A stretch of DNA of 63,709 nucleotides from contig JAHCAW010000020.1 in assembly GCA_019634695.1 (NCBI GenBank), positions 1 to 63,709 of the forward strand, in the 5' to 3' direction. This document shows, piece after piece, positions 1 to 63,709 of the stretch. The position numbers and the translations under genes were made by a program. The stretch comes from Candidatus Sumerlaeia bacterium. Its GTDB lineage: Bacteria > Sumerlaeota > Sumerlaeia > SLMS01 > JAHLLQ01. Numbering within the stretch: the stretch's first letter is position 1; each line of letters starts with the position of its first letter. A model generated the notes under the pieces. The model searched no databases and was not told where the DNA came from. It saw nothing but the letters and a program-made list of their open reading frames with translations.

Positions 1-1
1 G

Positions 2-2494
2 TGTTACTGGATCGAGTCGCAGGACTTCCTCTACAAGACGAACTTCCTGACGCCCGAGGAGTGGCAGCGGGCCCTGCACGGCGAGGGCCAGCGCTTCGAG
101 CTGCACTTCGAGTCGCTCGAGACCTTCGCGCATGTCTACTTCAACGGCCAGCATGTGGCCGAATCGACGAACCAGTTCCTGCCGCTGACGGTGGACGTGA
201 CCTCGGCGATGCGGCCGGGCGAGAATGTGCTGTACATTCACTTCGAGCCGGCGGCGCGGCGTTGTGCGGCGCTGGAGATGCAGCATGGGCAGTTGCGCGC
301 GGCGTTCGATCGCACGCGGGTCTATGCCCGGCGCTCACAGATGCTGACGGGCTGGAGCAATGCGCCGCGGCTGTCGGGCTGCGGGGTGTGGGGCAAGGTG
401 ATCGTGCGGCACGTGTCGCTGGCGCGCATCGCGTCGGTGTTCGTGCCGGTCCGGGGGCTTTCGACGTCGGAGGCGAAAGTCGAGGTCGAGACTGAGATCG
501 AGTCGCTGGCCGAGCGCACCCTCGAGGTCGAGACGCAACTCGAGCGCCTGGACCCCGTCGGCTCGGGGACGAACTACACGAGCGAGCGCCTGTGGGAAAA
601 GAAGAAGCCGCTGGACGTGAAGGCGGCGAAGTTCCGGTATTCGGAGAAGGTGACGATCGACTCGCCGGTGCTGTGGTGGCCCAACGGTGTGGGCTCGGGC
701 CGGCGGACGTTGTACCGGGCGCGGGTGGTGCTGCGGCACGAGGGCCGTATTCTGGACGAGTCGGAGACCGTCTTCGGCCTGCGCAAGGTCGAGGTGCTGA
801 CCGGTTCGGAGCACAATCGCGGCGGGTTCGAGGTGCGCGTCAACGACCAGCCGGTGTTCGTGCGCGGCGCGGCGTGGGTGCCGCCGGACGTGATGCCCGG
901 GCGCGTGACGGACGATGCGGTGCGGCGGTTGCTGGACCAGGCGGCGGCGGCGAACCTGAACCTGCTGCGCGTCTGGGGAGGCGGCGTCTACGAATCCGAG
1001 GCCTTCTATCGCCGGTGCGACGAGCTGGGCCTGCTGGTCTGGCAGGACTTCATGTTCGCGCAGGGCGACTACCCCGAGTTCAAGGAATTCTGGAACAGCG
1101 TCCAGGAGGAGGCGCGCGCGCAGATCAAGCGCCTGCGCAACCACCCGTCGCTGCTGCTGTGGTGCGGCAACGACGGCAACGCGTGGATGCAGCATCGTCA
1201 GGCGCCGGAGGCGACGGCGCATCCCGGCCGCAAGCTGTTCACGCGCCTGTTGCCGCACGTTGTCGAGACCTTCGACCCGACGCGGCCCTATCGCGAGTCC
1301 ACGCCGTTGGGCGGCGCGGACCCGAACTCGATGGCCGAGGGCGACCATCATCACGTCGGCGTCTGGGAGAACTGGGAGCCCGAGCGCGCGGTGCGCGACG
1401 TGCGGGCGCGCTTCGTCTCGCACGTCGAGTTCATGGCGCTGCCGCATCTGTCGACGATTCGCGCGTGGACGCAGTCGGACGAGCGGTCGCTGAACAATCC
1501 CGAATTCGAGGCGCACCTGCGCCAGCAGGAGGGTGCCGGGCGCCTGTTCCGGTATGTGCTGGGGCGGACGCGCCCGCCGGAGAGCTTCGAGGAGCTCGTC
1601 TATCTCAGCCAATGGACGCAGGCGCGGGCGCTGGGCATGGCGATCGACGCCTGGCGGGCGAACAAGCCCGAGACGATGGGCACGATGCTGTGGCACCTGA
1701 ACGACTGCTGGCCGGGCATCACGGCCTCGCTGGTCGATCACAAGGGGCGGCCGAAGCTGGCGTACTGGGCGGTGCGTGACGCCTTCGCGCCGGTCGGGCT
1801 GATCCTTCTGGAGGCCGACAGTGGCATCCGCGTCGTCGCCGTCCACGATGGCCCGGCCTGGGAGCGCGAGCAGGCGCTGGTCTGCCGCCTGAAGTCCTAC
1901 ACGCTCGAGGGCGAGTTGCTCGACTGGCACGACCACGAGGTGAAGCTGGCCGGCAACGGCAAGGCCGAGATCGGACTGTTCAGCCTGGACAGCCTGCGCA
2001 TCACGCAGCCGGAGCGCTCCGTCGTGGTGGGCGAGCTGATCTCGGGCCGGCAGGTGCTTTCGGCGCGCAGCTACTGGCCGACGGATCCGCGCGCGGTCGT
2101 CTGGCCGGAGCCCCGGGTCGAGGTGATGCTCGACTGCGTCGTGGGCAGCCGGCGCGCCGTATTCCAGGTGCGTGCGCACAACGTCGTGCGGGGCGTCGAG
2201 GTCGGCTTCGAGAACCTGCCGTCGGCGCGCGTGCGCTTCGACAATGCGTTCGACATCTGGCCGAGCCGCGAAGTGTGGGTGAATGTGGACCTGACGGGAG
2301 GCATCATGCGCGAGCAGTTGATGGGCGCCTTCCGCTACCGCTGCCTGAACGACGTCGCGCCGGGTCGCAAGGTGCAGTGGCACGCGCCGCAGGTTACCGA
2401 GGGCGAAGGCTACGCCGCCGACGTCAGCGCCTCGGGCCTGACGCAACTCACCCGCTTGCGCACGAGCGACATTATCCGCAAAGCGCAAAGCTGA
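2..2494 (+). CDS. GH2 beta-mannosidase-like protein, 5'-truncated, catalytic Glu residues missing
   Basis: The frame is open from the first bases of the window, so the true start lies outside it; 830 codons are visible. The N-terminal part is a GH2 sugar-binding jelly-roll (hallmark HVYFNGQHVAESTNQFLPL near 129-185), followed by the Ig-like domain and TIM barrel (NLLRVWGGGVYE near 957-992; WHLNDCWPG near 1690-1716). This order matches beta-mannosidases. However, the acid/base site that normally reads WCGNNE reads WCGNDG (Gly at 1175-1177). The nucleophile motif normally reading SE[FY]G reads SHVE (His at 1421-1423). The fold is therefore kept but both catalytic carboxylates are absent, suggesting a pseudoenzyme or a changed mechanism. 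No signal peptide can be judged because the start is missing. Confidence 0.88.
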   Translation, partial: CYWIESQDFLYKTNFLTPEEWQRALHGEGQRFELHFESLETFAHVYFNGQHVAESTNQFLPLTVDVTSAMRPGENVLYIHFEPAARRCAALEMQHGQLRAAFDRTRVYARRSQMLTGWSNAPRLSGCGVWGKVIVRHVSLARIASVFVPVRGLSTSEAKVEVETEIESLAERTLEVETQLERLDPVGSGTNYTSERLWEKKKPLDVKAAKFRYSEKVTIDSPVLWWPNGVGSGRRTLYRARVVLRHEGRILDESETVFGLRKVEVLTGSEHNRGGFEVRVNDQPVFVRGAAWVPPDVMPGRVTDDAVRRLLDQAAAANLNLLRVWGGGVYESEAFYRRCDELGLLVWQDFMFAQGDYPEFKEFWNSVQEEARAQIKRLRNHPSLLLWCGNDGNAWMQHRQAPEATAHPGRKLFTRLLPHVVETFDPTRPYRESTPLGGADPNSMAEGDHHHVGVWENWEPERAVRDVRARFVSHVEFMALPHLSTIRAWTQSDERSLNNPEFEAHLRQQEGAGRLFRYVLGRTRPPESFEELVYLSQWTQARALGMAIDAWRANKPETMGTMLWHLNDCWPGITASLVDHKGRPKLAYWAVRDAFAPVGLILLEADSGIRVVAVHDGPAWEREQALVCRLKSYTLEGELLDWHDHEVKLAGNGKAEIGLFSLDSLRITQPERSVVVGELISGRQVLSARSYWPTDPRAVVWPEPRVEVMLDCVVGSRRAVFQVRAHNVVRGVEVGFENLPSARVRFDNAFDIWPSREVWVNVDLTGGIMREQLMGAFRYRCLNDVAPGRKVQWHAPQVTEGEGYAADVSASGLTQLTRLRTSDIIRKAQS

Positions 2495-2617
2495 GTGGGC
2501 AGGTGTCGCCCAAACCGCTTCGGCGCGGCACGGGTCCCCTGTCCGCCAACCCGTCATTGACCCGTGGCGCCCCGCGCCCGGCAATGCGGTATCCGACCCG
2601 CGCGTCACGGAGAGCCC

Positions 2618-4021
2618 ATGCCCCGCATTCTCGTCGTCGAAGACGATCCCGCGTTCGCCAATCGGCTGGCGCGCAATCTGGGTTTGGACGGCTTCGAGGC
2701 CGACGTCGCCGAGGGCCCCGAAGTCGCCCTGCGGCGGCTGGCGGGCGAACGCTTCGACGGCGTCGTGTGCGACATCCGCATGCCCGGCATGAGCGGCCTC
2801 GAGTTGCTCGAGCGCGTGCGCCGCGGCGGCGAGACGGGCATCGATCCCGAGCTGCCCTTCCTGATGCTGACTTCGGTGAACAGCGTCGAGACCGCGGTCG
2901 AGGCGATGCGGCTGGGCGCGAGCGACTATCTGACGAAGGAAGCGGGCCGGCCCGAGGTGGTCGTGCGCCTGCGCAAGGCGCTGGCCGAGCATGCACTCAG
3001 CCAGGAGAACCGCCATCTGCGCGAGGCCGTTGCGCGCGCCGATGAGTTCGGCGAACTGGTCGGCGCCTCCGACGCGATGAAGCGCATCAAGCAGGACATC
3101 GCCGAGGTCGCCTCCACCAACGCGACCGTGATGCTGCTGGGCGAGACGGGATCGGGCAAGGAACTGGTCGCCCGCGCGATCCATCGGGCCTCGGGCCGCG
3201 CGGGTGCCTTCGTGGATCTGAACGGCGCGATGCTGCCCGACGACACGATGCTCCAGAGCGAACTGTTCGGCCACGAGAAGGGCTCGTTCACGGACGCGAA
3301 GGCGCTGAAGAAGGGCAAACTCGAGCTGGCCGACGGCGGCACGCTGTTCATCGACGAGGTGGGCGAGGTCTCGCGCGAGGTGCAGGCGAAGTTGCTGCGG
3401 GTGCTGGAGACGATGACCTTCACGCGCGTGGGCGGCACGCGGGAGATCACCGTGGACGTGCGCGTCGTCGTGGCGACCAATCGCGACCTTCTGCGCGAGG
3501 TCGAGGCCGGTCGCTTCCGCGACGACCTGTATTATCGCCTGAACGTCTTCCCGATCGAGATTCCGCCGCTGCGGGCCCGGCGCGAGGACATCCCGTCGCT
3601 GGCGCGGTTCTTCCTTGCCCGCACCGCCGAGCGCTATGGCCGGCCGCTGCCCGAGCTTCAGGCCGAGGCGTTCGAGGCCCTGCAAGCCTGCCACTGGCCC
3701 GGCAACATCCGGGAGCTGCGCAACATCTGCGAGCGCCTGCTGATCCGTGCGCGCGGCGGCACCGTCCTGACCGCCCAGGACGTGCGCGCCTGCGGCCTCG
3801 GGCCCGCCTCCGAGGTCGCCCGCGTCGTCTCCATCCCCGAGGAGGGCATCGATCTGGACGACCTCGAGAAGAACCTGGTCCTCGAAGCCCTGCGCCGCAC
3901 CGACTGGAACCAGACCGAGGCGGCCCGCCTGCTCGGCATCTCGGTTGACCGCATGAACAACCGTGTGAAGAAGTACGGCTTCACGCACGCCAAGTGGCGG
4001 ATCAACCGGGGGCAGCCATGA
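2618..4021 (+). CDS. NtrC-family sigma-54-dependent response regulator
   Basis: A 467-aa activator with three domains. The receiver runs about 1-120, with phospho-acceptor Asp52 in VVCDIRMPG and the acidic pair E9-D10. The AAA+ sigma-54 domain runs about 145-375, with Walker A GETGSGKE from residue 175 and Walker [12 protein letters not shown]. The C-terminus is a Fis-type helix-turn-helix ([12 protein letters not shown]). The sigma-54 contact loop, normally GAFTGA, reads GSFTDA at 222-227, an unusual Gly-to-Asp change. The ATG at 2618 was chosen because it opens directly on the receiver strand [10 protein letters not shown] and follows GGAG; a frame upstream of it adds nothing recognisable. 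Its stop overlaps the aroQ start (ATGA). No histidine kinase is adjacent, so its signal is unknown. Confidence 0.93.
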
Positions 4022-4458
4022 AGATCGCCATCGTCAACGGACCGAACCTGAACCTGCTGGGGACGCGCGAGCCGGAGGTCTACGGCCGCACGACGCTGGC
4101 GGACATCGAGAAGCGCCTCGAAGAGGTCGCCGCCGAACTCGGGGTCGCGATCGAGTGTTTCCAGAGCAACCACGAGGGGGCGCTGATCGACCGGTTGCAG
4201 ACGCTGCGCGGAAGCATCGCCGCCGTGGTCGTCAACGCGGGCGGACTCACGCACACCTCCGTGGCGCTGCGCGATGCGCTGGCGGCGCTCGCCGTGCCGG
4301 TGTACGAGGTGCACATCACCAACATCCACGCACGCGAGGCGTTCCGCCACCGGAGCCTGATCTCCGACATCGCCCGCGCCGTCGTCTGCGGCATGGGCCC
4401 GCGGGGCTACGAATACGCGCTGCGCGAAGCCGTCCTCAACGCGGCCGGAAAGAAGTAG
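4018..4458 (+). CDS. aroQ: 3-dehydroquinate dehydratase, type II
   Basis: A 146-aa protein, the normal length for the dodecameric type II enzyme that converts 3-dehydroquinate to 3-dehydroshikimate in the shikimate pathway. It has the family opening IVNGPNLNLLGTREPEVYG (catalytic Arg and Tyr in TREPEVYG), the NHEG segment, the NAGGLTHTS loop and the active-site His in EVHITNIHAREAFRH. The ATG overlaps the stop of the upstream sigma-54 activator by four bases, so the two are probably co-translated. A palindrome-rich non-coding gap follows. Confidence 0.97.
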   Translation: MKIAIVNGPNLNLLGTREPEVYGRTTLADIEKRLEEVAAELGVAIECFQSNHEGALIDRLQTLRGSIAAVVVNAGGLTHTSVALRDALAALAVPVYEVHITNIHAREAFRHRSLISDIARAVVCGMGPRGYEYALREAVLNAAGKK

Positions 4459-4590
4459 CCGGCGAGCGGGACCGTTGTGCGGGTGCCGAGGCCGTTCACG
4501 GGAGCCTGGCCGCTGCCATCAAGTCTCCCAATCCGCATACCAGACTCGATACCGGGCGTTCCAATCGCCGCGGGAGCGGCGACACAGTCG

Positions 4591-5066
4591 TAGCCCCGGA
4601 GTTTCACTCCGGAGTCAAAATGTGTTTATCTATTTCGACCCAGGCAGGGGTCGCACAGCGCGCAAGGCGGACGACTGTTCGACCCCTACCGGGGTCGAAT
4701 CGCTATTGGACTCACCAACCCCGGAGTGAACTCCGGGGCTACTATTGTCTCGTCCCTGCCGGGACGAACGACGCTGGGCAGCGATCGGAATCGCCGCCCG
4801 GCCCGACGTTCAATGATGCGCAGGCGGGGCCATCGAACGGCGGAAAGCAACACTATTTCTGATGCGAATTCAGGGAATTGCTCGTTATTGTACTCAGCGT
4901 GCTTCAGCACGCTCTTCCTTGCCCCCGGGTTCACCCGGTGGGGAAAGTGATTGAACAAAACTCGACATAGCGCGCTTCAGCGCGACTTCCAGTTCGGGGT
5001 CCGTTGCCTCAGAGAGACACCGCCAGCATGAAGATTGTCAACGCGATGGGAAGCGCTGAAGCGTGC
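4591..5066. repeat. Cluster of REP-like palindromes in the aroQ-ccsA gap
   Basis: The gap 4459-5223 between the convergent aroQ and ccsA holds no gene I can support. It is packed with short hairpins. Stems are CCGGAGT/ACTCCGG (4596-4612), TTCGACCCC/GGGGTCGAA (4678-4699, with a degenerate copy near 4638), CCCCGGAGT/ACTCCGGGG (4719-4738), CGTCCC/GGGACG (4751-4766), GCGTGC/GCACGC (4897-4912, with relatives near 4970-4984 and 5048-5064), and a CCCCCGGG-type stem near 4922-4942. At least three sequence families are present. No transposase lies in the gap, so these look like non-autonomous, mobilised-in-trans palindromes. The local base composition is also less GC-rich than the genes around it. Confidence 0.75.
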
Positions 5067-5223
5067 TGAGAGCGCACCCGGATGGAGCGATTGCCGCCCG
5101 CATGCGCCGATCAGCGGGAGGGACACCCGGGTCGCCCATCAGGCATGGATGACGCCAAAATGCAGAACGCCATAAATGCGCGTCGGTTCGCCCTGCGACT
5201 GTCTTCGGCTTGCCGATCCCATG

Positions 5224-7086
5224 TCACGTCGGGGAGGCGTAGGTGTGCAGGCCGCCGGCGAAGGCGGGGATGTAGCTCACACCGATCCAGGTGATCAGGA
5301 CCATCAGGAAACCGATCAGGCAGGCGAGCGCCGAGACGCGCCCCTTCCAGCCCATCACCATGCGCGTGTGCAGGTAAATCGTGTAGGTGATCCAGGTGAT
5401 GAGGGCCCACGTTTCCTTCGGGTCCCAGCCCCAGAAGCGCCCCCACGCGGTGTCCGCCCAGACGGCGCCGAGCAGGACGCCCAGCGTCAGAATCGGCCAG
5501 CCGATCTGCACCAGTCGGTAGGCGAACTCCTCCATCTGCTCGGTCGGCATCAGCGGCTTGCGGCCAAACAGCGATTCGCGTCTTGCCCACGACTTCACGA
5601 GATACCCCGCCGCGAACACCGCCGAGATCGCAAACGCTGCGTAGCTGATCAGCATCGCCGTGACGTGAATGTTCAGCCAGTAGCTGTTGAGCACCGCGCG
5701 CAACGGGTGGATGCGCGACTCGTGCAACGGCATCAGGCTGACGCCGAGCAGCGCGACGAAGCCCACGCCCGAGGCGAAAAGCCCGACGATGCCCGTGCGC
5801 TTGCGCAGTTCGATCCCGGCACCGATCGCCAGCGCCGCCCATGAGGTGAACACGATCGACTCGTACATGTTGGACACCGGCATGTGGCCCGTCAGCGACA
5901 GCCGCATCCCGAGTCCCAACGTCTGCCACGCCAGACCGACCACCATGATCGCCGTTCCCGCCAGGCGCCAACCCGGCGTGTGGAAGAAGGCGAAAAGGCC
6001 GAACAGAATCGTCGCGAGCGCGTACACCCAGGCGGCGGTGCGCGACGGCTGCCAGGCGGTGTAGAAGTTCTTCCGCGCCAGATAGCCCGCCGAAGGATAC
6101 TGCCGCGACTGGCCAACCGTTTCGAGGAAGCGATCCACTTCGCCCGCGAGCCCTTCGGCGTTGCCCGTCGCGAATGTCTGGCGGAGCGCCGCGTCAAGTT
6201 GCGCGGCCGCAAAGGGCAGCACGCGGCCGACTCCGTCGCGCGCACCCCCGTGCAGCACGTCCAGTCGCCGCACCTCGCGCACGGACAGCCAATCGTTCGT
6301 CGCGCTCTCGGGGTTGGGCACCAGCAGCAGGCGCTCGTCGAGTCCCGTCAGCAGAATCGCGCGGTCCAGCAACCGGATGCCGGCCTCGAGGATCGGCTTC
6401 TCGCGCTTGACCTGGCGGGAGAGCGCGCGCAGCCGGCTATGCTCGGCCTTGCGGGCCTCCGCATCGTCGAGCAGGCGCGCGATCTCGTTGGGGTCCAGCT
6501 CCTGTGCTTCGGCGGCGGAGGCGATGAGCCCGGTGCGCTCGGGTCCGATCGACCGAATCTGGTGCACCGCATCGAGCAGCTTCTGCAAGCGCGTGAACTC
6601 CTCGCGCCGCGCGACGCCCGCCTCGAGCTCGGCGCGCATCGCCTCCTGATGCGGTGACTCCAAGAGGTCGCGCAGGCTGATCCACTTCTCGTCCGTCTGG
6701 AGCAGCTCGCCGATGCGTGGATGCTCGATCGGCAGGATCCTGGCACCCACCCAGCGATCCGTCTGGTAGACCAGCGACAGCGCGGTGAAGACCGGGTCCT
6801 GCCCGTGCAGCTTCGTGCGCCCGGTCAGTTCGTAGACTTTCAGCCGCGCCCATGTGGCGGTTGTCTCGTTCCATCCCTCGTGGCGGACGGCGACACGGGA
6901 GAGCCCCGCATCGCGCAGTGCCTGCTCCAGCGCCGGATCGTGCGGCACCGTCACCAAGCGGCTGCCCGGGTCGTCGCTCAGCGCCGCCGGCGCCTGCGCG
7001 GCCGCGGGCAGCACCAGCGCGAGCATCATCAGCCACGCGCCAAGAATCTGGATTCCCGCCAGGCGAACTGCGTCAGCACCACTCAT
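5224..7086 (-). CDS. ccsA: System II cytochrome c biogenesis protein CcsA/ResC with large N-terminal domain
   Basis: A 620-aa protein. The C-terminal 270 residues are a multi-pass CcsA/ResC domain. The haem-binding WWD motif (WGRFWGWDPKETW) is at about residues 548-560, with conserved membrane histidines nearby (NIHVTAM, YLHTRMVMGWKGR). CcsA with its ResB partner carries haem across the membrane and attaches it to apocytochrome c. A signal-like segment opens the protein. Before the membrane part lies an extra region of about 300 residues, rich in charged helices, that typical CcsA (about 320 aa) lacks; I do not recognise it. The ATG at 7086 overlaps the resB stop by four bases (ATGA), which fixes the start and shows one operon. 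Confidence 0.93.
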   Translation of the reverse strand: MSGADAVRLAGIQILGAWLMMLALVLPAAAQAPAALSDDPGSRLVTVPHDPALEQALRDAGLSRVAVRHEGWNETTATWARLKVYELTGRTKLHGQDPVFTALSLVYQTDRWVGARILPIEHPRIGELLQTDEKWISLRDLLESPHQEAMRAELEAGVARREEFTRLQKLLDAVHQIRSIGPERTGLIASAAEAQELDPNEIARLLDDAEARKAEHSRLRALSRQVKREKPILEAGIRLLDRAILLTGLDERLLLVPNPESATNDWLSVREVRRLDVLHGGARDGVGRVLPFAAAQLDAALRQTFATGNAEGLAGEVDRFLETVGQSRQYPSAGYLARKNFYTAWQPSRTAAWVYALATILFGLFAFFHTPGWRLAGTAIMVVGLAWQTLGLGMRLSLTGHMPVSNMYESIVFTSWAALAIGAGIELRKRTGIVGLFASGVGFVALLGVSLMPLHESRIHPLRAVLNSYWLNIHVTAMLISYAAFAISAVFAAGYLVKSWARRESLFGRKPLMPTEQMEEFAYRLVQIGWPILTLGVLLGAVWADTAWGRFWGWDPKETWALITWITYTIYLHTRMVMGWKGRVSALACLIGFLMVLITWIGVSYIPAFAGGLHTYASPT

Positions 7087-8939
7087 CGTGCGGCCACCTC
7101 GAGCGATTCGGATTCCTCGCGCGCCGTCGGCGCCGTGCCCTCCAGTTCCGCCAGCAGGGCGGCGAACTCGGCCGGATCGGGCTCGCGACCAAACCGCGGC
7201 ACGAGCGCGAAGTGCAGCCGTCCTTCCTCCTCGTCCCACATGCCGTGAAACGCGCGATAGCGCCCCGAGAAGGTGAGCATCGCGCCGAAGGTCATCAGTC
7301 CGGCGCCGAGCACGTACCACGGCACGACGGGCTCGCGCACGACGCTCAGCACCGTCGTGTGGCGCTCGGTGCGCCCCAACGGATAGACGGCGAAGCGTGC
7401 GCCGGGCGGCGGCTCCTGCGTGGCCACGACGGCCGGCAGGTCCATCGGGTCCGACGGCACGTTGAAGGCGGCCATGCGCGTGCCCAGCACCTCGAACTCG
7501 CCTCCGCGACGCCGCACCTCGAACTCGAAGAACGCCAGCGCCGGATTCCGCCAGTCCAGGCCCTCGAAGTCCCAATGCTCGCCAGCCTGCCGCACGTGAA
7601 TGTCGGCCAGCCGAATCTCGACGTCCTCCAGCAGGGGCGGCACGATCTGCTGCTTCTCGTCGTCCTGGAACAGCAGCGTGCGGCCGATGCTCGTGCCATT
7701 GACGAAGACCTCGACCTCGAGCGCGGGATCGAGCGGTTCGTTCGACAGCGAATAGGCTCCCGTGCCCGCGGCGAAGGCGAACTGCGGATAGAACTCCTGG
7801 AGCGCGAAGGTCAGCCGCCGCGCCTCCGAGCGCGCGAGCAGCGTCCCGGTCTCGATGGGCGTCCGCGGGTTGGCGCCCGTGAACAGGCGCCAGCCCAGCC
7901 CGGGCAGCTCGCCGTCCACCTCAAGGAACAAATCCTCGTCGCCCACCTGCACGCGGGTCTCGGGGCTGGCGTCGGTGACGGCGATCCGCTCGCCCGTGCG
8001 CGCGTCCCGCACGTCGTAGTTCACACGCCAGGTCTGGCCGATCGGCAGCTTCACGTAGCTGGCCTGATGGAACTCGAAGCCCGCGATGCGCGCGCTGTGG
8101 TTCATGTCCAGCTTGATGACCTCGACGACTCCCGTGCGTGGGTCGCGCACCTCGAGCAGCGACGAGTAGTACGCCGGGTTGCGCGAGTTCGGGTGGAACA
8201 CCTCGTCGAAGTCCAGTACGGTGATTTCGACCGGTAACTGCACGGCCTGGCTGTTCTCGGGGCTCATCGCCGCGTCGTCGAACTTCGGCAGATAGATGAT
8301 GCTCGTCGTCTCGCCTTCGGTGGCGATGAAGCGTCCATCGCTGACGATGTAACCGGCTTGGTACAGAAGGAAGCGCACCAGCCCCGCCACCAGGATCACG
8401 ACAATGCCGGCGTGGATGATCGTGGGCCCGATGCGCTGGCGCAGGCCCGAGTGCGCGAAGAAGCGATTCCCCTCGCGATGCGCCCGCGTGAAGCGACCGG
8501 CCAGCAGGCGCTCGACCGTCTCCGGCCCGCCCGGCACCGCCACCGAGGCCCGCCCCGGCCCGGCCATCGTCAGGTACCCACGCGAGCGCGAAAAGTCCCG
8601 CTTCCACCAGATTGACAGGCTCATCCGCGTCACGTGCCACGTCGAGATCACGAACTGCCCGAAGAACACGGCCAGCAGGATGAAGAACCACCAGGCGTTG
8701 AACACGCGCGCCTTGGCCAGCGGGATGGCGTTGTCGCCCAGTCGGGCGTTGGCGCCGAAGATCACCGTGCCGTACACGCACGCCAGTCCCACCAGACAGA
8801 GCAGGAAGATGCCCATCTGGAGCGACTTGAAGGCACGCCAAGCGCTGCGCAGCATCGCGCGCCCGGAGCGGCCATCCGGAGCGGACGACTCCATGCCCGG
8901 GGCGGAATCCTCGAATGAAGCAGTTGCGGGAGGGGTCAA
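7083..8939 (-). CDS. resB: Cytochrome c biogenesis protein ResB (CcsB/Ccs1)
   Basis: The upstream gene of the resB-ccsA pair. The 618-aa product has the ResB pattern: two membrane segments near the N-terminus (about 45-65 and 85-105), a third near 175-195 (GPTIIHAGIVVILVAGLV), a long periplasmic domain, and a final membrane helix near 535-560 (PWYVLGAGLMTFGAMLTFSG). The family partners CcsA in haem delivery. The start is uncertain: a TTG at 8939 gives 618 aa without a clear ribosome site, and an ATG at 8894 gives 603 aa. Both precede the first membrane helix, so function is not affected. Confidence 0.92.
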   Translation of the reverse strand: MTPPATASFEDSAPGMESSAPDGRSGRAMLRSAWRAFKSLQMGIFLLCLVGLACVYGTVIFGANARLGDNAIPLAKARVFNAWWFFILLAVFFGQFVISTWHVTRMSLSIWWKRDFSRSRGYLTMAGPGRASVAVPGGPETVERLLAGRFTRAHREGNRFFAHSGLRQRIGPTIIHAGIVVILVAGLVRFLLYQAGYIVSDGRFIATEGETTSIIYLPKFDDAAMSPENSQAVQLPVEITVLDFDEVFHPNSRNPAYYSSLLEVRDPRTGVVEVIKLDMNHSARIAGFEFHQASYVKLPIGQTWRVNYDVRDARTGERIAVTDASPETRVQVGDEDLFLEVDGELPGLGWRLFTGANPRTPIETGTLLARSEARRLTFALQEFYPQFAFAAGTGAYSLSNEPLDPALEVEVFVNGTSIGRTLLFQDDEKQQIVPPLLEDVEIRLADIHVRQAGEHWDFEGLDWRNPALAFFEFEVRRRGGEFEVLGTRMAAFNVPSDPMDLPAVVATQEPPPGARFAVYPLGRTERHTTVLSVVREPVVPWYVLGAGLMTFGAMLTFSGRYRAFHGMWDEEEGRLHFALVPRFGREPDPAEFAALLAELEGTAPTAREESESLEVAAR

Positions 8940-8957
8940 GGGAAGGGGAACCAGACC

Positions 8958-8963
8958 TGTATA
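8958..8963 (-). promoter_or_regulatory. Possible -10 element for resB-ccsA
   Basis: The minus strand reads TATACA here, a near-consensus sigma-70 -10 hexamer in a GC-rich setting, about 20 bases before the TTG start and 65 before the ATG alternative. No convincing -35 hexamer is visible, so this is tentative. Confidence 0.3.
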
Positions 8964-9109
8964 CTGCGAGGGCGACTGGCGCAGAGGGGGCGCCGGAACC
9001 CTCAGAATCTTGAGGTTACAAGAACCATGCCGGGCTCGGCCGGCGGCCCGGACTCTCGACCACCCCCCGCCGACCTGTCAACGCGAACAGCCCCCAATTC
9101 GGACCCGAA

Positions 9110-10297
9110 CTAGCGGATTCCCCGGAACTCCGCTGGAATCCGGTTCTGCCGCAGCGCCCGGTGAATCCCCCCGACGCCGTGCTGCTGCTCGATGGCCGCC
9201 ACGATGCGATAGGCCCGACCGTAGGAATCCTGTCGGTGGCGCAGCTTCTCCAGCCCCGAGCGCCGCCCCATGCGGTCGCAGATCTTCTCGGCCACCCACT
9301 GCGCGAAGCCCTCGACCAGGTCGAACTCGTTGCACTCGGGATAGTGCTCTGCCTGCCAGGCGTGCGCCATCTCGTGCGCGATGGTCTCCCAGGCCATGTC
9401 CTCGGGCAGGGCGTCCAGAATCAGAATCTCGCGCACGCGCCCCTCGATGCGAAAGACCCCGAGCTCCGAGACTACCGACTGGGGCGACGCGGTCGTGTTC
9501 GTGGCGCCGTCCAGCTTGGCGCCTCCGCGGTAGACGCGCTGCAACTCCTGCGTATCGACGACGCGCACCGGCACGGGCGTCAGCGGTTTGCCGAGGAGCT
9601 GCTGCATCACCGGGCGCACCCGCCCGGCGATCTGGCGCACCCGCGCCTCCCCTTCGACCGAGGTGGAGAAGCACGCCCGGCACACATGCCGCCCGTCGGG
9701 CAGATGCGCCCCGGTGCTATCCATCGGCCGCCCGCAGAAGTGACACTTCTCCTGCGTGTGGAAGCAGCCCGCGCACCAGTGCCCGGACTGGAACTGCACG
9801 GTGAAGAACGTCCCCTGGATGGGGCTGCGACAGCCCTCGCACGTGCGGGCGCGGCTGGCGCAGTCGGCGCACCACGACGTGCCGTCGGGGTAGCTGCGCA
9901 GCCGGTTCGCCGCGTAGGGCACCGAGCAGGCGTGACATGTTGCGGCGCTGCGCACGCAGGACAGGCAGACGCGGTGAGGTTGGCCGCCCGGCAGGCGATA
10001 GTCCCGGTAGTCGCCCACCAGCACCTGGCGACAGACGTCGCACGGGCGGGCGGTGCGCTGGCACTGGGCGCACAGGGCGCCACTCTCGCGATGCGGAATC
10101 TGGCAGAGCGTGCACTTGCGGGCCGACCGCTGGCACGACTGGCAAACGTTGAGCTTCCCGCCGTTGGGCTGCGAGTAGACGAGGTACTCGCCCTGAATGC
10201 CGCGGCGGCATAGGCCGCAGGTTGGCGCCGCATGGACGGGCAACGCCACGAGCACAAACGCCACAAGCCCCATTGCCAGCAACAGGCGCTCGAGCAT
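9110..10297 (-). CDS. Secreted DA1-like zinc metallopeptidase with six Cys4 modules
   Basis: A 395-aa protein. It begins with a signal peptide (MLERLLLAMGLVAFVLVALP...HA), which is why the start at 10297 is preferred over longer frames. Residues about 27-220 contain twelve CxxC pairs, enough for six tandem LIM-like or zinc-ribbon modules of about 30 residues. The C-terminal domain holds the metallopeptidase site HEMAH at 308-312, continuing AW and followed by a VEGF(A)Q segment at 328. This combination resembles the peptidase domain of plant DA1, which also sits after a LIM domain. In plants DA1 is an intracellular ubiquitin-activated protease; this one should be exported. Its substrate is unknown. 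It stands between resB-ccsA and a toxin-antitoxin pair with no obvious partner. Confidence 0.8.
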   Translation of the reverse strand: MLERLLLAMGLVAFVLVALPVHAAPTCGLCRRGIQGEYLVYSQPNGGKLNVCQSCQRSARKCTLCQIPHRESGALCAQCQRTARPCDVCRQVLVGDYRDYRLPGGQPHRVCLSCVRSAATCHACSVPYAANRLRSYPDGTSWCADCASRARTCEGCRSPIQGTFFTVQFQSGHWCAGCFHTQEKCHFCGRPMDSTGAHLPDGRHVCRACFSTSVEGEARVRQIAGRVRPVMQQLLGKPLTPVPVRVVDTQELQRVYRGGAKLDGATNTTASPQSVVSELGVFRIEGRVREILILDALPEDMAWETIAHEMAHAWQAEHYPECNEFDLVEGFAQWVAEKICDRMGRRSGLEKLRHRQDSYGRAYRIVAAIEQQHGVGGIHRALRQNRIPAEFRGIR

Positions 10298-10425
10298 GGT
10301 TCGGGAGGATGGAACGATCACGGGGCGGCATCCCTCGGCGGACGTGTCACCATCCTGTCCGGAAGCGAGTCGGCCGCCAACCCGAATCCGCCCGCCGGAC
10401 GGCGCCGCGTTTCGGGCGGGGCCAG

Positions 10426-11010
10426 TCACCTGCATCGGGAGATGGTCAGTTCCCCATTCATCGTTTGCGGGAGTTGAAACCGGATCACCTCGCACCCCGC
10501 GAGGGCACTCTGGAGCCGCTCGAACTCGGGCCGGAGATTGTCCCGAATCTCCGCCGGGAGACCGTTGAGCATCTCGAGCAGCCCGAGGTGCCTGACTGCC
10601 AGGCTGACTGTCGGCAGAATGGGCGCCTTGCCGCTTTCCATGCGGCAGACCTGTTCGCGGGAGAGCCCTACGCGGTCCGCAAGCTCCTCCTGGGTGAACT
10701 TCAGGTAGTGCCTCAGGAATCGCAACTCGCCCGCGGACAGGGGGCGCTCCTTCTCAACGACGATCGAACGGAAGATAACTTCCAAGAGTTTCCCGAACGC
10801 CGGAATGATGGGGACAAGCGTCCCGTCCGGGTACTCATCCACCCAGATGCCAGTACCGCTCAGCTTGGCGCCCGGGAATCCAATCTCCGGCGCATCAACT
10901 TCCTCGCCGACCTTGAGCCTGCGACGCCGCAAGGGCTCGGGGCCTTCGCTTGCGAGAGCCTCATAGACCTGCGCCGCTTCACGGACAGCCTTCAGCTCTT
11001 CTGGAAACAT
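10426..11010 (-). CDS. XRE-type antitoxin/repressor of the adjacent toxin-like gene
   Basis: A 194-aa protein with a helix-turn-helix at about residues 95-130 (FTQEELADRVGLSREQVCRMESGK). The N-terminal half is unassigned and may bind the toxin, as in MqsA/HigA-like antitoxins. The ATG at 11010 follows AAGGAG at good spacing. The gene lies 42 bases downstream of the putative toxin in the same direction, the toxin-first order typical of higBA and mqsRA. The antitoxin role is inferred from the helix-turn-helix and the context; an ordinary XRE regulator remains possible. Confidence 0.7.
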   Translation of the reverse strand: MFPEELKAVREAAQVYEALASEGPEPLRRRRLKVGEEVDAPEIGFPGAKLSGTGIWVDEYPDGTLVPIIPAFGKLLEVIFRSIVVEKERPLSAGELRFLRHYLKFTQEELADRVGLSREQVCRMESGKAPILPTVSLAVRHLGLLEMLNGLPAEIRDNLRPEFERLQSALAGCEVIRFQLPQTMNGELTISRCR

Positions 11011-11052
11011 CGCGCCTCTCCTTGGTCTACAGCCAGTGAATCCAATTGGTTT

Positions 11053-11481
11053 CTAGTACTCGGCTGGCAGCGCCCCGTCGGGCATACCCACCACGTAGGC
11101 GGTCACAATCAGCACGGCATCCCGCTCGGCATCGCCGTCCTTGAACTTCTCGAAGGCAAAGCTGATTCCAAGCTGATAGTCCCGGTAGTACCCGCTCAGT
11201 CGATATCGATAATTGCCGAACTTCTCGTCCCAGAACACTTCGTAAACCCTTGCCCGCGTGTGCGAGATCGCCGCGTGCAGAACCGGGCCCGTCAGGCGTC
11301 TGTGTGCGTTATCCTTCCTCTGGTGGTAGGAAAACCGGATGAGGCCTGTGTCAAAGCAGGTCCGTAGCAGCTCCAATGCTTCCGCTTCCGTCAGTGCGGT
11401 GGGCTGCTTGGGCGACTGGTCTGCTTCGCCGGCGCGTTTCGGAGAGCCTGGATTCGGGTCGGCTTCTGGGCTGTCGGCCAT
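11053..11481 (-). CDS. DUF4258-like putative toxin
   Basis: A 142-aa protein. After a disordered Pro/Glu-rich stretch of about 35 residues it has the compact pattern F-x-Y-H at about 60 (FSYHQRK), a central beta segment with RYRLSG, and a final VTAYVV strand. This is typical of DUF4258/MqsR-like RelE-fold proteins. The ATG at 11481 is preferred because AAGGAG lies nine bases upstream; another ATG at 11508 sits one base after an AGGAGG and is less likely. With the XRE gene just downstream it forms a probable toxin-antitoxin unit. Confidence 0.6.
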   Translation of the reverse strand: MADSPEADPNPGSPKRAGEADQSPKQPTALTEAEALELLRTCFDTGLIRFSYHQRKDNAHRRLTGPVLHAAISHTRARVYEVFWDEKFGNYRYRLSGYYRDYQLGISFAFEKFKDGDAERDAVLIVTAYVVGMPDGALPAEY

Positions 11482-11542
11482 CGTCTCGCGCTCCTTGGGG
11501 GAGAGCATCCCTCCTGCCGGCCGGTTCGCGCAACAGAAAGTG

Positions 11543-11576
11543 ACTTCACATCACAATTGAAGTGATGCTGCATCAC
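11543..11576. promoter_or_regulatory. Candidate operator: two inverted repeats before the toxin-like gene
   Basis: Upstream of the toxin-like gene an AT-richer island carries two adjacent inverted repeats. One is ACTTCA-N9-TGAAGT (11543-11563). The other is GTGATG-N3-CATCAC (11562-11576). Palindromes like these are usual binding sites for XRE-type antitoxins that repress their own operon. The link to the gene at 10426-11010 is inference. Confidence 0.45.
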
Positions 11577-11788
11577 GCCCGCCGCGCCCGGCCCGGGTTG
11601 CGGGAGACCGATGCCCGTTGTCCGCAAATCTGTGGCTTGGGCCCTGCTGGCAACACCCCGGGGTCAGGGCAGGCGGGGTCGATGTCCCAACGAGTCCACT
11701 GTCCGTTATCCTTGCAGTCGGCCGACGGATTGCCCAGCCTGTCAAAATCGCCGGGATTGCCGGCGGTCAGTCGCCGTCGAGGAAGCGC

Positions 11789-12556
11789 ATGATTATCGTC
11801 GAAGAAACCGAGGGCAGCGTCGTTGTCCTCACCCCGACCTACGAGGAGGGCGAAGATCCGAAGCTGAGCAACATCAGCCCGGTGCGCGAGGCCGTCGCGC
11901 GGCTGGTGGCCGATGGTCGGCGCAAGATCGTGCTCGACCTGCGCGAAGTGGACTTCCTGCTGTCGGTGGACATCGCGGCGCTGGTCGGCTCGGCCCGCGC
12001 GATTCACGGCCAGCAGGGGCTTTTCCTGCTCTGCGGGCTTGGGCTGCGGCTGGCCGAGACGCTGGCCGTCGTGCAACTGCTGCGCGTCCTGCCCGTGCGC
12101 TTCACGCGCAACGAGGCGGTCCACACCCTCAAGCAGACCCGGGCCGACAAGGACGGCGTCACCCTGCTCGTCGATGGCAACCCCACGATGGACCGCATCC
12201 GCCAGTGGTGGGACCACATCGTGCAGGCGCAGACCAGCGAGATTCGCATCAACCCGGTGCTGATCCATCAGGCCGAGGACCCCGATCCCGATCCCGATTC
12301 GGGCAGCGGACCGCGACGCATCCGCCCCGGCGTCATCGATCCGCACACCTGGCTCGAGACCGGGCACAACGGCATCCAGCCCCACGAGTCCGCCATGCAC
12401 CACCTGCGCCCCGACCTCAATGACTGGGTCAGCGGCCTCGAGACGCTCAAGACCGCCCAGCGCCTCTTCGCCAATCACGGCCTGCGGTTCACGCCGGAGA
12501 TCACGTTCAAGGAGTTCCTCTCGCAACTGGCCGAGAAACTGATCGAGAAGGAGTGA
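11789..12556 (+). CDS. STAS-domain protein
   Basis: A 255-aa protein whose first 110 residues look like a STAS (anti-sigma antagonist) domain: beta strands, then KIVLDLREVDFLLSVDIAALVGSA in the position of the phosphorylatable loop. A serine is present there, but the usual Asp-Ser-Ser-Gly is degenerate. The remaining 145 residues are not recognised and include an Asp-Pro run (DPDPDPDS). The ATG at 11789 follows GAGGA and opens the first STAS strand. It is divergent from the toxin-antitoxin pair. A switch protein in a partner-switching pathway is plausible; no kinase or sigma factor is adjacent. Confidence 0.65.
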   Translation: MIIVEETEGSVVVLTPTYEEGEDPKLSNISPVREAVARLVADGRRKIVLDLREVDFLLSVDIAALVGSARAIHGQQGLFLLCGLGLRLAETLAVVQLLRVLPVRFTRNEAVHTLKQTRADKDGVTLLVDGNPTMDRIRQWWDHIVQAQTSEIRINPVLIHQAEDPDPDPDSGSGPRRIRPGVIDPHTWLETGHNGIQPHESAMHHLRPDLNDWVSGLETLKTAQRLFANHGLRFTPEITFKEFLSQLAEKLIEKE

Positions 12557-12846
12557 GGCGGGCCCGGGCCGTGCCCATCTCGATTCAGGGCTCTCGTGGT
12601 TACGCTTCGGACCCTTGGTCGCACAAGATGGCGAGACGCGGCGTTGAAGAGCCAAACGGATGTCTGCCCGCGCCGACGCAGGCTCTTCGAGGTTCTTCCC
12701 GATTTCGCCTGCCGGTCACAGTCGTGATGCGGCGCTTCGTTTGCAGCCTGAGGCAAACGGACAATAGCGCCCGCTCATCACTGCCCGAGGTCAACGATGC
12801 GATTCATCATCGATCTTGCCGGATCGTCCATCCGATCCATTCTTCC

Positions 12847-14223
12847 TCAGTCGGCCGTCCGCCGGAGGCGCGCGACGAAGAATCCGTCGCAGTCCCAGTC
12901 CTGCGGCAGCACGCGCCACTGGCCGGGAGCGCATTGCAACGCTTCGTGATCGAACGGCAGACTTGACTCGATGGGGGCCGGGACGAAATCCGGGTTCAGC
13001 ACCAGAAAGCGATCCACGACGCCCGCGGTCTCCGAGTGCCCCACTGTGCAGACCGTGTAGGCCAGCACGCCTCCGGGCGCCACGAGGCGCGCCGATCGCG
13101 TGAGCAGGTCGTACTGCAACCGCGCCAGGTTCTCGAAGTCCTCGGCATGCCGTCGGTGGCGAATCTCCGGATGACGCCGCAGGGTCCCGAGGCCGCTACA
13201 CGGCGCATCGACCAGCACAAGATCGAAGCGCGCGGCGGCGTCGGCGAGCATCTCCTCGGACAAGCGCACCGCAATGCGGTCGGCCAGGCCGAGTCGCGCG
13301 AGCGTCGCCTCGAGCCGGCGCAGTTTCGGCGGCCCGACATCGCACGCCGTCACGCGCGCGTCGCTGCCGAGAGCGTCGGCCATGTGCGCGCTCTTGCCGC
13401 CCGGCGCGGCGCACAGGTCCAGCACGCGCGTCGGCCGCGCACCACCCAACGCAAGCAGGCAGGCCGCCTGCGCTCCTTCGTCTTCGACGGTCACAAGCCC
13501 TTCGGCGAACGCCGGCACGCGATCCGGCGCCAGTCCACGCGCGCGCACGGCCAACGAGCCCGGCACCAGACGCCCCGGTTGCAGCGCGACCGCCTGACCC
13601 GTTACGGCGGCGATCTCGTCGTGCAGGCGTTCGGTCAGCCCCCCCGGCGCCGAGGGGCGCACGCGCAGACACAAGGGCGCCGTGCCGTTCGACGCACCGA
13701 AGAAGGCCTCGGCGCCGGCTTCGCCCAGCACACCGACGACCTCGACCGCGCAGGGCTTGGGGATCGAATGCCTCAGGCGCCACGGCGTGTGCGCCGGCGG
13801 CAGCAACGCCTCGCGCGGCTGGGCCGTCAGGCGGCGCATCACCGCGTTGACGAGACCGCGCAGACGCGCGCCCTGCGGCTGCGCGCCGGCAAGGCGCACC
13901 GTCTCGTCCACCAACGCATGCACGGGCACGCGATCGAGAAACAGATACTGCGCGAGCCCGCCGAGCAGCGCCTCGTGCACGGCCGACGCGAAGCCTTGGA
14001 GCGGTCGTTCGATCCGCGCCGCGAGCAGGTGCTCCAGCCAGAGCCGATGGCGGGCCACGGCGAAGGCGATCTCACGCGCCAGCGCCGCGTCGGCTGGCGT
14101 GGCGTGCGCCCGTGCGGCCGCCTCCTCGACGAGCACATCGAGCCCGGGCGCGCGCCGCTGGCAGGCCCGCAACTGCGCCTCCAGGGCCGCCACACGCGCC
14201 GATGAAGCCCCGCGCCCCGTCAA
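12847..14223 (-). CDS. rsmB: 16S rRNA (cytosine-967-C5)-methyltransferase
   Basis: A 458-aa RsmB/Sun protein with an N-terminal NusB-like helical domain (about 10-140) and a Rossmann methyltransferase domain. The SAM site is VLDLCAAPGGKSAHMA. Motif IV is DAPCSGLGTLRRHPEIRHR with the releasing Cys, and motif VI is YTVCTVGHSE with the nucleophile Cys. It methylates C967 of 16S rRNA. Translation appears to start at a TTG (14223) that overlaps the pssA stop (TTGA), with GAGG about 12 bases upstream, so it is coupled to the psd-pssA operon. Confidence 0.94.
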   Translation of the reverse strand: MTGRGASSARVAALEAQLRACQRRAPGLDVLVEEAAARAHATPADAALAREIAFAVARHRLWLEHLLAARIERPLQGFASAVHEALLGGLAQYLFLDRVPVHALVDETVRLAGAQPQGARLRGLVNAVMRRLTAQPREALLPPAHTPWRLRHSIPKPCAVEVVGVLGEAGAEAFFGASNGTAPLCLRVRPSAPGGLTERLHDEIAAVTGQAVALQPGRLVPGSLAVRARGLAPDRVPAFAEGLVTVEDEGAQAACLLALGGARPTRVLDLCAAPGGKSAHMADALGSDARVTACDVGPPKLRRLEATLARLGLADRIAVRLSEEMLADAAARFDLVLVDAPCSGLGTLRRHPEIRHRRHAEDFENLARLQYDLLTRSARLVAPGGVLAYTVCTVGHSETAGVVDRFLVLNPDFVPAPIESSLPFDHEALQCAPGQWRVLPQDWDCDGFFVARLRRTAD

Positions 14224-15104
14224 GGTTCGCGGTCCTCGCCATTGAGATCGTCGTCTTCAACAACGCCGGGAAAGGACAGTTCCGCCCCGGGCGAGTAGCG
14301 CCGCAACTCGCGCTTCGTCCGAATCACCCGCAAGACGGCCAGAACGATATAGCCATACGCCAGCAGGAAGGCCGTCAGCGGCAGGTGCTCCTTGAACGCG
14401 ATCACGATGCAGATGAAGAACACCATCGTGACGAGGCCGTTGAACGAGCGCCCCAGCCGCCGGCGCGCTGCGCGAAGCCCGGGAAACGGGTACGTGCTCA
14501 CCATCAGGTAGGAAAGCACGACCATCAGCACCAGCAGCGCCTGGTGCATCAAGCGGGTCTCTTCGGTCGGGAAGTACTGCTCGATGACGAGGAAGGTGGA
14601 GACGACCGTACCTGCCGCGGCCGGGATCGGCATGCCGGTGAAGTGCGTCTTCTCCTCGCTGTCGGCCTGGAGGTTGTAGCGCGCCAAGCGGATGGCGCCG
14701 CAGATCGTGTAGAGGGCGCAGACGCCGATCGCCATGCGCGGGGCCCAGCGCGGCAGGTCGATCACCGCGTTGATGCTGGCAAGCTTGCCGTACATCAGGA
14801 AGGCGGGGGCGACGCCGAAAGCGACGACGTCGCTGAGCGAGTCGAACTGCACGCCAAAGGCGCTCGACGAACGGGTCCAGCGGGCGACGGGTCCGTCGAG
14901 CGCGTCGAGGATCGCCGACAACAGGATCAGATAGCAGGCCGTGACGAACTGGCCCTGGGCGCTCATGATGATCGAGCACAGGGCCGCGAAGAGGCTTCCG
15001 GCGGTGACGAGGTTCGGCAGGACGTAGACGGGGCGGCGAATCATGGAGCGGGCATAGCCCGAACCGGTTTCGCGGGAAAGCCCGAAATCGGGGCGCGAGC
15101 GCAC
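14220..15104 (-). CDS. pssA: CDP-diacylglycerol-serine O-phosphatidyltransferase
   Basis: A 294-aa multi-pass membrane enzyme that joins CDP-diacylglycerol and serine to make phosphatidylserine. The CDP-alcohol phosphatidyltransferase signature D-G-x2-A-R-x8-G-x3-D-x3-D is complete (DGPVARW ... FGVQFDSLSD). The GTG at 15104 directly follows the psd stop and has an AGAGG ribosome site inside psd; an ATG at 15044 (MIRRPVYVLPNLVT) is the alternative and would match shorter family members. With psd upstream it gives the two-step PE route. Confidence 0.95.
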   Translation of the reverse strand: MRSRPDFGLSRETGSGYARSMIRRPVYVLPNLVTAGSLFAALCSIIMSAQGQFVTACYLILLSAILDALDGPVARWTRSSSAFGVQFDSLSDVVAFGVAPAFLMYGKLASINAVIDLPRWAPRMAIGVCALYTICGAIRLARYNLQADSEEKTHFTGMPIPAAAGTVVSTFLVIEQYFPTEETRLMHQALLVLMVVLSYLMVSTYPFPGLRAARRRLGRSFNGLVTMVFFICIVIAFKEHLPLTAFLLAYGYIVLAVLRVIRTKRELRRYSPGAELSFPGVVEDDDLNGEDREP

Positions 15105-15821
15105 TCAGCCGACCTCTGCCAGGTCGCGCGGCAGAGCCACGTCCTTGGAGGGGAACTTGCCCTTGCGGGCCTCCTCCTCGAAGACGAGCGCCAGACAGCT
15201 CTCTCCGCCGCGCACCTTCTGGCCCGGCGTCACCTTCACGCTCGCCTCCAGCGGCAGGAACAGCTCGACGCGCGAGCCGAACTGGATCAGGCCGTAGCGC
15301 TGGCCGCGCTCCAGCGAGTCGCCTTCCTTGACGTCGCAGACGATGCGCCGCGCGATGGCGCCGGCAATCTGTCGGATGCCGAACACACCCTCGTCGTTCT
15401 CCAGCCAGACGGTGAGCTGCTCATTCTCCTCGCTGCACTTCTCGTTGAGCGCGTTGAGGAACTTGCCCGGCTTGCGGTCGATCGCCACCACGCGGCCGTG
15501 GTAGCTGGCGCGCTGGATATGCACGTTGAACACGTTGAGGAAGATCGCGATGCGGCGCGCCCGCCCGCCCGGCATCCGCTCGCAGGGCACCTCAATCACC
15601 GAGACGACCTTGCCGTCGGCCGGCGAAATGAAGGCCCCGGGAATCCGCGGCACCTGACGCCGCGGATCGCGGAAGAAATAGAGGACATAGAAGGCCAGCA
15701 GGGCCAACACGATACCCGCCGGATACCAAAACCAAAAGCCCGCCGCCGACAGCAGCGCCAGCGGCAGGAAGAACTTCCAGGCCGGACGCGCCACCGACAT
15801 GATCGGTTCGTATTTGCGCAT
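15105..15821 (-). CDS. psd: Phosphatidylserine decarboxylase (short, archaeal-type)
   Basis: A 238-aa proenzyme that converts phosphatidylserine to phosphatidylethanolamine. It has two N-terminal membrane segments (about 14-47), the PADGKV block (FISPADGKVVSVIEVPC), NVHIQRA, and the self-cleavage site within QFGSRVELFLP, where the serine after glycine becomes the pyruvoyl group. The length and the FGSR motif are those of the short Psd form. It is first in the psd-pssA-rsmB operon. Confidence 0.95.
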   Translation of the reverse strand: MRKYEPIMSVARPAWKFFLPLALLSAAGFWFWYPAGIVLALLAFYVLYFFRDPRRQVPRIPGAFISPADGKVVSVIEVPCERMPGGRARRIAIFLNVFNVHIQRASYHGRVVAIDRKPGKFLNALNEKCSEENEQLTVWLENDEGVFGIRQIAGAIARRIVCDVKEGDSLERGQRYGLIQFGSRVELFLPLEASVKVTPGQKVRGGESCLALVFEEEARKGKFPSKDVALPRDLAEVG

Positions 15822-16023
15822 GGAAAGACTCGCTACCCCCTTGGCGCTTGCGCTGCCCTTTCGCCGTTCTCCTCAACACCCGACCCGCTGTCGGCTCCCG
15901 GCGTTTGGGAAGCGCAAGAACATGGAAGGCTGCTATCCATCCGCCGACCGCTCCGCAAGCAAAGGATGAGAATCCTGCGAGCAAACCGACCCGGACGCTT
16001 TATCGCCCCAGCCCGGCAGGGCG

Positions 16024-16461
16024 TCATAAGTTGTCTCGAATCAATGCTTGATAGCAAATCGCAAGGGCCGCCAGCGCGATTCCGCAGCAACTGTGCAGGA
16101 AGTCCACCCGACGGAACTGGCGCGTGCCAGAGCGGAGCTGGTGCATTTCGTCCAGCCATGCCGCCGCGGCGCAGGCCACCGCCAGAATCCCCGCCCGCGC
16201 CGGCCACCAAGCCAGCCCCCCGGGGCCAAGAAACAGGTCCCACACCCAGTACAGGATCAGGAAGAGGCCGCCGAACTCGACGTAGTGGGCCGACGCCCGG
16301 AACTTGCCGTGATGCCGATCCAGGAATCCATACACGCGGGGCATCGAGCGCACCCGCTCGATCCAAGCCTGCGTCTGGGCGCGCCCGAAGCTGCCCCCGC
16401 CCAGATACCAGATGAGCGCGACAAGGCCGGCCAACGCGCCCAGCGCCAGCAGCTTCGCCAT
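16024..16461 (-). CDS. VanZ-like membrane protein
   Basis: A 145-aa integral membrane protein with about four hydrophobic segments. It carries the VanZ-family pattern DEMHQLRSGTRQFRRVDFLH, the conserved D...H/Q...R...D arrangement between helices. VanZ-like proteins affect glycopeptide tolerance in some Firmicutes but most homologues have no known role. Its ATG shares one base with the stop of cobA-hemD, so it is the distal gene of that transcript. Confidence 0.75.
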   Translation of the reverse strand: MAKLLALGALAGLVALIWYLGGGSFGRAQTQAWIERVRSMPRVYGFLDRHHGKFRASAHYVEFGGLFLILYWVWDLFLGPGGLAWWPARAGILAVACAAAAWLDEMHQLRSGTRQFRRVDFLHSCCGIALAALAICYQALIRDNL

Positions 16462-18233
16462 CACTCGGCGCCCTCGCCGCCGGTGGCAGGGGGATAGGTC
16501 TCGATCGTGCCGTGCGCCCCAAGGCGCGCGCGGAAGTGAATCAACTGCCGCACCAGTTTCTCCGGATCGCCGGCCGCGTTGCGCACGCTGACGCACAGGC
16601 CGCCCTTCTCCACCATGTCGGCCGTCGCTTCGTCGGGAACGACGATGATCGCGTCGCGGAAAGTCGTGGCGAACAGGTCGTCGCCCAAATGTCGCCGCAC
16701 GACCTCGACGACTCCGGGCGAGCCGAAGTGCACGACGTCGAGGCCGCCGCGCGTGCGCAGTTCCACGAGCTTCTCGATGCCGGCGTCGAGCGGCGCCAGG
16801 TCCGCCACGACGAGACTGAAGATCTGCGCGCCGGCCTCCTCGAGGTCGTCCACGCTCTCGAACCAATCGTCCTCGCGCTCGAGCACCACGACGCGACTGC
16901 CGCGCACGGCGCGACCGAACTGGCGCTCGAACGTCGAGCCGCGCATCCGCACGCCCACGCACTCGGCGTCCAAGCCATGCACGCGCATCGCCTCGGCGCC
17001 CTCGGTGGTCACGGTCAGGATGCGCTTGCCCGCCAGCAACCGCCGGCCCTCGAGACCGCACCGCTCAAGCCCGCGGAAGAAGGGCTCCACGAGCGTCGGC
17101 GAGGTCACCACCACATGCGTCGCCGCGGCCAACTCCTCCAGCAGCGTCTCCTGCTCCTCGTCGGTCTGGACGATCGGCGCGGGCCAGGCGCAGGGGATCA
17201 GCAGCGGTTGCGCGCCGGCCTCGACCAGTGCCTCCGCCACGCCCTCCAGCCGCCCTTCGCCCTGCGCGAACCCGATCCGCCATCCGAACAGCGGCAGGTT
17301 CTCGAACGTGTTGAGCGTCTCGCGCAGGCGCACCACCTCACCGACGATGATCGTGCCGGGACTGCCGAGCCCCACCGCTGCCACCGCCTCCGGGAAGCGC
17401 GCCACCGTCGAGACCACCGTGCGCTGCATGGGCATCGAGCCCCACTGCACGACGGCGACCGGTTGGTCCGCCGGGCGACCACCCTTCAGCAGCCCGTCGC
17501 GAATCTGCTCCAGCCGCCCCATTCCCATCAGGATCACGAGCGTGTCGGCCGCGGCGCAGACGGCCGACCAGTCCACCGACAGCGACCCGGCATCGTAGTC
17601 GCCATCGGCGGCCTCGGGCTCGACGACGCCGCCGGCTGCGGCGATTTCGACCTCAGGGCCGGAGCTGCGCGCCGGCACGCGGAGCTCCGCCGGCTCGTCG
17701 GCCCGTCGCCGATGGTGCCGTACGACAATGCGGCCGCGCGGGGCTTCCTCCGCCGGCGGGGGCTCGGCGGCCTCGGCAGCGACGCGCTCGCGCAGCCGCC
17801 CGTGCAGGATCAGCACCGACCCCGCCACGTCGCGAAACAGCACCGGGATGCCCGCGCTTGCCGGCGCGGCGATGGCCGACGACACCCCGGGCACCACTTC
17901 AAAATCCACACCCGCGGCCCGACAGGCCTGCGCCTCCTCGCCCCCGCGGCCGAACACGTACGGGTCGCCGCCCTTCAGGCGCACCACGCGCTTGCCCGCC
18001 CGCGCCAGCCGCACCAGCGTCGCGTTGATCTCCTCCTGCGCCATCGCCTGCGCCCCGGCGCGCTTGCCCACGAAGATCTTCTCGCACTCCTCCCCCGCCC
18101 AATGCAGCAACTGCGTGCCGATCAGCGCGTCGTAGAGCAACGCGTCGGCCCGCTCGATCAACTCCTTGCCACGCAGCGTCAGCAGCCGGGGATCACCCGG
18201 GCCCGCGCCCACCAGATACACCTTGCCGCCCAT
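16461..18233 (-). CDS. cobA-hemD: Uroporphyrinogen-III C-methyltransferase / uroporphyrinogen-III synthase fusion
   Basis: A 590-aa fusion. The N-terminal SUMT domain shows VYLVGAGPGDPRLLTLRG (1-22), KGGDPYVFGRGGEE (88-100) and the VVPGVSSAIAAPASAGIPV block (113-131). It methylates uroporphyrinogen III to precorrin-2 for sirohaem or cobalamin. The C-terminal half (about 305-590) is a HemD-type synthase. The SUMT core is interrupted at about 147-218 by roughly 60 extra Ala/Glu/Pro/Arg-rich residues, where relatives have a short loop before the DW...TLV segment. A DNA hairpin lies in this insert. No precorrin-2 dehydrogenase or other tetrapyrrole gene is adjacent. Confidence 0.9.
   Translation of the reverse strand: MGGKVYLVGAGPGDPRLLTLRGKELIERADALLYDALIGTQLLHWAGEECEKIFVGKRAGAQAMAQEEINATLVRLARAGKRVVRLKGGDPYVFGRGGEEAQACRAAGVDFEVVPGVSSAIAAPASAGIPVLFRDVAGSVLILHGRLRERVAAEAAEPPPAEEAPRGRIVVRHHRRRADEPAELRVPARSSGPEVEIAAAGGVVEPEAADGDYDAGSLSVDWSAVCAAADTLVILMGMGRLEQIRDGLLKGGRPADQPVAVVQWGSMPMQRTVVSTVARFPEAVAAVGLGSPGTIIVGEVVRLRETLNTFENLPLFGWRIGFAQGEGRLEGVAEALVEAGAQPLLIPCAWPAPIVQTDEEQETLLEELAAATHVVVTSPTLVEPFFRGLERCGLEGRRLLAGKRILTVTTEGAEAMRVHGLDAECVGVRMRGSTFERQFGRAVRGSRVVVLEREDDWFESVDDLEEAGAQIFSLVVADLAPLDAGIEKLVELRTRGGLDVVHFGSPGVVEVVRRHLGDDLFATTFRDAIIVVPDEATADMVEKGGLCVSVRNAAGDPEKLVRQLIHFRARLGAHGTIETYPPATGGEGAE
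17661..17688. repeat. Palindrome inside the cobA-hemD insert
   Basis: An imperfect 11-bp hairpin: GGAGCTGCGCG (17661-17671) pairs with CGCGGAGCTCC (17678-17688) with one mismatch and a six-base loop. It lies in frame in the part of cobA-hemD that has no counterpart in other SUMT proteins, and codes for an Arg/Ala/Pro-rich segment. GC-rich sequence gives chance hairpins, so origin from a mobile palindrome is only a possibility. Confidence 0.4.
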
Positions 18234-18467
18234 CGTCGCGACTCCGCACCGGTCTGGCCCTCACCTGCCACACGCCCCCGCAGGCGACAAGCGACAGTTT
18301 TTGCCCCAATACGGGCACCGTTTCCCCCGGCACCTTCGCGGTCAGGGTTCGCCTGCCCGCCTCACAAGACATCAAGACCCTGGATGGGACCCATGCGTCC
18401 TGTCGAACCTTCGCCGGCCGGCCCCGTATCGTCCGGCCTTAAGCCCTTATCCCTCCGCACTCAGCTC

Positions 18468-19559
18468 TCATCCCTCCGCTTTCCCAAACTCCACAACTCC
18501 CTTCGCGTTGCGTCCGGCCAGCATGTCCTCGAACGCCCGTCCCACGTCCTCGAGCCGATAGGTTCGCGTCACCATCTCGTCGAGCTTGAGCTGCCCGCGG
18601 CGATAGAAGTCGAGCAGGCGCGGGAAGTCGCGCTGCGGGCGGCACATGCCGTAGAGCGGATTGAGGTACGTCTTGTTCCACTCGAACAGTTCCATGTCGA
18701 AGGGGATGGGCTGCTCGATGCCCGACACCTGCACGGCCATGCCCGCGTTGCGCACCATGGCCAGCGGCGCGGCGCCCAGTTCGGGAATCGCGGTGGACTC
18801 GAAGCAGTAGTCCGCTCCGCGGCCACCGGTCATCTGGCGCACCTGGTCCGCCGCGCGCAGCAGGCCCGCGTCCTCGCGGTCCGCCAGCACCACGTCCGTC
18901 GCCCCGAACTGGCGCGCCAGCTCCAGCCGCTGCGGATTCACGTCCACCGCGATGATCATCCCCGCGTTGGCAATGCGCGCCCCCTGGATGCAGTTCAGTC
19001 CCACGCCGCCCGTGCCCAGCACCACCACCGACGCGCCCGGCTCCACCCGCGCCGCGTTCAGCACCGAGCCCACGCCCGTCATCACGCCGCAGCCCAGGAT
19101 GCACGCCGACGCGAACGGAATCTCCACGTCGATGCGCACCACCGCCTCGCGCCGCACGACGGCCAACTCCGACAGCGTCCCCAGGCCGAACGCCCGCCCG
19201 ATCGGCTCGCCGCGAAACAACGTCCGGTCCGTCGGCACCGTGGGCTTGCTCTCGCAGATGCTCTCGTTGCCGCGCACGCACTGGAAGCACTGCCCACACG
19301 GAATCGCCCAGTTCAGCAGCACGCGGTCGCCCGGCGCCACGTGCACGACGCCGGCACCGACCTCGCGCACCACACCAGCGCCCTCGTGCCCCATCGCCCA
19401 ATGCTTGCGCTGGCGCGTGACGATGTCCCAGTCCGTGTGGCAGATGCCCGAGGCGCGCATCTCGACGAGCACCTCGCCCGGGCCCGGCGCGCCCACCTCC
19501 GTCTGCTCCACCACGAACCGCCCCTGCGCGTCCGTCACGGCCGTCCATGAAGTCGCCAT
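18468..19559 (-). CDS. Zinc-dependent alcohol dehydrogenase (class III-like MDR)
   Basis: A 363-aa medium-chain dehydrogenase. Catalytic zinc ligands are Cys40 (GICHTD) and His58 (MGHEGAG), plus a Cys in LGCGV. The structural zinc site is CGQCFQCVRGNESIC. The NAD-binding loop is GTGGVGLN. Length and motif order match class III/zinc alcohol dehydrogenases, which oxidise alcohols or S-hydroxymethyl thiol adducts; the substrate cannot be told from sequence. An AAGGAG site precedes the ATG. It is followed at a short gap by anmK's end but is probably functionally separate. Confidence 0.92.
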   Translation of the reverse strand: MATSWTAVTDAQGRFVVEQTEVGAPGPGEVLVEMRASGICHTDWDIVTRQRKHWAMGHEGAGVVREVGAGVVHVAPGDRVLLNWAIPCGQCFQCVRGNESICESKPTVPTDRTLFRGEPIGRAFGLGTLSELAVVRREAVVRIDVEIPFASACILGCGVMTGVGSVLNAARVEPGASVVVLGTGGVGLNCIQGARIANAGMIIAVDVNPQRLELARQFGATDVVLADREDAGLLRAADQVRQMTGGRGADYCFESTAIPELGAAPLAMVRNAGMAVQVSGIEQPIPFDMELFEWNKTYLNPLYGMCRPQRDFPRLLDFYRRGQLKLDEMVTRTYRLEDVGRAFEDMLAGRNAKGVVEFGKAEG

Positions 19560-19577
19560 CGTGCTCTCCTTGTCGCG

Positions 19578-20744
19578 TCAGGGAAGCGACAGCTTCCCGA
19601 GAATCGCGGGGCGTCGCGCCCCTGTCGCCCGCGGCACGTTGCCCGGCGCTCCATGCAGCGTCTCGTTTCCGATCACCGCGAAGGCGATCGCCTCCTTGGC
19701 GTCCGGATCGACACCGTACTCCGCCGTCGTGACGACGCGCGTTTCGGGCAGGCGTCCGCGGATCATCCGCATCAGCGTCGGATTGTGCACGCCGCCCCCG
19801 GAGAGGATCAGTTCGTCGACCGGGCCGCCGAAGCGCCGAATCTGGTCGGACATCGTCGCAGCCGTCAGCGCGGTCGCAACGGCGACGGCGTTCTCCGGCC
19901 GCTCGCCCGACTCGGCCCAGATCAGCTTGGCCATGTCGATGTCGAACAGCTCGCGGCCGGTGGTCTTCGGCGGCGGCAGTTCGATGTAGGCACTGCTCAT
20001 CAGCCTGGCGAGCAAAGCCGGGTTCACCTCGCCGCGTGCGCCCATCTCTCCATCCTTGTCGAACGGGTGCGGCGAGTGGGCCAGGCGCACCAACAGGTCG
20101 ATCAGCGCATTGCCGGGGCCGGTGTCGAACGCCATCCCGTCGTTCTGCTCCGTGCCGAGAAACGTCACGTTGGCGATGCCGCCGATGTTGCCCACCACGC
20201 GCCGGACGCCGGGCTTGCGGAAGACCAGCTCGTCGAACAGCGGCACCAGCGGCGCGCCGCCGCCGCCGGCCGCCATGTCCGCCGTGCGAAAGTCGGTGAT
20301 CGTCAGAATGCCGGTGTGCTGCGCGATGAGGGCTCCCTCGCCCACCTGCAACGTGGACGGCATGAACGGGGCATCGCGCGCCGGCCGCTCGCCGCGCGGA
20401 ATGTGGTAGAGCGTCTGGCCGTGCGAGGCCACGAACGCGACCGATTCGATCGGCACGCCGCCCGACTGCGCCACCTCGAGCGCCGCCTCGGCCAGCAGGC
20501 CGCCAAGCTCGAAGTTGAGCGAGCACGCCTCGGCGACGCTGCCCCGATAGGCCGCAACGATCCGGTCGCGAATCTCGTCGGGGTACGGATTGCTGTGGAA
20601 GGCAAGGGTCTCGACGCGCGTCTCAGACCCGTGCCCGTGCAACCGCACCAGCACGGCATCGATGCCGTCGGCCGAGGTGCCCGACATCAGGCCGATCGCC
20701 AGACGTTCGGGCGGTTCGATCAGGCGACGCAGTCGTTCCCACAT
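19578..20744 (-). CDS. anmK: Anhydro-N-acetylmuramic acid kinase
   Basis: A 388-aa ATP-dependent kinase that opens and phosphorylates 1,6-anhydroMurNAc to MurNAc-6-phosphate in peptidoglycan recycling. It has the family opening GLMSGTSADGIDAVL, the sugar-binding segments ASHGQTLYHIPRG and DFRTADMAAGG, NIGGIANVT, DTGPGNALID, and ELILSGGGVHNPTLM near the C-terminus. The ATG at 20744 follows GGGAG, which lies inside a perfect hairpin (20747-20781). It complements the MurNAc-releasing NamZ encoded at 45.8 kb. Confidence 0.95.
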   Translation of the reverse strand: MWERLRRLIEPPERLAIGLMSGTSADGIDAVLVRLHGHGSETRVETLAFHSNPYPDEIRDRIVAAYRGSVAEACSLNFELGGLLAEAALEVAQSGGVPIESVAFVASHGQTLYHIPRGERPARDAPFMPSTLQVGEGALIAQHTGILTITDFRTADMAAGGGGAPLVPLFDELVFRKPGVRRVVGNIGGIANVTFLGTEQNDGMAFDTGPGNALIDLLVRLAHSPHPFDKDGEMGARGEVNPALLARLMSSAYIELPPPKTTGRELFDIDMAKLIWAESGERPENAVAVATALTAATMSDQIRRFGGPVDELILSGGGVHNPTLMRMIRGRLPETRVVTTAEYGVDPDAKEAIAFAVIGNETLHGAPGNVPRATGARRPAILGKLSLP

Positions 20745-20746
20745 GA

Positions 20747-20781
20747 GACACTCCCGCCGGGCGAGCCCCGGCGGGAGTGTC
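20747..20781 (-). promoter_or_regulatory. Perfect 15-bp hairpin covering the anmK ribosome site
   Basis: GACACTCCCGCCGGG (20747-20761) and CCCGGCGGGAGTGTC (20767-20781) are perfect inverted repeats around a five-base loop. In the minus-strand mRNA the second arm ends two bases before the anmK ATG and contains its GGGAG ribosome site. It could hide the start, act as an intergenic terminator or be a mobile palindrome. Confidence 0.6.
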
Positions 20782-20821
20782 ATGAACGGGTCGAGTCGTG
20801 CGGCGCGAGGCGAAAAGCGTC

Positions 20822-21325
20822 CTACAAGAGCCCGCCCTGCCGCAGATGGTGACGCCGCCAGGCATCGTAGTGCCGGACAAACCAGTCGCGGACCAGCGCC
20901 GCCTCGGGGTTGCGGGGGCTGCGCTCGGCCCAGATGTCGCGCCCGGCCTTTTCCGCCTCGATCCAGCCATGCGTCCGGGCGTGCTCCAGAAGATCCGGGG
21001 CCTTGTGATACGGAATGTCGAGACGCCGTCCCACCAGCCGGCACAGGCGACGATACGCGAGGAAGTCGCGAATGAAGAGTGCGAACTGGTCCAGCAAGGA
21101 ATACGAGGGGGGCGGCAGGGCCCGCCTCGATTCGGGAGCGACGTCGGTTTCGTGGACTCCGGCCAGAGCCTGTCCCATGAGGAAGAGCATCGGGCCGGCG
21201 CAGCCGTGCGGTCCCATCGCGCCCGCCCCCAGCACTCCCAGCAGAATGAACTCCTGCGGGGTCGGCTGCGGACGCGTGGCACCGCCGCGGCGGTTTCGTT
21301 CGACCATGTGGTCTTTTCGGATCAT
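20822..21325 (-). CDS. Hypothetical protein
   Basis: A 167-aa protein I do not recognise. The ATG at 21325 follows AAGGAG at nine bases, good evidence for translation. There is one hydrophobic stretch at about 27-52 (FILLGVLGAGAMG ... MLFLMGQAL), then a charged helical half rich in Arg, Trp and His ending in WFVRHYDAWRRHHLRQGGLL. It lies upstream of anmK in the same direction. Confidence 0.6.
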   Translation of the reverse strand: MIRKDHMVERNRRGGATRPQPTPQEFILLGVLGAGAMGPHGCAGPMLFLMGQALAGVHETDVAPESRRALPPPSYSLLDQFALFIRDFLAYRRLCRLVGRRLDIPYHKAPDLLEHARTHGWIEAEKAGRDIWAERSPRNPEAALVRDWFVRHYDAWRRHHLRQGGLL

Positions 21326-21789
21326 GCGGTGTTTCTCCTTGGAGGAGTCTCACGTGCACTACGGCACTGGTGGTGGAACAACGCCCATGCCAGTGTCCCG
21401 TGAGGATTGCGTGTGCGATGTGCGCGCACCGTGGCGCCCGGGCGCTTCCACGGCGCACGGGACCTCGACGTGTCCGCGTGCGACGCCTGCAAGTTGCGTG
21501 GCCTGAGGGACTCGCCGACTTTGCATGCCCGCGAGCCTGTCATGGCGACCGAAACCGTAAAGCTCTTTAGCCCCACGGAGGCCGAGACCTGCGATCACCG
21601 TGCCCGCGGCGGGATAGCGGATCGCACCGTGCGTCGCGCGAATGGCTCGGATGGTTCGGACTGGTCCGGGCCGGCGCGATTGCCCCCCGGAGGAACCGCT
21701 TGCCCGGCGCGGGCAGGGGTGCCTAACCCTTGACGCCCGAATGGCGCAGCATGAGCGCGCCGGACCACCCCCAACCGAAGGAAACCCCC
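21326..21789. other. 464-bp gap before leuS without a recognised gene
   Basis: This divergent region separates the hypothetical gene (minus) from leuS (plus). It holds a small hairpin TGCCCG-GCG-CGGGCA (21701-21715) and a TTGACG hexamer at 21730 without a matching -10. I see no T-box, tRNA or leader peptide. Confidence 0.5.
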
Positions 21790-24700
21790 ATGACCGAGCG
21801 CATCTACGATCCCGTACAGGTCGAGAACAGATGGCAACGGTTCTGGCGGGAGCACCGCACGAACGAGATCGATCTCGCCGCGGCCAAGAACCCCTACTAC
21901 GTTCTGATGATGTTCCCCTACCCGAGCGCGGAGGGGCTGCACGTGGGCAACGTCTACGCCTTCACCGGCGCCGACATCCAGGGGCGCTATCGCCGCCTGC
22001 GCGGCCACGACGTCTTCGAGCCCATCGGCTTCGATGCCTTCGGCATCCACAGCGAGAACTTCGCCATGAAGATCAACCGCCACCCGCGCGAGTTGATCCC
22101 CTCCAACATCCGCAACTTCACGCGCCAGCTCGAAATGATGGGCTTCATGTTCGACTGGCGGCGCACCGTCGATACCACGACGCCCGAGTACTACAAGTGG
22201 ACGCAGTGGGTCTTCCTGCAACTCTACAAGGCCGGGCTGGCCTATCGCGACGAGAAGGAGGTCAACTTCTGCCCCGCCTGCGGCACCGTCATCGCCGACG
22301 AACAGGTCAACCCCGACGGCACGTGCGAGCGCCATGGCGACACCGCTGTCGAGCGCCGCCGGATGCCGTGCTGGTTCTTCCGCATCACCGAGTTCGCCGA
22401 CCGCCTGGTCGACAACCACGCCTGGCTCGACTGGTCCGACACGACGAAGATTGCCCAGCTCAACTGGATCGGCCGCAGCGAGGGCGCCGAGGTGGACTTC
22501 CGCGTTGCCGGCTCCGACCAAACCATCCGCGTCTTCACGACGCGCCCGGACACCCTGTTCGGCGCCACCTTCATGGTGCTCAGCCCGGAGCACCCCTTGG
22601 TGGACACCATCGCGGCCCCGGACAAGAAGGCCGCCATCGCGGCGTATCGGGCAGGGGCCGCGGGAGCACTTAACTGTGGCTCGGGCGTCCCGCCCGAGTC
22701 CAGTCAGCCCCAGCCATCGCAGCAGGCCCCGGCTACTCCGCCAAACCACGCGGAAGCCCTCGACGCAGAGTTGGTGGCGGATGCTCTCGGAGCATCCTTG
22801 GGAGTCCACGAGGATGTCGAGAAGCGCATCGGTGCCTTCCTCCCCCACTGGACCCAGGGCAGCGCGATCTACTCGGTCACGTTTCGTCTCGCGGATTCCA
22901 TCCCTGCCGACGCCCTGCGCCTGTATGTTGCTGAACGTGAAGACATTCTGAAGACTGCACAGGCCTCGAAACGGCCTCTTTCGCAAGACGAGCAGCGCCG
23001 ACTCGCCGTCCTCTACTCGACGAAGATCGAAGCGGCGCTCGACCGCGGTGCGGGCGAATGTCTCCTCAAGGACGATGAGGTCGCCGGCGTTGTCGCCGAT
23101 GCACTTCGCCACTTTGACGGGGAACGGTACCGACTGCTCGCATGGTGCGTCATGCCCAACCATGTGCACGTCATCTTCGAGCCCTCCGCCGGCAACGACC
23201 TTGCTGCTATCCTGCATTCATGGAAGTCTTTCACGGCTCACCGCATCAACAGGCTGCTCGGCCGAGAGGGATCCGTCTGGCAGGCCGAGTACTTCGATCA
23301 TATCGTACGAAACGAGACGGCGCTACTCCGAGCGGCTGCGTACGTGTGGAGCAACCCCGACAAGGCACGCCTGAAGGATTGGAAGTGGCGCTGGACGACT
23401 GGGCCCGCGGAACTCGGGCGAGACGCCCGAGCCACAGTTAACGGCGCACCGGCCGGCAAGCAGAAGACCGGCGTCGATATCGGAGCGCGTGCCGTCAATC
23501 CGGTGACCGGTCAGGAGATTCCGATCTTCATCGCCGACTATGTGCTGATGGGCTATGGCACCGGCGCCATCATGGCCGTGCCCAGCGGCGATCATCGCGA
23601 CTTCGAGTTCGCGCAACGCTTTGGCCTGCGCGTGCAATCCATCATCTCGCCGGACGTGCGACAGGTCGCCCGCGAGGACTACTCGGGCATCGAGTTCATC
23701 GACGGCAAGGTGGACAGCGACGCCGAACGCGAGCGCCTGCGCCTGGCGGTCGAGGCCGGCGAGGCCGCATGGTCCGGCCCGGGAACGCTGATCAACTCCG
23801 CCAACAGCGAGATCAGCCTCAACGGCCTGCCGAAGGACGAGGCCATCGCCGCCATCACGCGCTGGCTCGAGGCCAAGGGGCTCGGGCACGCCAAGCGCCA
23901 GTATCGCCTGCGCGACTGGGGTATCAGCCGCCAGCGCTACTGGGGCCCTCCGATCCCGATCGTCTACGACGAGGCCGGCAACGCGCACCCCGTGCCCGAG
24001 GACCAACTGCCCGTCCTGCTGCCCGACACCGACGACTTCCGGCCGAAGGGCGACGGACGCGGGCCGCTTGCCAGCATCCCCGAATGGGTGAATGTCGAAA
24101 TCGACGGCAAGCGCTATCGCCGCGAGACCGACGTCATGGACAACTTCCTCGACTCGGCGTGGTACTACCTGCGCTACATTTCGTCGGACGACGACGCGCG
24201 CGCCTACGATCCCGCGCTAATCGACAAGTGGCTCCCCGTGGACATCTACATCGGCGGCAACGAGCACGCCGTCCTGCACCTGCTCTACACGCGATTCGTG
24301 TGCATGGCGCTCGAGAAGGCCGGCGCTCTGGCGATGGGCCAGCGCCCCGAGATGCGCGACGGCGCCGAACCCTTTCGCAAGTTCCGCGCGCACGGCCTCC
24401 TCATCAAGGACGGCTCCAAGATGTCCAAGAGCAAGGGCAACATCGTCAACCCCGACGAGTTCGTCGCCCAGTACGGCGGCGACACCCTGCGCACCTACCT
24501 GATGTTCCTCGGGCCGTACACGCACGGCGGCGATTTCCGCGACAAGGACATCATGGGCGTCCGCCGCTTCTTCAACCGCGTTTACGACTGGTACTTCGGC
24601 GAGCAGCAAATTGTCGAGGACGCGCAGTTGCCCAAGGAACTGCGGGTCAAGCTGCACCAGTCGATCCGCAAGTGCGGCGCCGACATCGAGGCGCTGAGCT

Positions 24701-25104
24701 ACAACACGGCCATCGCGACGCTGATGGAGTTGAGCAACGCGCTGCGCGCCGCCGAAGCGACCAGTCGCTTCGCCCGCGAGGCCTTCTGCACGATGCTGGC
24801 ACCCTTCGCGCCGCACCTCGCCGAGGAGCTCTGGCACGATGCCCTCGGCCACACGACGAGCGTCTTCGAGGCCCGCTGGCCCGAGTACAACGAGGCCCTG
24901 ACGGTTCTTGACGAGATCGAGGTCCCGATTCAGGTGAACGGCAAGGTGCGCGACAAGGTGGTCGTGCCGCGCGAGGCCGACGCCGCCGCCCTCGAGGCCG
25001 CGGCCCGTGCCAGCACCGGCGTGCAGCGGGCGCTCGAGCAGGGCGGCGAAATCCGCAAGGTGATCGTCGTCCCGGGCCGGCTCGTAAACGTCATTGTAAA
25101 ATAA
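21790..25104 (+). CDS. leuS: Leucyl-tRNA synthetase with an in-frame HUH/Y1 transposase inside its editing domain
   Basis: A continuous 1104-codon frame; ordinary bacterial LeuRS has about 810-880 residues. The N-terminal part has the HIGH-type PYPSAEGLHVGN motif, a zinc-binding FCPACG segment and the CP1 threonine-rich TTRPDTLFGATF. The CP1 domain then breaks at about residue 294. After about 257 foreign residues it resumes at KTGVDIGARAVNPVTGQEIP and the editing-site block GYGTGAIMAVPSGDHRDFEFA. KMSKS is intact (GSKMSKSKGN), as are the anticodon-binding and C-terminal domains (VPIQVNGKVRDKVVVP). The start ATG follows a weak GAAGGAA. The insert is a complete REP-associated transposase (separate entry). 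About ten to fifteen native residues of the CP1 loop, compared with E. coli LeuRS, seem absent at the junction. The gene has no frameshift or stop, so a fused product is predicted unless the insert is removed. Confidence 0.95.
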   Translation: MTERIYDPVQVENRWQRFWREHRTNEIDLAAAKNPYYVLMMFPYPSAEGLHVGNVYAFTGADIQGRYRRLRGHDVFEPIGFDAFGIHSENFAMKINRHPRELIPSNIRNFTRQLEMMGFMFDWRRTVDTTTPEYYKWTQWVFLQLYKAGLAYRDEKEVNFCPACGTVIADEQVNPDGTCERHGDTAVERRRMPCWFFRITEFADRLVDNHAWLDWSDTTKIAQLNWIGRSEGAEVDFRVAGSDQTIRVFTTRPDTLFGATFMVLSPEHPLVDTIAAPDKKAAIAAYRAGAAGALNCGSGVPPESSQPQPSQQAPATPPNHAEALDAELVADALGASLGVHEDVEKRIGAFLPHWTQGSAIYSVTFRLADSIPADALRLYVAEREDILKTAQASKRPLSQDEQRRLAVLYSTKIEAALDRGAGECLLKDDEVAGVVADALRHFDGERYRLLAWCVMPNHVHVIFEPSAGNDLAAILHSWKSFTAHRINRLLGREGSVWQAEYFDHIVRNETALLRAAAYVWSNPDKARLKDWKWRWTTGPAELGRDARATVNGAPAGKQKTGVDIGARAVNPVTGQEIPIFIADYVLMGYGTGAIMAVPSGDHRDFEFAQRFGLRVQSIISPDVRQVAREDYSGIEFIDGKVDSDAERERLRLAVEAGEAAWSGPGTLINSANSEISLNGLPKDEAIAAITRWLEAKGLGHAKRQYRLRDWGISRQRYWGPPIPIVYDEAGNAHPVPEDQLPVLLPDTDDFRPKGDGRGPLASIPEWVNVEIDGKRYRRETDVMDNFLDSAWYYLRYISSDDDARAYDPALIDKWLPVDIYIGGNEHAVLHLLYTRFVCMALEKAGALAMGQRPEMRDGAEPFRKFRAHGLLIKDGSKMSKSKGNIVNPDEFVAQYGGDTLRTYLMFLGPYTHGGDFRDKDIMGVRRFFNRVYDWYFGEQQIVEDAQLPKELRVKLHQSIRKCGADIEALSYNTAIATLMELSNALRAAEATSRFAREAFCTMLAPFAPHLAEELWHDALGHTTSVFEARWPEYNEALTVLDEIEVPIQVNGKVRDKVVVPREADAAALEAAARASTGVQRALEQGGEIRKVIVVPGRLVNVIVK
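22670..22699 (+). repeat. Left terminal inverted repeat of the leuS insert
   Basis: It begins TTAACTGTGG and continues into a perfect 8-bp hairpin, CTCGGGCG (22680-22687), loop TCC, CGCCCGAG (22691-22698). The whole 30 bases match the reverse complement of 23412-23441 with one difference in the loop. Confidence 0.9.
23412..23441 (-). repeat. Right terminal inverted repeat of the leuS insert
   Basis: It carries CTCGGGCG (23413-23420), loop AGA, CGCCCGAG (23424-23431), then CCACAGTTAA. It is the inverted partner of 22670-22699. Both ends can fold on their own as single strands, the form that HUH transposases recognise. Confidence 0.9.
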
Positions 25105-25282
25105 TCTCGGGGCGCGTCACCACACGCTCCGGGGACCACCCAGAAGCACCGAATACGACTTCGGCGAAGACGCAGCACGATTCGATCCGTGCTCGCGCTG
25201 GCAGCGGCCGGTGAAACGGTCGCTTGAGCCACCTCGAGTTGCCGGACAGCCGTCATCGGTTTCCCGGAACGGGATGACGCGG

Positions 25283-26197
25283 TCAGTCTGTCCCGGGCGG
25301 CCGACACATCAGGTGCATCGTTTCGAACTGCCCGGCGATGTTGCAGTTGTTGACCAGCGTGCCGGTGAGCACATAGCCCGCGTGGTGGAAGGTGCGCAGC
25401 ATCCCGAACGACAACGCGCGCGCGATGGTGTAGTGGCAGCGCACGCCGAAGCGCTCGCGGGCGTCGTGCTCGAGCGCGCGCAGGATGAACAGGGCCAGAC
25501 CCTTGCCGCGTTCGCTGGGCAGGGCGGCGAAGTCGGTCATCTCGGAGTTCCGATACTTCAGATTCGTCTCGGCGCTGGCAGCGGCAACGAGACGGCCCGC
25601 CTCGTTGCGCACGAGGCGATAGGCGATGTGGGTGCTCGCGGTGGCGCGCAGGTAGTCCGGGTCGTCGATCGGATAGGGGTAGGTCGGAAAGACCTCGCGA
25701 TAGAGTGCGGCGAGTTCCTCGGCATCGGCGTCGGTGAACAGGGCGGTGGTGTAGCCATCGGGAAGGTGCGTGGCCGGCTTGGCGCCCTCGCCGGCTAGCG
25801 CGGCGGCAAGGATCTGCTCCTCCTGCTCGCGGTGGGGCCGGAAGCGGCGCTCCTCACTCAGGAAGCAGGTCATCGACGCCGCATCGACTCCTTTGTAGTA
25901 TCCCAGGATATGGCCTTCGCATTCGAAGCCGGCGGCCTCGAGGGCATCGCGGTCGGTCGCCGGGGCCTTGGTCCAGACCTTGCCGTAGCCGTTGCGGCGG
26001 GCCAGGGCCAGGAGGTCGGCCGTCAGGGCATCGAGGTCCCGGGCCTGATAGGTGAGGACCTGGATGCGCTCGTTGATGGGGCTGAGCAGGAGTTCGGCCT
26101 CGTAGGCGCCCGGGCGCTCGATCCGGTGCTCGAACCCGTAAGGTGTCGGGAGTTGGACGGTGCTTCCGTCCTGCAGGATGACGGGCCAGGAGGGCAT
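25283..26197 (-). CDS. ablB: Putative beta-lysine N6-acetyltransferase
   Basis: A 304-aa GNAT protein with features of AblB, which acetylates beta-lysine to the osmolyte N6-acetyl-beta-lysine. Visible hallmarks are YKGVDAASM, VFPTYPYPIDDPDYL, the acetyl-CoA region with SEMTDFAALPSERGKGLALF, YTIARALSFGM, and the C-terminal GTLVNNCNIAGQFETM. The ATG at 26197 follows GAGG. The partner gene ablA (lysine 2,3-aminomutase) is not in the window. The family match is by remembered motif pattern, so a related GNAT activity is possible. Confidence 0.8.
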   Translation of the reverse strand: MPSWPVILQDGSTVQLPTPYGFEHRIERPGAYEAELLLSPINERIQVLTYQARDLDALTADLLALARRNGYGKVWTKAPATDRDALEAAGFECEGHILGYYKGVDAASMTCFLSEERRFRPHREQEEQILAAALAGEGAKPATHLPDGYTTALFTDADAEELAALYREVFPTYPYPIDDPDYLRATASTHIAYRLVRNEAGRLVAAASAETNLKYRNSEMTDFAALPSERGKGLALFILRALEHDARERFGVRCHYTIARALSFGMLRTFHHAGYVLTGTLVNNCNIAGQFETMHLMCRPPGTD

Positions 26198-26347
26198 GGG
26201 ACCTCGGGGGGGGCGTGAAAACTGGAGGCGCGGCGGGTTCCCCGGGGGATTCTTACGGCTTGCCACCGCGCTTTTCGGACGCTACAAGGGCGAAACAGAG
26301 GTGGACAACCGATATTCCCGGGCTTCGGTCCGCGCGAGGTGCGTATC

Positions 26348-27499
26348 GTGAAATGGCGTATCATGGTCGTGGACGATGAGGAGGACGTGCGGGCGGTGCT
26401 GCGTGGTACTCTGGGCGAGAAGTATGAGGTCGTCGAGGCTCAGGACGGCTTGGACGCCATCGAGAAACTCGAGCGCTACGAGCCCGACTTCATCTGCATG
26501 GACGTGATGATGCCGATGATGGACGGCTTCGAATGTTGTGCCGCCATCCGTCGCAGCAAGAAGTTCTCCGACGTGCCGGTCATGTTCCTGACCGCCCTGG
26601 GTGACAAGGACAGCATCATCAAGGGCTATGGCCGCGGGGCGAACCTGTACCTGACGAAGCCCTTCGACCCGGAACGCCTGCTCAAGAACATCGAGGTGCA
26701 CTTCACCGGCAGCGGCGGACAGCCTCATCCCAAGCGGCTGTCGATGGCGCAGATTCGCGAGATCGAGGAAAAGGGCATCGCTCCCATCGCGCCCGGCACC
26801 GTCGGCGAGCCCGGCGACACGGTGAAACTCGCACCGATCAGCCCCCCGAGCCAGCAGCAGGTGCGCAAGGCCACCCTGCCGCGCATCATGGTTGTGGACG
26901 ACGAACCCGACGTCGTCACGATGGTATCGCACACAATCGGCCTGCAGGCCGAGATTGTCTCGGCCAACGACGGCATCCAGGCCATCGAGCGCCTGGTGCG
27001 CTACCAACCCGACATGATGATCATCGACATCATGATCCCGCGCATGAGCGGCTTCCAACTCTGCCAGTCGCTGCGCTCCAACCGCGCGTTCAAGGACCTG
27101 CCGATTCTGGTTTGCTCGGCGCGGTGCTCGGATCGCGACCGGCAGTTCGCGCTGCGCGTGGGTGCCAACGACTTTCTTGCCAAGCCGTTCACGCCGACCG
27201 AACTGATGGCCAAGTTCAACGCCCTCGTCAACACGCCGGGCTTCCGCATCCGTCCCAAAGCCGTCGTGATCGAGGACATCCGCCGCGTCGAGGCGACCGA
27301 TCAGGAGGAGGATGTCTTCCAGGATCCAGCGAAGGATGCCCGGGGCGACGTGCCCCGCACGCCGGCGGGTCGGCCCAAGACGACTCAGGAGGTCGTCGGC
27401 GACTTCCTCACCGACCAGAAGAAGAAGGAAGTGGAGGAAGCCGCGGTCGACGAAGAGGACAAGAGCAAGCGCCGGCTGTTCCGCTTCGGCAAGAAGTAG
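26348..27499 (+). CDS. Tandem receiver-domain protein
   Basis: A 383-aa protein with two complete CheY-like receivers and no output domain. The first is at about 3-120 (phospho Asp52 in CMDVMMPMMDGF, Lys in YLTKPF). The second is at about 178-295 (Asp227 in IIDIMIPRMSGF, Lys in FLAKPF). They are joined by a Pro-rich linker. The tail is acidic then very basic (EEDKSKRRLFRFGKK). A GTG at 26348 with GAGG eight bases before it was chosen; a GTG at 26339 is possible. It probably acts through protein contacts, for example in a phosphorelay. No kinase is adjacent. Confidence 0.88.
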   Translation: MKWRIMVVDDEEDVRAVLRGTLGEKYEVVEAQDGLDAIEKLERYEPDFICMDVMMPMMDGFECCAAIRRSKKFSDVPVMFLTALGDKDSIIKGYGRGANLYLTKPFDPERLLKNIEVHFTGSGGQPHPKRLSMAQIREIEEKGIAPIAPGTVGEPGDTVKLAPISPPSQQQVRKATLPRIMVVDDEPDVVTMVSHTIGLQAEIVSANDGIQAIERLVRYQPDMMIIDIMIPRMSGFQLCQSLRSNRAFKDLPILVCSARCSDRDRQFALRVGANDFLAKPFTPTELMAKFNALVNTPGFRIRPKAVVIEDIRRVEATDQEEDVFQDPAKDARGDVPRTPAGRPKTTQEVVGDFLTDQKKKEVEEAAVDEEDKSKRRLFRFGKK

Positions 27500-27510
27500 G
27501 ACGGCGTCGC

Positions 27511-28368
27511 ATGACTGTCGGGCCGCCCGAGCGCTCCCGAGGCGCGCGCGTCCGTCGCGGCGCGGGTTGGGTGCCTTGGGCTGTGCGCATGCGGCTTGCC
27601 GCCAACCGGACACTCGACTGGTTTCTGCCTCAGGCCTGCCTGTGCTGCCACTGCCCGGTCGATCCGAAGCGTAACGACTTCCTCTGCCAGCGCTGCCGCT
27701 CCGACGTGCGGGTGCTGCCTCCGCCCGGGTGCGGATGCGGGCGCGGCGAGCCGCCGAGCCCCGAAGAGCGCGACTCCTGCGATCTCTGTCGCGAGTTGCC
27801 CGTCGGCATGGCCACCGTGCGCTCGGCGTTCCCCTATGCCGGCGTGGCGGGCGACATCGTGCGCACGCTGAAGTACCGCCACCGCATCGAGGCGGGCGAG
27901 GCGCTGGCGCGCCTGACGCTCGGGGCGTTGTCGGGGCACCTGACGGCGCTGCGCGACCGCCGCGGCTTGGACCTTGTGGTCGCCGTCCCGATGCACTGGT
28001 GGCGCCAACTGAGGCGCGGGGCGAACCAGGCCGAGTGCATCGCCCGGCCGCTGGCGGACCTGCTCGGGATCGGCTTCGACGCCGAGGCCATCCGGCGCGC
28101 GCGGCACACGCCACCCCAGGCGCGGCGGGCCAAGGCCAGCGAGCGGCTGGGCAACGTCGCCGGTGCCTTCGCCGTGCCGGACCCGCGCCGCGTGGCCGGC
28201 CGGACGATACTGCTGGTCGATGACGTGATGACCACCGGGGCGACGATGGCGACCTGCGCGTCGGAACTGGCCCGGGCCGGCGCGCGCGAGGTGCATGCCC
28301 TGACCGTGACGCGCGCGGGGGTCGGCGGCGCGCCGGTGCCGATGGAGGATATCGTTCCGATGGGCTGA
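27511..28368 (+). CDS. comF: ComF-family phosphoribosyltransferase-like protein
   Basis: A 285-aa protein with an N-terminal double zinc ribbon (CLCCHCPV...CQRC, then a second Cys cluster CGCGRGE...CDLC) and a C-terminal PRTase fold. The PRPP loop is ILLVDDVMTTGATM and the fold also shows VVAVPMHWWRQLRRGANQAE. ComF proteins act in DNA uptake during transformation in several bacteria, though many homologues have unknown roles. It starts 11 bases after the tandem receiver gene and is probably co-transcribed with it. A structured spacer separates it from purD. Confidence 0.92.
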   Translation: MTVGPPERSRGARVRRGAGWVPWAVRMRLAANRTLDWFLPQACLCCHCPVDPKRNDFLCQRCRSDVRVLPPPGCGCGRGEPPSPEERDSCDLCRELPVGMATVRSAFPYAGVAGDIVRTLKYRHRIEAGEALARLTLGALSGHLTALRDRRGLDLVVAVPMHWWRQLRRGANQAECIARPLADLLGIGFDAEAIRRARHTPPQARRAKASERLGNVAGAFAVPDPRRVAGRTILLVDDVMTTGATMATCASELARAGAREVHALTVTRAGVGGAPVPMEDIVPMG

Positions 28369-28385
28369 CCGGGTCATTGGGGTTG

Positions 28386-28439
28386 CCCTGTGGGGTTCCG
28401 GCGCCGGAAGTGCGGAGGCAATTCCGCATGGGCACAGGG
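28386..28439 (+). promoter_or_regulatory. Predicted three-way-junction RNA in the purD leader
   Basis: The closing stem CCCTGTG (28386-28392) pairs with CACAGGG (28433-28439). It encloses two hairpins: the palindrome TTCCGGCGCCGGAA (28396-28409) and TGCGGA/TCCGCA (28411-28416 with 28423-28428). The purD GGAG ribosome site follows directly. It could be a cis-regulator or a mobile palindrome pair; it lacks the look of the known purine aptamer. Confidence 0.45.
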
Positions 28440-28449
28440 GGGAGCCGCT

Positions 28450-29766
28450 TTGAAGGTTCTGCTGGTGGGCAACGGCGGGCGCGAGCACGCCATGGCGTGG
28501 CGCCTGCGCCGGTCGGCGTCGGTGACGCGGGTGATCTGTCCGAACGGGAATCCGGGCATCGCGCGCGAGGCCGAAACGCCGCGCGTGGAGCTGCCGTCGG
28601 TCGAGCACTGGGCCGACTATGCGATCAAGATGGGCGTGGACCTGGTCGCGGTCGGGCCCGAGGCGCCGCTGGCGGACGGGCTCGCCGATGCCTGCAAGGC
28701 GCGTGGCGTGCCGGTGTTCGGCCCCTGCCGTGCGGGCGCCCGCCTCGAAGCGAGCAAGGCTTTTGCCAAAGAGATCATGGCCGCGGCCGGGATCCCGACG
28801 GCACACACCGGCGTGTTCGACGACTACGACCGCGCGCGCGACTTTGCCCGCGGCCTCGGGCTGCCCATCGTCGTCAAGGCGGACGGACTGGCCGCCGGCA
28901 AGGGAGTCGCCATCTGCGAGACCGCCGAGCAGCTCGACCAGGCGCTGCACGAGAACCTGCGCGCGGGGCGCTTCGGCGACGCCAGCCGCACCGTCGTCAT
29001 CGAGGAGTTCCTCGTCGGCGAGGAGGCGTCGATCCTGGCCGTCACGGACGGCCAGGAGGTCTTCCCGCTCGTGCCGGCGCAGGACCACAAGCGCGTCTTC
29101 GACGACGACCGGGGCCCGAACACCGGGGGCATGGGCGCCTATGCGCCGGCGCCGGTCGTGTCCGACGAGGTGATGGGCGCCGCGTTGGGCGAGGTGCTGC
29201 GCCCGGCCGTGCGCGAGCTGGCCAACCGCGGCATCGTCTACCGCGGGGTGCTCTACGCGGGCCTCATGCTGACGAACGACGGGCTGCGCGTGCTCGAGTT
29301 CAACTGCCGCTTCGGCGACCCGGAGACGCAGGTGGTGCTGCCGCTGATGGAAGGCGACCTGGGCGAGTTGATGCTGGCCTGCTGCGAGGGACGGTTGCGT
29401 GCGATGGTGGCGCCGTCGTCGCCGGCGGCCGCAGGGGCGCCGACCGTGGCCGTGCGACCGGACCATGCGGTGTGCGTGGTGCTCGCCTCGGGCGGATACC
29501 CGGATGCCTACGAGACCGGCAAACCGATCCACGGGCTGGATGCCGAGGAGCCGGACAGCGTGGTGTTCCACGCCGGGACGACGGCGGGGCCGGACGGCAC
29601 GGTGCTGACGGCCGGGGGCCGGGTGCTCGGATTGACAGCATGGGGGCCGACGCTGGAGGCTGCCCATGCGCGTGCCTATCGTCTGGCCGACAGGATTTCG
29701 TTCGACAAGTGCCACTTCCGCCGCGACATCGCGGCCCGAGCCTTTGGCCGAAGGAGACCCGCATGA
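28450..29766 (+). CDS. purD: Phosphoribosylamine-glycine ligase (GAR synthetase)
   Basis: A 438-aa ATP-grasp enzyme of purine synthesis that joins glycine to 5-phosphoribosylamine. It has the N-terminal VLLVGNGGREHAMAW, GVDLVAVGPEAPLADGL, the ATP-grasp segment IVVKADGLAAGKGV, NTGGMGAYAP, and the metal/ATP site VLEFNCRFGDPETQ. The TTG at 28450, with GGAG five bases before it, gives the normal N-terminus; a longer frame adds an unconserved Arg/Gly segment. The stop overlaps pyrR by four bases. Confidence 0.96.
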   Translation: MKVLLVGNGGREHAMAWRLRRSASVTRVICPNGNPGIAREAETPRVELPSVEHWADYAIKMGVDLVAVGPEAPLADGLADACKARGVPVFGPCRAGARLEASKAFAKEIMAAAGIPTAHTGVFDDYDRARDFARGLGLPIVVKADGLAAGKGVAICETAEQLDQALHENLRAGRFGDASRTVVIEEFLVGEEASILAVTDGQEVFPLVPAQDHKRVFDDDRGPNTGGMGAYAPAPVVSDEVMGAALGEVLRPAVRELANRGIVYRGVLYAGLMLTNDGLRVLEFNCRFGDPETQVVLPLMEGDLGELMLACCEGRLRAMVAPSSPAAAGAPTVAVRPDHAVCVVLASGGYPDAYETGKPIHGLDAEEPDSVVFHAGTTAGPDGTVLTAGGRVLGLTAWGPTLEAAHARAYRLADRISFDKCHFRRDIAARAFGRRRPA

Positions 29767-30371
29767 GCCCCGCCGCCGGTAAGAAGGCCGCCCGCAAGAA
29801 GGCCACCGATTCCACCCCGCGTCCGCGCAAGACCCCGAAGGTCGAGGTCTTCCTCGACGCGAGCGAGATCGCCCGCGCGCTGGATCGCATCAAGACGGCG
29901 ATCCGTCGCGAGTTCCCCGATCCGTCGCGCCTGGTGCTGCTGGGCGTGCGCACCCGAGGCGTGCCGCTCGCCGATCGCCTCGGCGAGGCGCTCGGCCGCC
30001 TCTACGGCTGCGAGATTCCCCGCGGCATGCTCGACATCACGCTCTACCGCGACGACCTCTCGACGCTCGACTACCAGCCGATGGTGCGCGATTCCGAGAT
30101 TCCGTTCGACATCACCGGCGCGCACATCGTGCTCGTCGACGACGTGCTGTTCACCGGTCGGACGGTGCGCGCGGCGCTCGACGAGATCATCGACTTCGGA
30201 CGGCCCAGCCTCGTGCGCCTCGCCGTGCTCGTCGATCGCGGTGGACGCGAGTATCCGATCCAGGCCGACTACGTCGGCAAGGCGATCGAGTTGTCGGAAA
30301 GCCAGTTCGTGCGCGTGCAACTCGCCGAGGTGGACGGCAAGGACGAGGTCCTGCTGCTCGACAGGAAATAG
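29763..30371 (+). CDS. pyrR: Bifunctional pyr operon regulator / uracil phosphoribosyltransferase
   Basis: A 202-aa PRTase with the PyrR pattern: LVLLGVRTRGVPLADRL, DITLYRDDLS, the PRPP loop IVLVDDVLFTGRTVRAALDE, and LVDRGGREYPIQADYVGK. PyrR binds pyr mRNA leaders to cause attenuation and can form UMP from uracil. An unusual Lys/Ala/Pro-rich extension of about 28 residues precedes the core. The ATG follows a strong AAGGAG inside the purD end (ATGA overlap). No pyr biosynthetic gene is in the window. Confidence 0.93.
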   Translation: MSPAAGKKAARKKATDSTPRPRKTPKVEVFLDASEIARALDRIKTAIRREFPDPSRLVLLGVRTRGVPLADRLGEALGRLYGCEIPRGMLDITLYRDDLSTLDYQPMVRDSEIPFDITGAHIVLVDDVLFTGRTVRAALDEIIDFGRPSLVRLAVLVDRGGREYPIQADYVGKAIELSESQFVRVQLAEVDGKDEVLLLDRK

Positions 30372-30380
30372 GAGACGACC

Positions 30381-31352
30381 ATGAAGTTCTGCACGGCGGT
30401 CATGGCGCTGACGCTGCCCCTGCTGGCGGCATGCGCACACCGAAACGCGAGCCCCGCGCCGATGACGATTCAACCGATGGTCGAAAGCAGCCTCGAGGGC
30501 TTCGGCGGCTTCCGGCCGCTGCCGCCCGAGGATCCGGCGCTCAACGCCCGACTGGCCGCGTTGGTCGCGGAGGTCGGTCTGGCCGAACCGACCCGGTTGG
30601 ACGACGGCACCGAGGAGCGCTCGTCGATCTGCGTGGTCGATCTGCGCGATCCGCTGCGTCCGCGCGTGGCGGGCTGGAATGCCGAGGCGTTCGTCTACCC
30701 CGCCAGCAGCTACAAGCTCTATGTGCTCGGCGAGGCGATCCGCCAGGTCGGCGTCGGCACGCTGGACCTGCAGAACCGGCACGTCGTGGCCGAGCATAAC
30801 GTGCGCGCCGGCTCGCGGCTGGCCGCCAACGAGGAGCCCACGCTGTCCGAGGTCCTGCGCCTGATGATGATGTACTCGGACAACACGGCGGCCAACGTGG
30901 CGATCGACATCGTCGACCGCGAGAACGCCACGGCGCTGATGCACGCGATGGGTTGTCAGGGCTCGGAGATCACGCGCAAGTACCTGCCGCGCACGAGCGA
31001 GGACCCGGGATACGTGGACGCGCGCGGCACCGTGTCGAGCGCCCGCCACTTTGCGACGTTCATCTACGCCGTCGAAAACGGCTGCATCGGCGGCGGCAAG
31101 GGCCGCGGCCTCATCAAGGGATACATGAGCACCGTCATCCCGGCGCAGGAGCGCTTCGGCCCCGGCCTGCCCGCCTCGGCCACCATCTACGCCAAAGGCG
31201 GATGGTGGAGCACCTACACCTCGCAGGCCAGCCTCATCGAGGACGGCGAGACGAAGTACATCCTGTGCGTGCTGACCGCGCAGCGCAGCAATGACGCTTC
31301 GCCCCGCATGGCCGAACTCGCCCGCGGCGTGCACGCGTGGATGTCCGAGTAA
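30381..31352 (+). CDS. Class A beta-lactamase-fold serine hydrolase lipoprotein
   Basis: A 323-aa lipoprotein (lipobox LLAAC, Cys18). The active-site motifs of penicillin-interacting serine enzymes are complete: S109-S-Y-K112 (SxxK), S166-D-N168, and K272-G-G. Overall spacing fits class A beta-lactamases. In the omega-loop region, however, I see RTSEDPGYVDARG rather than ExxLN, so the deacylating Glu may be absent. That would favour a PBP-like or peptidase role over resistance. GGAG precedes the ATG; it is the last gene of the comF-purD-pyrR run. It meets the SGNH gene tail to tail with no spacer. Confidence 0.85.
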   Translation: MKFCTAVMALTLPLLAACAHRNASPAPMTIQPMVESSLEGFGGFRPLPPEDPALNARLAALVAEVGLAEPTRLDDGTEERSSICVVDLRDPLRPRVAGWNAEAFVYPASSYKLYVLGEAIRQVGVGTLDLQNRHVVAEHNVRAGSRLAANEEPTLSEVLRLMMMYSDNTAANVAIDIVDRENATALMHAMGCQGSEITRKYLPRTSEDPGYVDARGTVSSARHFATFIYAVENGCIGGGKGRGLIKGYMSTVIPAQERFGPGLPASATIYAKGGWWSTYTSQASLIEDGETKYILCVLTAQRSNDASPRMAELARGVHAWMSE

Positions 31353-32657
31353 TCACCGCACGTCCCGCATCCACTGTGCAATCAGCTCGGCGCAGACCCG
31401 GCTGCCTTCGGCGTTGAAGTGATTGATGTCGAAGTACAGGGTTGCCGGGTCGCCGCCGCGGCGGGCGATTTCGGCGCCGAGCGGATCGAGAAGGTCCAGC
31501 ATCGGCAGCCCAAGGTCGTCGGCGATGCGGCGCATGCCGGCGTGAATTTCGACGTGTCCCGGATGGCGCGCGGCGAGGTCCGGCTCGAACTGGAAGCGAT
31601 ACGGAAACAGCACCAGGCGTAACGGCACACCGTGCGCCTCGAGCAGTTCCTTGGTCCCTTCGAGATAGCGACGCGCCAGCAGCAGTTGCTCGTCGCGGTG
31701 CGCGGGATCGTCGGCGAGCCGCCACGCGCATTCGAGCACCCAAGCCTCCTGCTCGGCCGGCGTGCGCGAGCGCTCGGACAGAGTCGCCAGTTCCCCGATG
31801 TTGAGCAGGCCGCTGTGGAATCGCACCCACCAACGGAGGCGATTGAACCGCGTCGGCGGCAACGGGCGCGCGCGCGGATCGGTCGGTGCATGGCTGAGCC
31901 GACGCCCGTGCGACCAACTCAGGTCGTTCAGGCAGATGCCGAGCAGCGCCTCGTCGGGCCCGAGAGCGAGCAGCTCGTGCGCGAAGTAGTGGTACTCCTG
32001 GAAGTCGTAGCCCAGAATGCTGGCGTTGAGCACCTCGACATCCCCGGGCACGAGGCGCTCGAGCTGCGCGGGGATGATCTCGTCGTCGTCGGTCGAGAAG
32101 CCGAAGAGGATGCTGTCGCCGAGCACAAGCAGGCGACGGGTGCCCGGCGCGGGACGGTCGGCGACTTCGCGCCAGCGCCATCCGCGCGAGTTGATCGTCG
32201 CCTGGCCCGTGGCAATGTCGCCACTCCAACCCGGGCGCAGGCGGAATCGCAGGAGCGAGTCCGGCACGACAAGGCGCGGCTCGTACCGAAAGCCGGCCGT
32301 CCAGAGACCAAGAACGCCATCGACCGTGAGCAGCATCACCAACGCCATGCCAAGCGACAGCACCCCGCCGACACGGGCAGGCCGCGCCGACAGCCAACGC
32401 CCGCCCGCGCCGCGCCCCAGCGCGATCCCCAGCCCGAGCGACACCAAGCCGAACACCACGAGCGCCGCCGCGTACACGCCGATCCGCTGCGCGTCGTACT
32501 CAAGAAATGCGTCCCCGCGCAGCAACCTGAGCACCCACGGGTTCACAATCAGGGCCAACGCCAACGCGAGCAGCCCCGGCGAGCAGGCCGCCAGCGCGGC
32601 GGCTCGGGCACTGAGGCGGGGCGATGTCGGGCGTGCGACGCCGTCGGCAGCAGACAT
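31353..32657 (-). CDS. Membrane-anchored SGNH/GDSL hydrolase
   Basis: A 434-aa protein with two or three N-terminal hydrophobic segments (to about residue 115) and an external SGNH domain. Its catalytic Ser block is LLVLGDSILFGFSTDDDE, the Asn/Gly block includes NASILGYDFQEYH and GICLNDLSW, and the final Asp-His pair is FDINHFNAEGSRV. Such proteins often remove or transfer acyl groups on envelope polysaccharides. The start is uncertain; ATG 32657 was chosen because the residues before it are low-complexity and overlap the divergent mazG promoter area. Confidence 0.8.
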   Translation of the reverse strand: MSAADGVARPTSPRLSARAAALAACSPGLLALALALIVNPWVLRLLRGDAFLEYDAQRIGVYAAALVVFGLVSLGLGIALGRGAGGRWLSARPARVGGVLSLGMALVMLLTVDGVLGLWTAGFRYEPRLVVPDSLLRFRLRPGWSGDIATGQATINSRGWRWREVADRPAPGTRRLLVLGDSILFGFSTDDDEIIPAQLERLVPGDVEVLNASILGYDFQEYHYFAHELLALGPDEALLGICLNDLSWSHGRRLSHAPTDPRARPLPPTRFNRLRWWVRFHSGLLNIGELATLSERSRTPAEQEAWVLECAWRLADDPAHRDEQLLLARRYLEGTKELLEAHGVPLRLVLFPYRFQFEPDLAARHPGHVEIHAGMRRIADDLGLPMLDLLDPLGAEIARRGGDPATLYFDINHFNAEGSRVCAELIAQWMRDVR

Positions 32658-32784
32658 GCCCCATTGCCCAGCGCCCCCACCCATCAGAGCAAGCGCATTC
32701 CCGGACAGGCAGACTCGCCTTGCCGGACGGCCGGGCCGCGCCGACAGAGTGGCGGCGCATCCCAACGCTCCCGCGAGGTGACTC

Positions 32785-33636
32785 GTGTCCCAGGAATCCG
32801 CCCCCACGCCCGGCCCGCGACGGCCCGCTCCCGAACACGCCGATCCCTTCCGCCGGCTCGTCGCCATCATGGAGCGCCTGCTCGAACCGGACGGCTGTCC
32901 GTGGGACCGCGAGCAGTCGCACACGACGCTGCGGCCCTACGTCATCGAGGAGGCCTATGAGGTCTGCGAGGCGATCGACGCGGGCGACTGGAACGAGCTC
33001 TGCGGCGAGCTGGGCGACCTCGGCCTGCAGATCGTCTTCCATGGTGCGCTGGCGCGGCGCGCGGGGCGCTTCGACGTGGACGACGTCTACACGCGCATTT
33101 GCGAGAAACTGGTGCGCCGGCATCCGCACGTCTTCGGCGACGTGGAGGCGGACGATTCGGGCACGGTGCTGCGGAACTGGGAGCGCATCAAGCGGGCGGA
33201 GCGGGCCGGCAAGGAGAACGGCGGGCGCGAGCCGTCGGTGCTCGACGGCGTGCCGGCGGCGCTGCCGGCCCTCCAGCGCGCCCAACGCCTGCAAGGCAAG
33301 GCCGCCAAGGTCGGCTTCGATTGGGCCTCCATCGGGCCCGTCTGGCAGAAGGTGCACGAGGAGATCGACGAGCTGCGGCAGGAGCATGACCGGCTCGACC
33401 GCGACCGCATCGAGGACGAGCTGGGCGACCTGTTCTTTGCGCTCGTCAACCTCGCGCGATTCCTCGACGTGGACCCCGAACAGGCCCTGCAGCGCACGAA
33501 CCGCAAGTTCGTCCGGCGCTTCCACTACATCGAGCGCCGCGCACGCGAACTCGGCACCGCCCCGGAGCACATGACGCTCGAGGAGATGGACCGCTTGTGG
33601 GAGGAGGCCAAGACCGCCGCGCCCGAGCCTACTTGA
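32785..33636 (+). CDS. mazG: Nucleoside triphosphate pyrophosphohydrolase MazG
   Basis: A 283-aa MazG with two all-alpha NTP-pyrophosphatase domains. The first has CPWDREQSHTTLRPYVIEEAYEVCEAI and ELGDLGLQIVFH. The second has KVGFDW, HEEIDELRQ and EDELGDLFFALVNLARF with the conserved ExxE/ELGD metal site. It hydrolyses non-canonical or stress nucleotides. Translation starts at GTG 32785 after GAGG. Its last eight bases overlap the convergent DUF4870 gene. Confidence 0.95.
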   Translation: MSQESAPTPGPRRPAPEHADPFRRLVAIMERLLEPDGCPWDREQSHTTLRPYVIEEAYEVCEAIDAGDWNELCGELGDLGLQIVFHGALARRAGRFDVDDVYTRICEKLVRRHPHVFGDVEADDSGTVLRNWERIKRAERAGKENGGREPSVLDGVPAALPALQRAQRLQGKAAKVGFDWASIGPVWQKVHEEIDELRQEHDRLDRDRIEDELGDLFFALVNLARFLDVDPEQALQRTNRKFVRRFHYIERRARELGTAPEHMTLEEMDRLWEEAKTAAPEPT

Positions 33637-33988
33637 CGAAGCCGCTGGTCACCGGATAGCGGTAGCACATGCCTTCCTTGGCACGCAGGCCGCCGACCAC
33701 CGGGTAGGCGATCTGAAGGAAGAGAACCACCGGCACGAGCAGGAACCCGATGCAGAACATCGAGAGGATGCTGGTGACGATCCAGGCGACCATCACGCCA
33801 ACCTGAAAGACCAAGGACTGAAGCGCCTCCTGGCCCACGTAGGGCGAGGCGTCCTTCTTGATCAGCCAGATGATCAGCGGCGGAATCGGCCCCAGAATCC
33901 CGAGCAAGTGCGCCAGCATCCCCATCTGCTTGTCGTCCGCCGACAGTTCGCCCTCGAAAGGGAAACTCTTGCCGCCCAGATCGTTCAT
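33629..33988 (-). CDS. DUF4870 membrane protein
   Basis: A 119-aa small membrane protein with the DUF4870 arrangement: DKQMGMLAHLLGILG, first helix GPIPPLIIWLIKK, the conserved SPYVGQEALQSLVFQV, two further helices and a short cytoplasmic tail. The biochemical role of the family is unknown. It is convergent with, and overlaps, mazG. Confidence 0.88.
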   Translation of the reverse strand: MNDLGGKSFPFEGELSADDKQMGMLAHLLGILGPIPPLIIWLIKKDASPYVGQEALQSLVFQVGVMVAWIVTSILSMFCIGFLLVPVVLFLQIAYPVVGGLRAKEGMCYRYPVTSGFVK

Positions 33989-34003
33989 GCCAGTCCGCTC
34001 CCG

Positions 34004-34018
34004 GCGGGCGAAGCCCGC
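34004..34018. repeat. Small REP-like hairpin
   Basis: GCGGGC-GAA-GCCCGC between the divergent DUF4870 and DUF507 genes. It resembles the short GC hairpins elsewhere in the window but is too small to assign. Confidence 0.35.
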
Positions 34019-34121
34019 GCCGATTCGATAGAGTCAGGTTCCCTATGGCGCACAAACCGGTTGTGCCGCAACGGTTTTTCCACAGGATGACCCCGAAAGC
34101 TGAGAAAGCGAGCCCGCCGCC

Positions 34122-34403
34122 ATGCGATTCTCCGAAGCCCGCACCGACGCCCTGGCACGCCAGATCGCCCGCGCCCTGATCGACAAGGGCGCCGTCGAGC
34201 CCAAGGTCGGCGTCGCCAACCTCGCCTCGCTCATCGCCCAGGCCATGATCCGCGACATGCGCCAGGAGGAGGCCATCGAGGAGGAGGCGCGCGAGCAGCT
34301 TGCCCGCCAGCGCAACCTGCCGCCCGAGGGCTCGCCCCCCTACGAGGCACTCTTCGCCCGCACCAAGCAGGAGATCGCCTCCCGAAAAGGCTACCCCCTC
34401 TGA
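34122..34403 (+). CDS. DUF507 family protein
   Basis: A 93-aa, mostly helical, highly charged protein. It starts MRFSEARTDALARQIARAL and ends QEIASRKGYPL, which is the DUF507 pattern and length. Function is unknown. It precedes the SPFH gene by 75 bases. Confidence 0.75.
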   Translation: MRFSEARTDALARQIARALIDKGAVEPKVGVANLASLIAQAMIRDMRQEEAIEEEAREQLARQRNLPPEGSPPYEALFARTKQEIASRKGYPL

Positions 34404-34478
34404 AACCCAAGGACTTGAATACGCCGGGCCCCACGACGTAACCTCCCCCGAATGCCGACCCTTCACCGGAGATCCCCC

Positions 34479-35597
34479 ATGGCCATCCTGCGCTTCCTTC
34501 GCAACCAGCTCATCGACATCGTCGAGTGGAACCAGGCGTCCGAGAGCGACGTGATGGCATGGCGCTTTCCGCGCAACGACAACGAGATCAAGAACCGCGC
34601 GAAGCTCATCGTGCGCGAGGGCCAGATGGCCGTCTTCGTCAACATGGGCAAGTTGGCCGACATGTTCGGCCCGGGCATGTACACGCTCTCGACGGAGAAC
34701 CTGCCGATCCTCAGCGCGCTGATGGGCTGGAAGTACGGCTTCGAGTCCCCGTTCAAATGCGAAGTCTACTTCATCGCCACGCGCCGGTTCCTCGACCTGA
34801 AGTGGGGCACCGCCAACCCGATCATCATGCGCGACCGCGAGTTCGGCATGGTGCGCGTGCGGGCCTACGGCAGCTATGCGATGCAGATCACCGACTCCGC
34901 CGCCTTCCTGCGCCAGGTGCTGGCGACCGATCCCTCGTTCCAGACCTACGAGATTGCCGGCCAGTTGCGAAACCTTATCGTCTCGCGCCTCTCGAACGCC
35001 ATGGCCGCGTCCAACATTCCCGTGCTGGACCTTGCCGCGAACCTGACGCGCCTGAGCGACATCGGCCGAGATGCCGTCGCCCGCGACATGGCCGAGATGG
35101 GCATCTCGCTGCCGATCTTTCTGGTGGAGAACATCTCGCTGCCCGAGAACGTCGAGAAGGCCTTGGACAAGCGCACGTCGATGGGCATGATCGGCGACAT
35201 GGGGCAGTACATGCGCTATCAGGCGGCCGAGTCGATGGAGGTCGCCGCGGCGAATCCGGGTGGCGGTGCGGCGGGCGTGGGCGTGGGCCTGGGCGCCGGC
35301 ATGGCGATGGCCCAGCAGTTCGTCACGGCAATGGGCCAGCCCGGTGCGGCTCCGCCGCCGGCGCCGGGGATGCCGCCCCCCGTGCCCACCGCGGCCGCCT
35401 GGTTTGCCGCCATCGGTGGCCAGTCGCAGGGACCGCTCGACGAGGCCACGCTGCGTGCCTACGCCGGCACGGGCGGGCTCACGCGCGAGACGCTCGTCTG
35501 GCGTCAAGGCATGGCCGGTTGGGTTGCCGCCGGCAGCGTCGGCGAACTCGCCGGCATCTTCGGTGCCGTTCCTCCCCCGCTGCCCCCGCCCCTCTGA
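34479..35597 (+). CDS. SPFH-domain protein with C-terminal GYF_2-like domain
   Basis: A 372-aa protein of the YdjI-like SPFH/band-7 branch. The SPFH region is about 25-230 (IIWR-type start FPRNDNEIKNRAKLIVREG, then FVNMGKLADMFGPGMYTL, VRVRAYGSYAMQI). A Gly/Pro-rich linker follows, and then a GYF_2-like domain at about 310-365 (AAIGGQSQGPLDEATLRAY ... LVWRQGMAGWVAAGSV). No membrane helix is evident, consistent with soluble or peripherally bound scaffolding. ATG 34479 is preferred because CGGAG lies eight bases upstream. Confidence 0.88.
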   Translation: MAILRFLRNQLIDIVEWNQASESDVMAWRFPRNDNEIKNRAKLIVREGQMAVFVNMGKLADMFGPGMYTLSTENLPILSALMGWKYGFESPFKCEVYFIATRRFLDLKWGTANPIIMRDREFGMVRVRAYGSYAMQITDSAAFLRQVLATDPSFQTYEIAGQLRNLIVSRLSNAMAASNIPVLDLAANLTRLSDIGRDAVARDMAEMGISLPIFLVENISLPENVEKALDKRTSMGMIGDMGQYMRYQAAESMEVAAANPGGGAAGVGVGLGAGMAMAQQFVTAMGQPGAAPPPAPGMPPPVPTAAAWFAAIGGQSQGPLDEATLRAYAGTGGLTRETLVWRQGMAGWVAAGSVGELAGIFGAVPPPLPPPL

Positions 35598-35626
35598 ACA
35601 CCCACACTCCCACTCAAGGACACGTC

Positions 35627-36772
35627 ATGACCGGACTCATCGACCCGCGCGACCGCGATCTGGCGCGCCTCGTTCTCAACCACTCCGTGCACGCCACCGC
35701 CGGCGATCTCGTCATGATCGAGGCCGTCGGCGCCGCCACTCTCGGGCTCGCCGCCGCCTGCGCCAACGAGGCCACCCGGCTGGGCGCCGCGCCCACGATC
35801 ATCCTCACCGATCCGCAGGTCCAACGCAACTACATGCTCAACGCCGACGAGGGCTCGATGAAGCGCCTGGCCGAGTTCGAGCTGCTGCAGATCAAGAACA
35901 CCACCTGCTACATCGGTCTGCGCGGACCGGACAACATCTTCGAAACCTCGGGCGTTCCGCGCGAGAAGCTCGACCTGTTCATGCGCCTGATCCGCAAACC
36001 GGTGCACCTGGAGTATCGCGTCAACCACACGCGCTGGTGCGTGATGCGCTATCCGAATCCGGCGATGGCGCAACTCGCCGAGCGCTCAACAGCAGATTTC
36101 GCCGACTACTACTATTCGGTCTGTCTGGTGGACTACGCGAAGATGGCCGTCTCGGCCAAGCCGTTGGCCGACCTGATGGCGCGCACCGATCGCGTGCGGC
36201 TCGTGGGGCCGGGCACCGATCTGGAATTCTCGATCAAGGGCATCGGCGTGGTGCCGTGCTGCGGCACGCACAACATCCCCGACGGCGAGTGCTTCACGGC
36301 GCCGGTGGCGGGAACGCTCGAGGGCACGGTGCAGTTCAACACGCCGACGGCCGAGGGCGGCTCGCCATACGAGAACATCTTCCTGCGCTTTGCGAAGGGG
36401 CGCGTCGTCGAGGCGCGGGGCGCCAACGACGAGCAGACGCGCAAGCTCAACGAGGTGCTGGACCGCGACGAGGGCGCGCGTGCCGTCGGCGAGTTCGCCG
36501 TCGGTTTCAATCCGCTCGTCACGACGCCGATCCGCGACATCCTGTTCGACGAGAAGATCGCGGGCAGCTTCCACATGGCGCTTGGCAACGCGTACAACGA
36601 GGCGGACAATGGCAACCGCTCGTCGCTGCACTGGGACCTTGTGTGCATCCAGCGGGCGGACTGCGGCGGCGGCGAGATGTACTTCGACGGCCGACTGGTC
36701 CGTAAGGACGGTCTGTTCGTCGTGGACGAACTGGCCGGCCTGAACCCGGAGGCGCTGACCCGCCGCGGTTGA
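35627..36772 (+). CDS. M29-family aminopeptidase
   Basis: A 381-aa metallopeptidase resembling thermophilic aminopeptidase T/PepS. The probable metal ligands are Glu in IPDGECFTAPV, Glu in VGEFAVGFNP, His in FHMALGNAY, and the His-Asp pair in SLHWDLV. M29 enzymes remove N-terminal residues from peptides in the cytoplasm. AAGGA precedes the ATG, 29 bases after the SPFH gene. Confidence 0.9.
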   Translation: MTGLIDPRDRDLARLVLNHSVHATAGDLVMIEAVGAATLGLAAACANEATRLGAAPTIILTDPQVQRNYMLNADEGSMKRLAEFELLQIKNTTCYIGLRGPDNIFETSGVPREKLDLFMRLIRKPVHLEYRVNHTRWCVMRYPNPAMAQLAERSTADFADYYYSVCLVDYAKMAVSAKPLADLMARTDRVRLVGPGTDLEFSIKGIGVVPCCGTHNIPDGECFTAPVAGTLEGTVQFNTPTAEGGSPYENIFLRFAKGRVVEARGANDEQTRKLNEVLDRDEGARAVGEFAVGFNPLVTTPIRDILFDEKIAGSFHMALGNAYNEADNGNRSSLHWDLVCIQRADCGGGEMYFDGRLVRKDGLFVVDELAGLNPEALTRRG

Positions 36773-36807
36773 GGCGTCGTCCTCGAGCCCGAGACCCGAG
36801 CCCCGCC

Positions 36808-39048
36808 ATGCCCCCGCGTCGCCCTGCCGGCCCCGTCTCGTTCCCCGCGCAGTTGCGCGGCGAGACGGAACTGCGCGGCGTCGTCGAGCGCACCGTCTTC
36901 GCCTCCGAGGACGGCGGCTTTCAGGTGGTGCGCTTCCGGCCCGACGGCGAGGAGGCGCTGGTCACGCTGGCTGGCAGCCTGCCCGGCGTCACGCCGGGCG
37001 AACCGATCCACGCCCGCGGCGAGTGGAAGCTCCATCGCCAGCACGGCGCCACCTTCGAGGTGGAATCGTATCTGCCGATCCTGCCCGAATCGCCCGAGAT
37101 GATCGCCGCCTATCTGGGCAGCGGGCTCGTGAAGGGCATCGGACCCTCGTACGCCAAGCGCATCGTGGATCACTTCGGCGCCGAGACGCTCGACGTGCTC
37201 GATCACGCGCCGGAGCGGCTTGCCGAAGTCTCCGGTCTGGGGCGCAAGCGCGGCGAGGCGGTAACCAAGGCCTGGCAGGATCATCGCCAGACACACGAGA
37301 TCATGATGGTGTTGGCGAAGTACGGGCTGTCGCCGGCGCTGGCGCGGCGCCTGTTCCGGCACTACGGCGCCGAGGCAGCCGGTGTGCTGAAGGCGAACCC
37401 GTATCGGGCGGGGACGGAGGTCCACGGCGTGGGCTTCGCGACGGCGGACCGAATCGCGGCGGGGCTGGGGATTGCGCGCGACGCCCCCGAGCGCATCGCC
37501 GCGGCGCTGGCGCATGTGCTGGTGCAGGCGAACGACGACGGCAACACGTGCCTGGCGCGCGAAACGCTGCTGTCGCGCGCGATCGAGTTGCTGGGCCTGG
37601 AGGCCGAGGCGGTGGAGAAGGTGCTCGACGAGGAGGTCGCGCGCGCGCGGCGGCTCCGCGAGATCGAGCTGCCCGACGGCTGCCGGGCGATCTTCCTGCC
37701 CGGGATGTACCTGGCCGAATCGGGCGCGGCGCGGCTGCTGCGCAGCCTGCTCGACTCCGCCCGTCCGCTGCCCGTCACGGACCTCGACGCGCGGCTCGAT
37801 GCCTTCGAGGCGCGCTATCGCTTCACGCTGGCGGCGCAGCAGCGCGACGCCATCCGCGCGGCGCTGCGCGGCGGCGTCACCGTCGTCACCGGCGGACCGG
37901 GCACCGGCAAGACGACGCTCGTGCGCGCGCTGCTGCACGTGCTCGACGGCGCCGGCGTGCAGGTCGCGCTCTGCTCGCCCACGGGCCGCGCCGCGCAGCG
38001 CCTTGCCGAAACGACGCATCGTCCGGCCTCGACCATCCACCGCCTGCTCAAGTTCAACGCGCAACTGCGCCGCTTCACGCACGGGCCCGACAATCCCCTG
38101 CCGCACCAACTGCTGATCGCCGACGAGTCGTCGATGCTCGACGTGCCGCTGGCGTATCATCTGCTCGGGGCGTTGCGGGCCGGCACGGCGGTCGTCTTCG
38201 TCGGCGACGCGGACCAGTTGCCGAGCGTCGGCCCGGGCAATGTGCTGCACGACCTGATCGCCAGCGGTCGCCCGCAGGTCGTGCGCCTCAACGTCATCTT
38301 CCGGCAAGCCAGCCGCAGCGCCATCATCGTCAACTCGCATCGCATCAACGAGGGCCACATGCCGGACTTCTCGCCGCCGGAGGGTGGCGAGACCGACTTC
38401 TTCTTCGTCGAGCGCGACAACCCGCAGGCGGTCCAACAGGCGCTCGTCGAGATGGTCGGCACGCGCATCCCGCGGCGCTTCGGATTCGATCCGGTGACGG
38501 ACGTGCAGGTGCTGACGCCGATGCGACGGGGCGAACTGGGCACGAACGAACTGAACCGCGTGCTGCAGGAGGCGCTGAACCCGGACCGCACGCGCGGCGC
38601 CGCGGGGGGCGCCCCGTTCGCCGTCGGCGACAAGGTGATTCAGAACTCGAACAACTACGACCTCGAGGTGTTCAACGGCGACGTGGGCCGCGTGGTCTCG
38701 ACGTCGGTCGAGTCGATGACCTTCCGTGTCGTGTTCGGCAACCGGCCGGTGGAGTATCGCTGGGACGAGACCGACCAGTTGACGCTTGCCTACGCGGTGA
38801 CGATCCACAAGTCGCAGGGCAGCGAGTACCCGGCCGTCGTGGTGCTGCTGCACACGCAGCACTATGTGATGCTGCGTCGGAATCTCCTGTATACGGCGGT
38901 GACGCGTGGCAAGAAGCTGGTCGTGCTGATCGGCAACAAGCGCGCGCTGCGCCTTGCCGTCGAGCAGGATGCGGGCGACGAACGTCTTTCGGCGCTGGGA
39001 CAATGGCTGGTGCGCCCGCCGGGCGAGGGCCGATTGGCGGGAGTATGA
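36808..39048 (+). CDS. recD2: RecD2-type 5'-3' DNA helicase
   Basis: A 746-aa SF1B helicase. The N-terminal domain (about 18-95) precedes helix-hairpin-helix motifs (LGSGLVKGIGPSYAKRIVDHFG, VSGLGRKRGEAV). The motor has Walker A GGPGTGKTT from residue 362, motif II IADESSMLD, VGDADQLPSVGPG, FRQASRS and the C-terminal QLTLAYAVTIHKSQGSEYPAVV, then YTAVTRGKK. This is RecD2, which acts without RecBC. The ATG at 36808 was chosen; a TTG overlapping the previous stop (36769) would add 13 residues. Confidence 0.94.
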   Translation: MPPRRPAGPVSFPAQLRGETELRGVVERTVFASEDGGFQVVRFRPDGEEALVTLAGSLPGVTPGEPIHARGEWKLHRQHGATFEVESYLPILPESPEMIAAYLGSGLVKGIGPSYAKRIVDHFGAETLDVLDHAPERLAEVSGLGRKRGEAVTKAWQDHRQTHEIMMVLAKYGLSPALARRLFRHYGAEAAGVLKANPYRAGTEVHGVGFATADRIAAGLGIARDAPERIAAALAHVLVQANDDGNTCLARETLLSRAIELLGLEAEAVEKVLDEEVARARRLREIELPDGCRAIFLPGMYLAESGAARLLRSLLDSARPLPVTDLDARLDAFEARYRFTLAAQQRDAIRAALRGGVTVVTGGPGTGKTTLVRALLHVLDGAGVQVALCSPTGRAAQRLAETTHRPASTIHRLLKFNAQLRRFTHGPDNPLPHQLLIADESSMLDVPLAYHLLGALRAGTAVVFVGDADQLPSVGPGNVLHDLIASGRPQVVRLNVIFRQASRSAIIVNSHRINEGHMPDFSPPEGGETDFFFVERDNPQAVQQALVEMVGTRIPRRFGFDPVTDVQVLTPMRRGELGTNELNRVLQEALNPDRTRGAAGGAPFAVGDKVIQNSNNYDLEVFNGDVGRVVSTSVESMTFRVVFGNRPVEYRWDETDQLTLAYAVTIHKSQGSEYPAVVVLLHTQHYVMLRRNLLYTAVTRGKKLVVLIGNKRALRLAVEQDAGDERLSALGQWLVRPPGEGRLAGV

Positions 39049-39072
39049 CCCGGCGCAATCGGCCCGTCAGGT

Positions 39073-40245
39073 TCAGTTCAGAACATTGCGCACGCGGTAG
39101 ACGACGTTCACTTCGCGGACGGGAACGTCCTGGGTGGCGTCGGCCGGGCGCGGGGGGAGCGTGATGTCCAGGTGCATCTCCTCGGCGCTCTTGCGCTTCG
39201 TCGTCACGCCGCCGGTGCTGACCTCGCCGATCTCCGCCTCGGCCGGCAACGACTCAATCACGCGCACCACCGACTCCGCGTCCTTGAAGTTCTCGATCTC
39301 GTAGCGCACGTGCACCACGCGGTCGTAGGCCACCAGGCGCCGATGGATGTTGAAGCGTTCGTTCTCGCGGCGGTCGTCCATGGTGCGCCGCTTGAGCACC
39401 ACGTCCTTGACCGTGCCGAGCGGCAGTTGGGCCTCCTCGGCGGTCGCCGTCTGCGGCAGCCAGTTCTCGCCCAGGAAGATTGTGTCGCCGTCGGGCGTGG
39501 CGCCGAAGACGCGCGTCTTGCCGGCGTCGAGCTTGAACGCGCCGAGCCCGTGGGCCTCGTCGTTGCGCAGCTCGTAGACCATCGAAATGATCTCGCCCTC
39601 CTCGCCGCGATTGGCGTAGGGATCGGGGCGCGTGATGTAGAGCTTGCGCACGGGCATGTCGGCCTTCTCGAAGGCCAGGAAGCGGCGCGTCTCGCCGGAC
39701 TGGACGGTGCGGACCAAATCGTCGGTCTGCGCGATGCGGAAGGCGGCGCGGTCGAAGTTCTCGCCGCTGGAGTTGCTGAGCTGGAAGTACTGCTGGAAGC
39801 GCGCGGTGCGCTCGGCCGTGTCGACGGTCAGCTCGTAGGAGAACTGACGGCCGATGCCGCTAAGCAGGTAGGACACGCGGATGCGCTCGGTGCGGGCCTC
39901 GGGCGAGAATATCTGCCAGGTCAGCGCGGGCTCGTTGGGCGGGAAGGCGACGTTGATGATCTTGCTGGCCTCGGGGCCGTCGCCGGGATGGGAGAGCAGC
40001 TCGAGGCGGATCGAGTCCTTGTCGATCGAGACGCCCTGCCAGGAGAAGTCGATGTGATTCGTGCCGCGCTGGAGCGTGATGTCGCGCTCCTCGTAGATCA
40101 GGCTCTGGTTGGGGTGCTGGAGGTTGACGACGAGCGTGGCGCGGCCGGGCAGGGTGACGAGCTTGGTGCGTGCGGCCGCGGCGTTGGGGACGGCGAGTGC
40201 GGAGGCGAGTGCCAGCGCGGCGGCGAGAGTGCGGACGGTGTTCAT
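39073..40245 (-). CDS. Secreted DUF4139-like protein, paralogue 2
   Basis: A 390-aa exported protein (signal peptide MNTVRTLAAALALASALAVP...AAA). It is all-beta in appearance with DUF4139-type features: SLIYEERDITLQRGTNHIDF near the N-terminus, DSIRLELL, and late segments HVRYEIENFKDAESVVRVIE. It is clearly related to the gene immediately upstream, sharing the LVTLPGR opening and the SGENFDRA/SGESFENA block. AAGGAG precedes the ATG. Function is unknown; homologues are envelope proteins. Confidence 0.72.
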   Translation of the reverse strand: MNTVRTLAAALALASALAVPNAAAARTKLVTLPGRATLVVNLQHPNQSLIYEERDITLQRGTNHIDFSWQGVSIDKDSIRLELLSHPGDGPEASKIINVAFPPNEPALTWQIFSPEARTERIRVSYLLSGIGRQFSYELTVDTAERTARFQQYFQLSNSSGENFDRAAFRIAQTDDLVRTVQSGETRRFLAFEKADMPVRKLYITRPDPYANRGEEGEIISMVYELRNDEAHGLGAFKLDAGKTRVFGATPDGDTIFLGENWLPQTATAEEAQLPLGTVKDVVLKRRTMDDRRENERFNIHRRLVAYDRVVHVRYEIENFKDAESVVRVIESLPAEAEIGEVSTGGVTTKRKSAEEMHLDITLPPRPADATQDVPVREVNVVYRVRNVLN

Positions 40246-40288
40246 GGAAGCGACTCCTTGGCGACGGTGGTGACGGGTGGCGGGGCGC

Positions 40289-41647
40289 TCAGCGGCTGGC
40301 ACGGCTGCCCTGACGGGTCAGCAGCGTGAACGACAGCGTCGTCTTGTCGAGCGGCGGCACGTCGATTTCCCACTCGATGGTGGACTGGTCCACGCGCTTG
40401 TAGGTCGTGTTGGCCTTGTCGAAGCTCCAGTCGCCCTGGAAGTACTGGCGTACCTTGATGGGGATGGTGCGCGTGGTGGAGTTGCGGATTTCGATTTCGC
40501 GGTCGGCAAGGTCGATCCAGCCGCGCACGTCGCCGGCGGAGTCGAAATCGAGGTCGCGACGCTCGGCGCGCATGGTGCGCAGCTCGACGAGCACGAGCCC
40601 GTCGGAGCCCAGGTTCAGCTCGTAGTCTTCGCCGATGGGGACGTACTTGTGTTGCGTGCGGGACTGGAAGCGCGTGCCGCCCTTGCCGTCGTCGCTCGCC
40701 ACGTAGAAGACGCCCTCGGGCATGGGCTGTTCGCCCAGCTTGTGCTCGGAGTTGTTCTTGAACTTGTAGAACTTGACGACACGGTCGCCGTACTTGGCGG
40801 GGTCGAACTCGTAGGAGACGTCGATGGGGATCTCGTCGATGCGCGGATCGGGGAGCTGCTTGCCCCAGCCATCCTCGAGGTCCTCGGTGCCGGCGATCGA
40901 GTAGAGGTAGTACTCGGAGACGGCTGCCTTGACGATCTCCTTTGCCTCGGCCAGGAAGGCCCCTGCGGCCGCGGGGGCCATCGACATGGCGTCGAACATG
41001 ACCATGTCGCTGCGCTCCATGACGGCGCGGCCCAGTTGCCGGCGGGTCTCGGCGGCCTTCTCGACCGGAATGATGCCGCGACGCGCCAGATCGGCGACCG
41101 CTTCGGTCAGGTTGATCTCGCCGACCACCAGGCGCGTGCGGGCGTTTTCGAAGCTTTCGCCGCTGCGGTTGAAGATCGTGAAGTTGGGCTCCAGACGCAG
41201 GTACGTCTCGTCGGCATTGGCGATGGCCTTGTAGTCCGCCTGCCATGTCAGGCCGGAGGCGAAGCAGGTGATTTCGACCTGTGCCTGGCCCTCGCGGGCG
41301 GCCTCGATGGTCCACACGATCGTGTTGGCCGTGTTGGCGGGATAGTGGGCGTCGAGGATGCGGAAGTCGGGGCTGGGCTTGACGAGTCGGATTTGCAGCG
41401 AGGTCGGGTCGATCAGCGTGTTGGCCCAGGAGAACTGAATCTCGTTCTTCCCTTCGTCGAAGGTCAGCGAGCGCGTCTCGCGCACGAGGGTCAGGTCTTC
41501 GGACTTGTAGATGGTGACCTGTGTTTCGTCGCGCGCGGGCAGGGTGACGAGGTCGATCTTGGCCTGTAGGGCGACGGGTGCGGCGAGCAGCAGCGCGAGG
41601 GCGGCTGCGGCGGCGGTCCAGTGACGACGCGAGCGGGCGAATTTCAT
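40289..41647 (-). CDS. Secreted DUF4139-like protein, paralogue 1
   Basis: A 452-aa exported protein with signal peptide (HWTAAAAALALLLAAPVALQAK). It contains the DUF4139 hallmarks TIYKSEDLTLVRETRSLTF, NTLIDPTSLQIRLV, GLTWQADYKAI and the later EIEIRNSTTRTIPIKVRQYF. AGGAGG precedes the ATG at 41647. It forms a two-gene unit with its paralogue 44 bases downstream. The two probably arose by tandem duplication. Confidence 0.8.
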   Translation of the reverse strand: MKFARSRRHWTAAAAALALLLAAPVALQAKIDLVTLPARDETQVTIYKSEDLTLVRETRSLTFDEGKNEIQFSWANTLIDPTSLQIRLVKPSPDFRILDAHYPANTANTIVWTIEAAREGQAQVEITCFASGLTWQADYKAIANADETYLRLEPNFTIFNRSGESFENARTRLVVGEINLTEAVADLARRGIIPVEKAAETRRQLGRAVMERSDMVMFDAMSMAPAAAGAFLAEAKEIVKAAVSEYYLYSIAGTEDLEDGWGKQLPDPRIDEIPIDVSYEFDPAKYGDRVVKFYKFKNNSEHKLGEQPMPEGVFYVASDDGKGGTRFQSRTQHKYVPIGEDYELNLGSDGLVLVELRTMRAERRDLDFDSAGDVRGWIDLADREIEIRNSTTRTIPIKVRQYFQGDWSFDKANTTYKRVDQSTIEWEIDVPPLDKTTLSFTLLTRQGSRASR

Positions 41648-41757
41648 GTGCGTGCGACCTCCTGTCGGGCGCGCATGGCGCGTCCGGGGGCATGGGACAA
41701 GGGTGGGCTGGGGGGAGTTCCTGCGGAAGCCGGCACGAGCGTCCCGTGCCCGGCCCG

Positions 41758-42327
41758 TCAATCCCCGATCAGCCGTATCTGACGATACCGGAGCCGTGCT
41801 TGTTCCACGATTTCGCGAATTCTTGGGTTCGAGTTGCCGGCGTACTCGTCGGTGATCATCTTGTAGTAGGGCTGGGCGGCTTGGGGTTTCTTCAGCTCAT
41901 CGTAAGATTGGCCCATGCCCAGCAGCGCCGTGATGCGCACCTCGTCATCGTCGGAGTACTTCTTCAGGCAGTGCTCGTACTGTGCCAGGGCAGCGTTGAA
42001 TTCACGCAGGTCCTGATGGATGTTGCCGATGAAGGCGGCGGCGGCGGGCGTGTAGCGTCGGTCGTCGGGGAAGCGCGACTCGACCGCCCGGTAGGCCGCG
42101 ATGGCCTTGCGCAGCTCGGCCGCGCGCACCTTCTGGTCGTAGATCCCCCGCGCCTCGCGGTAGGCCAACTCGGCGACCAGGAACTGCTCGCGCGCCGTGT
42201 CCTCCTCGGGAATCAGGAACGCCGGGGACTTGGAGGTGTGCTTGCAGCCGGCAGCGAAAACAAGCGCCAGCATCAGGGTGAACAGGGCCGTGGACCGGCC
42301 GACGGAAGAAGCGACAGAAGCGAACAT
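41758..42327 (-). CDS. TPR-type lipoprotein
   Basis: A 189-aa lipoprotein (lipobox FAAGC). Helical repeats resemble tetratricopeptides and BamD-like proteins: KAIAAYRAVESRFPDDRR, AAFIGNIHQDLREFNAALAQY, ALLGMGQSYDELKKPQAAQPYY. It may be a scaffold at the outer membrane. It is too short for canonical BamD (about 240 aa), so the assembly role is not assured. Confidence 0.7.
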   Translation of the reverse strand: MFASVASSVGRSTALFTLMLALVFAAGCKHTSKSPAFLIPEEDTAREQFLVAELAYREARGIYDQKVRAAELRKAIAAYRAVESRFPDDRRYTPAAAAFIGNIHQDLREFNAALAQYEHCLKKYSDDDEVRITALLGMGQSYDELKKPQAAQPYYKMITDEYAGNSNPRIREIVEQARLRYRQIRLIGD

Positions 42328-42383
42328 CCGGGGATTCTCCGACACGAGGGGGGCGAGGATTGCGCCGGCGGGCGACGGGTCCG

Positions 42384-42809
42384 TCACCCGCGCGGCTGGT
42401 CCAGATACTCCTGCAGGATGACGGCGGCGGCAACCGAATCGATGCGTCCGGGCTCGAGGCGTCCGGGCCCCAGAATCTCCCGGGCCTCGCTGCTGGTGTG
42501 CCGCTCGTCCCATTCGACCACCTCCAGCCCCGGCAACCGGCGTTGCAGCGACCGCACGAACGCCCGGGTCTTCTCGGCCTGCTCCCCCGCCACGCCCCCC
42601 TCCAGCAACGGCAGCCCGACGACCGCCCGGCGCACGTCGTATTGCCGCACCAGCGCCTCCAGGGCGTCCAGCGTCGCCTTGCGCCCGGTGCGCTCCACCG
42701 CCCCGAGCGGCTTCGCGATCACCCCCGACTCGGACACCGCCACTCCGATTCGACGGTCCCCGACGTCCAGCGCCAGCAGCGCCCCCCCGCCGCGCCCCGC
42801 GTCCGTCAT
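42384..42809 (-). CDS. ruvX: Holliday junction resolvase-like RuvX/YqgF
   Basis: A 141-aa RNase H-fold protein: LALDVGDRRIGVAVSESG at the N-terminus, VVGLPLLEGG, EVVEWDERHTSSEA, and the final IDSVAAAVILQEYLD with catalytic Asp. In many bacteria YqgF acts in pre-16S rRNA processing. The ATG overlaps the stop of the upstream ATPase gene (ATGA). Confidence 0.94.
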   Translation of the reverse strand: MTDAGRGGGALLALDVGDRRIGVAVSESGVIAKPLGAVERTGRKATLDALEALVRQYDVRRAVVGLPLLEGGVAGEQAEKTRAFVRSLQRRLPGLEVVEWDERHTSSEAREILGPGRLEPGRIDSVAAAVILQEYLDQPRG

Positions 42810-43999
42810 CGCTCCAATCCCTCCAGCGTCTCCAGCGGACTGAGCACCTCTTCGTACTCCAGCCGCGAGATCGTGCCCTCCAGCATCAGGCGTTGGCCTT
42901 CGCTCTCCAGCGTCACCGGCTGCCGCGTGCGCGCCTCGTTGACGACGGCCTGCGTGGTCCGGCTGGCGAGGATGATCTCGCGGATCGGCTCGGTGATCGT
43001 CAGCAACTCGAACAGGCCGACGCGTCCGCGATGACCGGTGAAGCGGCATGCCTCGCACCCGCGCGAGCGCCATGTCCCGCCCACGCTGTCGTACTCGCGG
43101 CAGTCCGGACAGAGCCGGCGCACGAGGCGCTGCGCCACCGCGCCGCTGAGCGCCGAGCCGACCAGATACGGCTCGATCCCCATCGACAGCAGGCGCGAAA
43201 TCACCCACGACGCCCGACCCGCGTGCAGCGTCGAGAGCAGCAGGTGGCCCGTCATCGCCGCCTGGATCGCAATGCGTGCCGTGGCCGGATCGCGAATCTC
43301 GCCGATCAGCAACACGTTGGGATCGTGCCGCAGCGTCGCCCGCAGCGTCTCTTCGAAGGTCAACCCCTGCGCCTCGTTCACCTGCACCTGGCTGGCGAAG
43401 CCGAGCACGCGCTCGACCGGGTCCTCGATCGTCACCAGGTTCATCCGGTCCGGCCGCAGGTCATTGAGCCGCCGCAGCATCGCGTAGAGCGTGGTCGTCT
43501 TGCCGCTGCCGCTCGAACCAGTCAGCAGCACGGCACCCTCCATGGCTTGGAGCAACGCCTGCACCCCCTCGAGGACGGCGGGCGGCATGCCGAGCGCCTC
43601 GAGCGTCTCGGGCCCCTTGCTGTCGTGCGGGAAGCGCAGGACGAGGCTCTCACCCAGGATCGTGGGCAGGAAGGAGACCCGCACCATGACGGGCACGGCG
43701 CCGGGCTCGGGACGCCAGTCCACCCGCCCGTCCTGCGGCTTGTTCTGGACGTAAGCCGGCAGGCGGGCCATCACCTTGAAGCGCGCCAGCAAATGGTCCT
43801 GACGCTCGGACGGCAGGTCCACGAACGGGCACAGGCGCCCATCGACGCGCCCGCGCACCGCCAGCCCCGTCGAACGCGGCTGCACGTGCACGTCCGAGGC
43901 CCCGACGGCCACGGCATGCCGCAGGATGGCGTCGGCCACCGCCACCGCCCAATCGTCGCGGTTCGGCAACGCCTCGATCATCTGCTGCAGCGGTCCCAT
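42806..43999 (-). CDS. GspE/PilB-type secretion or pilus assembly ATPase, N-domain lacking
   Basis: A 397-aa T2SS/T4P ATPase. The cyclic-di-nucleotide/N2 region shows ASDVHVQPRSTGLAVRGRVDG. Walker A is GSSGSGKTTTLYAML, the Asp box includes IEDPVERVL, Walker B LLIGEIRDPATA, the His box GHLLLSTLHAGRA, and a C-terminal tetracysteine zinc domain CPDC...CEAC. The N1 domain of PilB/GspE (normally bringing them to over 500 aa) is absent. ATG 43999 follows GGAGG. The two pilin genes at 60-61 kb are possible substrates. Confidence 0.9.
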   Translation of the reverse strand: MGPLQQMIEALPNRDDWAVAVADAILRHAVAVGASDVHVQPRSTGLAVRGRVDGRLCPFVDLPSERQDHLLARFKVMARLPAYVQNKPQDGRVDWRPEPGAVPVMVRVSFLPTILGESLVLRFPHDSKGPETLEALGMPPAVLEGVQALLQAMEGAVLLTGSSGSGKTTTLYAMLRRLNDLRPDRMNLVTIEDPVERVLGFASQVQVNEAQGLTFEETLRATLRHDPNVLLIGEIRDPATARIAIQAAMTGHLLLSTLHAGRASWVISRLLSMGIEPYLVGSALSGAVAQRLVRRLCPDCREYDSVGGTWRSRGCEACRFTGHRGRVGLFELLTITEPIREIILASRTTQAVVNEARTRQPVTLESEGQRLMLEGTISRLEYEEVLSPLETLEGLER

Positions 44000-44201
44000 G
44001 GCACGCCTCCGGGCATCACTCCCCCAGAGTCGCCGCACTCCCGCGCCCCTGACAACGGCGAATGTGGGGGAGGTCCCCCCCACGTTCTGGGCGGCGCGCA
44101 CGTGAACCTTCTCCGCCCGGGGCTTGTCGCATGGTGCGGACACGTGCGAGAGCGCAACCGGTCCCATTTCGCTTGTCTCACCCGGGCTTGCCGGGCAGAG
44201 T

Positions 44202-44217
44202 TTCCGCCACGGCGGAA
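44202..44217. repeat. Hairpin TTCCGCC/GGCGGAA
   Basis: A 7-bp perfect stem with a two-base loop, 36 bases before the secreted-protein gene at 44253. Another hairpin, GTGGGGG/CCCCCAC (44064-44083), lies nearer the ATPase gene. Both are in the 253-bp divergent spacer and may be REP-like. Confidence 0.35.
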
Positions 44218-44252
44218 GCCCGACCGCCGTCAGGGAGTTGGGGATACCACCG

Positions 44253-45542
44253 ATGTCCATCCGTCAGATCGTCCGGAGGAGCCTGCCGCTGTGCCTCGCG
44301 GCCAGTCTGGGGCTCGCCTTCCCGCTGGTTGGTCAGCCCGCGCCTTCGAATATCCTCGACGAGATGGGGCCCGCCCCGGAGGAGGCCGTGCAGGCCACTC
44401 CGACCCCGGTGCCCACGCCGACGGCCCCGCCCGACCCATGGGCGATCCGCGTGAAGGAGTTCCAGGTCTACCAGACCCACAACGAGGGGCTGGACCACTT
44501 GGTGCGCGCGTTGCAACTCTTCGACTTGCGCGCCTACTTTCCGTTCGCGCCGGCGGTTGACGACATCCTGGAGAACGGCTGGCGGGCATCCAATCCGCCG
44601 CTGGCCGGGATGATCCAGATTCAGGGCCCCGCCATGGAGGCGCTGCTGGCGTGCGCACTGGCCGACGCGCCACTCTTCCCGCCGCCCAAGGGACCTTCCG
44701 ATCCGCAACCCAACTTCCCCGCGCTGCATGGTTTGGGCAAGGTGCTGCTGGCGCAGGCCAACGGTTTCCAAGCCGGCGGCCGCCATGACGATGCGACGCG
44801 CTCGACCCTGGCCGCCCTGAGGCTGGGCGCCTACCTGCGCTGCGAGAACGCCCCCTTCACGCAGCACGTCGTCGGCGTGGCGATCACGCGCAACGCCATG
44901 ACGACGCTGCACCGACTGGTGCGCGACCAGCGCCTGACCGAAGACCACCTGAAGGCGATCGGCTCGGAGCTGCACAAGCTCGACCGGGAGTGGCCGAACC
45001 TGGCGGTGCAGGTGGGCAATGAGGGGACGGCGATGATGGCACGCATGCGCCTGCTGGCGACGGACGCCGGCGAGCGCGAGAAGGTGATCGCCACGCTGCC
45101 CGCGGGCCTGACGCCGCGTCGCCAGTTTCTGGACTCGATCCGCCTGTTCACCGAGAACGAGCCCGAGGTGCGCCAGCTCTGGAGCGACCTGTTCCGACAG
45201 GTGCAGAAGCCGACGCACGAACGCTCGGCCGAGGAATGGGCCCGCCTGGTGGCCGCCGGCCAACGCTTCGAAATGCCGATGGCGAGCTTTCAGGACGCCG
45301 TCCTGCGCGACGACCTGTCGCGGGCCAACCTGCGGCTGGCGATGGCCTACCTCGCAATCCGCCTCGACAAGCGCGATGTGGCGGCCGCCACCGTCGATCC
45401 CTTCAGCGGCCAGCCGCTGCGCCTGACGCCGGACCGCATCTATAGCGTCGGGCCCGATGGCGTGGACGACCGGGGCGGCAAGCGCTACGACCCCACGACC
45501 GGCCCAACCGGCACCGGCGACGTGACGCTGATGCTGCGCTGA
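44253..45542 (+). CDS. Secreted protein ending in a pseudopilin-type YDPT..G.GD motif
   Basis: A 429-aa exported protein (signal peptide SLPLCLAASLGLAFPLVG). A Thr/Pro linker (ATPTPVPTPTAPP) and a helical middle are not recognised. The last 45 residues read PFSGQPLRL ... IYSVGPDGVDDRGGKRYDPT ... GTGDVTLML. This closely resembles the C-terminal calcium-loop tail of GspG-like pseudopilins in PVC-type bacteria, although no pilin helix is present. A related tail occurs twice in the lipoprotein at 54.7-56.6 kb. Confidence 0.7.
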   Translation: MSIRQIVRRSLPLCLAASLGLAFPLVGQPAPSNILDEMGPAPEEAVQATPTPVPTPTAPPDPWAIRVKEFQVYQTHNEGLDHLVRALQLFDLRAYFPFAPAVDDILENGWRASNPPLAGMIQIQGPAMEALLACALADAPLFPPPKGPSDPQPNFPALHGLGKVLLAQANGFQAGGRHDDATRSTLAALRLGAYLRCENAPFTQHVVGVAITRNAMTTLHRLVRDQRLTEDHLKAIGSELHKLDREWPNLAVQVGNEGTAMMARMRLLATDAGEREKVIATLPAGLTPRRQFLDSIRLFTENEPEVRQLWSDLFRQVQKPTHERSAEEWARLVAAGQRFEMPMASFQDAVLRDDLSRANLRLAMAYLAIRLDKRDVAAATVDPFSGQPLRLTPDRIYSVGPDGVDDRGGKRYDPTTGPTGTGDVTLMLR

Positions 45543-45620
45543 GAGGGCGTGGTTCGTTTTCCGTGGTTCGAGCGGCGGGGATGGGAAGAGGGCCGGCGGC
45601 ACAGGATTCGAAGATGCTGT

Positions 45621-45658
45621 ATGGGACTTATGGGTCGAATAGGACCCATACGTCCCAT
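45621..45658. repeat. 16-bp inverted repeat with TATGGG units
   Basis: ATGGGACTTATGGGTC (45621-45636) pairs with GACCCATACGTCCCAT (45643-45658) with a single mismatch and loop GAATAG. It lies in the spacer between the secreted protein and namZ and could terminate the former or be a mobile palindrome. Confidence 0.65.
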
Positions 45659-45786
45659 CGTTGCGTTTCTCGGCGATTCGTGGCTTCCTTCATCGGTTAA
45701 CGGCCTCCGCGGGCCGATGCTGCTTGCCCGGCGCCGTTGGGCGCGGCAGCGTCTGCCCACCTTTTGGTCTTCGGAGGATGTGCGAC

Positions 45787-47079
45787 ATGATGCGACGTGC
45801 TTTGTTGGGAATCGTGGCGGGTGTGCTGGCCCTGGCCAGCGCGGCCTGCTCGACGAGCGGGGCCGCGGGCAAGCGTATGGCCGACCCGCTGGTGATGGAG
45901 AACCCGGTCGTCAAGCCGGGCATCGAGGTTCTGCTATCCGAGCCCGGGTACTTCGAATACGTGCGCGGCAAGCGCGTCGGGCTGATCACGAATGCGACCG
46001 GCGTGGACTCCAAGCTGCGCTCGACGATCGACCTGCTCCACCGCCACCCCGACGTCAATCTCGTCGCCCTGTTCGGCCCCGAGCACGGCGTCCGCGGCGA
46101 AGCCTATGGCGGCGACAAGATCAGCGACTACGTCGATCCCCGCACCGGCGTGACCGTCTATAGTCTCTACGGCGCCACCCGCCGCCCGCGCGCCGAGTGG
46201 CTCGAGAACATCGACGTCATGCTTTACGACATCCAGGACGTCGGCGCCACTTCCTACACCTACATCTACACGATGTCCCACGCGATGGAGGAGTGCGCGA
46301 AGTTCAACATCCCGTTCATCGTGCTGGACCGGCCGAACCCGTGCGGCGCCGACTACGTCGACGGCATGGTGCTCGACACCACGCAGTTCAAGTCCTTCGT
46401 CGGCTACTACGACGTCGCCTACATGTACGGCCTGACGCCCGGCGAGACGGCCATGCTGTTCAACGGCGAGTTCATCGAGGACAAGGTCGAGCTGATCGTC
46501 GTGCCGATGCGCGGCTACGAGCGCTGGATGCGCCAGTGGGACACCGGCCTGCCGTTCGTCCCCACCTCGACGCACATCCCCAACGAACGCCACGCGTTCT
46601 ACTACAGCCTGACGGGCATCATCGGCGAAATCCGCCGCGGCGTGAACATCGGCGTCGGCTACACGTTGCCCTTCGAGTGCATCGCCGCCCCGTGGATCGA
46701 CCGCGACGAGCTGGCCGAGGTCCTCAATGCGCGCAACATTCCGGGCGTGCGCTTCCGCCCCATCTCCTACACGCCCAAGTACGTCACCTTCGCCGACGAG
46801 CCCATCCAGGGCGTCCACATCCACATCACGGACTACCGCAAGGTGCGCCCCGTCACGACGCAGATTCACATCATGACGGCGTTGCAGGAACTGCACGGCG
46901 ACAAGGGGCTGTTCGAGGACGAGATGGCCGGCCGTTCGGCCTTCGACCGCGTGTGCGGCACCTCGCACGTGCGCAAGATGGTGCTCGAAGGCAAGTCGGC
47001 CGAGGAGATCATCGCGACCTTCCAGCCCCGCCTGAACGAGTTCGTCCAGACGCGGGCCAAGTACCTGATCTACCCCTGA
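45787..47079 (+). CDS. namZ: Exo-beta-N-acetylmuramidase NamZ-like lipoprotein (DUF1343)
   Basis: A 430-aa lipoprotein (lipobox SAAC) of the DUF1343/GH171 family, which releases MurNAc from the non-reducing end of peptidoglycan fragments. Visible hallmarks are GKRVGLITNATGVD, LFGPEHGVRGEA, VYSLYGATRRP, MLYDIQDVGATSYTY, LDRPNPCGADYVDG, and GVNIGVGYTLPFE. Start ATG 45787 (MMRRALLG) has GGAGG nine bases before it; an ATG at 45778 is too close to that site. It links to anmK in cell-wall recycling. Confidence 0.92.
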   Translation: MMRRALLGIVAGVLALASAACSTSGAAGKRMADPLVMENPVVKPGIEVLLSEPGYFEYVRGKRVGLITNATGVDSKLRSTIDLLHRHPDVNLVALFGPEHGVRGEAYGGDKISDYVDPRTGVTVYSLYGATRRPRAEWLENIDVMLYDIQDVGATSYTYIYTMSHAMEECAKFNIPFIVLDRPNPCGADYVDGMVLDTTQFKSFVGYYDVAYMYGLTPGETAMLFNGEFIEDKVELIVVPMRGYERWMRQWDTGLPFVPTSTHIPNERHAFYYSLTGIIGEIRRGVNIGVGYTLPFECIAAPWIDRDELAEVLNARNIPGVRFRPISYTPKYVTFADEPIQGVHIHITDYRKVRPVTTQIHIMTALQELHGDKGLFEDEMAGRSAFDRVCGTSHVRKMVLEGKSAEEIIATFQPRLNEFVQTRAKYLIYP

Positions 47080-47110
47080 GCCCGACGCGGTTCACTTCGG
47101 CAAGACATCC

Positions 47111-47145
47111 TGCCCGCCTGCGCCGATTGCGCAGGCGGGCAGTTT
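47111..47145 (+). terminator. Rho-independent terminator after namZ
   Basis: A perfect 13-bp stem, TGCCCGCCTGCGC (47111-47123) and GCGCAGGCGGGCA (47129-47141), with a five-base loop and a short T-rich run (GTTTCGTT). It lies about 30 bases after the namZ stop. A pyrimidine-rich CTTTTGC tandem tract follows at about 47225-47270. Confidence 0.75.
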
Positions 47146-47269
47146 CGTTCGGGAAGACACGGCTCAACACGGACAAACGCGGACTCTTATGGAGCCGCAG
47201 GAGCCGCGCGAGAACGCCGGCCCATCCTTCTGCCCTTTGCCTTCTGCTTTTGCCTTTTGCCTTTTGCCC

Positions 47270-48124
47270 TCAGAGGATGTTCCCGCAGGAGGGGCAGATG
47301 CGGGCGCCCTTGGTGTCGGTGCCGCAGACCGGGCAGACCCACTTCTGGCTGCGCGCGCGGGTGTCGGGGCGCAGGGGCTTGGTGATCTTGGCGCGTTCGA
47401 GTTTGGGACTGGAAGGCCGGGAGCGACGTGTCGCGTCGTCGCGATCGGTCAGGCCTCCGGGCAAGCCGCCGGGCTGGCTGGGTGTCATGAAGCCCACGGA
47501 GGGCAACTGGTGGGCGCGCGTGGGCGGCTCGACCTTGGGGACGACGTCCTCGGCGACGGAGTCGTCGAGCTCGTCGAGGCCATCGTCGGCCTGCGAGGGA
47601 TCGTCGGCCGCCGAGTCGAGTTCCTCCTCGGGAGGCGTCGTGTAGAGTTCGACGAGACGCTGGCCGAGGCGGGACGCGGCAGGCGCGTCAGACGCTGCCT
47701 CGCCCATCAGCCGCAACTGGTCGGTCGAGGGATCGAGTTCGTCCTCGTCCTCGACGAGGGGTGGCGGGGGCGCCTTGATGACCGCCTGCAAGTCCTGCAA
47801 GCGCATCTTGTTGGTCGGCTTGTCGCCGTCGGAGACCTCGGGTTCCTCGGGCTCGGGCAGCGCGACGACCGCGGCAACGACGTCGGGCGGCATCGGGGTG
47901 GGCGTCAGGACGGGGAGCTTGTGCACGCCCGAGGTCGAGCGCTGTTCGGCAAGTCCCCGGGGCCGCTCGCCCGCGACCACGTAGGCCTGATCGATCAGGT
48001 ACAGCGCCAGGTCCGTGATGTAGGCCACGAAGCCCGGTTCGTTCTGGTACAGCGACACATTACGCTGGAGGATATCGACGATTTCCTCCCGCGTGAAGGT
48101 CTGCTTCGCATGTTTGATCGGCAT
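47270..48124 (-). CDS. Acidic disordered protein with C-terminal zinc ribbon
   Basis: A 284-aa protein. The N-terminal 55 residues look folded (TREEIVDILQRNVSLYQNEPGFVAYITDLALYLI split over helices). A long Pro/Glu/Asp-rich region follows and then a C-terminal zinc ribbon, WVCPVCGTDTKGARICPSCG. No known family recognised. A ribosome site is not obvious upstream of the ATG. The zinc ribbon may bind nucleic acid or a partner. Confidence 0.6.
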   Translation of the reverse strand: MPIKHAKQTFTREEIVDILQRNVSLYQNEPGFVAYITDLALYLIDQAYVVAGERPRGLAEQRSTSGVHKLPVLTPTPMPPDVVAAVVALPEPEEPEVSDGDKPTNKMRLQDLQAVIKAPPPPLVEDEDELDPSTDQLRLMGEAASDAPAASRLGQRLVELYTTPPEEELDSAADDPSQADDGLDELDDSVAEDVVPKVEPPTRAHQLPSVGFMTPSQPGGLPGGLTDRDDATRRSRPSSPKLERAKITKPLRPDTRARSQKWVCPVCGTDTKGARICPSCGNIL

Positions 48125-48413
48125 GCGGAACTCCGGACCCGGCCAGTCTCGTTCCGGCCACGCTGGGCGGATCAGACGCCCGGGGCCGGGGTGATGTCAA
48201 GGCGTCCCCGGGGGGAGGGACTGCGGCTCCCAGGCAGGCGACGGGCAAGCGCGAGAGCTGACTACCGCAGCATCCCGCGGGCTTATCAAAGGAGAAATCC
48301 CGATATTACGTGCGCATACGATTCAGATAGAAACCGGTTGACTTGCCGGTCGGCAGAGCAAAGTCTCCCCCATCGTTCAAGCCCCCCGAAACTGCTCCGG
48401 AGACCCCTCTACA

Positions 48414-51400
48414 ATGATGGAAACTCGGTTTCCGACATGCCTGCTGTCCGGCATTGTCGCCCTCTCCTGCTCGACCCTGTTTGCCGCCACCGCCGGCCAC
48501 GAGACGCCGGGCACCGATGCCTATCCCAACGGAGGCTTCCAGCGCGTTGATGGCATCGCCACCGGCTACGCCATCTCCACGTCGGCTTTGGCCGTCGACG
48601 AAGCGAACGGCATCGCGATCGTGGCGCCGTCGCCCAGCACCGGCCTCCTGGTCAAGGTCGACCTGGCCACCTTCGACGTCCTCGACACGCTGAGGTTCCA
48701 GGGCCGATACAGCCTGGATGGCTGTGTTCTGGACAACACGGGCCAGTTCGCCTATGTGGGCGCCAACTACGGCCCGGGCAAGATTCTCAAGATCGACGTG
48801 CCGAACTTCCGCTTGGCGGACGAGCTGGACCTCGACTTTGTCGAACACTACCCGAGTCTGGGCTGGCGCGACCCGGCCGGCGACCATGCGTACTTCAAGG
48901 TTGGCCATGCTCCCGGACGCATCGTGAAGATCGACTTGCAGAGCTTCACCAAGGTCGGCCATGTGGAATTCAACTCCGGCGAGGACGACATCCGCTGTGG
49001 CGTCATTGATCCTCAGGGCAAGTACGGCTACTTCGGCACTTACACCAATCCTGCAGGCTTCGTGGTCAAGGTGGACCTGGAAACGATGACCCGCGTCGGG
49101 GCGATCACGAACAGCCCCGCAAACAGCCCCCGGTACATCAGCGCCACCATCGATCCAAACGGTGACTACGCCTATTTCGGGACCTTCCAGTCCGCTGGCA
49201 GGATCGCCAAGTTCGACCTCTCCACCTTCAGTCACGTCAGCACGATCTCACTCAACAGCGGCGAGAACAATCCCTCGGCCGCGCTCATGCACCCCGATGG
49301 ATCCACGGCCTACTTCGTCGGCAACGACCGGTTCGTCACGATCGACCTCGCCACCTTCACCCGCACCAGCGGCACCAGCTTCACCGAACCCTTTGCAAGA
49401 CCCTGGCTCAATGCCGCTGGCACGAAGGTCTGGGCGCTCGGCAGCAAGTCCGTCCACGCCATCGACATGGGCACCCTGACGGCCGATCACTCGCTCGCAT
49501 TCGAGGGCTATTCCGAAATTGCCGGCCAGGACCTCGCCTTCGCCAGTCAGAATCTCGGCCGTGCCTATCTCACAGGCTCCAACAGCGGCCCGGGCAGAAT
49601 CCTTCAACTCGACCCGACCACCTTGGCGATCGAAGCGGTCGTCGAGCTCGAATCCGCCGATGGGGCCCCCAACTGGGCCGTCGTCGACGAGGCCAACGAC
49701 ACCGCCTGCCTGGCGTCCTCCGACCGCGTCATCAAGTTCGATCTCGCCACGATGACGCGCGTCGGACATCTGAGCAGCAGTTGGATCACTGGCCTCGAGA
49801 TCGATCCCTCCGGAGGAGCCCTTTACGTCCTGAGGGAGAGCATCCCCAACCTCGTCCAGCGCGTCGATCTCGACACGTTCGATTGGGATGGCACCCTCAC
49901 AACCTGGGATCACGGCGTTCCCTTCCGCTCAGCCATCGACACCGCTGCAGGGCTCCTCTATTGGGGCACCCAGCAATCGCCGACACGCATCGTGCGCGTC
50001 GATCTGGGCACCTTCAGCGTCATCGACGAGCTGGTGCTCGACTCCGGCGATGACGATGTGCAGTCGCTCGTGGTCGATCCTTCGACCGACTCCCTGCTCG
50101 TCGGACTCGAGAACATCGTGCGGGTCGATACGACCACCTTCACGCGCGCAGGCGAGTTGGATCTCGTTTCCCTGAGTCTTGGGTGGGCGGGAGCCGGCCT
50201 GCTCGATTCCAGCAGCGGTTTGGCGTACTTCCGGGCCGGCTCCATCGTCGAAGTGGCTCCCAATCCGCTCAGCCTCGTGCGTACGGCATCCACCCTGCCC
50301 GGCGAGGATGGCGACCGCCTCGCTTACATCCAGAGCCAGGGTGTGTTCATCGCGCCAACCCCCAACTTCCCGAGCTCCACTGCGAAGCTCGCCCTCGGCC
50401 ATGCCGGCAAGCTGCGCGCGACGAAGTTCGACCTCACCGAACCCGCCGACGTGACCGACATGCGGTTCTACAGCCACACCGCCGCGGGCAACCTCCGGCT
50501 GGCGCTCTACGACAACGCCGTTCCGCGCAATCTGCTGTGGACCTCCGGCGAGATCGCCAACGTCACCGCCGGCGGCGAGGTGGTCGTCGATATCGCCGAC
50601 GGCACGCCCGCCACGCTGTCGCTTCCCATCGGCACCTACTGGGCCGCCTGGCAGATCGACACGCAGGACAAGGTGCCCAGCTACACCGCCGGCACCGCCG
50701 GCGACGGCTTCCACTACCCGATGCCGTTCGGCGCCGAGCCCGCAGTCCTCTATCCCATCGAGACGACCGAGTCCGACGAGATATGGACGCAGTACATCAC
50801 CTACGACGCGATTCCCGACGTGACGGCGCCGACGTCGGTGGCCGCGGCCGATTCGGCCACGCAGGTCGGCGGCGACATCACAGGCACCTACACCGCGCAG
50901 GACGACCTGCTGGGCACCGGCGTCGCCTCCGTCGTGCTGTACGTTCGCCAGCCCGGCGAGTCGTGGACCAACGCGGGCGCCGTCACGGGCGGCACCTGGA
51001 CGCACACGCCGACGGCTGGCTCGGGCGCGTATCACTTCAAGACGGTCGCGACCGACAACTCCACCAACACCGAAACCGCCCCGGCGGGCACCAGTGGCAC
51101 CGGCGACGTGACCGTCGTCTACAACGCCACCGCCAACGGCACCGTCGCCCAGGATGTCGCCACCGGTTCCGACGAGTATGTCTTCCCGATGGAACCGGGA
51201 CTGGATGTCATCGTGCTGTTCGACAACGTGACGGGCAGCGGCTCGCTGTCGGTCAGCCGCACGCTGGGCGACAACGCGCCGACGGGCTATCCGTCGATCG
51301 GCATCGCGAACCAGTTCTGGACGCTGACGGCCGGCGGCGGGCTCACGTTCGATTCCGCCACGATTGTCATCCACTACGACGAGGACGAACTCGGAATGGA

Positions 51401-51578
51401 CGAGAGCCTGCTCGACATCGTCTATCGCGACGCCTCGGGCGTGGTGACGACGCCGCCGTTCACGATCGACACGGTGGCCAACACGATCACGATCGCCAAC
51501 GTGACGGCCTTCTCGGACTGGTACATCGGCAACACGTCGGGCCTGCCGGTCGAACTGGACCTGTTCATGATCGACTGA
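48414..51578 (+). CDS. Giant secreted beta-propeller protein
   Basis: A 1054-aa exported protein (signal peptide LLSGIVALSCSTLFAATA). From about residue 45 to 620 it repeats a roughly 45-residue unit with core [KR][IV]DL-x-[TS]F-x-[VK]-G, as in seven-bladed or longer beta-propellers of the YVTN/NHL type. It then has a beta-sandwich (about 650-770), an Ig-like segment starting VTAPTSVAAADSA, and a final beta domain. The C-terminus is SGLPVELDLFMID, like the linker that precedes sorting signals in other phyla. Likely a cell-surface or released protein; target unknown. Confidence 0.75.
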   Translation: MMETRFPTCLLSGIVALSCSTLFAATAGHETPGTDAYPNGGFQRVDGIATGYAISTSALAVDEANGIAIVAPSPSTGLLVKVDLATFDVLDTLRFQGRYSLDGCVLDNTGQFAYVGANYGPGKILKIDVPNFRLADELDLDFVEHYPSLGWRDPAGDHAYFKVGHAPGRIVKIDLQSFTKVGHVEFNSGEDDIRCGVIDPQGKYGYFGTYTNPAGFVVKVDLETMTRVGAITNSPANSPRYISATIDPNGDYAYFGTFQSAGRIAKFDLSTFSHVSTISLNSGENNPSAALMHPDGSTAYFVGNDRFVTIDLATFTRTSGTSFTEPFARPWLNAAGTKVWALGSKSVHAIDMGTLTADHSLAFEGYSEIAGQDLAFASQNLGRAYLTGSNSGPGRILQLDPTTLAIEAVVELESADGAPNWAVVDEANDTACLASSDRVIKFDLATMTRVGHLSSSWITGLEIDPSGGALYVLRESIPNLVQRVDLDTFDWDGTLTTWDHGVPFRSAIDTAAGLLYWGTQQSPTRIVRVDLGTFSVIDELVLDSGDDDVQSLVVDPSTDSLLVGLENIVRVDTTTFTRAGELDLVSLSLGWAGAGLLDSSSGLAYFRAGSIVEVAPNPLSLVRTASTLPGEDGDRLAYIQSQGVFIAPTPNFPSSTAKLALGHAGKLRATKFDLTEPADVTDMRFYSHTAAGNLRLALYDNAVPRNLLWTSGEIANVTAGGEVVVDIADGTPATLSLPIGTYWAAWQIDTQDKVPSYTAGTAGDGFHYPMPFGAEPAVLYPIETTESDEIWTQYITYDAIPDVTAPTSVAAADSATQVGGDITGTYTAQDDLLGTGVASVVLYVRQPGESWTNAGAVTGGTWTHTPTAGSGAYHFKTVATDNSTNTETAPAGTSGTGDVTVVYNATANGTVAQDVATGSDEYVFPMEPGLDVIVLFDNVTGSGSLSVSRTLGDNAPTGYPSIGIANQFWTLTAGGGLTFDSATIVIHYDEDELGMDESLLDIVYRDASGVVTTPPFTIDTVANTITIANVTAFSDWYIGNTSGLPVELDLFMID

Positions 51579-51607
51579 CGCGCCGAACAGAATCGCACGA
51601 TCGCGCC

Positions 51608-51644
51608 CCGCCCCGGCCCCACAAAAGTCGGGGCGGTGCGTTTT
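51608..51644 (+). terminator. Terminator after the beta-propeller gene
   Basis: CCGCCCCG (51608-51615) pairs with CGGGGCGG (51629-51636), followed by TGCGTTTT. It sits 30 bases past the stop. The opposite strand carries the probable ancestral end of vapC at 51644-51646. Confidence 0.65.
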
Positions 51645-52085
51645 CAAGGGGATGCCGTGCCGGGCGCGTGCGAAAAGTCGAAAGCGACTCCCTCCGTCCG
51701 GGCGGCAGCAAGCAGCGACTGACTGATCCAGAGTGGCCAAGTGTGCTCCCAGTCGGAGCGTAAGCTCGAGGTAGGCCGCGTCGTAGACCGTCAGGCGATG
51801 AATCCTTGAAAGCTCGAGCGTGCGACGGAAGGCTATCCTGGGCGACTCGGAATCTGCGATGATCGGCATTGCATCCAGATCGCGAAGGATCTCGGCAACT
51901 TCCTCCGAATGGAGCCGCCCCTTTCGCTCATTCATTGCGAGAACGTTGGCCACTTCCAGGAACCAGAGGGCAGGAACTGTGGCGCCGAGCTCCAGAACCT
52001 TGGCCATTGCATGGTCGGCATGGGCGTTGATCTCGTCCGGCGCAGACCAAGCGATGGCGATGGAGGCATCGATGACCAGACTCAT
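51644..52085 (-). pseudogene. vapC: VapC-type PIN toxin, frameshifted near its C-terminus
   Basis: The start MSLVIDASIAIAWSAPDE, EVANVLAMNE, LTVYDAAYLELTLRL and LATLDQS carry the four acidic PIN residues of a VapC RNase. After LATLDQS the frame is shifted by a 4-bp tandem duplication, ACTGACTG on the plus strand (51718-51725). Removing one copy restores LDQSLLAAARTEGVAFDF and a stop at 51644-51646, a normal-length toxin of about 145 aa. As it stands, the frame runs open antisense to the propeller gene for over 1.7 kb, to 49929. Start ATG overlaps the antitoxin stop (ATGA). Catalytic residues lie before the shift, so activity is uncertain rather than clearly lost. Confidence 0.8.
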
Positions 52086-52333
52086 CGGCGACCCGAGTCT
52101 CGCGAGGCGATGACTTCCGACAGCGACAGCCCGCGGCCTTCGAGGCGAATCTTCTCACGCCGCACCCGGTTGCGATCCATCGCCGCGTGTGCCTTGGTCG
52201 CGTCGCAGGCTGCCGGAACGATGGTCGCCACATGGCGATCGCCTCTCAGGACGGCAACACGCTCGCCGCGCTCGACGCGATCAAGCAGTTCGGCAAAGTG
52301 GGAGTTGGCTTCAGAGTCCTGAATGGTAACCAT
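52082..52333 (-). CDS. Phd/YefM-type antitoxin
   Basis: An 83-aa antitoxin. It has the Phd/YefM opening MVTIQDSEANSHFAELLDRVERGERVAVLRG (split over strand, helix and wing) and a disordered basic tail that would wrap the toxin. GGAG precedes the ATG by nine bases. It overlaps vapC by four bases in the usual antitoxin-toxin order. Confidence 0.85.
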   Translation of the reverse strand: MVTIQDSEANSHFAELLDRVERGERVAVLRGDRHVATIVPAACDATKAHAAMDRNRVRREKIRLEGRGLSLSEVIASRDSGRR

Positions 52334-52547
52334 GGTTCACGCTCCGTCCTGCATAGTGGCTAGGGGTCGACGGTGGTCCCCGTCAAGTCGAGACCCCACC
52401 CCGAGACCGCGGACCATGCCTCCGGCGGGAGAATAACGGAGCCGGGTCGTCGTAGGACGCCTCGGCAGCGCGTCCTTGAACGGGCCATTGACCCGGCATC
52501 AGACGGCGGCCAGCATCGGATCACTCCGGACGAGGCAGGCCGCTCCC

Positions 52548-53777
52548 ATGTTTGGCAAAGGCATCCCGAAGGGAAAGGCTCCAAAGCCCGGCGTGCAGCC
52601 GGTCGAGCCGCGTGAGTTCCACCCGACGGCTCCGCCGGCCGCGGGCGCAGCGCCGGTCGCGCCGCCCACGGGGCCCCAGCCCGTACTCGAAGTGCAGGCG
52701 ATGCCGACCAGCGGGCACAAGTTCTCGTGCGCGCGATGCGGCGCGGGGCTGGCCTACTCCCCCGGCGTGGCAGATCTGGCGTGCGAGCACTGCGGCCACG
52801 TCACACACATTCCGCAGAGCGAGAGCGAGGTCGAGGAGCTTTCGTTCGAGAAGTACTTCGAATCCGGGGCGGTTGCCGAGGAGGTGCTCGAAGGTGTCGC
52901 CAACGAAACGCGATGCCCGGGCTGCGGCGCCGTCGTCGAACTCTCCGCGCAGATCGCGCACGACCTGTGTCCCTTCTGCGGCTCGCACCTGACGAACCGC
53001 GTCGAGGCGGCCCAGCCGATGATGCGCCCCGGCGGCGTGCTGCCCTTCCGCATCGAGCAGCGCGACGCCCGCGCCCGTTTCGCCCAATGGGTCAAGTCGC
53101 GCTGGTTCGCCCCCGGCGACTTTGGCAAGCTCGACAAGCTCGACCGCGTCAACGGCCTCTATGTGCCCTACTGGACCTACGACGCGATGACCTTCTCCTT
53201 CTTCACCGGCATGCGCGGCGACGCCTACTACGTCACGGTCGGCACCGGCAAGAATCGCCGCACCCAGCGCCGCATCCGCTGGACGCCGGTCTCCGGCACG
53301 ATCCGCCACTTCTTCGACGACGTGCTGGTGTGCGGATCGAAGAGCCTGCCCGACAAGCAGTTGCAGGCCCTCGAGCCGTGGGACCTGAAGAAGGCCGAGC
53401 CGTACGACGCGGGGTACCTGGCCGGCTACCAGACGGAGCGGTATCAAGTGAGCGCGCTCGACGGCTTCAAGCTGGCGCGCTCGGTCATGGACCGGGAAAT
53501 CGACCGGATGGTACGCATGCAGATCGGCGGCGACGAGCAGCGCGTCTCCTCGATCAGCACGCAACACGAGGGCATCACGTTCAAGCTGCTGCTGCTGCCG
53601 GTGTGGCTGTCGGTCTATCGCTACGGCGACAAGCCGTACCGGGTGCTGATCAACGCCCGCACCGGCGAAGTGCAGGGTGAGCGCCCGTGGAGCGTTGCCA
53701 AGATCGGGCTGACAGTCCTGTTCGCGCTGGCCGTGCTGGTCCCACTCATCCTGGCCATCGTCCGGGCGAGCTCGTGA
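52548..53777 (+). CDS. Zinc-ribbon protein with C-terminal membrane anchor
   Basis: A 409-aa protein with a Pro-rich N-terminus and two zinc ribbons (FSCARCGAGL...CEHCGH and RCPGCGAVVEL...CPFCGS). A large all-beta/alpha domain contains LYVPYWTYDAMTFSFFTGMRG, and a final membrane helix (LTVLFALAVLVPLILAIV) follows. The pattern matches proteins often annotated as TFIIB-type zinc-ribbon-containing; the role is unknown. ATG 52548 was chosen because it opens a low-complexity MFGKGIPKGK tail after GAGG. Confidence 0.72.
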   Translation: MFGKGIPKGKAPKPGVQPVEPREFHPTAPPAAGAAPVAPPTGPQPVLEVQAMPTSGHKFSCARCGAGLAYSPGVADLACEHCGHVTHIPQSESEVEELSFEKYFESGAVAEEVLEGVANETRCPGCGAVVELSAQIAHDLCPFCGSHLTNRVEAAQPMMRPGGVLPFRIEQRDARARFAQWVKSRWFAPGDFGKLDKLDRVNGLYVPYWTYDAMTFSFFTGMRGDAYYVTVGTGKNRRTQRRIRWTPVSGTIRHFFDDVLVCGSKSLPDKQLQALEPWDLKKAEPYDAGYLAGYQTERYQVSALDGFKLARSVMDREIDRMVRMQIGGDEQRVSSISTQHEGITFKLLLLPVWLSVYRYGDKPYRVLINARTGEVQGERPWSVAKIGLTVLFALAVLVPLILAIVRASS

Positions 53778-53852
53778 AACGAGTTCGGAAAACTGAAAAC
53801 AGTCGGCGATGATGCCCGGCACGGATCGGCGCTGGCGACGCGCAACGGGAAA

Positions 53853-53954
53853 TACCCCAACGGGGTTTCGTCCATTAGCCCGGGGTTGCCGAGGAACGAG
53901 GCTACCCCGGGTAATCGGAATATTCAATTCAACCCCAACGGGGTTGCGTCAAGA
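53853..53954 (+). repeat. Left palindromic arm of the IS200-like element
   Basis: Contains hairpins ACCCC-AAC-GGGGT (53854-53866), CCCGGGGT...ACCCCGGG (53879-53911) and CAACCCC-AAC-GGGGTTG (53930-53946). It repeats inverted at 54536-54638. Confidence 0.85.
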
Positions 53955-53979
53955 AGGCCTCTGCCCGCGCAGCAGCGAT

Positions 53980-54435
53980 TCAATCCCACACGTATCGCTC
54001 ATCCCACTCAAGGTTGTGCTTCCTCAACAGCGCCCGGTATTCGTCCTGAAATGACTCCTTCCGGTGTCGCGCCTCCTGGCCAAGAACGTAGGAGCGAACG
54101 CGCTCGATATTCGACATGCTGACGGAAAACAGCCCACACCCGGATTGCCAGTAGAAGTCGGCAAGGTGCGGGCTCTGGGTCTTGATCCACGTGCTCGAGA
54201 CGCGCTTCACCTCCTTGACCCACTCGCGCTGCGTGATACCGCCCCCGAGCCTGGCAAGCACGTGCACATGATCCTCGACACCGCCGACCACGAGGGTGGG
54301 GCATTCGAGCTTGGCCGAGACTCCGCCAAGATAGGAATGAACCTCGGCACGCAGCACCGCGTCGCGCAGGAACGGTTGGCGGTTCTTGGTCGAGAAGACG
54401 AGATGCGCGTACATGGCCGAGAAGGACTGGGGCAT
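53980..54435 (-). CDS. tnpA: IS200/IS605-family transposase TnpA
   Basis: A 151-aa HUH single-strand transposase. It opens MPQSFSAMYAHLVFSTKNRQPF and has the HVH metal pair at 56-58 (EDHVHVL). The probable nucleophile is Tyr116 in the helix VRSYVLGQEARHRK, with conserved Gln120, and it ends in ...LRKHNLEWDERYVWD. Length and motifs are those of a complete IS200 TnpA. The ATG at 54435 follows AAGGAG at eight bases. No TnpB is present. Confidence 0.95.
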   Translation of the reverse strand: MPQSFSAMYAHLVFSTKNRQPFLRDAVLRAEVHSYLGGVSAKLECPTLVVGGVEDHVHVLARLGGGITQREWVKEVKRVSSTWIKTQSPHLADFYWQSGCGLFSVSMSNIERVRSYVLGQEARHRKESFQDEYRALLRKHNLEWDERYVWD

Positions 54436-54535
54436 TCTGTCGACTCCTTGGAAGGATCCCTTTGCCTGCATGCGGGACGATTCGCCCGCCGGAGTCAACG
54501 CGGAAGGGAGAAGCGTGCTGCGGACCTTCGTGCTC

Positions 54536-54638
54536 TCTTGACGCAACCCCGTTGGGGTTGAATTGGTATGTGTTCACTACCCGGGGTAGCCTCGTTCCTC
54601 GGCAACCCCGGGCTATCAGCCGGTACCCCGTTGGGGTA
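54536..54638 (-). repeat. Right palindromic arm of the IS200-like element
   Basis: The inverted copy of 53853-53954. The central 38-base block and the inner 30-base block are identical; spacers between blocks differ. Confidence 0.85.
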
Positions 54639-54707
54639 CTCCCCCGCCGTTCCGCTGCTCCGGTTCTTCACTGGCCATCTTGCGGGCGCGCTCGTAACTG
54701 GGCATCC

Positions 54708-56564
54708 TCACCGCCTCAAGTAGATGTTTCCCGCGCTGATCGCCCCGTTGGTCGGGTCGTACGGTGGTTGCTTCGTGATGTCCGGATCGAACCAGCGATA
54801 GCCGCCGAGGTAGGTGCCGACGGGTGCCGGAGGGAAGGGCAGGAGTGATTGCACTTCGGTTGCCTCACCCCCTCTGTATTTCGCCTCATCGCCATCCGGG
54901 CCGAAGGAGAGGATGATGGCCGGGTCGTCGGCCGTCACGACGTAGCTCGAGTGGCGGGTGTCGGCGAAGGGATCGGGCGGCAATCCCCACGGGAACATCA
55001 GCAGGATTTCGCTTTGCGTCTGTGGCAGCTCCCTGTCGACCGGGAAGGGGTACTCGCGCTCGCGCGGCACGAAGAGTCGAATGTCGCCCGCGCTGAGCGT
55101 TCCGTTCGTGGGATCGTATTCGATCAGGCCGCGTCCGTCCGCGCGGTTCGGGCCGATGCTGTAGAGAACGAAATCCTTCGCGTCGTCGCGCCGAAAGCGC
55201 AAGGGCGCCGCGTCTGCCGAGAATGGATCCGGCGCGATTGCGGGTAGAATCGTCGTGAAGCGATCGGCGCCTTCGGCCGGGTAGTCTCCCCCGGCGAGCA
55301 ACTCGTGCCGCACCGCGGCGCCGGACAGAACGAGGGCCATGCGGGCGAGCGAGTGGTCCGCGCGCGTCCTGCACTCTGCTCCCCTGTCCGAGTCGACGAA
55401 GCTCAACTCATCAGGCATTCTCAAGTAGGGCGGCCTGAGCGTGGCTTGAACATAAGCGTGGTATGCTTCCTCCAAGCGCGGCCAATGCTGTTCAAGAGCC
55501 TCGCCACGCAGGAAGCCGTTCAGGAATGCCAGTTCCAGCCCACCCACCGTCCTGGATACCCTCCCGATGCCGATGAGGCGGTCGATGAGGTAGGCACTAG
55601 AACCGGTCATGGAAGTATTGGTGCGGTGTAGTCCGAAGTACAGGTCCAATGCCAGCTCTACCTCCCCGCGGAGCAGATGGAAGTCCCCTTCGACGCCCAG
55701 GCATCTCGGCAAGTAGAAGTACTGGAATGACATGGTGCGAAACTCGCGAGGAAGAACCAGTGGAAAGGAGTCGGCAAGGTACACGTCCTCATAGCTGGCG
55801 TGGAGCACCAGGCGCTTGGCATCCTCCATCGGCGGAAGTTCCTTGTCGAACCGGAGCGCACCCAACTTCACCATGAGGTTTCGGCCTTCTCGCGTCTGCT
55901 CATCAGAGATGAACATCAAAGAGTAGTAGGCGGCGGCGGATCGGAGAGTCGAGTTCTCCTCCCGGGCCAATTCATCCTCCCACATGTCCAGTCGCGTCCG
56001 CAGCAATTCCAGGTCCTTGCTCAGGGCCGCGTCGTCAAGTGCCAGCAGCCACAACGTCCGATCGTTCGGGAAGTCGTTCAGGAGCTCATCGAGCAATGCG
56101 TGCTGTCGGGGGTTTTGATCCTCGAATTGCGCAACGAGTTCCACTGCGCGTGGATCGGGCAGGCGAAGCCAACTCGAGGGAGCTTCCAGTTCCTCCGAAT
56201 CCAGATACGTTCTGATAGTTTCCCTCAGGGAGTCTGGAGCATCCGATTCCCAGCGTGGGAAATACAACTCACTGGCGACCCTGTCCCAGTCGCCGCTCGG
56301 GGCATGTCGCATGACTGAGGCTGTGCTTCGAGCCCTGTAGAACTGAAGAACATGCCCTTGCTCGATTTCGAAGGTCATCCCACCAGCGCCCGCCTCGCCG
56401 CCCCAAGGGCGATGCAGCTTGGCGGCGACGGCCTTCCCATCGCGGAAGGTCACCTCGATGATGTGACCCGTGTCGCGCTCGATGTAGAGTTCGCGGGTGC
56501 GCTCGGAGCAGCCGGCGAGGGCGAGCGCCAGGAGGAGCCGCAACGACGAGACGAGCTTCTCCAT
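54708..56564 (-). CDS. Large lipoprotein with two pseudopilin-like tail motifs
   Basis: A 618-aa lipoprotein (lipobox LALAGC, Cys19). Most of it is helical and not recognised. Residues about 465-500 read VLYSIGPNRADGRGLIEYDP, then TNGTLSAGDIRLF. The extreme C-terminus has PYDPTNGAISAGNIYL. These match the calcium-loop tail of GspG-type pseudopilins in PVC-like bacteria and the tail of the secreted protein at 44.3-45.5 kb. It sits next to an ABC ATPase on the same strand. Function unknown. Confidence 0.7.
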   Translation of the reverse strand: MEKLVSSLRLLLALALAGCSERTRELYIERDTGHIIEVTFRDGKAVAAKLHRPWGGEAGAGGMTFEIEQGHVLQFYRARSTASVMRHAPSGDWDRVASELYFPRWESDAPDSLRETIRTYLDSEELEAPSSWLRLPDPRAVELVAQFEDQNPRQHALLDELLNDFPNDRTLWLLALDDAALSKDLELLRTRLDMWEDELAREENSTLRSAAAYYSLMFISDEQTREGRNLMVKLGALRFDKELPPMEDAKRLVLHASYEDVYLADSFPLVLPREFRTMSFQYFYLPRCLGVEGDFHLLRGEVELALDLYFGLHRTNTSMTGSSAYLIDRLIGIGRVSRTVGGLELAFLNGFLRGEALEQHWPRLEEAYHAYVQATLRPPYLRMPDELSFVDSDRGAECRTRADHSLARMALVLSGAAVRHELLAGGDYPAEGADRFTTILPAIAPDPFSADAAPLRFRRDDAKDFVLYSIGPNRADGRGLIEYDPTNGTLSAGDIRLFVPREREYPFPVDRELPQTQSEILLMFPWGLPPDPFADTRHSSYVVTADDPAIILSFGPDGDEAKYRGGEATEVQSLLPFPPAPVGTYLGGYRWFDPDITKQPPYDPTNGAISAGNIYLRR

Positions 56565-56594
56565 GGCGCCCTCGTGCCCGGGTTGGCGGCTGGG

Positions 56595-57524
<930 letters not shown>

Positions 57525-57631
57525 GAGGCACGACTCCTGGAGCGGGGCGCTGGGTGCTCGGCGGGAACGCCGGACCTGACCGCGTCAGCCTGCCGAAGGA
57601 CGTGGGCGTCCGCAAGGCCGGGATTGCGGAT

Positions 57632-58798
57632 TCACAAATCCTTCTCAAGGGTCTCGAACAGGCGCCGGGCCTTGGCGACGTCGCCGGTCAGCTCCAGCCC
57701 CAGCTCGACGTGCTCGGCGTGCTGGAGGGCATGCTCGATGCTCTTCAGGGCCTGGAAGAAGCGCCGCGGGGGGCCCGCCAGCCGCAGCGTCAGCCGCCCC
57801 CCGGCCTCGTCCACCTCCAGCGCCTGGACCAGTTCCCCGGTGCCCATCTGCAAGCGCCCGTGGTCTTCCTGCTGCTGGAGCACGCAGACCGGGGTGGGCA
57901 CCGACCGGGCCGCGCCGTTCTCGGCCACGAAGGAGAAGACGTTCGACCGCCCGGGCGTCAGCGGCATCTCGACGGCGAACCGTCCGTCGCGCACCGGCAC
58001 GCGGCGCGTCTTGAGCCGGTGGCGGACGAGCACCGATTCGGCCCCCGGCGCCGAGCCGGCAAAGTCGATCGCCATCTCGCGCACAACGCTCGGAAAGGCA
58101 TCGAGCGCGGGCGAGGCGAGCGTGAAGGGCGTGGCGGTGGAGTCCTCGGGATTCTCGGCGAAAAAGAGCTGCTCGAGGTTCTCGATCTCGCGCTCGAACG
58201 AGATGCCCATGTGGGCAAGTCCCTCGACGGGACAGCGTGCCCAAGCGATCTGGCCTTGAAGGATGAGCTTCTCGCGGCCGGGCACGATGGCCTCGATGCG
58301 TGCCTGCCGGGGTTGCTCGCCGATCATGTTGGCCAGGGCATGGGTCAACTGGCGCGTCTCGAGGCGGCATCCCTTGGGGCAGACGTCCACCAGGCGGACG
58401 ACGAAGAGTCGGGGCTGGAAGCTGATCTCGGGCACCATGACGCGCAGGAGTCCGGGGAAGCTGCACGCGCGGCGCAGGAAGCGGCGGCGCTGGACAGTAT
58501 CCTGCGGGGCCGGCGCCGGTGCGGTTGCCGGTTGCGGCACGGGGGGACCCGCACCGTGGGGCAGCCAGTCATCGGTCTCCGTGTCGCCCCAGAGGATCTG
58601 GGCCAACTCGCGGCGCTTGCGCATTTGGGTGCGACGATACTCAGGATCGACGAGGCGCACCTTGGCCGGCTCGCCAGGCGCCGGCAGGGCGCCGTCCTCG
58701 CCTTCCTGGACGATGCGTCGGAAGGGCTTGCCGGTCAGCGTGACAGGCTGCAACGGATTCGAGGCCCTGTCGGCCGGTTGCTCGGGATCCTGCCTCAT
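57632..58798 (-). CDS. PilZ-like domain protein
   Basis: A 388-aa protein. After a Pro-rich N-terminus, the block RRRFLRRACSFPGLLRV ... VVRLVDVCPKGCRLE at about 103-147 resembles a PilZ domain (RxxxR plus D-x-S-x-x-G), although the second motif reads DVCPKG. The rest is beta-rich and ends in a helical, charged segment. A cyclic-di-GMP sensor is a guess that depends on the degenerate motif. It is divergent from the ECF sigma factor. Confidence 0.5.
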   Translation of the reverse strand: MRQDPEQPADRASNPLQPVTLTGKPFRRIVQEGEDGALPAPGEPAKVRLVDPEYRRTQMRKRRELAQILWGDTETDDWLPHGAGPPVPQPATAPAPAPQDTVQRRRFLRRACSFPGLLRVMVPEISFQPRLFVVRLVDVCPKGCRLETRQLTHALANMIGEQPRQARIEAIVPGREKLILQGQIAWARCPVEGLAHMGISFEREIENLEQLFFAENPEDSTATPFTLASPALDAFPSVVREMAIDFAGSAPGAESVLVRHRLKTRRVPVRDGRFAVEMPLTPGRSNVFSFVAENGAARSVPTPVCVLQQQEDHGRLQMGTGELVQALEVDEAGGRLTLRLAGPPRRFFQALKSIEHALQHAEHVELGLELTGDVAKARRLFETLEKDL

Positions 58799-59016
58799 CG
58801 ATTGCCTCGTGCCGTTCGATGTCCTGCGGGGCTGGGTCGTCGTTCCGTGTAGGGGCGTATGGGCGTTGTGCGCAATCGGATTGCGGCGGAGCGGGATGAA
58901 ATGAAAGTGCCCCCGCAGGCCAGCAACGGGCTTGCCTCGCGGGACCGCGGCGCGAATACAGGGACGCCCGCTGGGGCGTGAATAGACCGGTTGCGGGTCC
59001 GTAGGGGACTCGGGAA

Positions 59017-59643
59017 GTGGACGGCGGGGCCTTGCGCGAACCAGTCACAGACCGCCAAGGCCCGCTGGCCGACGAGCCCGAGTTGCTCGAGCAGGCGCGC
59101 CGAGGCGACCGAGATGCCTACGGGAAGATCGTCGAACACTACCGCGAGCGGCTCTACTACGCCGCGCTCGGGCTGGTGCGAAATCACGACGACGCCCGCG
59201 ACATCAGCCAGGATGCCTTCATCCGGGCCTGGCAGGCCCTGGACCGCTTCCAGTCCGGGCGCCCCTTCTATCCGTGGCTCTATCGAATCGCCCACAATCT
59301 GGCCGTCGACCACCAGCGCCGCCACGGCCCCGGACGCCAGGTCTCGCTCGACGCCCTCATGGAGGACCGCCACGCGCAGTTCGCCGACGAGGACGAGCCG
59401 GGACACTGTGCCGGCGACGAAGCCGTCGATCGCGTGCAGGCCGAGCAGATGGCCCGCCATTTGCGCGTGGCCATGGAGGAGCTCAAGCCCGAGTTCCGGG
59501 AGATTCTGCTGATGAAGCACTATCAGGACATGGCGTACCGCGAGATCGCCGAGGCTCTCGACATCCCGATCGGCACGGTCATGTCCCGCCTGTTCCATGC
59601 GCGCAAGGCTCTGGGGCGCCTGATGGAGCGGCATCGTCCGTGA
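59017..59643 (+). CDS. ECF-type RNA polymerase sigma factor
   Basis: A 208-aa sigma factor with region 2 (DAYGKIVEHYRERLYYAALG, DARDISQDAFIRAWQALDRF, PWLYRIAHNLAVDHQRR) and region 4 (LKPEFREILLMKHYQDMAYREIAE split over helices, then LDIPIGTVMSRLFHARKALG). It begins at GTG 59017 with a weak GGGA site. The anti-sigma gene follows 50 bases downstream, so the pair is probably autoregulated; the 218-bp upstream spacer has no promoter I can define. Confidence 0.93.
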   Translation: MDGGALREPVTDRQGPLADEPELLEQARRGDRDAYGKIVEHYRERLYYAALGLVRNHDDARDISQDAFIRAWQALDRFQSGRPFYPWLYRIAHNLAVDHQRRHGPGRQVSLDALMEDRHAQFADEDEPGHCAGDEAVDRVQAEQMARHLRVAMEELKPEFREILLMKHYQDMAYREIAEALDIPIGTVMSRLFHARKALGRLMERHRP

Positions 59644-59692
59644 CACGAACGCGGGTGCCAACGAGCTCCGCGGAAAGGTTCAGACCCGTCCC

Positions 59693-60127
59693 ATGACGGA
59701 CAAGGAACAGCTTCCGGAAACCCTGATGGCCTACCTCGACGGCGAGCTGGCCCCCGAGGAGGCCCGCGCGTTCGAGGCGCTGCTGGACGCCCACCCGGAA
59801 TGGCGCAGCGAAGTCGAGCAGATGCGTGCCGTCGTCGCATCGAGCGCCGGGCTCCAGTTCCGTCCCGTGCCGGAAGGGACGTGGGACAACTACTGGGAGG
59901 AGATCGATTCGCGCATCGCGAAGCCGATCGGTTGGATTCTGGTGGGGATCGGGGGCTTTGGGCTGGCGGTGGCCGGGGCGGTGAAGGTCTTCCTGCTGGC
60001 CGAGAACATGTGGGTGCGGGTGGGGTTGGGTGCCGTGGTGGCCGGTCTGTTGTTGTTGTTTCTCAGCGTGTTGCGCGGCCACCTGCTGGAGCGTCCACAG
60101 GACCGCTACCGGAGGATCAAGCGATGA
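59693..60127 (+). CDS. Anti-sigma factor, membrane-anchored
   Basis: A 144-aa protein. The N-terminus (LMAYLDGELAPEEARAFEALL) has the helical anti-sigma fold but lacks the HxxxCxxC of zinc-binding members. Two membrane helices (about 78-100 and 105-127) follow, with a basic tail. Position after the sigma gene supports the role. The stop overlaps the next gene by four bases. Confidence 0.82.
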   Translation: MTDKEQLPETLMAYLDGELAPEEARAFEALLDAHPEWRSEVEQMRAVVASSAGLQFRPVPEGTWDNYWEEIDSRIAKPIGWILVGIGGFGLAVAGAVKVFLLAENMWVRVGLGAVVAGLLLLFLSVLRGHLLERPQDRYRRIKR

Positions 60128-60444
60128 TCTTGACGACGACGGAGACGGTGCCCGGGCGCGAGATTGCGTGCTGGGTGGGGCTTGCCAAGGGGTGCTCGGT
60201 GCGCGGGGCGCACGCGGGGGACGACCTTGTGGCGGGGATGAAGAACGCGCTCGGGGGCGAGGTGCACGAGTACACGCGGGTGCTGGCGCAGACGCGCGAG
60301 CAGGCGCTGGACCGGATGATCGAGGACGCTCGCCGGCTGGGCGCGGACGCGGTGGTGGGCGTGCGGCTCTGCTCGAGCGAGATCGGCGATGGCGTCGCGG
60401 AACTCGTTGCCTATGGGACGGCGGTGAAACTGAAGGCCAACTGA
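60124..60444 (+). CDS. YbjQ/UPF0145 family protein
   Basis: A 106-aa protein with the YbjQ pattern: TTTETVPGREIACWVGLAKG, then EQALDRMIEDARRLGADAVVGVRLCSS and the ending VAYGTAVKL. The family forms ring-like oligomers of unknown function. The ATGA overlap makes it the third gene of the sigma/anti-sigma operon. Confidence 0.9.
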   Translation: MILTTTETVPGREIACWVGLAKGCSVRGAHAGDDLVAGMKNALGGEVHEYTRVLAQTREQALDRMIEDARRLGADAVVGVRLCSSEIGDGVAELVAYGTAVKLKAN

Positions 60445-60457
60445 GTGGGAACGGCGG

Positions 60458-60844
60458 TCAGGAGCCGCCCGTCAGAAAGCTCGACCACGGAAGAACGTGC
60501 GGGTTCTTGGGTCGGCGTCCGATGGTGCAGGTGACCGGTTCGTTGTCGTTCGGGATGCCCAGCACGTAGGTGCCGCCGCTGGGGCAGACGGGATTGTTGC
60601 GGATGTAGCTTTCCTCGCCGACCAGGTAGGAGAGAGGGATCGTCAGGGGGACCTCTCCCTCAACACGCTCCATGATGATGTACTGCTGGATGGCTTGGTC
60701 GATGCGGATCAGGTTTTCCTGACAGGCGGTGGCTCGGGCGCGCTCGCGCGAGTGGATGAAGCCCGGGACGGCGATGGCCACCAGAATCCCGATGATCGCC
60801 ACGACGATCATGATTTCGATGAGGGTGAAACCCTTCTTGGCCAT
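60458..60844 (-). CDS. Type IV pilin/pseudopilin-like protein
   Basis: A 128-aa protein with a class III signal: MAKK-G-FTLIEIMIVVAIIGI, prepilin peptidase site after Gly5 and Glu at +5. The C-terminal half contains VCPSGGTYVLG and ends in TGGS. It closely resembles the neighbouring pilin gene, so they are likely duplicates. GAGGA precedes ATG 60844. It should polymerise or prime a pilus or secretion pseudopilus driven by a GspE-type ATPase. Confidence 0.92.
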   Translation of the reverse strand: MAKKGFTLIEIMIVVAIIGILVAIAVPGFIHSRERARATACQENLIRIDQAIQQYIIMERVEGEVPLTIPLSYLVGEESYIRNNPVCPSGGTYVLGIPNDNEPVTCTIGRRPKNPHVLPWSSFLTGGS

Positions 60845-60879
60845 GGTGGGTGTCCTCGCATTTCTTCGTGGCAAGAGAA

Positions 60880-60910
60880 GGGGGGGCGACCCTGAATGTG
60901 CCGCCCCCCC
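60880..60910 (-). promoter_or_regulatory. Hairpin between the two pilin genes
   Basis: A perfect 9-bp stem, GGGGGGGCG (60880-60888) with CGCCCCCCC (60902-60910), and a 13-base loop. It lies in the spacer after the upstream pilin. It may terminate or reduce readthrough into the downstream pilin gene; there is no strong T-run. Confidence 0.5.
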
Positions 60911-60945
60911 GGAGACCGTCAGACTACCGTCTTGTCAGGCGGAGA

Positions 60946-61317
60946 TCAGGAGCCGCCCGGGTACGGGTGGTTCGCGATGCTGCAGGTCACGGCCGGGCCG
61001 GTGTTGTTCAGGGTGTAGGCGCCGCCGCTGGGGCAGGTGGGGGTCGAGCGGATGTACTCGCCTTCGCCGACCAGGTTCGACCAGCCACTCGCGCCGCCGA
61101 GAGCGGTCACGGCCGCGGCCTGGTTCTCGAGGTTCTCCTCGATCAGGTACTGCTGCACGGCGCCGTCGATCTTGGTCTGGTTTTCCTGGCAAGCGTTGCG
61201 ACGGCTGGTTTCACGAGCCTTCAGGAAGCCCGGGACGGCGATCGCGATCAGGATGCCGATGATGGCAACCACGATCATGATCTCGACGAGGGTGAAGCCC
61301 TTCTTGGTGCGGATCAT
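60946..61317 (-). CDS. Type IV pilin/pseudopilin-like protein (major candidate)
   Basis: A 123-aa protein: MIRTKK-G-FTLVEIMIVVAIIGI, cleavage after Gly7 and Glu at +5. The globular half has TCPSGGAYTLNNTGPAVTCS and ends in PGGS. AAGGAG lies eight bases before ATG 61317. A good sigma-54 promoter lies upstream at 61374-61389, and an NtrC-type activator is the next gene upstream. This is probably the better expressed of the pilin pair. Confidence 0.94.
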   Translation of the reverse strand: MIRTKKGFTLVEIMIVVAIIGILIAIAVPGFLKARETSRRNACQENQTKIDGAVQQYLIEENLENQAAAVTALGGASGWSNLVGEGEYIRSTPTCPSGGAYTLNNTGPAVTCSIANHPYPGGS

Positions 61318-61373
61318 GGTGTTGACTCCTTGGGTTTGGTCGGGGGGTGACCCGTTTCGCTGAGGCCCTGTTA

Positions 61374-61389
61374 AGCCACTGCTGTGCCA
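61374..61389 (-). promoter_or_regulatory. Sigma-54 promoter of the pilin gene
   Basis: The minus strand reads TGGCACAGCAGTGGCT: -24 GG and -12 GC separated by exactly ten bases, with one change from the TTGC consensus at -12. It predicts a start near 61363, about 46 bases before the pilin ATG. PilR-sigma-54 control of pilins is well known. Confidence 0.7.
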
Positions 61390-61558
61390 TACGCTCGGGG
61401 CGCCCGCCACCTGAGGAGCAATTTGCCAAGTCCATACAAATCAGCATTATGCGCGAATAATTTCCGCCGCCAAGCCGGCGACGCGGAAATCCGGCCAAAT
61501 TGAGAGGGTGTAATCGACGGGAATGGGAAACGAGTTACACAGTCCGACGTCCCGGCCG

Positions 61559-63034
61559 TTACTCATCGAAGAGACCGTGCCGAACCATCTTGTTGTGCAG
61601 GCTCTTGCGGCTGATGCCGAGCAGGTCGGCGGTCTCCTGACGGTGCCCGCCGGCCCGGGACAGGGCGGCGCGGATCAGGTACTTCTCGATATGGTCGGTC
61701 AGCAGGGCCAGCCGTTCGGCGAGCGGGGTGTCGAAGTCCTCGGTATCGAGCAGGCTCTGGAGATTGAGCTCGTTGAGGGCGTCGTGGGTGGCGGCCAGCG
61801 AGCCGGGCATCGGGGTGGCGGGAGCGCCCGAACCGGTGCCCGAGCGCAGGACCGGCGGCAGGTCGTCGACGGTGACGGTGTCGCCCTCGGCGAGCAACAT
61901 GGTGCGCTGGATCATGTTCTCGAGCTCGCGCACGTTGCCGGGCCACGGGTAGTCGAGGAACTTCTGCAACGCGCTCTGACTGACTCCACGAATGAACTTT
62001 GAGAGGCGCGGGTTATAGTACTGCACGAAGTGGTCGATCAGCAGCGGGATGTCCTCGCGGCGATCGCGCAGCGGCGGGATGAACACCGGCATGACGTTGA
62101 TGCGGTAGTAGAGGTCCTCGCGGAACTGGCCCTTTCGCACCATCTCGCCGAGGTCGCGGTAGGTGGCGCAGATGACGCGGATGTCGACGGGGATGGTCTT
62201 GGTGGAGCCGACGCGTTCGATCTCGCGCTCCTGCAGGACACGCAGGAGCTTGCCCTGCAACGGAAGTGGCATGTCGCCGATTTCGTCGAGGAAGAGCGTG
62301 CCGCCGTTGGCGGCCTCGACCTTGCCGATCTTCTGCTGGATGGCGCCCGTGAAGGAGCCGCGCTCGTGACCGAACATTTCGCTTTCGAGCAACGACTCGG
62401 GAATCGCCACGGTGTTGATGCGGATGAAGGGCCCATCGGCGCGAGGGCTGTTGTAGTGAATCGCCGAGGCGATCAGCTCCTTACCGGTGCCCGACTCGCC
62501 GCCGATCAGCACCGTGACGTCGTTGTCCAGCACGCGCGAGATGAGCTGGAAGACCTCGCGCATGGCGTCGGACTGCCCGACGATGGAGTCGAAGCAGTAG
62601 CGCGAGACAGCCTGCTCGCGGATTTCGCGCAGGGTCTCCATGAGGCGCGCCTTCTCGAGCGCACGGCGCAGGACGATGCGCACCTCGTTGATGTCGAAGG
62701 GCTTGGTGAAGTAGTCGTAGGCGCCGTACTCGAGGGCTTCGAGCGCGGTGGCCTGCGTGCCGTGCGCGGTGACGAGCAGCACCGTCAGATCCGGGCGCGC
62801 CGTGCGCATCTCCTTCAGGGCGGCCAGCCCGTCCATCTTGGGCATCTTGATGTCCATGATGACGGCGTCGAAGCGGCGGGACTTGACGAGGCGGACGGCG
62901 TCGAGGCCGTTGGAGCATTCGACGGGTCGGAGTCCCTCGCGGCGCAGCAGTTCGGCGAGGACGAAGCGGATGTTGGCCTCGTCGTCGGCGATCAGGATTT
63001 CGCCCTTGGTTTGGATCGCGCCGTCGTTGCCCAT
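61559..63034 (-). CDS. NtrC/PilR-family sigma-54-dependent response regulator
   Basis: A 491-aa activator: receiver (phospho Asp61 in [12 protein letters not shown]), AAA+ domain with GESGTGKE, the canonical sigma-54 loop GSFTGA, Walker [13 protein letters not shown], and a Fis-type DNA-binding helix pair ([22 protein letters not shown]). ATG 63034 was chosen because the receiver strand begins shortly after it; a frame upstream is Arg-rich and not conserved. It is adjacent to the pilin genes on the same strand and probably activates their sigma-54 promoter; the cognate kinase is not in the window. Confidence 0.94.
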
Positions 63035-63198
63035 GCGTGTGCCGCCCTTGGCCGCCCGCCTGCGCGGCGTGGTCCGGTGTCGAGGTCCGCGGTATTCCTT
63101 TCGTCGGGCGGGCCGGCGTCGCAACACCGAACTCTTGACACTGTCGCCGGCGGCTCCGTTGGTTTCCACGCAGCAGCGACGTGGGCGGAGTGACGACA

Positions 63199-63504
63199 AT
63201 GCGTGCCCTGCGATTGGGATTCTGGCTGGCAATGTTTTTGGCCGTGGCGGCCGGGGCGTTTGCTCTGCACTTTCTGCCCGCGCAGCGCGACCTTGCCGAA
63301 GCCCGGCGCGCTTTTCAGGCGGCGCACGGCGACCTCAAGGCCGCCGAGACCGAGGTCCGCGACCTGGAAGCACGCGTCCAAGGTTTGCGCACCAACGTGG
63401 ATGCCGTCGAACTGGGCGCGCGCACCGAGTACCGCCTCATCCGGCCCGGCGAGCGCCTTGAACTCGTTCAGGTGGGCGGACGCCCTGCGAACCGTCTGCC
63501 CTGA
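63199..63504 (+). CDS. FtsB/DivIC-like septum formation initiator
   Basis: A 101-aa protein with one N-terminal membrane helix (LGFWLAMFLAVAAGAFAL), an external coiled coil (LAEARRAFQAAHGDLKAAE...), and a C-terminal segment ARTEYRLIRPGERL that resembles the FtsB/DivIC tail. Such proteins organise the FtsQLB division complex. ATG 63199 follows GGAG. Divergent from the sigma-54 activator. Confidence 0.65.
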   Translation: MRALRLGFWLAMFLAVAAGAFALHFLPAQRDLAEARRAFQAAHGDLKAAETEVRDLEARVQGLRTNVDAVELGARTEYRLIRPGERLELVQVGGRPANRLP

Positions 63505-63573
63505 GCGACGAAGCTGCGGCACCGGGCAGTTGCCTGCCGGGCCGCCGATTCCGGGTTGGAGAGACAGCGAACC

Positions 63574-63709
63574 ATGAAGATTCCGCGGGGATTTCGCGGC
63601 GGCGCCGCAACGGCCGGGCTCAAGAAGTCCGGCAAGAGCGACATCGGACTCATCGTGTCGGACACCCCATGCGTGGGAGCCGGCCTGTTCACCCGCAACA
63701 AGTTCGCCG
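63574..63709 (+). CDS. argJ: Glutamate N-acetyltransferase / amino-acid acetyltransferase, 3'-truncated
   Basis: Only 45 codons are in the window. They read MKIPRGFRGGAATAGLKKSG, then SDIGLIVSDTPCVGAGLFTRNKF, the ArgJ N-terminus. ArgJ makes N-acetylglutamate and recycles the acetyl group in arginine synthesis. GGAGAG precedes the ATG. Confidence 0.9.
   Translation, partial: MKIPRGFRGGAATAGLKKSGKSDIGLIVSDTPCVGAGLFTRNKFA

Follow-up and report, generated by a model that had tools for sequence, protein, structure and literature searches.

Does a leucyl-tRNA synthetase (LeuRS) gene that carries a transposase within its own reading frame give rise to one fused protein, or is the synthetase restored by removal of the insert? 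This question is raised by leuS of a Candidatus Sumerlaeia bacterium, found in the stretch of 63,709 nucleotides analysed here (the window). The first-pass annotation had described one frame running from LeuRS into a RAYT and back, which is borne out: the frame 21790-25104 is stop-free in the ORF reading of the window, codes for 1104 aa from the ATG at 21790 and, according to Pfam, contains the LeuRS editing domain, the class I synthetase domain, the anticodon domain and Y1_Tnp (residues 446-519, E 2.4e-7). We consider it probable that this is a REPtron sitting in frame in the CP1 domain of the only leuS found, and that a single polypeptide combines a working LeuRS with a tethered, probably active transposase. 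The features of the locus are as follows.

21790 to 25104, forward strand: leuS with nested RAYT, one open frame of 1104 aa plus stop (ORF, translation, Pfam).
21790 to 22669, forward strand: N-terminal part of LeuRS, with catalytic core (HVGN, 21940-21951) and first part of CP1 (translation, Pfam, Thermus LeuRS match).
22670 to 22699, forward strand: left REP, with TTAACT, GTGG head, 8-bp stem and 3-nt loop, translated in frame.
Within 22670 to 22699, forward strand: CT dinucleotide of the left REP, immediately 5′ of GTGG.
22672 to 22851, forward strand: linker, residues 295-354, pLDDT below 50 in the model, spanning residues encoded by the REP and the start of the aligned core.
22807 to 23406, forward strand: RAYT (TnpAREP, HUH/Y1) core as cut for comparisons, fusion residues 340-539.
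23161 to 23169, forward strand: HUH motif His-Val-His, residues 458-460 (sequence, alignment A1).
23341 to 23343, forward strand: motif tyrosine, residue 518, in YVWSNP (sequence, alignment A1).
23412 to 23441, reverse strand: right REP, inverted copy of the left REP.
23442 to 25104, forward strand: LeuRS resumes, with the rest of CP1, catalytic core with KMSKS (24418-24432), anticodon and C-terminal domains.

The interruption falls within the CP1 editing domain, where the match to Thermus LeuRS breaks off at residue 286 and picks up again at 295, and consists of a complete transposase between inverted GTGG-headed REP hairpins. These inverted repeats at the insert borders were absent from the first-pass annotation, which had reported a complete RAYT of about 257 residues; the completeness stands, but the transposase core takes up only about 200 aa, and the remainder consists of REP-encoded and other linkers. 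The HVH motif and Tyr518 lie at the residues previously assigned to them, and both histidines and the tyrosine are invariant in alignment A1. Given the role assigned to the motif tyrosine in the Y-motif table of PMC6006769, Tyr518 is presumably the catalytic tyrosine. The surrounding sequence has the class I motifs, CP1 editing domain and fold of a LeuRS. In the AlphaFold prediction, LeuRS and RAYT are each folded and the linkers between them are disordered; the LeuRS part resembles 2bte (TMt 0.81), and the best match of the RAYT model (pLDDT 75.6, 20 sequences) is 4er8 (E 2.5e-5, TMt 0.56).

The genome is a draft MAG, and assemblers can fail at repeats such as REPs, so leuS and a separate RAYT locus might have been fused by an assembly error. 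The probability of such an error is, however, close to negligible, as the same LeuRS site is occupied in P0077, P0094, P0266 and G008, a genome of another family of the same order in which the RAYT is again in frame on a 150-kb contig. Furthermore, nested copies in other hosts are found on contigs of 4.0 to 6.2 Mb (P0005, P0009, P0079, P0080) and in records not labelled as MAGs, namely those of Opitutaceae bacterium TAV1 (MenF-type host) and Verrucomicrobiaceae bacterium E54 (IspG host), which are probably isolates.

A single match to leuS, with no second copy, was found in the assembly of this genome (G000), although, because it is a draft (85.9% complete), a second leuS or a second RAYT could be missing from it. 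Among 11 further genomes of the order that were compared, 10 have a LeuRS without the insert. In an insert-free relative, P0242, the flanks are 97% and 92% identical, and P0094 (with insert) differs from G009 (without) by one residue across the shared part. Since insert-free relatives exist, gain or loss of the insert does happen; the loop of G009 may hold REP remnants, and its difference from P0094 could reflect either a gain or a loss. The five RAYTs at this LeuRS site are diverse and do not form one clade in the tree, so that one inherited domain fails to explain them; with the relatives empty as well, a single ancient insertion is not favoured. A second insertion place within CP1 is used in P0076 and L105, with separate inserts.

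Part of these observations would also suit a tolerated passenger that landed by chance in a permissive loop, leaving a chimera that charges tRNA while its transposase half, inactive or without a role, will decay. The site is empty in most relatives, the loop is variable in length (about 100 residues longer in P0254) and its RAYTs are diverse, all of which speaks for this explanation. We nevertheless regard it as unlikely, for the reasons given below.

The existence of insert-free relatives would likewise fit a product restored by removal of the insert from DNA, RNA or protein, through precise excision, an intron or unrecognised protein splicing. IStrons offer a precedent, being described in the available text of PMC4227781 as transposons made harmless by splicing. 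We judge restoration very improbable here. At gathering scores, Rfam gives nothing in 21500-25500, and no intein (Hint splicing domain) is found among the five Pfam families matched in the fusion at E<=0.001; intron and intein are consequently rejected, in keeping with the earlier remark that splicing motifs are lacking. In addition, the element keeps the frame and has no stop along its whole length, neither of which removal would require; most IStrons start with a stop codon according to the same text (PMC4227781). The first-pass annotation had offered excision as an alternative way to a working gene, which is unsupported as far as expression is concerned, since a stop-free frame would then be unneeded and no second host gene turned up in most genomes tested. 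Its other proposal, a fused synthetase-transposase, is favoured by the absence of a second leuS in the assembly, the same arrangement in G008 and the lack of intron or intein matches.

In-frame RAYTs in other essential genes, a search for which had been suggested, were found in many housekeeping genes of other bacteria. A protein search gave 1,501 long proteins with this transposase, and among the 120 matches listed of these, 112 carry it internally, with at least 100 residues on both sides. Hosts among the matches listed include ValRS, LeuRS, DinG, IspG, MetH, MenF and DNA methyltransferases, to which a genome scan added AlaRS and Sua5; the sources of the nested proteins are mostly metagenome-assembled. 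Nesting was observed in 37 of 80 named loci, and a class survey of 39 genomes gave 10 RAYT matches at E<=1e-20, four of them in frames of more than 1000 aa and one with an internal stop. A second host gene could not be found in 11 of 12 genomes with nested ValRS, 5 of 5 with nested IspG and 3 of 3 with nested AlaRS, all of them drafts of untold completeness and some of them small (1.4 and 1.8 Mb); ValRS of G070 and AlaRS of G073 are not intact in the assemblies, each being split into two overlapping frames. The leuS arrangement belongs to a recurrent class, its element being a REP-flanked REPtron, and the recurrence in many other assemblies argues against chance.

The nested copies also have features of their own. 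Of 128 cores, 79 are flanked by REP-type peptides at both ends (94 at the left, 100 at the right), compared with 2 and 1 of 128 control stretches, the peptide patterns having been drawn up after the flanks had been seen. Among loci with REP arms scoring above shuffles, the frame runs through both arms in 30 of 30 nested copies vs 11 of 34 other loci, some of which are truncated at a contig end and could be nested themselves. Nesting is therefore not obligatory, the family also having free members, with a frame open through both REPs in 11 of those 34 loci. A methionine within 30 aa upstream of the core is present in 33 of 123 nested but 75 of 114 free copies, that is, own start codons are depleted when the RAYT is nested. 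The length of the element from head to head is, where the ends are clear, 1 mod 3 in 18 of 24 nested copies (6 unclear) and 9 of 22 other loci (12 unclear), which, in rows that are not independent, fits a constant two-base addition. No target duplication was seen among the measured elements.

Against a decaying passenger, 165 of 167 nested cores retain the catalytic H, H and Y, and two lack the full set. Furthermore, dN/dS is about 0.11 in each of the two usable pairs (L112-L119 and L101-L115), on which the estimate rests, dS being near or beyond saturation in the remaining pairs; for a ValRS pair, dN of the RAYT is 0.08 and dS 0.71. Host-gene groups in the RAYT tree for AlaRS, MetH, IspG and DinG, of which AlaRS alone is strongly supported, also speak against a roleless transposase half.

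The distribution of REPs points the same way. With a 17-mer and at most one mismatch, 42 copies of the cognate REP were counted in the genome of this window, compared with one in G001, which belongs to the same genus and has no RAYT, and none in the 10 other genomes of the order. This is fewer than the more than 100 REPs per genome called usual in PMC2817692. The copies include 16 inverted pairs, one being that of leuS and the other 15 being REPIN-like units of 158-170 bp. In a similar manner, the REP of G008 occurs 16 times in G008, 8 times in G009, once in G007 and in none of the other 9 genomes. At E<=1e-20, no RAYT of this family other than the nested one was found in the 85.9% complete assembly, and the cognate REP of the nested copy is absent from the loci of the five other Y1 genes. 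As REP counts track the RAYT across genomes and no other RAYT of the family was found, the nested one is the likely mobiliser of REP and REPIN-like copies elsewhere in the genome; REP counts correlate with RAYT presence, yet the copies could predate or outlive its activity. A spanning ORF was present at 13 of 18 REP loci inspected in this genome, and 10 of the 13 were run through Pfam, of which two matched at E<=0.001, one of them above its cut-off. The idea that REPINs are general in-frame passengers in this genome is thus not supported.

Taken as a fused and probably active element, the REP-RAYT-REP unit would have been placed into a surface loop of a conserved gene by RAYT-type single-strand transposition, and, as the host gene is needed, just the frame-keeping insertions would survive. 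Because REPs and transposase form one stop-free frame, the element would draw on the expression signals of its host (promoter, ribosome binding site, start codon), and, as the RAYT is in frame inside leuS, synthetase and transposase are likely one protein, translated as a whole and with both halves active, as we infer. In the prediction, the insert forms a domain of its own on disordered linkers, encoded in part by the REPs, and the host enzyme would therefore keep its fold. The host gene may in turn shelter the element, since most mutations that ruin the element by frameshift, stop or imprecise deletion would destroy an essential enzyme as well, giving an intein-like persistence without splicing, while the nested RAYT would mobilise REP and REPIN-like copies around the genome.

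Recurrence in many housekeeping genes points to an element hiding in, and expressed by, indispensable genes. We therefore lean, with somewhat less assurance than for leuS itself, towards a widespread transposon class that is a translated domain of housekeeping enzymes: RAYTs in frame in tolerant loops of conserved, often essential genes (the editing domains of Leu-, Val- and AlaRS, as well as IspG, MetH, DinG and Sua5) would have lost their own start codon, would mobilise REPINs genome-wide and could not be carelessly deleted, as "inteins without splicing". If the nested copies are active, a mobile element can persist within an essential protein with no need of splicing, and translation and DNA transposition would be served by the same polypeptide. 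Such insertions offer natural, evolution-tested insertion points in LeuRS, ValRS, AlaRS and DinG, and the fused "long" proteins discarded from transposase surveys may hide a lifestyle. The system looks testable in Opitutaceae bacterium TAV1 and Verrucomicrobiaceae bacterium E54.

The first-pass annotation knew of no described system of this kind, and searches of open-licence PMC papers turned up no account of entire RAYTs within housekeeping enzymes, short in-frame REPs being known. Inteins with homing endonucleases are in-frame mobile elements of conserved genes, with a nuclease nested in the host polypeptide and a patchy distribution among relatives. The nested RAYT shares the in-frame position, the nuclease within the host polypeptide and the presence or absence among relatives, but no splicing domain was found in it, the insert is predicted to stay, and the nuclease is a HUH transposase with REP ends. 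The inserts of Rickettsia palindromic elements are not known to encode a transposase, whereas the leuS insert encodes a complete RAYT and so falls outside the class of short in-frame REP or Rickettsia-type inserts. What is shared with those elements is the presence of palindromic repeats in frame in protein genes (PMC3733652). Palindromic repeats are reported to be read in frame as part of genes such as those of tRNA synthetases (PMC3733652), and REPs to sit within tnpAREP genes while leaving the frame open (PMC6006769); in the portions available of these papers, the inserts encode 20 to 82 amino acids, and a nested transposase gene is not mentioned. IStrons, in the available text of PMC4227781, are also transposons within genes, often in frame, but are rendered harmless by a group I intron, none of which was found in the leuS region. 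With RAYT/TnpAREP REPtrons the insert has in common the HUH motif and the motif tyrosine, a GT[AG]G-headed hairpin at either end in inverted orientation, a genome that contains cognate REPs as well as REPIN-like pairs, and a fold closest to 4er8. According to PMC8266576, TnpAREP is domesticated and the spread of REPs is poorly understood. In the literature, as far as the available texts go, RAYTs are separate genes, whereas here the unit is a domain of a housekeeping enzyme.

In the window, a RAYT (TnpAREP, an HUH/Y1 transposase) sits inside the leucyl-tRNA synthetase (LeuRS) gene, and the features concerned are the following:

21790-25104, leuS with the nested RAYT, one uninterrupted reading frame, 1104 codons long
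22670-22710 and 23401-23441, inverted repeats bordering the RAYT insert
54082-54423, minus strand, another Y1_Tnp gene, outside the leuS RAYT family at E≤1e-20; the REP of that RAYT is absent from its surroundings

The first-pass annotation described this transposase as nested in frame in the editing domain, and the analysis bears it out: Pfam finds LeuRS domains in the product, with Y1_Tnp in the middle, and the alignment with Thermus LeuRS (1h3n) breaks off at residue 286 (query 289) and picks up again at 295 (query 552), within the CP1 editing domain. leuS is generally an essential gene, and the recommended check for another copy found none in the genome assembly (G000; 4.35 Mb, 127 contigs, 85.9% complete). 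The fold was also modelled, as that annotation had suggested. AlphaFold2, run on 65 sequences, gave the chimera a mean pLDDT of 85.7 and a pTM of 0.71, with LeuRS and most of 355-542 (RAYT) confident and the linkers 295-354 and 543-556 below 50. The whole model matches LeuRS structures (2bte, TMt 0.81), and a RAYT-only model (mean pLDDT 75.6) has TnpAREP 4er8 as its best match and its sole one at E≤0.001. These predictions support, rather than show, two working domains, and we consider it quite probable that the product is a translated chimera in which both halves work.

The insert is a REPtron, that is, a RAYT between inverted REPs (hairpin repeats). Its borders carry the GTGG head and form hairpins as single-strand DNA (z -5.3 left and -2.1 right, against shuffles). 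A CT dinucleotide lies immediately 5′ of GTGG, and a CT adjoining the REP is described as the cut site of E. coli TnpAREP (PMC8266576). With up to one mismatch, the 17-mer of this REP has 42 copies in G000, one in a genome of the same genus (G001) and none in ten others; sixteen inverted pairs were found in G000: the one at leuS and 15 REPIN-like units, each 158-170 bp long. As no other RAYT of the family was found in G000 at E≤1e-20, and the REP is absent from the loci of its five other Y1 genes (0/5), the G000 REPs are likely mobilised by the enzyme nested in LeuRS. The REP of G008, a genome from another family of the order, has 16 copies in G008, 8 in G009, one in G007 and none in nine others.

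Ten of the 11 further genomes of the order have a LeuRS without insert; in G008, a RAYT occupies the same site in frame. Another insert-free LeuRS, P0242, comes from a 423-kb contig; its identity to that of the window is 97% over 280 N-terminal residues and 92% over 559 C-terminal ones. Additionally, P0094 is a partial Sumerlaeota LeuRS that contains a RAYT, and in the shared part it differs from the insert-free LeuRS of G009 at one residue. Such near-identities indicate that the insert was recently either gained or lost at this site in that lineage. The CP1 loop seems to be a place where insertions are generally accommodated. In a related LeuRS of 948 aa (P0254), the loop is about 100 residues longer at the same place and the protein has a different domain, PF05157, which is also present in P0280 and P0282, where the loop is short. 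Two loops without RAYT, GAGVSPAEGVP in P0247 and ARATDAAHDTGVRSP in G009 (P0267), resemble REP-encoded peptides and may possibly be solitary REPs or footprints.

The recommended search for in-frame RAYTs in other genes likewise found them, with ValRS, DinG, IspG, MetH, AlaRS, Sua5 and more as hosts. A protein search with words from the RAYT part, restricted to 0.55- to 1.75-fold the full length, scored 7,994 candidates, of which 1,501 matched at E≤1e-5; among the 120 of these listed, 112 have at least 100 residues on each side of the RAYT.

Host classes among the 120 listed proteins, sorted by hand from the Pfam domains listed
DinG-type helicases: 40
ValRS: 16
Adenine-type methyltransferases: 16
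PF01555 methyltransferases: 11
Type ISP enzymes: 10
MenF-type: 5
DUF1156: 4
MetH: 4
LeuRS: 3
IspG: 2
None: 2
Single cases: seven

Within these 120, two RAYTs per protein occur in MetH (4/4), IspG (2/2) and DUF1156 (3/4), and the core (the RAYT domain) has a similar position within ValRS and, likewise, within full-length DinG. One ValRS (P0042) and one DinG (P0080) were mapped: the former has its insert between positions 204 and 209 of the Thermus enzyme, and in the latter the insert comes ahead of the segment that aligns with E. coli residue 484. A GTDB contig scan confirmed 513 stretches, of which the best 80 were kept; 37 of those 80 were nested by the same 100-residue rule, and AlaRS and Sua5 were added as hosts. 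These loci share some entries with the listed proteins, among them G008 and at least one identical core. The AlaRS insert, at three loci, precedes the CGGTH motif; two of the three were checked by Pfam. In the synthetase hosts mapped (LeuRS, ValRS and AlaRS), the insert is in the proofreading domain or at its edge, as might reflect either dispensable editing or exposed loops. By eye, the second nested RAYT of G008 (L080, G008:C74) lies in a DNA methyltransferase-like frame of 1437 aa, which elsewhere carries REP-like peptides in frame (TGVSPV...GGTPVPH), and a 1324-aa frame (L074, G024:C8) holds a RAYT in a protein resembling a type I restriction enzyme R subunit.

No second ValRS gene was found in 11 of 12 draft genomes (E≤1e-40), the twelfth (G066) being spread over contigs; the nested ValRS of G070 is in two overlapping frames and that of G072 ends at a contig end. 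A second IspG was found in none of five draft genomes, and in G076 and G079 the IspG match, at 861 and 850 codons, is longer than the frame free of stops (841 and 842 aa) and crosses stop codons. Similarly, three of three draft genomes yielded no second AlaRS, the nested gene of G073 being in two overlapping frames.

Several features of nested RAYTs look like adaptation. Among the best 80 of 513 loci, and counting those with arms above shuffled controls, both REP arms were inside the frame in 30/30 nested loci (of 37) versus 11/34 others (of 42), some of which end at contig ends, one more locus being without a flank. An ATG separates left REP and core in 3/30 versus 16/34, with differing linker lengths. 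A Met within 30 aa upstream of the core was found in 33/123 nested and 75/114 free RAYTs, some of which may be fragments (Fisher p 1.5e-9, ignoring relatedness). The full H, H, Y set is present in 165/167 nested and 113/114 free cores. For the ValRS pair L112-L119, dN and dS are 0.08 and 0.71 in the RAYT and 0.02 and 0.56 in the host N-part, and for the methyltransferase pair L101-L115 the RAYT values are 0.13 and 1.22, other pairs shown being near or past saturation.

A careful tree was built from 87 chosen cores. In it, the AlaRS copies fall into one strongly supported group, and those of MetH, IspG and DinG into one group each at lower support (61 to 78% bootstrap), while the ValRS label needs two changes. 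Four of the five LeuRS-site copies group weakly (85/78), with G008 apart and a second LeuRS site separate. On a FastTree of 252 cores, host labels need 53 changes versus 128 in shuffles. Taken together, this grouping and these changes indicate host-gene fidelity, as would arise by inheritance or site preference, and several independent entries. MetH P0004-P0007 and IspG P0002-P0003 hold two RAYTs per polypeptide, at two sites. For the MetH proteins included in the tree, each of the two positions has its own clade, so RAYTs probably already occupied the two sites when these lineages diverged.

One survey reports leaving out unexpectedly long family members (PMC6006769). In open-licence PMC papers, we found no description of a whole RAYT unit as a domain of a housekeeping enzyme. 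Short REPs lying in frame within ORFs are known, as are Rickettsia palindromic elements, inteins and IStrons.
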